A stretch of 33,861 bases of DNA, taken from Chromatiaceae bacterium (GTDB taxonomy: Bacteria > Pseudomonadota > Gammaproteobacteria > SZUA-140). The position numbers were made by a program, and so were the translations under genes. Each line of letters begins with the position of its first letter. Within the stretch, counting starts at the first letter, position 1. The notes under the pieces were generated by a model that ran no database searches, was not told the DNA's origin, and saw only the letters and a list, made by a program, of their open reading frames with translations. Below, in pieces: positions 1 to 33,861 of this stretch. Location: assembly GCA_003232725.1 (NCBI GenBank), contig QIJH01000252.1:1-33861 (forward strand), written 5' to 3'.

Positions 1-421
1 CGGCTGCCGGTGGTGATGCCAGCCCTTGAAAATAATTTTTATCGATCACATTCAGCTGGGTATTAAAACGTGCCAGGCGCAACGCCGCACCGGCGGTATA
101 AACAAAGGCTGCAATCCAGCCAAGTTTGCCCATTGAACTAAGCGACCACATAAACATCACCAGTGCCGGTGCCAGTCCAAATGAGACCATGTCGGCCAGG
201 CTATCGTACTCAGCACCAAAATCACTCTGGGTGTTGGTGATGCGCGCGAGACGCCCATCAATACCATCCATAATCATCGCGACAAAGATCGCAATGGCAG
301 CGGCTTCAAAGCGTCCATCAATCGCGGCGATGATCGCAAAAAAACCGGCAAAGAGCCCTGCAGTGGTGAACAAATTGGGTAAAAGATAGACACCACGGCG
401 TCTTTGTTTCTGTTCAGTCAT
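1..421 (-). CDS. pssA: CDP-diacylglycerol--serine O-phosphatidyltransferase (partial, runs off window start)
   Basis: Reverse-strand translation from ATG at 421: MTEQKQRRRGVYLLPNLFTTAGLFAGFFAIIAAIDGRFEAAAIAIFVAMIMDGIDGRLARITNTQSDFGAEYDSLADMVSFGLAPA; contains the CDP-alcohol phosphatidyltransferase DG-x2-AR-x8-G-x3-D-x3-D pattern. Not in the ORF track because it is open at the window edge. Confidence 0.93.
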   Translation of the reverse strand, partial: MTEQKQRRRGVYLLPNLFTTAGLFAGFFAIIAAIDGRFEAAAIAIFVAMIMDGIDGRLARITNTQSDFGAEYDSLADMVSFGLAPALVMFMWSLSSMGKLGWIAAFVYTAGAALRLARFNTQLNVIDKNYFQGLASPPAA

Positions 422-441
422 ATCACGTCTACTCTTAAGCG

Positions 442-1122
442 TTATGTTCCCAGGGCAACATCATTTGCTCGATCTTTACTAGCCGAAACATGTTCATGTA
501 TCAACGTCGCCAGGATATCAGAGCCAGCGTACAGCGTATCGCCAACCGCCACTTCGACCCTCGCATCAATCGGTAACAGTACTTCTATATAACCACCAAA
601 GCGAACCAGACCACAGCGCGCTCCCTGTCCAATACGTTCTCCCGTCTGATGATAACAGACAGGCTTTAGGGCGTTACTAGCCACTGCCATCACCAACACT
701 ACATCATCATTTTCATCGCTCTGCAACCACATTGCATAACGATCGAGTACCTCAGCCTCGCCGTCATCACTCGCTGACGAATGCCAATGTTGAACAATAT
801 TCCCTTCCATTGGTGCGCGCGTCACATAAGTGCCTAAACGACTCATCCGAATAGAGATCTTATTGGCATCACGCTTGAGGTAGTTGTCATACACGCGTTC
901 AATCGCCAGCACAACACCATCGGCAGGGCTCACGATACCAAGCGGTGCAGATGGAATGACGCGCTGTGGGTCTCTAAACAGATAGGCCAGCACAAGAGAC
1001 AATAACCAGAGTGGCAGAGCACCCAATAAGCCAAAGTAAAATTTTGCGACAAAACCAGACAGCGCAAGCGCAGCGATAAATAGCCACCCTTCACGAGCAA
1101 TATAGGGATGAGCACGACTCAT
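442..1122 (-). CDS. psd: Phosphatidylserine decarboxylase-family protein (short type), apparently lacking the catalytic His and Ser
   Basis: 226 aa; SPADGVV, RAPMEG and RFGGYIEVLLP align with short-type Psd (SPADG, VHVNRAPVDG, RFGSRVDVYLP); lies between pssA and ilvC. Confidence 0.85.
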   Translation of the reverse strand: MSRAHPYIAREGWLFIAALALSGFVAKFYFGLLGALPLWLLSLVLAYLFRDPQRVIPSAPLGIVSPADGVVLAIERVYDNYLKRDANKISIRMSRLGTYVTRAPMEGNIVQHWHSSASDDGEAEVLDRYAMWLQSDENDDVVLVMAVASNALKPVCYHQTGERIGQGARCGLVRFGGYIEVLLPIDARVEVAVGDTLYAGSDILATLIHEHVSASKDRANDVALGT

Positions 1123-1153
1123 AATATAAACTCAGTCTCGTAAAAATTAAAAA

Positions 1154-1186
1154 GCCTCAACACTGGGATCGACCCAGTGTTGAGGC
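1154..1186 (-). terminator. Rho-independent terminator downstream of ilvC
   Basis: Perfect 14-bp stem GCCTCAACACTGGG / CCCAGTGTTGAGGC; T-rich tract follows on the minus strand (ctttttaattttta). Confidence 0.85.
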
Positions 1187-1244
1187 TCTATCACGTTGTA
1201 ACCAGCCACGAATGTCTGCCAACAACGCTGCGTCAGATTAGCAC

Positions 1245-2285
<1,041 letters not shown>

Positions 2286-2370
2286 TTACTGAAATTTAAA
2301 TTCATACCACTACGCCTGATTCAGGCATCGTGTCTAAAAACCAGTTGCGGCTAATTCTGTTGAAAACAAC

Positions 2371-2862
2371 TTAAGAATGCAGGCTTTTTTCGCCGCGCGC
2401 GATGCCACTAACACCAGAGCGCACTATCTCAATGATCTGGTCAGCGTTAATTGCCGCAATGAACTCAACAATTTTCTCACCAGAATCAGTCAATTCTATC
2501 GTATATGACGCCTCGGTAACATCGATAATGCGCCCATTGAAGATATCTGCGAGCCTTTTGTACTCTTCACGTGCCTCGCCAACGGCTTTCACCTTGATTA
2601 GCGCCATCTCTCGCTCAATATGCTCAGCTTCACTCAGGTTCACCAGTTTAACCACATCAATCAGTTTATTAAGCTGTTTGGTAATCTGCACGATGATATC
2701 TTCAGAACCGCTAGTAACAATCGTCATACGTGACATTGAGGCATCTTCAGTCGGCGCAACCGTTAGCGATTCAATATTATAACCACGCGCAGAAAAAAGC
2801 CCTGCAACACGAGACAGTGCGCCGGCCTCATTTTCCATCAAAATTGAAATTACATGTCTCAT
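2371..2862 (-). CDS. ilvN: Acetolactate synthase small subunit
   Basis: 163 aa; N-terminal ACT domain MRHVISILMENEAGALSRVAGLFSARGYNIESL; adjacent to the large subunit. Confidence 0.97.
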   Translation of the reverse strand: MRHVISILMENEAGALSRVAGLFSARGYNIESLTVAPTEDASMSRMTIVTSGSEDIIVQITKQLNKLIDVVKLVNLSEAEHIEREMALIKVKAVGEAREEYKRLADIFNGRIIDVTEASYTIELTDSGEKIVEFIAAINADQIIEIVRSGVSGIARGEKSLHS

Positions 2863-2866
2863 CAGA

Positions 2867-4570
2867 TTACACCAAAATCATTTCATTAAGGCCCGCACCG
2901 GCAGGAATCATCGGGTAAACATTCTCTTCACTGTCGGTGACAAAATCCATAAATACCAGGCGATCTTTGAGCTTCATTGCCTCTTCCATTGCGCCGTCAA
3001 CATCCGCTGGATTATCGATGCGCATGCCTACATGTCCATAACTTTCAGCCAGTTTAACAAAATCAGGCAGCGCGTCCATATAAGACATGGCATAACGACC
3101 ATCGTAGAAAAACTCCTGCCACTGACGCACCATGCCAAGATAACGGTTATTCAATGCGATAATTTTAATCGGCAAGCCATATTGCAAACAGGTTGAAAGC
3201 TCCTGAATACACATTTGGATACTGCCTTCACCGGTCACACAGGCGACCGTCGCATCTGGATGAGCAAACTGCACCCCCATCGCCGCGGGCAAGCCAAAAC
3301 CCATCGTGCCAAGGCCACCCGAGTTGATCCAGCGATAAGGCTTGTCAAACTTGTAATACTGCGCCGCCCACATCTGGTGCTGGCCCACATCAGAGGTTAC
3401 GTAAGCATCACCATTAGTCTCTCTATAGAGCGCTTCAACCACCTGTTGCGGCTTCACTTTGTCACTTTCAGTATCATACTTAAGACAGTCTGCAGCGCGC
3501 CATGCGGTGATCTGCTGCCACCATTCGCCAATGGCCTGCTCATCAGGCTTTTTGCCGCCCTTTTTAAGCATCGCGATCATCTCTTGCAACACATTGGTCA
3601 CTGAACCAACAATCGGCACGTCAACTTTGACGTTTTTTGAAATCGAAGAGGGATCAATATCAACATGAATGATCCTGGCATGCGGACAGAACTTCTCAAT
3701 ATTGCCGGTCACGCGGTCATCAAAGCGCGCGCCAATCGCAATTAGCACATCGCAATGATGCATTGTCATATTGGCTTCGTAGGTACCGTGCATGCCAAGC
3801 ATACCGAGAAATTGTTTATCGGTCGCCGGATAGGCACCCAACCCCATCAGGGTATTGGTTATCGGGTAGTTCAGTTGCTGTACCAGTTCAGTCAACTCTG
3901 CTGCACCACGCCCCAATACCACGCCACCACCGGTATAGAAGATAGGGCGTTTAGCCGAAAGCATCATCGCCACCGCGCGTTTGATCTCACCAGCATCACC
4001 CATTTCAACAGGGCTATACGAGCGCATTTTAATCGTCTTAGGGTAGTTGAACTCAGCCTTGTTAGCGGTGACATCTTTTGGAAGGTCAATCACAACCGGC
4101 CCAGGACGCCCCGTCGTCGCAATATAAAATGCTTTTTTGATCGTCTCAGCCAGATCAGCAACTTCCTTCACCAGAAAGTTATGTTTCACACAGGGGCGAG
4201 TGATGCCGATTGAATCAACTTCCTGAAACGCATCATTACCGATCATATTGGTGAAAACCTGGCCGGTAATCACCACCATCGGAATCGAATCCATATAGGC
4301 GGTCGCGATCCCGGTCACCGCATTGGTCGCACCGGGGCCAGAGGTCACCAGTGCAACACCCGCTTTACCGGTCGAGCGTGCGTAGCCATCAGCCGCATGG
4401 GTCGCTGCCTGCTCATGCCTCACCAGTACATGTTTAATGTCCTCTTGTTGATACAGCGCATCGTAGATGTGCAGTACCGCTCCGCCTGGATATCCAAACA
4501 GATGTTTCACTCCCTCTTCTTTCAGGGAACGGACAAGTATCTCCGCGCCGGTTAATTCCACAGCAAGCAC
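2867..4570 (-). CDS. ilvB: Acetolactate synthase large subunit
   Basis: 567 aa; ThDP-dependent enzyme, [30 protein letters not shown]-like ThDP region; GTG start at 4570 preceded by AGAGGG. Confidence 0.97.
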
Positions 4571-4582
4571 CCTCTTTAAAAC

Positions 4583-4743
4583 GAGAACTTTGCACGATTG
4601 TTCTTTTCTCTTCTGGCGGCGTTAACAGCGGACTCAAGCGGTCATTTATCGTTATAAACGCCCTCATCCCGTGCGCTTTTGCCTCGCCTAAAGCGCCTGC
4701 TGTTGGTGCCAGAGAAAAAAATCGCTGTTCATGCAAAGGTCTC
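4583..4743. repeat. Short inverted-repeat element (MITE-like), family 1 copy A
   Basis: Ends GAGAACTTTGCACGA / (rc) GAGACCTTTGCATGA; similar in ends and interior to 15904-16040. About 161 bp. Confidence 0.75.
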
Positions 4744-4957
4744 TTAACAAGTAAAACACCCGCAGAACGGGTGATTAGAATAATCCAATAATGCATTAAT
4801 ATACGGGATCGAATTTTAATGAGATTCGGCGCAAAAAGATAGGGAAGAAAGAAAAAACTTGAGAAAATACAAGCCATTTCCGCGGTTTAATACGGTTTTA
4901 CAGCGGAAATCACAGCAATATCCCAATCAAAAAAAGAGGGGTATTGACGTGCCATTG

Positions 4958-5111
4958 CTAAAATACTCAGAGAGTAGTCAAAATTAACAGTGGCTGCTCA
5001 GATCGCCCATGAAATCTGCCAGTTCAAGGCTAAAAATGTGGGTTTACACGTGTAAATGATCATTTTTTAACGCTGAACGGGTGGATTTCATGGGTTAGCT
5101 GAGTAGTTACA
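4958..5111. repeat. IS66-like MITE, family 2 copy C (degenerate left end)
   Basis: Right end GCTGAGTAGTTAC; core GAAATCTGCCAGTTCAAGGCTAAAAATGTGGGTTTACACGTGTAAATGATCATTTTTTAACGC matches the copy at 16094-16245; same overall length when aligned. Confidence 0.78.
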
Positions 5112-5177
5112 AAATTCAGAGCAATATCACGCCTGAAATAGCACCTCATGTTAATACCTCACATCCTGAAAACCTGT

Positions 5178-5897
5178 TTATTCAGTAAAATGACGCTTTA
5201 AAAATCGCTGAATGGCCAACCACGCCTCTTCGCTTGCCGCTGCATTATAGGATGAACTCATTGGGTTAACAAAACCACTATCAGCGTCCAGCGTCACCAC
5301 ATCCAGGTTTATGCGAAGCCTCAGCATTACCTGCTGAAACTCGTCTAACTGCTCAATGCCAAACGCAGGATCAAGTCGCCCGAACACACCTAGGATCGGC
5401 GCATTAAGACGCTCAAGCGCCTGCTGATTCCCCTTTGGCATCGCATAAAAGGCGACCAATGCGTCGATATCGGTATCATCACTCGATGCGATTTGATAAA
5501 GATAGCTAGCACCATACCCCCAGCCAATCGCGGCGACTAAATCCTGCTGCCTTTTCAGGTAATCAATCGCACCATGAAGGTTAGCGGTCACCCACTCCGG
5601 GTCTGTTTGTGCCACCACCATTTTTGCCATGGAGTCTCGCAGCACTGGGCGGCCATCAAAAAGGTCAGCCACCACCACCCGAAAACCCTGTTTCGCATAG
5701 CGATCTGCCCAGCTCTTAACTTCATCAGCCAATCCCCAACGATCATGCGCAATGACAATGCCAACCTCGGCATCCGCAGGCCCAGTCACATAGGCATCAA
5801 ACGATGTTCCATATGCGGTCTTTAACGTGACCATCTCGGCATTAGCCGCGCCCGTCCAAAGACAGCACATCACCATTAGCAAACCGTTGCGCAACAT
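5178..5897 (-). CDS. Dienelactone hydrolase-family protein with N-terminal signal peptide; nucleophile apparently lost
   Basis: 239 aa; signal peptide MLRNGLLMVMCCLWTGAANA; DLH-like GIVIAHDRWGLADEVKSWADRYAKQGFRVVVADLFDGRP; AIGWGYGASY at the usual GxCxGG elbow. Confidence 0.82.
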   Translation of the reverse strand: MLRNGLLMVMCCLWTGAANAEMVTLKTAYGTSFDAYVTGPADAEVGIVIAHDRWGLADEVKSWADRYAKQGFRVVVADLFDGRPVLRDSMAKMVVAQTDPEWVTANLHGAIDYLKRQQDLVAAIGWGYGASYLYQIASSDDTDIDALVAFYAMPKGNQQALERLNAPILGVFGRLDPAFGIEQLDEFQQVMLRLRINLDVVTLDADSGFVNPMSSSYNAAASEEAWLAIQRFLKRHFTE

Positions 5898-5972
5898 CCC
5901 TCTTCCCCTGAATGACTTCTAATCTTGAATAAAAGCATACCTGAGAAGCCGGATATACGCCATCCGCTCAAG

Positions 5973-8477
5973 TCACCCCTCACGTAACGCCAATAATGGT
6001 GGATAGTTGAGCACTTTTCGCGTACCCAGTACGCCCGCCAGCCCAATCCCTGCACCCCCGCCAATAATGCCAATCAACCACACCCAACCATTAAAGTGGT
6101 ATTCAAGCTGAAACAGATGCACCGCCAACACATACCCCAATAGACTTGCAGCAGCGGCTGCCACCATTCCCGCCAGCGCACCTAATGTAACAAATTCAGC
6201 AATCACCCCATTCATCAGGCGGCGACGCCCAGCACCCAGCGTACGCAGAATGACACTCTCACGTATGCGCTCATCAAGTGTTGAATAGATTGCGGCATAC
6301 ATCACTAATAATCCCGCGATCAAGGTAAAAAGAAAGACATATTCAACCGCCAACGTGACACGTTCAATAATAATACGCACCTGCGTCATCACCGCCGCGA
6401 TATCAATCACCGTAATATTAGGGAATTGACGTACCATTTTATCGAGTACTAAATACTCATCTTCAGGCAGATAAAAACCACTCATGAAACTGCTCGAATA
6501 GGACTCCAGCACGCCAGGGGATGCAATCACAAAAAAGTTGGGGCGAAACGAGTCCCATTCAACTGATCGAAGATTACTCACCCGCGCGCTAACACGCTGC
6601 TCATCAATCAAAAAAACCAGCGTATCCCCCACCTCAATCGACAATGCTTTTGCAATCCCCTCTTCCACTGAAAATTGCCGCTCACTCTCTGCAGCTGTCC
6701 ACCACTCACCCGCGATCAATTGATTATCAACCTGCATCTGTGCGGCCCACGAAAGATTAAACTGCCTTTCCAATAGATGCTGCGCACGCGGATTCTCATA
6801 GTGCTCTGGCTGAACCGCTTTGCCGCCAATCTCAACGAGTCGACCACGAATCATCGGATATAGTGCAGGTGCCTTTAACCCCTCTTCACTAAAAAATTGG
6901 CTTAATGGTTCAACCTGATCAGGCTGAATATTAATCAGAAACCGATTGGGTGCATCATCCGGCAAACTATCACCCCACTCATTCAACAAGTCATCACGAA
7001 TCACAGAAAATAGCAGCAACACCATAATACCGAGGCCAAAAGCGATCACCTGCGCAACACTGCTCATCGGTCGTCTCATTAGATTAGTGACACCAAAACG
7101 CCACTCAACAAAAAGGTGCGCGCGAAACGTTGCCAACACCTTCAGCAATAAAAATGCAACGCCAGCCAGTAACAATAACGCGACGATCAAACCGCCCAGC
7201 ACATAAAGGCCCAGTTTGAGGTCTCCCGCCTGCCACACAATCAATGCGGAGAGCACCACAAACCCCAGTCCGTAGGTAGAGATGCTGCGCGTCGGCAGTG
7301 CACCAAGATCTCTACGTAATACACGTAGCGAGGGGACATTTTTCAGGTGTAGTAACGGCGGCAGTGCAAAACCGAACTGCGTCACCAGGCCTGTTAACAG
7401 GCCAAACAAGATGGGTAACAGCGACGGCGTTGGCAGCGCAAAATCAGCCAGTGAACCCATAATACCCACCAGCACAAACTGCGCGCCAAACCCGAGCAGA
7501 CAACCTACCGCGCCAGCCATTAAACCAAGCCATAACATCTGCAACATAAAGATCGACAAGATCTGTTGCTGTGAACCACCCACACAACGCATCACCGCGC
7601 AGCTATCTAAATGACGTCGAATAAAGCGTTGTGATGATGTCGCCACTGCAACGCCAGCCAATAGTACACTGACCATCGCAGCGAGCCCCAAAAACCGTCG
7701 CGCGCGCTCCAGCGCACTGCGCACTTCCGGACGCGCCTCTTCAATCCCTTCCATGCGCTGCCCAGCCTGTAATCTCGGTTCAACCATGGCACGAAAATTC
7801 GCCACTGCCGCGACCTCTCCTGCAAACATCATGCGGTGACGCACACGACTTGCAGGGGTAACCAATCCGGTACTGGCAACATCAGTCAGGTTCAGCATCA
7901 CCCGTGGTGCCAGACTGAACAATTGGCCACTGGCACGGGCCGGTTCGTTCGTCAGTATCGACGCGATTTTGAAGTCAGCCTCACCGACCCTCACCACATC
8001 ATTCACATTAACCCCAAGGAGATCCAGCAGCTGCATATCGACCCAAATACTACCCGCTTCAGGAACCCCTGTCGCCACTCGGTCTGACGCAAAACGTTGC
8101 TGAGAAATACGTAACTCACCACGCAGTGGATAAGGTGATTCAACCGCCTTAATCGACACCAGCTGGTTGCGTTCCGCGGCCATCATCATGCTTGGGAATT
8201 CAATCGAGGTAGCACTTTCCAACGCTAGTTTGTCAGCATCAATCCGCAACGTTTCAGAAATAACCCGGTCAGAAATCATCACCAGGTCAGCACCTAACAG
8301 TGTATTGGCCTGGTTTTCAAGCGCCAGACGCACACGATCGGTAAAAAAACCAACGGAGGTGACGCTGCCAACCGCAATCACCAACGCCAGACTCAGGACA
8401 GTTAGCTCACCCGCACGCCAGTCTCGACGTAACATGCGCCACGACATGCGAATAGAGGCTGCCATGTGGTGACTCAC
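5973..8477 (-). CDS. FtsX-like ABC transporter permease (YbbP type)
   Basis: 834 aa; multiple TM segments, two FtsX-like regions; adjacent to an ATPase and divergent from tesA, as for ybbAP. Confidence 0.9.
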   Translation of the reverse strand: MSHHMAASIRMSWRMLRRDWRAGELTVLSLALVIAVGSVTSVGFFTDRVRLALENQANTLLGADLVMISDRVISETLRIDADKLALESATSIEFPSMMMAAERNQLVSIKAVESPYPLRGELRISQQRFASDRVATGVPEAGSIWVDMQLLDLLGVNVNDVVRVGEADFKIASILTNEPARASGQLFSLAPRVMLNLTDVASTGLVTPASRVRHRMMFAGEVAAVANFRAMVEPRLQAGQRMEGIEEARPEVRSALERARRFLGLAAMVSVLLAGVAVATSSQRFIRRHLDSCAVMRCVGGSQQQILSIFMLQMLWLGLMAGAVGCLLGFGAQFVLVGIMGSLADFALPTPSLLPILFGLLTGLVTQFGFALPPLLHLKNVPSLRVLRRDLGALPTRSISTYGLGFVVLSALIVWQAGDLKLGLYVLGGLIVALLLLAGVAFLLLKVLATFRAHLFVEWRFGVTNLMRRPMSSVAQVIAFGLGIMVLLLFSVIRDDLLNEWGDSLPDDAPNRFLINIQPDQVEPLSQFFSEEGLKAPALYPMIRGRLVEIGGKAVQPEHYENPRAQHLLERQFNLSWAAQMQVDNQLIAGEWWTAAESERQFSVEEGIAKALSIEVGDTLVFLIDEQRVSARVSNLRSVEWDSFRPNFFVIASPGVLESYSSSFMSGFYLPEDEYLVLDKMVRQFPNITVIDIAAVMTQVRIIIERVTLAVEYVFLFTLIAGLLVMYAAIYSTLDERIRESVILRTLGAGRRRLMNGVIAEFVTLGALAGMVAAAAASLLGYVLAVHLFQLEYHFNGWVWLIGIIGGGAGIGLAGVLGTRKVLNYPPLLALREG

Positions 8478-9178
8478 ACCGCCACCGATCGCTCAACGGC
8501 GACCAACCTGCCAGCATCAATCCTCAACGAACGATGACAACGCCGCGCCAACGCTTCATCATGCGTCACCAGCACAATGGTCGCATCCTGCTCACGGTTC
8601 AATTCAAACAGCAGCGCTATCACGCGCTCGCCAGTGGCGCTATCGAGGTTCCCTGTCGGTTCATCAGCAAACAATATCTTTGGCTTCACCACAAAGCCCC
8701 GCGCAATCGCTACGCGTTGCTGCTCACCACCCGAGAGCTGTTTTGGGTAGTGATGCAGTCGTTCAGCCAGACCAACGCGCGCCAGCATTTCAGAGGCCTG
8801 CGGTGCAACATCCATCGCACCACCAAGCTCCAGCGGTAACATCACATTCTCTAATGCGGTAAGGTTTGGTAACAGCTGAAATGACTGAAAAACAAAACCT
8901 ACCGTCGATTGCCTTAACGCGGCACGACCATCTTCATCCAGCTTGAACAGATCATGTCCATCAAGCCACACCTGACCGTCGCTTGGCACATCGAGCCCAG
9001 CAAGAATTCCCAGCAAGGTCGATTTCCCTGAACCCGACGCACCGACAATCGCCACTGCCTCGCCAGCATCGATCTCAAGCGAGAGGTCATCAAGTAACAC
9101 CAACTCGCCCTCAGGACTGACCACCCGCTTGCTAAGTCCTTGCACACGCACAATCGAATGTGAGATATTTTCTGCCAT
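8474..9178 (-). CDS. ABC transporter ATP-binding protein (YbbA type)
   Basis: Walker A GASGSGKST, signature LSGGEQQR, Walker B ILFADEPT. Start chosen at 9178 (MAENISHS), preceded by AGGAG; the ORF extends to 9211. Overlaps permease start by ATGA-type overlap. Confidence 0.93.
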   Translation of the reverse strand: MAENISHSIVRVQGLSKRVVSPEGELVLLDDLSLEIDAGEAVAIVGASGSGKSTLLGILAGLDVPSDGQVWLDGHDLFKLDEDGRAALRQSTVGFVFQSFQLLPNLTALENVMLPLELGGAMDVAPQASEMLARVGLAERLHHYPKQLSGGEQQRVAIARGFVVKPKILFADEPTGNLDSATGERVIALLFELNREQDATIVLVTHDEALARRCHRSLRIDAGRLVAVERSVAV

Positions 9179-9800
9179 GCTAAAACGACTCCTGATTTTG
9201 ATTACCCTCATCCTACCGACAACTGCAACTGCACAACAGCAGACTATTGTTGTGGTAGGCGACAGTTTAAGCGCAGCCTATGGCATGGCGCAAAAAGAGG
9301 GGTGGGTAAACCTGATCGCGATCAAGATAAAGGATGAGGCGCTACCCTACCATATCGTTAATACCAGTATCAGCGGCGAAACCACTCACGGTGCACTTGC
9401 TCGCTTTGCCGCTATTATCAACGCTCATCAGCCAGCCATCATCATTATAGCGCTGGGCGGTAACGACGGGCTGCGTGGTATGCCACTGAAGGCAATGAAA
9501 CAAAACCTCGCCAGCATGATTCAATCAGCACAAACCGTCAATGCAGACGTGCTGCTAGCCGGAATGCAGCTGCCACCAAACTACGGCCGCAGCTTTACGC
9601 AAAAATTTTCGAGTAGTTACCAGCAATTAGCCGATGAATACGATATTGCATTGCTGCCTTTTTTGCTGAAAGGGATGGATCAGGATTTAACCCTGTTTCA
9701 GCGCGACGGAATTCACCCGCTCAACAGCGCTCAGCCAATGATTCGGAATAATGTATGGCACTACCTGCTACCGTTATTAACAGCAACAGCGCCACAGTAA
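9177..9800 (+). CDS. tesA: Arylesterase / acyl-CoA thioesterase I, SGNH hydrolase
   Basis: GDSLSAAYGM (GDSL block), GGNDGLRG, DGIHPLNSAQ; signal peptide MLKRLLILITLILPTTATA. Confidence 0.94.
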   Translation: MLKRLLILITLILPTTATAQQQTIVVVGDSLSAAYGMAQKEGWVNLIAIKIKDEALPYHIVNTSISGETTHGALARFAAIINAHQPAIIIIALGGNDGLRGMPLKAMKQNLASMIQSAQTVNADVLLAGMQLPPNYGRSFTQKFSSSYQQLADEYDIALLPFLLKGMDQDLTLFQRDGIHPLNSAQPMIRNNVWHYLLPLLTATAPQ

Positions 9801-9805
9801 CCTAC

Positions 9806-10453
9806 CTACTGGTGAGACTCATCCAATAAACCATAGCGTAAGGCGACATGCGTCAACTCTGCATCGCTATGAATACGTAGTTTTTCAAACAATCTATATC
9901 GATAGGTGCTAATGGTTTTTGGACTCAAACAGAGTTCATCTGAAATTGCCTGGGTCTTTTTCCCCTGCGCCACCATTAACATCACCTGCAACTCACGATT
10001 TGAGAGCGAATCAAGTGGCGACGAGGACCCTGCACCAGGCAAAAAGGTTAATGCAAGGTGCTGAGCAATATCCGCACCAACGTAGCGCTTGCCTTTATTA
10101 ACCGACTTGATCGCGTTGATAATCTCTTCCGGGCTGCATCCTTTCGTCAAATAGCCAACCGCACCACTCTGTAACAGGCGTGACGGGAATGGTTCTTCGG
10201 CACAGACTGAAAGCACAACAATTTTTAGAGAAGGATATGATTTAAGTAGTTTACGCGTCGCTTCAAAGCCGCCAATACCGGGCATCTGAACATCCATTAA
10301 CACAAGATCAGGCTTTCTTTGACGCACAAAGCGGATCGCTTCTTCACCACTATCGACATCGCCGATCACTTTGATACCCGGTGCATCATTGAGAATGCGC
10401 ATAATACCAGCGCGTACCAATCTGTGATCGTCCACTAATAAGACATTTACCAT
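9806..10453 (-). CDS. Two-component response regulator, NarL/FixJ family (UvrY/GacA-like)
   Basis: 215 aa; REC domain VDDHRLVRAGI...DLVLMDVQMPG plus LuxR HTH LSNRELQVMLMVAQGKKTQAISDELCLSPKTISTYRYRLFEKL. Confidence 0.92.
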   Translation of the reverse strand: MVNVLLVDDHRLVRAGIMRILNDAPGIKVIGDVDSGEEAIRFVRQRKPDLVLMDVQMPGIGGFEATRKLLKSYPSLKIVVLSVCAEEPFPSRLLQSGAVGYLTKGCSPEEIINAIKSVNKGKRYVGADIAQHLALTFLPGAGSSSPLDSLSNRELQVMLMVAQGKKTQAISDELCLSPKTISTYRYRLFEKLRIHSDAELTHVALRYGLLDESHQ

Positions 10454-10542
10454 CTAGCTCCCTCCCCTCCCTACTCCATTTAGTCATGCACATCAGTTAG
10501 CTGGATCGGCTCAGGTTCGCTAATATCTAACGCCTATTTTAA

Positions 10543-10633
10543 TGGCGGAGAGGCAGGGATTCGAACCCTGGGAGGGCTACAAACCCTCAACGGTTTTCAA
10601 GACCGCCGCTTTCGACCACTCAGCCACCTCTCT
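10543..10633 (-). tRNA. tRNA-Ser (UGA), CCA encoded
   Basis: Reverse strand AGAGAGGTGGCTGAGTGGTCGAAAGCGGCGGTCTTGAAAACCGTTGAGGGTTTGTAGCCCTCCCAGGGTTCGAATCCCTGCCTCTCCGCCA; anticodon TGA in loop CTTGAAA, long variable arm, TTCGAAT T-loop. Confidence 0.96.
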
Positions 10634-10880
10634 GCTGATACAGTCTTCACAACCCAGGGGCAAACCAAGAGTCGCAGACTATACCCTTATTAACTGTGCA
10701 CCGGGGCACCCGGACAATTTTACAGTAGATTCTGAAAAATTGCCGAAATAACAAGTCCTTGTAATCAGCGCGGGGGAATATACCCGCTTCCAACAAAAGA
10801 TGCAACTCCTGCTTGATTTTAGCTAACGGAACACCATATAGTACACATACGATAAATAAATCTGGAGATTGAATAGAATC

Positions 10881-11582
10881 ATGAACCCTTACCAACAAGA
10901 TCAGGTCAAGGTCGCGGTTGCCACAGGCGTCGAGTCTACATTTGCCACCACCAAGCTGATCCGCAACACCTATACATTGCTGGCAGTCACCTTACTGTTT
11001 AGCGCCGTAATGGCTGGTATCTCTATCGCGATTCAACCACCTAGCTTCACAGGCATTGTCTGCTTACTAGCTGCCCTTGCTCTCATCTGGCTTGTATTGC
11101 CAAAAACCGCTAACTCTACTGCTGGCCTCGGCGTGGTATTTGCCATCACTGGTTTAATGGGGTTTGGCCTTGGTCCAATGCTGACTCACTACCTGAACAT
11201 GCCAAGTGGCGGATCAATTGTAATGACAGCACTTGGCTCTACCGCAACCATCTTTCTTTCACTCTCTGCCTACGTAATGATCACCAAGAAAGACTTCACC
11301 TTCATGGGTGGTTTCTTAATGACGGGTATGATCGTTGCAATCGTTTGCATGCTAGTGCTATTTGGTGCAACCCTGTTTGGCTATCACATGCCAATAGTGC
11401 ATCTGGCACTCTCTGCGATGATTGCAATGCTAATGGCTGGCTTCATTCTGTATGACACCAGTCGCATCATCAATGGTGGTGAGACTAACTACATCATGGC
11501 TACCGTTGGCTTATACCTCAGCATCTATAATCTGTTTGTCAGTTTGTTACACCTGATTGGCGCGTTCAATAACGACGATTAA
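10881..11582 (+). CDS. Bax inhibitor-1/YccA family membrane protein
   Basis: About seven TM segments; C-terminal ILYDTSRIINGGETNYIMATVGLYLSIYNLFVSLLHLIG typical of BI-1. Start MNPYQQDQ chosen within the ORF. Confidence 0.93.
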   Translation: MNPYQQDQVKVAVATGVESTFATTKLIRNTYTLLAVTLLFSAVMAGISIAIQPPSFTGIVCLLAALALIWLVLPKTANSTAGLGVVFAITGLMGFGLGPMLTHYLNMPSGGSIVMTALGSTATIFLSLSAYVMITKKDFTFMGGFLMTGMIVAIVCMLVLFGATLFGYHMPIVHLALSAMIAMLMAGFILYDTSRIINGGETNYIMATVGLYLSIYNLFVSLLHLIGAFNNDD

Positions 11583-11604
11583 TCACTCGCTTTAACAGTA
11601 GTTC

Positions 11605-11635
11605 AAAAGCCTCGCTTTATCGCGAGGCTTTTTTT
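11605..11635 (+). terminator. Rho-independent terminator downstream of the BI-1 family gene
   Basis: AAAAGCCTCGC TTTATC GCGAGGCTTTTTTT. Confidence 0.92.
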
Positions 11636-11664
11636 ATGTATCAAAGAACGTCACAATAGCCAAC

Positions 11665-12654
11665 ATGAACCATATCGAACACACATTTGCACAATACGTC
11701 CGTATCTTAGGTCGTGGTAAAAAAGGGAGCCGCTCGCTCACTAACGATGAAGCCTTTGCAGCGATGAGGATGATTCTTAATGATGAGGTTGAAGCAGTAC
11801 AACTCGGCGCATTTCTAATGTTGCTACGTGTTAAGGAAGAGAGCCCCGAAGAACTCGCGGGCTTTGTCGCTGCGGCACGCGCCTCACTACCCGTGCCCGA
11901 CAAAGTCGCCAGTATTGACCTCGACTGGTCCAGCTATGCGGGTAAACGACGCCATCTTCCCTGGTTCATTCTTGCCGCACTACTATTAGCCGAGAACGGC
12001 ATCAGAATTTTAATGCACGGCACCGCAGGTCGACGTGATAATCGCATCTACACTCCTGATGTAATGAATCTATTTGGCATCCAAAATAACGAATCACTTG
12101 CGCACGCCGCTCAACAAGTGGAGCGCAACAACATCGCCTTTATCTCGCTAGAGCACTTTAGCCCAAAGCTAAAACAGATTATGGAACTGCGCAGCCTGTT
12201 GGGCCTGCGCTCACCCATCAACACACTATTGCGTATCTTGAATCCACTGGGCGCACCTCACCTAATGCAGGGTACCTTCCACCCGGGTTACCGTACCATC
12301 CATCAACAGGCGGCTATCCACCTTCAACAAGCTCACCTGGCGGTCTTTAAGGGCGAAGGTGGGGAATGTGAACGCAACCCAGATGGTGACTGCGAGGTCT
12401 TCTCCGTACACCACGGTGAGGCTAGCGAGGAGATTTGGCCTGCGAAATTCAGAATGCGCCATCTAAAAGACGAAACGATGGACATTAATCGCCTGCTGCA
12501 AGTCTGGCAAGGTAACGCTGATGACGAATATGGCGTTGCCGCCGTGATAGGCACAACAGCCATTGCGTTTAGAATGATGGGGAAAACAGAGAGCATTGAA
12601 GATGCAACGGCGCAGGCACAAGCGATGTGGGAAAAGCGCGATAAGAGACGCTAA
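11665..12654 (+). CDS. ybiB: YbiB-family protein (TrpD-like, anthranilate phosphoribosyltransferase fold)
   Basis: 329 aa; LGRGKKGSRSLTNDEAFAAMRMILNDEVEAVQLGAFLMLLRVKEESPEELAGF and HGTAGRRDNRIYT; YbiB-like N-terminus. Confidence 0.88.
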   Translation: MNHIEHTFAQYVRILGRGKKGSRSLTNDEAFAAMRMILNDEVEAVQLGAFLMLLRVKEESPEELAGFVAAARASLPVPDKVASIDLDWSSYAGKRRHLPWFILAALLLAENGIRILMHGTAGRRDNRIYTPDVMNLFGIQNNESLAHAAQQVERNNIAFISLEHFSPKLKQIMELRSLLGLRSPINTLLRILNPLGAPHLMQGTFHPGYRTIHQQAAIHLQQAHLAVFKGEGGECERNPDGDCEVFSVHHGEASEEIWPAKFRMRHLKDETMDINRLLQVWQGNADDEYGVAAVIGTTAIAFRMMGKTESIEDATAQAQAMWEKRDKRR

Positions 12655-12768
12655 CCGCTAGCTATTTAAGCAATACAAATTTCTTATCACGGCAAAATAT
12701 CATGTACACCACATGGTGGAGCCTGAATAGCATTTTGCTAATCCCGAAAAAACTCATTATTTTTGCTT

Positions 12769-13128
12769 TTACCCAAGCTTCGTTGCGATTGGTACTTTAT
12801 CAATATGTTTATCAATTGCCTCTACCACATTGGAATAGAGTGGTAAGTTCGTTTTTTCCTTTTGCCAATGTTCATAGAAAAGGGCAACAGTTTCAATAGC
12901 GTTATCGACTACGATTTTTTCAGGGAACAAGGCGCTGGCTGCCAGGTGTTTTAGTTCATCAAATGTAAATTCATCATCAGCCTTAGTATTCTTTCTACAT
13001 TTGTAAATAAATACAACAGCATGTACACAGTAAAGACCAGCAAGCCCCCCAATAATGATCGCGACAGCTAGCACTTTGGTGTCTATCGCGCATGATGTTT
13101 TATTGGCGAAATATTTTTTATCACCCAA
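12769..13128 (-). CDS. Hypothetical small membrane protein
   Basis: 119 aa ORF with one N-terminal TM segment (VLAVAIIIGGLAGLYCVHAVVFIY) then a soluble helical tail; no family recognised. Confidence 0.5.
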   Translation of the reverse strand: MGDKKYFANKTSCAIDTKVLAVAIIIGGLAGLYCVHAVVFIYKCRKNTKADDEFTFDELKHLAASALFPEKIVVDNAIETVALFYEHWQKEKTNLPLYSNVVEAIDKHIDKVPIATKLG

Positions 13129-13854
13129 TGCATACCAAGGGCTAACCTTAACGCCTCAATGAATAGCATATAATGAAAACAGCTCATCAAGCATCGTTAC
13201 TTGCTAATATTCTAATACAATTTCCCGCTGGGTAATTGCCCCGTTTTGTCCTGTATTACTCATCTTGTGTTCAGGAAGAATGTTTTTGTGTCAAACGCAT
13301 TAATTTATCGCCTCAAGTTATTTTGCGCTGTAAGCACGGCTTAATGGTGCAAGTTTTACCCGGCATGATCCCCTATACTATTGCTCACCATTTATTGTCA
13401 TGAAGAACATGCTGAGCCTGCGTCAATAAAGCGGGACAAGGCGCTTCGAACTAACATCCTCAATGAAACCGAAAAATCACAGTATCCCGCCAGACTCAGG
13501 TGATTTGAGGAGTCAATATCAGGAATATTCACACGCAACACCTTGACCAGCCGCTGCTGAATGAAAACACTCCAATATCCCTTACTTTTGATCAATAAGT
13601 CGGGGCTTCCACCACCATTACAAAAAGCCTAACCCATACCAATATGACGATAAAATGACAGGCCAAAACAAAAAGTATTGACACATCACAGAAGCCTACC
13701 ATTTTCATATCAGGTTAGTGTACACTCGGACTATCTGCAGGTTTTGCTATAGGCGGTTTTTGTTGACCCTCTCCAGCGCACCACCTGAGTAGTACAAGCT
13801 TAAAGCTGCAGACTTTGATGATAATGGTTTAACAGAATAAAAAAGGTGGGTGTA

Positions 13855-14034
13855 ATGGCAACAGGTACAGTTAAGTGGTTTATCGCTCAAGATAACGGCG
13901 GCGACGATGTATTCGTTCATTTCAGAGCAATTTCAGGCGACGGCTTCAAGACCCTTACAGAAGGTCAAAAAGTTAGCTACGAAGTAGAACAGGGGCCTAA
14001 AGGTCCTTCTGCTGCAAACGTAGTTCCTGAATAA
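13855..14034 (+). CDS. Cold-shock (CspA-family) protein lacking the RNP1 segment
   Basis: [70 protein letters not shown] ribosome-binding region upstream; RNP2 (VFVHF) present, NESKGFGF-type segment absent. Confidence 0.85.
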
Positions 14035-14064
14035 CGGCTAACCGCCCTATTCAGTATTATTAAA

Positions 14065-14095
14065 AGAGAACCGGGCACCTGCCTGGTTCTCTTTA
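14065..14095 (+). terminator. Terminator downstream of the cold-shock gene
   Basis: AGAGAACCGGGCA-CC-TGCCTGGTTCTCT stem (one G-U), followed by TTATTT. Confidence 0.8.
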
Positions 14096-14231
14096 TTTAA
14101 CTCATACTGAATAAATTCATATGCAGCAACGAGTCTTACCGCTCTATTTATATTAACGGTTGGACAAATAGTTGTTGCAGCCATAACCTGCTACTTCCGT
14201 ACGACAGGTGATTTTAATGAGGAGAACACCC

Positions 14232-14636
14232 ATGCATCTATATAAAAAGACTGCTCTGGCAGTATTGTTGATGCTCGGCTTTGGTTTCGCTCACGCGGGT
14301 GATGCGACAAAAACGGTTGAAGCCGTTAATCTTGAAAAAGTAGCTCTGAGCGGACAAACAGTCATCATTCATGGTCACGTCACCAAGGTGAACAACGGTA
14401 TCATGAAACGTAATTTCATCCATCTTGAAGATGGCTCAGGCAGTGGTGAGACAGCCAACTTGATCGTCACCAGCACGGAGACGGCCAAAGTAGGTGACAA
14501 CGTAACAATCACCGGCACCGTTGCACTTGATACAGATTTTGGTTTTGGTTACCTATACCCGCTACTGGTTGAAAAAGCGATCATCATGCAAACGGATGAA
14601 AAAGCCTCATCACATGCGAAGTCGCACGACCACTAG
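14232..14636 (+). CDS. Periplasmic OB-fold-like protein
   Basis: Signal peptide MHLYKKTALAVLLMLGFGFAHA; VALSGQTVIIHGHVTKVNNGIMKRNFIHLEDGSG...VGDNVTITGTVALDTDFGFGYLYPLLVEKA; His-containing tail SSHAKSHDH. Start chosen inside the ORF after AGGAG. Confidence 0.75.
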   Translation: MHLYKKTALAVLLMLGFGFAHAGDATKTVEAVNLEKVALSGQTVIIHGHVTKVNNGIMKRNFIHLEDGSGSGETANLIVTSTETAKVGDNVTITGTVALDTDFGFGYLYPLLVEKAIIMQTDEKASSHAKSHDH

Positions 14637-14643
14637 CACTTCC

Positions 14644-14677
14644 CTACAGGTTACTACTATACAGTAGTAACCTGTAG
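14644..14677. repeat. Perfect 15-bp inverted repeat with 4-nt loop
   Basis: CTACAGGTTACTACT ATAC AGTAGTAACCTGTAG; no T tract follows on the plus strand. Confidence 0.85.
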
Positions 14678-14703
14678 TAGTTACCCCTTCCCGTTACACC
14701 CTG

Positions 14704-15900
14704 ATGACCACTAGCGCTGACGTTATGATTATCGGTGCCAGCGCGTCCGGCCTGATGTGTGCAATTGAAGCGGGGAAACGCGGCTGCAGTGTCATTGTGC
14801 TCGACCACGCTAACAAAGCAGGCAAAAAGATATTGATGTCGGGCGGTGGCCGTTGCAACTTCACCAACTACCAGATAGATGCTGAGAATTACCTCTCTCA
14901 TAATCCACATTTCTGCAAGTCAGCGCTGAGTCGCTTTACTCAATGGGATTTTTTAGCACTGATTGAACAATACCAGATCCCCTTTCATGAACGCGACCAT
15001 GGGCAGCTGTTTTGCGATGAGAGCGCAAAAGATATCCTCAACATGCTACTCACCGAAGCACGCCTGGCTGACGTTAATATACAGCTCAACACCGAAATTA
15101 CTGCGATTGATAAGTGTGACCACGACACTGATCACGGCTTTGACCTGCGCACTCAACAAGGCCACCATTACCACTGCAAGTCTCTCGTTGTCGCCAGCGG
15201 TGGCCTCTCCATCCCCAAGATGGGTGCATCCCCCTTTGGCTACCAATTAGCAGCACAGTTTGGCATCAGCGTCTGGCCAACACGCGCGGGGCTTGTCCCC
15301 TTTACACTACAGCCCAGCGATAGAGCTCAGCTCGCTGAACTTTCAGGCATCGCCATTGATACTCATGTAAGTACCGACAAACAAGGGTTCAGGGAAAATA
15401 CCCTATTTACTCACCGCGGCCTTAGTGGGCCTGCGATTTTACAAATGTCATCGTACTGGAAAGCGGGTGAAACAGTATCAATGAACCTCTGCCCTGCAAT
15501 CACCATCATAGATGAATTGAAGGCATTGAAACAGCAACGCCCACAACTGCATTTAAGCAATGCACTGCATCACTGGCTACCCAAACGCATTATCTCCACC
15601 TTATTAAAAGGGCTTCCACTCGAGGTAACCTTACAATCACTCTCATCCCCACAACTCGAAGAGATAGATGAGTATATTCATCACTGGAAAATCAAACCGA
15701 ATGGTACTGAAGGCTACCGCACAGCAGAGGTGACGATTGGCGGGGTTGATTGTGATGCACTTTCATCTAAAACAATGGAAAGCTCACAGGTAAAAGGGCT
15801 CTTTTTTATCGGTGAAGTGGTTGATGTAAGCGGCTGGCTTGGCGGGTATAACTTTCAGTGGGCATGGGCTTCTGGCTGGTGTGCGGGGCAATATGTTTAA
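14704..15900 (+). CDS. BaiN/HI0933-family NAD(P)/FAD-dependent oxidoreductase
   Basis: 398 aa; MIIGASASGLMCAIEAGKRG, KILMSGGGRCNFTN, GLFFIGEVVDVSGWLGGYNFQWAWASG. Confidence 0.95.
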   Translation: MTTSADVMIIGASASGLMCAIEAGKRGCSVIVLDHANKAGKKILMSGGGRCNFTNYQIDAENYLSHNPHFCKSALSRFTQWDFLALIEQYQIPFHERDHGQLFCDESAKDILNMLLTEARLADVNIQLNTEITAIDKCDHDTDHGFDLRTQQGHHYHCKSLVVASGGLSIPKMGASPFGYQLAAQFGISVWPTRAGLVPFTLQPSDRAQLAELSGIAIDTHVSTDKQGFRENTLFTHRGLSGPAILQMSSYWKAGETVSMNLCPAITIIDELKALKQQRPQLHLSNALHHWLPKRIISTLLKGLPLEVTLQSLSSPQLEEIDEYIHHWKIKPNGTEGYRTAEVTIGGVDCDALSSKTMESSQVKGLFFIGEVVDVSGWLGGYNFQWAWASGWCAGQYV

Positions 15901-15903
15901 AAT

Positions 15904-16040
15904 AAGACCTTTGCACGACTCTATTTTCCGCTCCCGCTGCGTTAAAACAACCTCAAAATGGTCATTTACTCGCTGTAAATGCCATTCTTCGGCTATTGAT
16001 GCCTTGCTGCAACGGCAATCAGTTCTCATACAAAGGTCTC
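15904..16040. repeat. Short inverted-repeat element (MITE-like), family 1 copy B
   Basis: AAGACCTTTGCACGA ... TCATACAAAGGTCTC; interior blocks (gcgttaa, ggtcattta, tgcc.t) match copy A; begins about 4 bp after the flavoprotein stop codon. Confidence 0.78.
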
Positions 16041-16093
16041 GCTAAATTAAAGCGGTTTGTAGGGAGAGTTCAATTACCTTATTAAGATAATAC

Positions 16094-16245
16094 GTAACTA
16101 TTCAGCATAGTGGAAGATGGGTATGTCACTATTCAGGTTGCTTCTGAAATCTGTCAGTTTAAGGCGAAAAATATGAGTTTACAGGTGTAAATGATCATTT
16201 TTCAACGCAGAAATGGCAGATTTCAGGAGTGAGCTGAATAGTTAC
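16094..16245. mobile_element. IS66-like MITE, family 2 copy D
   Basis: 13-bp perfect terminal repeats GTAACTATTCAGC/GCTGAATAGTTAC, flanked by the 8-bp direct repeat GATAATAC (16086-16093 and 16246-16253). GTAA termini plus 8-bp duplication are IS66-family hallmarks. No transposase. Confidence 0.88.
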
Positions 16246-16661
16246 GATAATACCAACATCATCTTTCGGTGAACTATCCCCGCATCCATGAATGGCTCGC
16301 TCACCACCTCAAAACCAAATGATGCATAAAAGACAATCGCACTCACCTGCGCATCCAGCACTACCTGAGGAAGCTGGGCCGATTTAGCTACTTGAATCAT
16401 TTTCGATAGCAGTAACTTCCCGCCGCCAGCACCTCGATGCTCACGCAATACAGCCATGCGCCCAATCTTGCCGTTAACCGTCATTCGTGCTGTACCGATC
16501 GCCTCATTACCACTGAACAGCAACAGTTGGGTGCACTGCACATCCAGCCCGTCCCACTCCAGCTCAACAGGTACATTTTGCTCCTGAATAAAAACAGCTT
16601 CACGAATGGGACAAATGAACGCCTGCTTATCTGTCCAATCAACTTGCTCTACCCTAATCAT
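16242..16661 (-). CDS. GNAT-family N-acetyltransferase (ElaA/YjcF-like)
   Basis: MIRVEQVDWTDKQAFICPIREAVFIQEQNVPVELEWDGLD...GTARMTVNGKIGRMAVLREHRGAGGGKLLLSKMIQ; start at 16661 overlaps the end of the upstream cupin gene. Confidence 0.92.
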   Translation of the reverse strand: MIRVEQVDWTDKQAFICPIREAVFIQEQNVPVELEWDGLDVQCTQLLLFSGNEAIGTARMTVNGKIGRMAVLREHRGAGGGKLLLSKMIQVAKSAQLPQVVLDAQVSAIVFYASFGFEVVSEPFMDAGIVHRKMMLVLS

Positions 16662-17835
16662 TATCGAAATATAGATGTCCTTCGTTATACAGACGACAGA
16701 GTAATGCAGCATTATCAGGGCTGTCCAATAATACAGCCCACTCAGTCGCAATATGCATTCGTTGATCACATAGCAGATAGACAGCCCTTTTCATCTCGCT
16801 GCTGAGCGTTGTCAAAGTCCCAGCAACAAACAACAGCGTAGCGCTGCGCTGTTCAATGCAGGCAAATCGACTCAATTCACAGCGAAATAATGCCTCTCCT
16901 TGCCGAAAGCGCTTAACAAAAGCATCAATGCTCAGTGCCTTTGCATTTGGCTCGACCCGCTCATCACTTTTTGATTCCGTTACCACCTGACCAAACCAAC
17001 GTGCAAGATCATCATCGTTGACAGGAATACTATTAATGATATCGCGTACTCGCTGTAGCGATACAGCACTAATCTCACCAGGATGCTGCTGAAAGGAGAG
17101 ACCAGGATCTCGATAGTGTTTGACAGAGAGGCGCTGCTCTTCAGCGAGATAGTCAATAAAACTGGTAATCAAATCACACTCAGCAGGGGCACGAAAACCA
17201 ATAGAATAGGTCAGGCCATCGCCCAGTGCGACGCCATGATGAATCACACCCGGCGGCAAGTAGAGCATATCGCCCTCTTCCAGCTCCCAACATTGCTCTG
17301 CCTCAAAATGAGAGAGAATTTGAAGATCGATGCCGGCAATCAGATCACCATGGCAGACCTCTGCTGTCGATATTTGCCAACGTTTTCGCCCCAATCCTTG
17401 CAATAAAAAGACATCATATTGATCAACATGCGGCCCTACCGAACCATCAAGCGGTGAATAACTCACCATAACATCATCGATGCGCCAATTAGGAATAAAA
17501 CGAAATGACTCCAACAACTGTGCCAATTCTGGTACATATTTATGCACCTCTTGAATCAACAACGTCCAGTGACTTTCTGGCAACTCAGGAAAAATCGCCT
17601 CATCGAAAGGGCCATGACTCAGCTGCCATTTCGTATCGCCATCTCGCTCAAGAATAAGACGCGACTCAACCCCCTCTTCACAAGCCATGCCTGCAATCTC
17701 ATCGGGCAACAGTGGCGTTTTAAAACCAGGAAATGCCGCCTTAATCAGCAACGGTTTTTTTTGCCAGTATTGCGCTAAAAATGTCTCGGCACTCATCCCA
17801 TGTGGAAGCGGCAACGGAAATGGTTTCACAAACAC
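16654..17835 (-). CDS. roxA: Cupin (JmjC-like) protein, 50S ribosomal protein L16 arginine hydroxylase type
   Basis: 393 aa; QYWQKKPLLIKAAFPGF, VGPHVDQYDVFLLQGLGRKRWQIS, GDMLYLPPGVIHHGVA: YcfD-like. Confidence 0.9.
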   Translation of the reverse strand: MFVKPFPLPLPHGMSAETFLAQYWQKKPLLIKAAFPGFKTPLLPDEIAGMACEEGVESRLILERDGDTKWQLSHGPFDEAIFPELPESHWTLLIQEVHKYVPELAQLLESFRFIPNWRIDDVMVSYSPLDGSVGPHVDQYDVFLLQGLGRKRWQISTAEVCHGDLIAGIDLQILSHFEAEQCWELEEGDMLYLPPGVIHHGVALGDGLTYSIGFRAPAECDLITSFIDYLAEEQRLSVKHYRDPGLSFQQHPGEISAVSLQRVRDIINSIPVNDDDLARWFGQVVTESKSDERVEPNAKALSIDAFVKRFRQGEALFRCELSRFACIEQRSATLLFVAGTLTTLSSEMKRAVYLLCDQRMHIATEWAVLLDSPDNAALLCRLYNEGHLYFDND

Positions 17836-17872
17836 CCCGCCTCGTTTAAATCAAGCCAGTCAGTCCAGTCGC

Positions 17873-19243
17873 TCATCGAATAACCTTATAGCAGGGGGTA
17901 TACACTGCACCCGGAAGTTTCATCCGTTGTTGAGCGACAAACGAGCTTAACAGCTCGTCCAGTCGCGCCATAATGTCAGCGTCACCACGGATCTCAAAAT
18001 GACCATGTTCTTCAATCGCTCGGATACCGTCGTCTTTTACATTACCCGCCACAATGCCAGAAAAGGCGCGCCGTAAATTGGCTGCTAGCAGATGACACGC
18101 CTGATTTTTATGCAGCGCAAGACTTTTCATGTTTTCATGGGTCGGTGAAAATGGGCGCTGGAATGCAGGCTCTATCTTCAACAACCAATTAAAATAATAG
18201 GCATCACGTTTTTCGACTCTATATTTGCGCACCTCTTCAATCCCGGCCAACATCTCACGTGCGACTTTAATCGGGTCATCAATAATAATTTGATAACGCG
18301 ACTGCGCCTCTGCACCCAGCGTGGCACTGATAAATTGATCAATCTGTTCAAAATATGCGCGCGCACTTTCTGGGCCGGTTAGAATCATCGGAAATGGCAT
18401 CTCTCTGTTTTCAGGGTGCAGTAAAATCCCCAGTAGATAGAGAATTTCTTCTGCGGTGCCCGCCCCCCCCGGAAAAACAACAATGCCATGCGCGGTGCGC
18501 ACAAATGCCTCAAGGCGCTTTTCGATATCAGGAAATATAACCAGATTATTGACGATCGGATTGGGCGATTCTGCCGCGATAATGCCCGGTTCTGTCAGAC
18601 CAATATACTGTCCATCCAAGATACGTTGCTTAGCATGACCAACAGCGGCCCCTTTCATTGGCCCTTTCATCGCACCCGGCCCACAGCCGGTACCGACATC
18701 AATGCCGCGCAGACCCATTTCATAACCGACGAGCTTGGTGTAGTCATATTCATGGCGACCGATCGAATGACCACCCCAGCACACCACTAAATTAGGCTTC
18801 GTTCGTGGGTGTAAAATGTTGGCATTGCGCAGGATGTGAAACACTGCGTTGGTGATCCCCTCGGAATCATTCAAATCAAAAGTCGGGTTATCCTGAATCT
18901 CATCGCTCACGTAAATAATATCGCGCAGTACCGCAAACAGATGCTCACTAATCCCTTTGATCATCTTGCCATCAACAAACGCGCTCGGCGGTGCATTTTT
19001 AACCGCTAGCTTAATGCCACGCTCCTGCTGTATCACGCGGATATCAAAATCCGGGTAGCGCTCCAGCAGCTCCTTGCCATCATCCAGATCACTACCGCAA
19101 TTTAACACCGCCAACGAACAGTTGCGAAACATTGTGTACAAACCACTTTGGCTTCGATCCAACAGTTTACTGACTTCAACTCTAGATAAAACATCCATGT
19201 GTCCTTGCGGGGTAATTCTTGCATCAATTACTTCATCACTCAT
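17873..19243 (-). CDS. ppnN: Nucleotide 5'-monophosphate nucleosidase (YgdH/LOG family)
   Basis: 456 aa; LOG-family GGHSIGRHEYDYTKLVGYEMGLRGIDVGTGCGPGAMKGPMKGAAVGHA and PGGAGTAEEILYLLGIL; YgdH-like N- and C-terminal extensions. Confidence 0.93.
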   Translation of the reverse strand: MSDEVIDARITPQGHMDVLSRVEVSKLLDRSQSGLYTMFRNCSLAVLNCGSDLDDGKELLERYPDFDIRVIQQERGIKLAVKNAPPSAFVDGKMIKGISEHLFAVLRDIIYVSDEIQDNPTFDLNDSEGITNAVFHILRNANILHPRTKPNLVVCWGGHSIGRHEYDYTKLVGYEMGLRGIDVGTGCGPGAMKGPMKGAAVGHAKQRILDGQYIGLTEPGIIAAESPNPIVNNLVIFPDIEKRLEAFVRTAHGIVVFPGGAGTAEEILYLLGILLHPENREMPFPMILTGPESARAYFEQIDQFISATLGAEAQSRYQIIIDDPIKVAREMLAGIEEVRKYRVEKRDAYYFNWLLKIEPAFQRPFSPTHENMKSLALHKNQACHLLAANLRRAFSGIVAGNVKDDGIRAIEEHGHFEIRGDADIMARLDELLSSFVAQQRMKLPGAVYTPCYKVIR

Positions 19244-19451
19244 TACTAGTTACCTACTCACTCGTTATCCTGTTATTTAAAGTAGACGACCATCTCGCCC
19301 AAAGCTAAACTGCAATATACCCAATTCCAGCCCGTAATATGCTGTCAACACACTAAAACAGTTACCTTTTCTCTATTTTCATGATAAAGTCCGCATCCTG
19401 AGTATAATGCTCAACTATTTTTTATTTCCGAAATCTAAAAGGTTTAATGCA

Positions 19452-19625
19452 ATGAACGTAGATCAGCATTTGAAAGTAGCACAGTGGCACATCGAACAGG
19501 CAAGAATGCACGCAACCGAAGAAGGTTACAGTTGTGGTTGCCCTGCAAATGCCCATGACCAGAAAGCAATTGAAGCAGTAGAGTCTGGATTGATCGAAGA
19601 AGAAAAAGCTTGCGCGACCAGCTAA
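19452..19625 (+). CDS. Small acidic cysteine-containing protein of unknown function
   Basis: 57 aa MNVDQHLKVAQWHIEQARMHATEEGYSCGCPANAHDQKAIEAVESGLIEEEKACATS; followed by a strong terminator. Confidence 0.65.
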   Translation: MNVDQHLKVAQWHIEQARMHATEEGYSCGCPANAHDQKAIEAVESGLIEEEKACATS

Positions 19626-19668
19626 GCTAAATACAGATTCAGGATATTTTCCTGAACAGTATTTAAAA

Positions 19669-19694
19669 GCCCGCCCTTTTCGGCGGGTTTTTTA
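19669..19694 (+). terminator. Terminator (possibly shared by convergent genes)
   Basis: CCCGCCCTTTTCGGCGGGTTTTTT, with an upstream A-rich stretch on the opposite side. Confidence 0.85.
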
Positions 19695-20075
19695 TGATTG
19701 CTCGTTTCGCATATGATCAGCTGTATTCCACAACGACTGTTTGAGATGATCTCGCAGCAGCGAATCGAGCGCCATTTCATCCAGTGCCTGTGACATGCAT
19801 AACATCCACGCATCACGCTCCGCCTCGCCAATCGAAAAAGGCAGATGACGTGCGCGCAGACGCGGATGGCCATATTGTTCAATATAGAGCCCTGGCCCAC
19901 CCAACCAGCCAGAAAGAAACATAAAGAGTTTATCGCGCGAGCCATCCAGCTTTTTTGCGTGCATCTTTCGAATAACCACCGCCTCCGGCAGGCTGTCCAT
20001 CAGATCATAAAAACGATCCACCAGGCGGCGTACACCTTGCTCACCGCCCAGTCGTTCATAATGGGAAATTTGCAT
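19692..20075 (-). CDS. Group II truncated hemoglobin
   Basis: 127 aa; YERLGGEQGVRRLVDRFYDLMD, KLFMFLSGWLGGPGLYIEQYGHPRLRARHLPF, RDAWMLCMSQAL. Confidence 0.93.
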   Translation of the reverse strand: MQISHYERLGGEQGVRRLVDRFYDLMDSLPEAVVIRKMHAKKLDGSRDKLFMFLSGWLGGPGLYIEQYGHPRLRARHLPFSIGEAERDAWMLCMSQALDEMALDSLLRDHLKQSLWNTADHMRNEQS

Positions 20076-20213
20076 TACATCTTCTCTCGCACGGCTATCA
20101 CTAAAAGTAAGATTCTACCTTAAAAGCCACCCACACTCCCCTGTTCACTTCCCCAAAATTAAAAACCCCAGCAAAACTTGGTGAGGTTTCTCAATTAACA
20201 ATACGTTCAGTAG

Positions 20214-21191
20214 TTAGTCCATTTGAGCCAATGCACGCGTAACCACTTTAGCCGACAGTGGAATATAACCATCTTTTACCACCACTTCCTGACCAATTTT
20301 AGACAGAACCATTTTGAAAAACTCTCTTTCTAACGGCTGCAATGGTTTGTTGGGATGTTTATTCACATAAACATAAAGGAAGCGAGACAGTGGGTACTTA
20401 CCGCTCGCTGCATTTTCAGGTGTGGCATCGACAAATGGCTTGCCTGGTTTTTTAGCCACTGCAATTGCTTTGACACTTGACGTCTTATAACCAATACCCG
20501 AGTAACCGATACCATTAATTGAAGAACTCACCGACTGCACCACTGAAGCAGAACCAGGCTGCTCATTGACGTTATTTTTGAAATCGCCTTTACACAACCC
20601 TTTCTTCTTAAAGTAACCGTAGGTGCCTGACACTGAGTTGCGACCATAAAGCTGCATTTTACGATTTGCCCATGTCCCTTTAAGCCCTAACTGACCCCAG
20701 CTAGTAATGTCTTGCTTACCTTTACATTTACGGGTTGAAGAAAAGATAGCATCGATATCAGCAATGCTCATCTCTTCAATCGGATTATCTTTATGTACAT
20801 AAATGGCTAACGCATCGATCGCAACAGGTATCGCCATTGGTTTATAACCGTGGCGCTTCTCGAATGACTGAAGCTCTTTACCCTTCATCTTGCGACTCAT
20901 CGGCCCCATGTTAGAAGTGCCTTCAGTGAGTGCGGGTGGCGCAGTTGAAGAACCTGCTGCTTGAATCTGAATATTCACATTGGGGTAAAAACGCTTATAC
21001 TCTTCAGCCCACAGGGTCATCAGGTTGGCCAGCGTATCAGAACCCACGCTAGAAAGATTACCAGAGACGCCACTGGCACGCTCATAAACAGGTAGATTTG
21101 GGTCAAGCTTGGCACCCGCCGCCATGATTGTTGAAGTGACAGTGGCGGCCATCAAACCAGCCAGTGCAATCGAGAGAGTCTTGAGTTTCAT
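20214..21191 (-). CDS. pstS: Phosphate ABC transporter substrate-binding protein
   Basis: 325 aa; signal peptide, [54 protein letters not shown]; next to phoR-phoB. Confidence 0.9.
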
Positions 21192-21275
21192 TAAATATTG
21201 CTCCTAATGTGAATCTTATTAGTCTGGAATTTAAAATCAGTGTCAAAGCAGATACGATCATTATTCTGTAGATTG

Positions 21276-21315
21276 ATGTCAATGATATGAAAGCTTCATG
21301 ACAATTTCATGACAG
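21276..21315 (-). promoter_or_regulatory. Pho box array upstream of pstS
   Basis: Minus strand CTGTCAT-GAAA-TTGTCAT-GAAG-CTTTCAT-ATCA-TTGACAT: four PhoB-like heptamers on an 11-bp period (309-315, 298-304, 287-293, 276-282). Confidence 0.85.
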
Positions 21316-21328
21316 ATGAGGAATAACG

Positions 21329-22633
21329 CTACTTTTCAGGGTCATAAATACGATCCGCCGGAAAATAACAACAAAATTCACTGCCGTGCTCAACGCGACT
21401 CGTGATTTTCAACTTAGCCCCATGACGATCTAACACATGCTTAACAATCGCTAACCCCAGACCGGTACCACCACTGGCACGCGAACGACCTGCATCGACC
21501 CGGTAAAAACGCTCTGTCAGGCGCTGAATATGGTGCGGTGCAATCCCGATACCCTCATCCTTGACGCAAAAATAGACCCCCTCTTCTCGCTGTTGGCAGG
21601 TAATCAAAATAAGCCCACCCGCTGGAGAATAACAAATCGCATTCGCTACCAGATTAGAGAATGCACTATGCAGCTCTTTTTCATCACCCATCAACCAAAG
21701 TGAAGAGGGGGTATCTAGCTTAATTTCATGAGCATCCGCACTCAAAACGCTCGCTTCAACATAAATCGTCGATAACATAGCAGACAGAGAAACTGGATAG
21801 TGATCACGTTTATTATCTTCTGTTTCCAACCGTGAGATCATCAACAGATCATCAACAATGCTTAGCATACGTATATTATGTTGCTGCATATGACCAAGAG
21901 AGCGCCGCCAAGTCTCTAATGTCTCACTATCATCTGCATCGGCCAGACTTTCCAACGAGCCGGTCAATACCGTCAATGGCGTACGCAGTTCATGAGAGAC
22001 ATTGGCGACAAAGTCCTTGCGCATATTTTCCAGTTTTTTGATGCGAGTGATATCGCGTGCGATCAACAGATTCTGGTTTTTTCCACCATAGGGCACGATG
22101 TTGATCTCAAGCATCATCGTTTCATCGGCGGGTGAAGATACCTCAAGTGAACTACTGAAATCCTCTTGTGTCAGGTATGCCGCAAATGAGGGATGCCGCA
22201 CCAGATTAATCAATCGCTGCCCAATATCATTCGCTGTACTTAAGCCCAGATAATGAGCAGCAGCAGCATTGAACCACTCAATTTCACCTGTGGCATGCAA
22301 CACAACCGCCGCATCAGGCAGGGCCGAGGTAGACTCTTTAAAACGACTAATCACATTTGCCAGACGACGCTTACTCTTTCGGTTTCGCTCGCGCATACGA
22401 TAAATATGGTAGTAAAGCTCTCCCCAAACGCCATTACCGATAGGCGGCATCGCACTACCACCTTTCCGCAGCCATTTTTCAAGACGCACTAAATTGGCAA
22501 CATGCCAACAAAGAAAGCCAAACATTGAAACCAAGGTCACCACTAACAACTCACCCATTAACAGGCCTAGCAACAGTGTCATAATAACAAGGGCAATCAA
22601 ACGCCTGATTTCAGATGTCCAGGGATTTAACAA
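21329..22633 (-). CDS. phoR: Phosphate regulon sensor histidine kinase
   Basis: 434 aa; PhoR N-terminus with TM segments, PAS, HisKA NVSHELRTPLTVLTGSLESL, HATPase GTGLGLAIVKHVLDRHGA. Confidence 0.95.
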   Translation of the reverse strand: MLNPWTSEIRRLIALVIMTLLLGLLMGELLVVTLVSMFGFLCWHVANLVRLEKWLRKGGSAMPPIGNGVWGELYYHIYRMRERNRKSKRRLANVISRFKESTSALPDAAVVLHATGEIEWFNAAAAHYLGLSTANDIGQRLINLVRHPSFAAYLTQEDFSSSLEVSSPADETMMLEINIVPYGGKNQNLLIARDITRIKKLENMRKDFVANVSHELRTPLTVLTGSLESLADADDSETLETWRRSLGHMQQHNIRMLSIVDDLLMISRLETEDNKRDHYPVSLSAMLSTIYVEASVLSADAHEIKLDTPSSLWLMGDEKELHSAFSNLVANAICYSPAGGLILITCQQREEGVYFCVKDEGIGIAPHHIQRLTERFYRVDAGRSRASGGTGLGLAIVKHVLDRHGAKLKITSRVEHGSEFCCYFPADRIYDPEK

Positions 22634-22636
22634 GCA

Positions 22637-23329
22637 TCAGACCTTTGTTGAAAAGCGATAGCCAGCACTGCGCACCGTCTGTACATAGCGCTCATGCCCT
22701 GAAGGGGTCAATGCCTTTCGCAAGCGTCGAATATGCACATCAACGGTGCGCTCCTCAACATAGACATTGCTCCCCCATACTCTATCGAGCAATTGACCAC
22801 GACTATAGACGCGCTCTGGGTGTGTCATAAAAAAGTGTAATAAACGATACTCTGTTGGCCCCAGTTCTAGTGACTCATCATTCACCATAATACGGTGACT
22901 GGCCGTATCAAGCACCAGGCCATCCACTTCTATCGTTTCATTTTCTACCTGTGGTGATGTTCTACGCAGCACAGCTTTAATTCTGGCAATTAACTCACGC
23001 GGTGAAAATGGCTTAGTAATGTAGTCATCCGCACCGGCATCCAGCCCACTTATTTTATCAGACTCGCCACCCTTTGCCGTCAGCATGATAATGGGAATAT
23101 GGGAGGTTAACTCTTCCTTCTTAATCCGTCGAGCAAACTCCATACCGCTAGCACCGGGCAACATCCAGTCAAGCAATACCAACGCTGGCTGTGTGTCGCC
23201 CAGCAACCTCATCGCCTCTTCAGCATCTTCAGCTTTGATCACCTCAAAATTAGCCCTTATCAGCGCCACTTCAATCATTTCACTGATTGCAGGCTCATCC
23301 TCAACAATTAAAATCTTCGCAGCCATCAA
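22637..23329 (-). CDS. phoB: Phosphate regulon response regulator
   Basis: 230 aa; [37 protein letters not shown], winged-helix [19 protein letters not shown]. Confidence 0.97.
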
Positions 23330-23454
23330 TAATCCACTTCAATAATCGGTTCACTAGAATATAAGATTAAAACGAACAATTGTTACAACCATATTACATG
23401 GCGACAATCAGTCCCGTTGCAGTAGATTTTCTCTTTAAAAGACAATGAATTAAC

Positions 23455-23621
23455 ATATGGGCACCTCTATTAATTCTGGGCGTAGCAGATTGAATTCAAA
23501 ATTCGTTACATCAAGGCGTCAATAGCAGGTAATACCCAAGGGGGCACACAAATTGATAACGCTGATGGTGCGGATTTGGAATTTAAGCTGCGCGTTCATG
23601 AATTAATAGAGGTGCCCATAT
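23455..23621. repeat. MITE-like element with long terminal inverted repeats, family 3
   Basis: 22-bp perfect repeats ATATGGGCACCTCTATTAATTC / GAATTAATAGAGGTGCCCATAT, extended by colinear GCAGATTGAATTCAAAATTCG vs GCAGCTTAAATTCCAAATCCG (17/21). Confidence 0.88.
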
Positions 23622-23897
23622 ATATAATACCACCTTTGCGCGCCTCAGCGCCAAGCGCCGCCTGACCAGGAACAACCATCGTTAATTTCATAATCAGATA
23701 AACCTGACATTCCATTTCAATACATCCCTATTTCAATACCATCCCGACATACGCCCAGCGCTACAGACGTGAAAATGTCATATTTTATTCACAATTTCAC
23801 AACGTTTTTGTAAGAAAACAACCACATAATCCTTCCCAGTTACGTAACAGCGCATTAGACCATCACAAAGCAATCAAATACTCGAGGGAGTTACTCA

Positions 23898-24848
23898 ATG
23901 AAAAACTATCTGCCACTACTGCTTTCATCAGCGCTTGTTTTACCTGTTGCAGCGCATGCAAAGGGCCCTGTCGATGGAAAGGTCTACGGCAAAATCAATG
24001 CGGCAGTACTGAGTGCCGATAACAAAGGTGTTTCCGATACCTATGTAGAAAGCCATGCATCACGCCTGGGTTTCAAAGGAAAAACAGCGCTTGATAATGG
24101 TGTGTCTATTATTTACACACTTGAGTACGAAATTAATCCAACAGAAAAAAACGCTTCAAAAGCAGGTTCATCTGACACAACAATATTCAAACAACGTAAC
24201 GCAATCGTTGGTCTTGAAACCGTGGCAGGCACCATCGTGATGGGTACCCACGATACACCAATGAAAATGGCTCAGGGTAAAATTGACCTATTCAATGACC
24301 TGACCTATGGCGACATCAAAAATGTTGTGCTCGGTGAAGAGCGTGTCAATGACATTGTGATGTACCGATCTCCAGAGTTTAAGGGCTTTGCGTTCAACGC
24401 GGCAGTTACTCAAGATGAAGATACAACGACTAAAGACGATGGCATTTCGCTTTCTGTAACCTACAAAGGCATTAAAAACCTTTACCTCGCTGTGGCGCTT
24501 GATAGCGAAATAGACAAAACAGATGCAACGCGCCTTGTGGTTCAATACAAACTCAATGATCTAACCGTCGGTGCGCTACTCAACGCTTCACAAGCCGCTA
24601 ACACGCCAGAATCAAAAGAAGAAAGCAGCACAGTCATCAGTGCTTCTTACAAAATCAATCACTGGAAAGTAAAAGCACAATTCGGTTCGGGCGATGAAAA
24701 AAGTAAAGGACTAGAGCAAGTTGCCTTCGGTATTGATTATAAGCTGGGCAAAAAATCTAAGCTCTATTTCTACAGCGCATCACTTAAGAATGATGACAAT
24801 AGCACTGACAAAAGCGCTAACGGGCTAGGTATTGAGCATAAATTCTAG
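23898..24848 (+). CDS. Gram-negative porin
   Basis: 316 aa; signal peptide MKNYLPLLLSSALVLPVAAHA, DGKVYGKINAAV, SRLGFKGKTALDNGVSIIYTLEYEI, C-terminal NGLGIEHKF ending in Phe. Confidence 0.93.
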   Translation: MKNYLPLLLSSALVLPVAAHAKGPVDGKVYGKINAAVLSADNKGVSDTYVESHASRLGFKGKTALDNGVSIIYTLEYEINPTEKNASKAGSSDTTIFKQRNAIVGLETVAGTIVMGTHDTPMKMAQGKIDLFNDLTYGDIKNVVLGEERVNDIVMYRSPEFKGFAFNAAVTQDEDTTTKDDGISLSVTYKGIKNLYLAVALDSEIDKTDATRLVVQYKLNDLTVGALLNASQAANTPESKEESSTVISASYKINHWKVKAQFGSGDEKSKGLEQVAFGIDYKLGKKSKLYFYSASLKNDDNSTDKSANGLGIEHKF

Positions 24849-24917
24849 GTTAAAGGCAGTAAAAGAGTGTCAGGTGAGACTTTTTCCGGGCATTTATTTT
24901 CCCCGTGTTTTTTTATC

Positions 24918-25802
24918 CTACTGACAGATCCCAATTGAACCCTCCGCACAAACACGGCCATCACGCCAAATCGCCTTATCAAGCTTGACACCATTAAAAC
25001 TCGTCCCCAGCAGATTTGCACCACCAAAATCGGCGTACGAAAGATCAGCCCCATCAAACACAGCCCCTTCAAGATCAGCCCCACTCAGATTGGCACCGAC
25101 AAGCGTTGCCTGCCTAACGTCCGCATCATTTAATAGTCCGGCGCTAAGATTAGAAAAAGAGAGGTTTGCGCCCATCAACTGACTACCACGCAGATCAGCC
25201 CGAGAGAGATTCATATTTTTCATTAGCGCACCGCTCAAATCTACATTAGGAAGCCGCGCAGCTGCCATCTGGCAGTTACTCCAGTTCACTTTTGGTGAGG
25301 CACTCACAGTGCAATCAATGCCACCCACCTCTGGCTCAGGAGAGTTAAGGTAAATCATCACTCCCATCGCTGCCAGTAATGAAAATGTAACGCACCCCAC
25401 CAGCATCCGATTCAGCGGGTTTTTCTCATTCAGACCGGACGCCACAGCACTAACAGCCTCGCCCCCATCTAATACAGTTACCTCAACAGAATCACCGTCT
25501 ATCTCAGTCAGTAATGGCAGATAACGAGACTCATTTCTGCTCAGCTCGCGTTGTCTCTCCCACTGTTTCCGAGCCATTAGCTGCTGCCGCTGAAATGCAT
25601 CATCCGATGCATCCTGGAGCATCAAAGGCAATAGCTGTGGAAATTCAGAAGAAAATTGCCACTTTTTACGGTCCTGACTAAGTTCGTCATTTTTCTTGAT
25701 ACGCCCGTGTAGTAGGTAATGCGCTATCTTGGCTTCTGTAAACGGCCCTCGAATAACCTCGCCACGACGGATATACCACTGCTCTGATACTGATGAATTC
25801 AT
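24918..25802 (-). CDS. GYF_2-like domain, TM segment and pentapeptide-repeat protein
   Basis: 294 aa; WYIRRGEVIRGPFTEAKIAHYLLHGRIKKNDELSQDRKKW, TM MLVGCVTFSLLAAMGVMIYL, then A(D/N)LXX repeats ADLRGSQLMGANLSFSNLSAGLLNDADVRQATLVGANLSGADLEGAVFDGADLSYADFGGANL. Confidence 0.85.
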   Translation of the reverse strand: MNSSVSEQWYIRRGEVIRGPFTEAKIAHYLLHGRIKKNDELSQDRKKWQFSSEFPQLLPLMLQDASDDAFQRQQLMARKQWERQRELSRNESRYLPLLTEIDGDSVEVTVLDGGEAVSAVASGLNEKNPLNRMLVGCVTFSLLAAMGVMIYLNSPEPEVGGIDCTVSASPKVNWSNCQMAAARLPNVDLSGALMKNMNLSRADLRGSQLMGANLSFSNLSAGLLNDADVRQATLVGANLSGADLEGAVFDGADLSYADFGGANLLGTSFNGVKLDKAIWRDGRVCAEGSIGICQ

Positions 25803-26166
25803 AGGCCCACTCTAATCAAGGTGCTTCTAGCGGTCAATGACCAGCGGCTGTTAACATTTCATTTTTATCGCTGCGGCGCCTTAAAGAGTACTATCAAGGG
25901 GTGCGCACTGCTTGCTCCAGATAAGCAATGGATAACAGCGGAATAGCGCTTTTTTGTCCTATAACGCTGTCAATCATTTATGTAGAATAAACACACCGCA
26001 GTTCTTCCACCTTATTGAGCAAAAAGGCTCACAGCGGTGTTGAAAATGAAACGTCAACAGACTCTGGCAGCTGCCGATAAAATCATAGGCAATCATAATG
26101 CTCGTTTCACGGATATCTCTAACCATAAAATGCAACCAATAACACGAGACTCATTCGACCAGCCAG

Positions 26167-27600
26167 ATGGAAATCAAGAAAACCCCACCCACCCCCGCAC
26201 CTCAAACGGCGACTCAGCAAAAAGCCACCGCTCACTCATTGCAGGTAGGGCAGACACTAAAAGCAGTGGTAATAGAAAGCCTGAAAAACAGTGTTAAATT
26301 ACGTGTAGGTAACACCCTGCTACAAGCGCCAACCTCTAAACAACACCAAAGTGGCGAAACACTCACATTAACGGTAGTACGTACGGGAGAGAAACCTTTG
26401 CTACGAGTTACCCTGCCACCACCACTACTAACAACACAACAATCCAGCTCAGTACAAAATGCCACACTGAAGGTATTATTACCTAAACAAGCCCCTCTGA
26501 CACCATTGCTTGCCAACCTTTTAGCAATTTCACAATTAAAAACGCAGCTAATTTCCCCACTAACGCCAGAGATTAGCAATAGTGTAAGGAAATTGATCGA
26601 AAATATTACGCATGTCGATAAAATTGGTGATCCAAAAGAGCTGCGCCGAGCAATTCTCGATTCAGGTATCTTGCTTGAAAAGAAACTCGCAAACCTTCAA
26701 CAAGCTCAATCTGTCATAACACCGGCCAATAGAACTTCGTCAACCACGTCACAAGCACAAGCGATGGGGCAAGACTTCAAAGCAAACCTGGCACAGTTAC
26801 TGGACGTGTTACGACAGACCCCCGCCAATCAAGGCACCTCTTCAAAACCCCCACTACCACTAAGCACACAAGATACGAGTATCATACCTAACACAAGCAG
26901 TAACACTCGTCAGCCACACACAACGCCTAACCAGTCAGTCAAAGAACAATTACTGCGTTTGTTAAATACGCCTTCAAACAGAACCAACAGTGAAGAAAGC
27001 ACACGTTCAACACCACTACGCCTGGCTGAGCTGACCACTTCGAGCAGTCGCATTCCCATTCCTTTTTTTAGTCACCTGCCTCTACAGCCACAAAAGAGAC
27101 AATCACCCACGCTTGTCCTGCTCCAGCATCGAGATCAAATTATCAACGAGCTGATCCGTCAGTCAGAGAACAGTATTGCACGTGTACAACTGAGTCAGCT
27201 CGCATCGATGCCACAAGAGAGCAATACGTCACAATCTTGGGCCTTTGAGCTGCCGTTGCGTCACAGTGAAAATATAGATGTTGTGCAGTTACGCATTGAA
27301 AAAGAGAACCCTAAAGAGGATGAAGAACAAGATTCACGCTGGCGAATTACACTAACGCTGGATCTGCCTGCAATAGGCACCATTTATGCCACGATCACGG
27401 TTCAAGGAGAACAGACTTCAACCATATTATGGGCTGAAGAGGAAAATACAGCCCGCTTGATTGATAGTAATTTACAATTATTACGAGATGCCCTTGACAA
27501 ACACGGGGTTAGTTCAGATGAAATCAACTGCCAGCACGGCTCTCCACCAGCACCACCTCGTCAACAACGACACACATTGTTAGTGGATACACGCGCATGA
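26167..27600 (+). CDS. Flagellar hook-length control (FliK C-terminal domain) protein
   Basis: 477 aa; low-complexity Pro/Thr/Gln-rich N-terminal region and FliK-like C-terminus (WAFELPLRHSENIDVVQLRIEKE...WRITLTLDLPAIGTIYATITVQGEQTSTILWAEEENTARLIDSNLQLLRDALDKHGV). Confidence 0.85.
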   Translation: MEIKKTPPTPAPQTATQQKATAHSLQVGQTLKAVVIESLKNSVKLRVGNTLLQAPTSKQHQSGETLTLTVVRTGEKPLLRVTLPPPLLTTQQSSSVQNATLKVLLPKQAPLTPLLANLLAISQLKTQLISPLTPEISNSVRKLIENITHVDKIGDPKELRRAILDSGILLEKKLANLQQAQSVITPANRTSSTTSQAQAMGQDFKANLAQLLDVLRQTPANQGTSSKPPLPLSTQDTSIIPNTSSNTRQPHTTPNQSVKEQLLRLLNTPSNRTNSEESTRSTPLRLAELTTSSSRIPIPFFSHLPLQPQKRQSPTLVLLQHRDQIINELIRQSENSIARVQLSQLASMPQESNTSQSWAFELPLRHSENIDVVQLRIEKENPKEDEEQDSRWRITLTLDLPAIGTIYATITVQGEQTSTILWAEEENTARLIDSNLQLLRDALDKHGVSSDEINCQHGSPPAPPRQQRHTLLVDTRA

Positions 27601-27875
27601 AAACAGACCAAGCAGATCAAATCATCACCGTCGCCTTAATGTACGATGGCGAAAATACACCAACCATAACAGCTAAGGGCAGCGGCCATATCGGCGAAGA
27701 AATATTGAGGATTGCCGAAGAAAATAACATCCCGTTACATGAAGATGCAGAATTGGTACAGCTACTATCCCAGCTTGAACTTGGCGACGAGATCCCGCGC
27801 GCCCTCTATATCACCATCGCGCAGGTCATCGCTTTTGCTTATATCATATCTGGAAAATACAATAACCAGCCATAG
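27597..27875 (+). CDS. FlhB C-terminal-like protein (EscU/YscU/FlhB family)
   Basis: 92 aa; ITVALMYDGENTPTITAKGSGHIGEEILRIAEENNIPLHEDAELVQLLSQLELGDEIPRALYITIAQVIAFAYII; ATGA overlap with the FliK-like gene. Confidence 0.92.
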   Translation: MKTDQADQIITVALMYDGENTPTITAKGSGHIGEEILRIAEENNIPLHEDAELVQLLSQLELGDEIPRALYITIAQVIAFAYIISGKYNNQP

Positions 27876-28026
27876 GGCTCATTCATTACAATGAAATAAG
27901 AGTAAAATAGATTCCAAATAAACTCGCCTGACCAGCATCAAAAAATAATACTTTGTGCCGCTATAACCAGTGCATACTAAATAACATAACACTCAATCAT
28001 TTAACTAGCGGCCTTAAAAAACAGTC

Positions 28027-29901
28027 ATGCGCGACCAACCTTCAGAAAAAACCCTCACTCCAGCGCTCCAGAACGATAACCCCGACCATACCCAGGAAAA
28101 CCATCAAACCGATGGACTCAATACCATGCGTATTATTATTGCAAATGAGAATGCCAATCACACGCTTTTCATTGAAGCGTTGCTTCATCGTAGTGGCTTC
28201 AGAAACATACAATTGATAGCCAATGGTAAGGAACTTATTTCTGAATTAAACCATTCACTACAACAGCAACAAGAAGAAATCGATCTCATCTTAATTAGCA
28301 GCACCCTGTCTGATGTTAAATGGCAAGCGCTCTGTCAACGCATCAATCAAAGCCATGTATGGCGGGAGATCCCTGTCATTCTAATTGCATCAGATCCCGA
28401 ATGGTTTGAGGCAAGTGCAAAACAGGCCTTCAACTGCGGCATTACTGATGTCATCTACACCCCACTACGCCCAGCGCATTTTTCACCACGCATCTACTCT
28501 GCATTACTGCTTAAAAAAGAGCGCATCGTCAGAATGGTTAACAGGCAAGCGATTGAAACTGAATTAGCAGAACGAAAAGTCATCGATGCGCGCCTTCAGC
28601 ACCTTGTTAATCATGATGATCTCACGGGTCTGTATAGTCGCCGCCGCCTCGTTAAGGCACTTGAAAAGGCCTTGTTATTCAGCACCAGGACAAGCCGGAC
28701 TGTCTCACTGCTCCATATCGACATTGACCAATTCAAGGTTATCAACGACCTTGAAGGACACCAGGCAGGAGACCAGTTATTAGTCAATATCGCCAACCTG
28801 TTACGTGATTTTATTGATGACGATAAAACCATCGCGCGGATTAATTCGGATGAATATTCAATACTTATTCAAAATAGCACAGCAGAAGCTGCACTTTCAT
28901 TTTCAGAAAAAATTAAGCACTCGATGAAAACATTCACTTTTGAAATCAACGACAGGGTCTATAACGTCGGCGTCAGTATCGGCCTTGTGGTCACTATTAA
29001 GGGTAAAACCATCAGCGCCAGTGAAATGCTTGCCCGTGCCGACCAAGCCTGTTTTGTTGCAAAGAAACATGGGCGTAACATGATCCACCAATACGACAAT
29101 CAGGACAAAGAAATTCATCAACTTCGGGATGAGGCTTTCTGGACACCTAAAATCAAAAATGCACTGACCAACAATCGTTTTTTTCTGATGTTCCAACCTG
29201 TCATTAATCTCAGAACAAACCAGGTAGAACATTATGAAGCGCTGCTTCGTATGCGTGATGAACACAATGACCTCGTCTCACCCGGTATATTTATTCCTGT
29301 AGCAGAGCGAATCGGCATGATCCATGATATCGATAACTGGGTGATTAGACAGGCGATCAATGCGCTAAAACAGCTACCAGAAGATAAATCTTATGTTTCT
29401 TTAAACATCAACCTATCAAGCCATGCATTCCATGACCCCGGATTATTACAGCGAATCAAAGATGCACTGTCTGAATCACAGATTGATGGTAAGCGCATCA
29501 CCTTTGAGATCACAGAGACGGCGGCTATTGCAAATTACGAACAGACTCGAGAAATGATTATAAAATTACGAGAGCTCGGCTGCAGCTTTGCACTCGATGA
29601 CTTTGGTGTTGGATTTAACTCTTTCAGCTACCTAAAACAGTTCCCTGTTGATTATCTCAAAATTGATGGTAGCTTCATTACCAATCTGGTTAATGATGAA
29701 GTTGACCAGACATTGGTTAAGTCCATGGTAGAGATCTCTAAAACACTTGGTAAAAAAACCGTGGCAGAATTTGTTGAAAGCGAAGAAATATTGAGCATGA
29801 TCAAATCATACGGCATAGACTACGCACAAGGCTATTACATTGGCAAGCCCGGCTCAAAATTTGAAGGCATTGAATCTGTTAGCTTCTGCCCTTTACCCTG
29901 A
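28027..29901 (+). CDS. REC-GGDEF-EAL protein (degenerate REC and GGDEF, intact EAL)
   Basis: 624 aa; receiver-like N-terminus, GGDEF region with NHDDLTGLYSRRRL and INSDEYS, EAL HYEALLRM, FEITETAA, LDDFGVGFNSFSYLKQFPVDYLKIDGSFI. Confidence 0.93.
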   Translation: MRDQPSEKTLTPALQNDNPDHTQENHQTDGLNTMRIIIANENANHTLFIEALLHRSGFRNIQLIANGKELISELNHSLQQQQEEIDLILISSTLSDVKWQALCQRINQSHVWREIPVILIASDPEWFEASAKQAFNCGITDVIYTPLRPAHFSPRIYSALLLKKERIVRMVNRQAIETELAERKVIDARLQHLVNHDDLTGLYSRRRLVKALEKALLFSTRTSRTVSLLHIDIDQFKVINDLEGHQAGDQLLVNIANLLRDFIDDDKTIARINSDEYSILIQNSTAEAALSFSEKIKHSMKTFTFEINDRVYNVGVSIGLVVTIKGKTISASEMLARADQACFVAKKHGRNMIHQYDNQDKEIHQLRDEAFWTPKIKNALTNNRFFLMFQPVINLRTNQVEHYEALLRMRDEHNDLVSPGIFIPVAERIGMIHDIDNWVIRQAINALKQLPEDKSYVSLNINLSSHAFHDPGLLQRIKDALSESQIDGKRITFEITETAAIANYEQTREMIIKLRELGCSFALDDFGVGFNSFSYLKQFPVDYLKIDGSFITNLVNDEVDQTLVKSMVEISKTLGKKTVAEFVESEEILSMIKSYGIDYAQGYYIGKPGSKFEGIESVSFCPLP

Positions 29902-30309
29902 AACAACTCGCAATGGGCTATCACCTTCTGCTTGCGCTCGATGCAATAACATCAATAGTTCGGCCTCTGCTCTCACCAGGCCACAGCTAGTAATCAACTC
30001 CTCAACCGTGGCACCCTGGCGAGCCATCCTGCCTGCCTGGTCAAGCGCTCGATCCGAAGGCTCACGAGAATCGAGCTGATCTTGTCGCTCCATTACCCGC
30101 TTTATTTTCTGCTCTACTTTATTAAGCTGCCCCGCTACTGCTGCAGCACCGCAACAGAGAGCGCTCACATCATCGCTCAATAATTTCAGCTTATATTCGT
30201 AAGACAGACTGCGTTGACGTTGCTGCGTGGCAAGCCTTATTAGCGTTGTGATTAATGCAACATTTAACACACCTAATAACACCATATAATATTCACTATA
30301 TTCCATCAT
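29893..30309 (-). CDS. DUF2802 domain protein
   Basis: 138 aa; N-terminal TM, coiled coil, QAGRMARQGATVEELITSCGLVRAEAELLMLLHR; position downstream of cheW matches known gammaproteobacterial clusters. Confidence 0.85.
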   Translation of the reverse strand: MMEYSEYYMVLLGVLNVALITTLIRLATQQRQRSLSYEYKLKLLSDDVSALCCGAAAVAGQLNKVEQKIKRVMERQDQLDSREPSDRALDQAGRMARQGATVEELITSCGLVRAEAELLMLLHRAQAEGDSPLRVVSG

Positions 30310-30317
30310 TCATCACC

Positions 30318-30503
30318 TCATGCATAACCATCAAAATGGGGCTTCTCTACCATATCATTCACTTCGCTTTTTGATGCGGTATTCTTATCACGTTGCTCTT
30401 TTTCATGCTCATGGCCAGTGCATCGCTTACTCAGTACTTTGCCGTGCAACCGACTAAATCGGGCTGATTTTGTAGCGGGAATATAACCAATAGCAACCAT
30501 CAC
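30318..30503 (-). CDS. Small hypothetical protein in the chemotaxis cluster
   Basis: 61 aa, fits between cheW and the DUF2802 gene with 8-15 bp gaps, same strand; ends MVEKPHFDGYA. Confidence 0.45.
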   Translation of the reverse strand: MMVAIGYIPATKSARFSRLHGKVLSKRCTGHEHEKEQRDKNTASKSEVNDMVEKPHFDGYA

Positions 30504-30518
30504 GCACCACCTTAAAAA

Positions 30519-30995
30519 TTAAAAATCAGCGACCTCTTGCCATTCATTACTCGACAAGAGTTTATTCACATCGACCAGAATCAAAAGATTACCCTCATTA
30601 CTATAGACCCCCTGAATATATTTTGAACTTTCGTCATTGCCAACATTGGGTGCAGACTCTATTTCTGATGAGCGTAAATAGACGACCTCCGCAACACTAT
30701 CAACCAGAAGACCCAATACATTGCCATTAGACTCAACAATCACCACACGTGAGGCATCATCCGTTTCATACATTGGTAATCCAAAGCGCATCCGGGTATC
30801 AAGTACCGTCACAACATTACCACGCAAATTAATAATACCGAGAATATAGGATGGTGCGCCAGGTACAGGTGTAATCTCACTCACACGCAACACTTCCTGT
30901 ACTTGCATCACATTAATGCCATAGGTCTCTCCCTCTAATTTAAAGGTGACCCATTGAAGCACTTCATCCTGAAGATTTACTGCCTTTTGATTCAT
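30519..30995 (-). CDS. cheW: Chemotaxis coupling protein
   Basis: 158 aa; VTFKLEGETYGINVMQVQEVLRVSEITPVPGAPSYILGIINLRGNVVTVLDTRMRFGLP. Confidence 0.96.
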   Translation of the reverse strand: MNQKAVNLQDEVLQWVTFKLEGETYGINVMQVQEVLRVSEITPVPGAPSYILGIINLRGNVVTVLDTRMRFGLPMYETDDASRVVIVESNGNVLGLLVDSVAEVVYLRSSEIESAPNVGNDESSKYIQGVYSNEGNLLILVDVNKLLSSNEWQEVADF

Positions 30996-31188
30996 CTTAC
31001 ACTCCCTTCATATTGCAGGCATGTCACACCTTCTATCTATAGCGTCAACGAACAGGCGCTTCAGACCTTTCGTACTAAATATGCATAATCTGCACCAAGA
31101 CCAAGATAATTTAGAGCTCGGACATAAGTACACATTTATTTCTTAGTTTCGATGATTTCATTGTTGACAACGGGGGAGTCTACATAAG

Positions 31189-31854
31189 TCACCAGGATTT
31201 TACGTCAGTATCATCGTTCAACAGTGACAACAGCGCATCAACATCAAGCAACGCACACATCTTCTCAACCACAATTCCCCGGTACCAGGGACGCTTAGTA
31301 GATCCAACACGCCAGCGCACATCATTCGGTTCAATCTCTTCTATATCGGTCACATTCCGACAAGCAATGCCAATTTCATCACCTTCAATCAAAACAATAC
31401 GCTTGGGAGGTAAAGCCTCATCACTTGAGCGCACCCCAGGCTCACCACTTAGTTCGGCCACCAGCGTTTCAAAATCGATCACTCTAATTGTTTTACCACG
31501 ATGCACCAACACGCCCAGATAACGCTCAGAGTTTCCTGGCATCACTTTAATATCATCACATTCAGTCAATATACCACTGAGTTTTTCAAGCGGCACAGCC
31601 AAGGTCATTTCACCAACATTGAAAAAGAGCGCTTTAAATGGCTGCCTTCCCCACTCTGGAATTTGATCCGGACTCTCAACAACATCCTGAACTTCAACCA
31701 CCTCAAGTACAACACCAACCTTTTCCATTTCGTCAACGCAAGCCTCAGAAACAACACTTGGTACCTCCTCAGGAATCTCCATCAGCAGTGAGTCAAGGTA
31801 TTGCGTTAGTGCCTTCTTCTGACTCGCGAGGCCAGCTGGTTTTGAATCACTCAT
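31189..31854 (-). CDS. CheW-like domain protein (ParP-like)
   Basis: 221 aa; acidic N-terminus then CheW-like domain FKALFFNVGEMTLAVPLEKLSGIL...LGVLVHRGKTIRVIDFETLV; ATGA overlap with the upstream ParA-type gene. Confidence 0.85.
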   Translation of the reverse strand: MSDSKPAGLASQKKALTQYLDSLLMEIPEEVPSVVSEACVDEMEKVGVVLEVVEVQDVVESPDQIPEWGRQPFKALFFNVGEMTLAVPLEKLSGILTECDDIKVMPGNSERYLGVLVHRGKTIRVIDFETLVAELSGEPGVRSSDEALPPKRIVLIEGDEIGIACRNVTDIEEIEPNDVRWRVGSTKRPWYRGIVVEKMCALLDVDALLSLLNDDTDVKSW

Positions 31855-32636
31855 GCTGTTTTCGCCGTTAAATCAGGCATATCAAATACCAGTACATCGC
31901 GTAATAACTCGTTATATGCAACAGAGCCACGCGAGCGTGGTGCAACCAGTGATATGGGCTTTCCCGCACGACTCGCTTCACGAAACTGCGTGTCGACAGG
32001 AATAATCCCATTCCACAATGTTTGAGAATAGCGCTCTTTCATATTATCTAAAGCCTGCGCAGAAGCGCGGGTACGGCGATCAAAAAGGGTTGGGACGATC
32101 ACATATGGAATCGGTGTCATGCGCGCGTGATTCATCATCGAAATCGTTCGCATCATGCGCTCTAACCCTTTCAGTGCAAGAAATTCAGATTGAACAGGTA
32201 CAATCAAATAGTGGCAGGCAGCCAGCGCATTGACCATCAACACACCCAATGTCGGTGGGCAGTCCAGTAAGGCATAATCATAGTCATCACTAATCTGTGC
32301 CAGACCGCGTGCAATCACCAATCCCTTGCCATCCTGTGTGCCTAGCTGTCGGTCAAGCGTCGCTAATGCCGTTGATGCGGTAAAAATAGAGATCAGGTCG
32401 CACTGCGTTTTACGAGTCATCGCCTCCACAGGGCCACTACCACCATGAAACAAGCTATAAAGACTACTTCCATCATCTTCAGGATCATACCCCATATAGG
32501 ATGTCATCGAACCGTGCGGATCCATATCAAGCAACAACACACGATGCCCCTGCTGCGATAATAACCCCGCCAGCGTAACGGCAGTAGTGGTCTTACCAAC
32601 ACCGCCCTTCTGATTGGCAACCGCCCAGATACGCAC
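31851..32636 (-). CDS. ParA-family ATPase (ParC-like, polar chemotaxis localisation)
   Basis: 261 aa; AVANQKGGVGKTTTAVTLAGLL Walker A, DYALLDCPPTLGVLMVNAL; location between motD and cheW-type genes; GTG start. Confidence 0.92.
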   Translation of the reverse strand: MRIWAVANQKGGVGKTTTAVTLAGLLSQQGHRVLLLDMDPHGSMTSYMGYDPEDDGSSLYSLFHGGSGPVEAMTRKTQCDLISIFTASTALATLDRQLGTQDGKGLVIARGLAQISDDYDYALLDCPPTLGVLMVNALAACHYLIVPVQSEFLALKGLERMMRTISMMNHARMTPIPYVIVPTLFDRRTRASAQALDNMKERYSQTLWNGIIPVDTQFREASRAGKPISLVAPRSRGSVAYNELLRDVLVFDMPDLTAKTA

Positions 32637-33358
32637 TACTCTCCCCCTGGCGGCAAACCTATTGGAGCAGAAAGCGAGGCTCTTATGTTAACCCCAGGAA
32701 TCCAGGTAGGGGATAGAAATCCAATTGGTGATGAACCCGGTAGCATGGTTGCCGATGGCTGCAGTTCGTCTACTGATATCGGCGTGGTGCGGTGTAGGCC
32801 TGATGAACCAATCAACGCATCAAGCCTTAAAAAATCACTATTGATACGCGCATCTACCTCTGACTCAACGATTTCAATCTCTGACTCAGCAATCTCATCC
32901 TCAGCTTGTACCGATTTCTCTTTCTCCACAGACTTAGGACGCTTCATGTGGCGATTAGCAGTAATTATCACTATCACACGACGGTTCTTAACCCGCCCTT
33001 CCAGCGTTTCGTTGCTCACTAACGGCCGAAACTCCCCATAGCCAATCGCCGCCATCCTTTCCGGTTCAACACCATGAACAGAAAAAAGTCTGACAACACT
33101 AGCGGCACGTGCTGCAGAAAGTTCCCAATTAGAGGGATATACAGTGCTTTTAATAGCCACGTTATCAGTAAACCCCTCAACCCGCAGATCATTTGGAAAG
33201 GCGGCAAGAATACGCGAAATTGCCTCTAATACGGGTATTGATTGAAGCTGCATTGTCGCGCTACCACTCGCAAAGAGAATGTCAGTGTTGATTTCAACCT
33301 CAATCCAGCGCTTATTACGCTTAACCGAGATTAAATCACGATCAATTAGCGGCTGCAT
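32636..33358 (-). CDS. motD: MotD C-terminal half (OmpA-like peptidoglycan-binding), out of frame with its N-terminal half
   Basis: 240 aa; INTDILFASGSATMQLQSIPVLEAISRILAAFPNDLRVEGFTDNVAIKSTVYPSNWELSAARAASVVRLF; upstream ORF encodes the missing N-terminus. Confidence 0.85.
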   Translation of the reverse strand: MQPLIDRDLISVKRNKRWIEVEINTDILFASGSATMQLQSIPVLEAISRILAAFPNDLRVEGFTDNVAIKSTVYPSNWELSAARAASVVRLFSVHGVEPERMAAIGYGEFRPLVSNETLEGRVKNRRVIVIITANRHMKRPKSVEKEKSVQAEDEIAESEIEIVESEVDARINSDFLRLDALIGSSGLHRTTPISVDELQPSATMLPGSSPIGFLSPTWIPGVNIRASLSAPIGLPPGGE

Positions 33359-33831
33359 CGAATTTCATTGGCAATCGCACCTAATTGCGCTTCAGATAAG
33401 CCTTCCAGGCTGCTATCAAATTCCCCCTGATCGCTACCCTCATCCTCTTTCAGCAAACGTGCTTCTGCCATAGGGAATTCTGAAAAGTCCATTTCGTCTT
33501 CTTTATTGTCACCTTCATGTTTATTGGCTCGCGATGGATGGCTAAAAGGGCTTTCAGGCGTTTTAATGGGATGAGCCGTATCTGTAAACTCAAGGCTCGC
33601 CTTTTGTGGTGAACGAGCCGTAGTACCGATTTGAATAGGCTTAAGTGACTTTTGTGATTGCTGAAAAGCGGCAACAATCGCATCCGACAACACGCGGTAC
33701 TTACCTTCATTAACAGAGGAAACAGAATACATCACCACAAAAAAAGCAAAAAGCAGCGTGATAAAATCAGCATATGAGACTAGCCAGCGCTCATGATTTT
33801 CGTGTTCTTCATGTTTTTTTTTACGTGCCAT
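33346..33831 (-). CDS. motD: MotD N-terminal half (TM segment), terminating where the OmpA-like half begins in another frame
   Basis: 161 aa; MARKKKHEEHENHERWLVSYADFITLLFAFFVVMYSVSSVNEGKYRVLSDAIVAAF is the MotB/MotD N-terminus. Confidence 0.88.
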   Translation of the reverse strand: MARKKKHEEHENHERWLVSYADFITLLFAFFVVMYSVSSVNEGKYRVLSDAIVAAFQQSQKSLKPIQIGTTARSPQKASLEFTDTAHPIKTPESPFSHPSRANKHEGDNKEDEMDFSEFPMAEARLLKEDEGSDQGEFDSSLEGLSEAQLGAIANEIRCSR

Positions 33832-33861
33832 ACCACTTCGCCACTAATGGATAAAACCTTG

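What the first reader, a model, noticed from the sequence alone, without database searches (positions are those of the whole stretch)
16086..16253. IS66-like MITE with perfect 8-bp target duplication that supplies a gene's stop codon without changing its protein
Seen: GTAACTATTCAGC...GCTGAATAGTTAC (16094-16245, 152 bp) flanked by GATAATAC on both sides. The acetyltransferase on the minus strand ends ...GTA TTA TC|G TAA, where G TAA is the element terminus. Excising the element and one duplication gives ...GTA TTA TCT TAA, which also encodes V-L-S-stop. The insertion therefore landed on the last sense codon and rebuilt both codon and stop. Established: GTAA termini and 8-bp duplications are typical of IS66-family transposition. 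Inference: a non-autonomous element mobilised in trans by an IS66 transposase elsewhere, with a stop-bearing terminus that softens insertions near gene ends. The perfect duplication suggests the insertion is not ancient.
Basis: partly seen in the sequence, partly recalled or inferred. Interest (0 to 1): 0.66.

Follow-up and report, generated by a model that had tools for sequence, protein, structure and literature searches.

The report
High-copy IS66-type MITE at gene's stop
A 152-base piece of jumping DNA with no genes of its own, present in at least 50 intact copies in this genome and related to elements in many other gamma-proteobacteria, has landed on the last codon of an acetyltransferase gene and supplies its stop signal without changing the protein; several other copies do the same more often than chance predicts.

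Summary
Confirmed and extended. Window 16094-16245 is a 152-bp non-autonomous element with 13-bp inverted ends (GTAACTATTCAGC) and a perfect 8-bp duplication, GATAATAC. The genome holds about 148 such ends (3 in control) and 51 paired copies, 46 with perfect duplications. Two same-genus genomes show the site without it, with their TAA at the matching place. The partner is an ISBst12-group IS66 element: 1.7-kb ISs in other genomes share the 13-bp ends, the 8-bp duplication and a target signature (A/T at the two bases either side of the duplication). This genome shows only a truncated copy. New findings: (1) one end is doubled, a second end copy lying 31 bp inside the first in 102 of 124 copies, with a variable spacer; the ISs lack it. 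(2) Insertions into the last 20 codons of reading frames fall in the xxG|TAA frame in 16 of 22 cases (p about 6e-5 against a target-weighted null), and five keep the protein exactly. Insertions at stop codons are also about 1.5-2 times expectation, significant in this genome only. So the 'stop-bearing terminus' idea has modest statistical support, probably by selection after insertion. Homologues occur in 25 of 369 class genomes. No earlier description was found.

The parts
16086..16093 (.). left 8-bp target-site duplication GATAATAC
16094..16245 (+). 152-bp MITE, 'ATTC' subfamily
16094..16106 (+). outer left terminal inverted repeat GTAACTATTCAGC
16107..16124 (+). 18-bp spacer; sequence varies between lineages, length nearly fixed
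16125..16137 (+). inner left TIR-like copy GTCACTATTCAGG, 31 bp inside the outer end; start of the 121-bp core
16125..16159 (+). left arm of the 35-bp imperfect inverted repeat
16211..16245 (-). right arm of the 35-bp imperfect inverted repeat
16233..16245 (-). right terminal inverted repeat GTAACTATTCAGC
16246..16253 (.). right 8-bp target-site duplication GATAATAC
16242..16664 (-). GNAT acetyltransferase gene whose stop codon TAA (16242-16244) and last codon base (16245) come from the element
4959..5110 (+). second, decayed copy of the same MITE ('ACTC' subfamily; left end TAAAATACTCAGA, inner TIR at 4990, no duplication seen)

Best explanation
The feature is a copy of a high-copy, non-autonomous IS66-type element (MITE), moved in trans by a transposase of the ISBst12 group of the IS66 family. 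Shown: it has the 13-bp ends, the 8-bp duplication and the target signature of that group; it is multi-copy; and the site is unoccupied in G004 and G008. Shown statistically: the family carries a doubled left end (two direct copies of the terminal repeat, nearly always 31 bp apart and in one genome also 21 bp), and insertions near the ends of reading frames are biased towards the frame in which the element's G|TAA closes the gene. Inferred: the transposase binds both left sites, and helical phasing makes the MITE a better substrate than the IS itself; selection after insertion removes copies that would add a tail of foreign residues, leaving those whose GTAA acts as a stop. In this window the insertion replaced TCT TAA by TCG TAA, so the acetyltransferase is unchanged (V-L-S-stop).
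For: Copy number and control. 51 paired copies in this genome, 46 with perfect duplications; 95 in five genomes; 47 more in G229. Empty sites in G004 and G008 with a TAA at the matching place. Autonomous ISs of about 1.7 kb with identical ends and 8-bp duplications, encoding a PF03050 transposase (E about 1e-45) with DUF6444. Truncated IS of the same type with the same end in this genome. Shared target signature: A/T 92%/85% at -2/-1 in MITEs (background 54%), 89%/93% in 27 elements from the IS search (24 IS-length, 3 shorter; background 58%), 94%/87% in G229 (background 43%). Doubled left end. Frame bias 16/22. The published ISDge4 (ISBst12 group) has ends GTGACTACTCAGCA/GTAACTGCTCAGCA and an 8-bp repeat on transposition (PMC12898284).
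Against: No intact transposase of this type was found in this genome (a 92% complete draft) or in the genus relatives searched, so the in-trans source is not seen here. The frame test rests on 22 reading frames called by length alone, some counted from both sides of one insertion. Stop-codon clustering is weak outside this genome (p 0.13 in the others). Nothing shows that the inner end binds transposase.
Confidence: 0.9

Rival explanations
1. The repeats are host-maintained functional elements (transcription terminators or structured RNA elements like REP/BIME), kept at gene ends for a regulatory job, and only look like MITEs.
For: Very stable folds on both strands (z -7.9 and -8.2). Position near gene 3' ends above expectation.
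Against: 8-bp duplications at nearly all paired copies and a target signature shared with full-length ISs are products of transposition. No terminator-like site was called within the element. The fold follows from the inverted repeats. Orthologous sites in G004 and G008 lack it.
Confidence: 0.05
2. The clustering at stop codons and the frame bias come only from target choice (A/T-rich sequence around TAA) plus removal of insertions inside genes, not from any benefit of the G|TAA terminus.
For: The element clearly prefers A/T at the bases flanking its target. The stop-codon excess shrinks to 17 observed against 11.9 expected within the same gap.
Against: With the target profile trained on one genome set and applied to the other, the expected share of the xxG|TAA frame is 0.35 (five genomes) and 0.25 (G229); observed 10/12 and 6/10.
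Confidence: 0.3
3. The doubled left end is plain descent from one ancestral element without function, the spacer being free to drift.
For: All copies could share one ancestor. Spacer identity falls to 35% where the core keeps 86%, as expected for unconstrained sequence. A few 121-bp forms without the outer end also have duplications.
Against: The spacer keeps its length (31 bp in 102 of 124) while the core tolerates length changes from 139 to 250 bp in total, and the other common spacing (21 bp) is one helical turn shorter.
Confidence: 0.4

Closest known systems
ISDge4, ISBst12 group of the IS66 family (Deinococcus geothermalis, PMC12898284)
   Same: Ends differing from the MITE's by a base or two (GTGACTACTCAGCA / GTAACTGCTCAGCA); 8-bp direct repeat on observed transposition; single transposase gene.
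   Different: Autonomous. The MITE has no gene and adds a doubled left end, which was not found in the autonomous ISs examined here.
ISBst12-group ISs found here (e.g. L279, L204, L232)
   Same: Identical 13-bp ends, 8-bp duplication, A/T-flanked target signature.
   Different: 1.7 kb with a 470-aa PF03050 transposase; no inner terminal copy.
MITECca01 of Cardinium (IS982-derived, PMC9769881)
   Same: High-copy short element (240 bp, 169 copies) living off a parental IS.
   Different: Different IS family; parental IS intact in the same genome; no doubled end reported in the passages read.
QMITE2 of Coxiella burnetii (PMC5896051)
   Same: About 190-bp gammaproteobacterial MITE with 7-9 bp repeats; one copy at the 3' end of enhC alters the C-terminus.
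   Different: There the insertion extends the protein by 33 residues; here the terminus closes the frame at once.

Membership tests
MITE (miniature inverted-repeat transposable element) | short, terminal inverted repeats, no transposase gene | tested here: met
   152 bp, 13-bp perfect TIRs; too short to encode a transposase and no ORF of 80 aa lies within it
MITE (miniature inverted-repeat transposable element) | multiple dispersed copies with target-site duplications | tested here: met
   51 paired copies in the genome, 46 with perfect 8-bp duplications
MITE (miniature inverted-repeat transposable element) | mobilised in trans by a parental IS | not testable with these tools
   ends, duplication length and target signature match ISBst12-group ISs, but no assay; only a truncated partner in this genome
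IS66 family (ISBst12 group), as derivative | 8-bp duplication | tested here: met
IS66 family (ISBst12 group), as derivative | termini GTAA..., matching group members | tested here: met
IS66 family (ISBst12 group), as derivative | encodes a PF03050 transposase | tested here: not met
   the element has no gene, so it is filed as a derivative of the family, not as an IS66 IS; the partner ISs meet this
REP/BIME-type repeat | no target-site duplication, RAYT-linked hairpin | tested here: not met
   8-bp duplications present

The most novel reading that the evidence does not exclude
The family has evolved two traits that make it a successful passenger: a left end with two phased transposase sites that outcompetes the IS for its own transposase, and termini whose G|TAA closes any gene entered in one of three frames, so that insertions at gene ends are tolerated and accumulate.
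Probability: 0.25. Interest if true: 0.7.

Novelty: new variant of a known kind. Interest (0 to 1): 0.5.

Why it matters
Bacterial MITEs are under-described, and the prokaryotic MITE review consulted (PMC10969869) does not mention IS66 at all. Here one family is traced across many gammaproteobacterial families, tied to its transposase group by three independent features, and given a target signature. The doubled end with near-fixed spacing gives a direct, testable handle on how IS66-type transposases, described as insufficiently characterised (PMC12898284), assemble on their ends and why a MITE may outnumber its IS. The frame bias at gene ends is a quantitative example of terminus sequence shaping which insertions survive.

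Tried and rejected
PF03050 hits in this genome (C132, C49, C232) were checked as partners. The C132 transposase is another IS66 type with a PF13817 C-terminal element, and no flanking pair of these ends was found around it; the C49 fragment only lies beside a MITE copy. IS66 loci in G003, G004, G006, G008 and G019 showed no matching end pairs. Phage and plasmid collections gave no match, nor did a viral-contig scan for the doubled end. Very short forms (31-102 bp with duplications) were considered as minimal mobile elements but look like separate internal deletions after insertion, since the few seen in this genome have different lengths. A first fold call failed on length and one script failed; both were repeated. 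No inner end copy was found in nine autonomous ISs beyond shuffle expectation.

Full report
OBSERVATION. The acetyltransferase gene on the minus strand (GNAT domains) ends in TCG TAA, of which GTAA is the element's end; the joined flanks give TCT TAA, the same amino acid and a stop.

COPIES. The whole-genome search finds 62 aligned matches to the element and about 148 copies of its 13-bp end with up to one mismatch, against 3 for the reversed control. Pairing ends on fetched stretches gives 51 elements in this genome, 46 with perfect 8-bp duplications and 5 with one mismatch. There are two subfamilies, with ends GTAACTATTCAGC and GTAACTACTCAGC. Many contigs stop inside a copy, and several of the broken ends can be re-paired by their duplications, so the family is one cause of the assembly's fragmentation.

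EMPTY SITE. In two same-genus genomes, G004 and G008, the orthologous gene sits in the same convergent pair with an FAD-protein gene and lacks the element; its stop codon TAA aligns with the TAA that the excised sequence would use. The last codons differ somewhat (MMLVLS against MRLLLAI and MRLLLTT), so the relatives confirm absence of the element and position of the stop, not the exact ancestral codon.

PARTNER. A truncated reading frame in this genome (C127) begins inside an element with the same end; its first part matches DUF6444. Its relatives in public genomes include complete ISs of about 1.7 kb, from Bathymodiolus symbionts, Desulfatitalea and others, with the identical 13-bp end and perfect 8-bp duplications. 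Their 470-aa proteins match PF03050 at E about 1e-45. The published ISDge4, assigned to the ISBst12 group, has nearly the same ends and made an 8-bp repeat when it moved (PMC12898284). No complete transposase of this type was seen in this draft or in the relatives searched.

TARGET SIGNATURE. On 95 sites in five genomes, the two bases outside each side of the duplication are A/T in 92% and 85%, against 54% nearby, with a dip at the next two positions. The same holds for 27 elements from the IS search (24 of IS length, 3 shorter; 89%, 93%) and for 47 MITE copies in G229 (94%, 87% against 43%). End sequence, duplication length and target choice thus all tie the MITE to this transposase group.

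DOUBLED LEFT END. The alignment shows a 121-bp core that starts with its own terminal-repeat copy, preceded by an outer terminal repeat. The outer-to-inner offset is 31 bp in 102 of 124 copies, 30 in 9, 21 in 6 (all in G028) and other values in 7. Where the cores of two copies agree at 86%, their spacers agree at 35%, near chance. Total length otherwise varies up to 250 bp through changes in the core. A 121-bp form with its own perfect duplication exists (L094), so the inner end can serve as terminus. Nine autonomous ISs show no inner copy. A function in transposase binding is inference.

GENE ENDS. Against a null that allows insertions between genes or within 60 bases of a stop and weights sites by the target profile, 17 of 83 copies fall at a stop codon where 9.8 are expected (p 0.005), or 11.9 within the same gap (p 0.03). 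The excess is significant in this genome and not in the others alone. Among insertions in the last 20 codons of reading frames of 120 codons or more, 10 of 12 in five genomes and 6 of 10 in G229 lie in the frame xxG|TAA. The target-weighted expectation is 0.35 and 0.25; combined p about 6e-5, or 1.4e-4 after dropping one double count. Five keep the protein exactly: L001 (this window), L010, L376, L447 and L469. Two autonomous IS insertions near gene ends were in other frames, too few to judge. Reading frames were called by length only, so the effect needs confirmation with curated genes.

DISTRIBUTION. 25 of 369 class genomes have a match, from this genome's own family and many others; one, G229, has 358 exact ends in 2.4 Mb. 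Phage and plasmid collections have none. A literature search for the end sequences gave three papers on human, fish and silkworm subjects, unrelated by title, and none of the searches for IS66 with MITEs turned up this family; ISfinder itself could not be consulted.

VERDICT. The kind is known (a MITE of an IS66-family group); the doubled, phased end and the survivor bias at gene ends are the parts that merit a specialist's attention.

Noticed in passing
window 15904-16044: A second, unrelated short element with ends AGACCTTTGCACGA / TCATACAAAGGTCTC lies just downstream of the same gene; its end GAGACCTTTGCACGA occurs 151 times in the genome (up to 1 mismatch, control 0), so a second high-copy MITE family is present.
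   Followed up: partly
window 4959-5110: A second copy of the IS66-type MITE, with a decayed left end and no duplication, between genes 4434-4877 and 5178-5897.
   Followed up: partly
L037, L038, L156: Forms of 31, 38 and 50 bp consisting of little more than the two ends, still flanked by 8-bp duplications: probably internal deletions after insertion.
   Followed up: partly
L472 6924-7099: In G229 one copy has the terminal repeat three times in tandem at 12-bp period (GTAACTATTCAG x3).
   Followed up: no
L213, L216, L217, L221, L223: In the Bathymodiolus japonicus methanotrophic symbiont, elements with the same ends and duplications are 2.0-2.7 kb, longer than the 1.7-kb IS; what they carry was not examined.
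   Followed up: no
L212 1856-2031: The same symbiont has a different 176-bp MITE with the same 13-bp ends.
   Followed up: no
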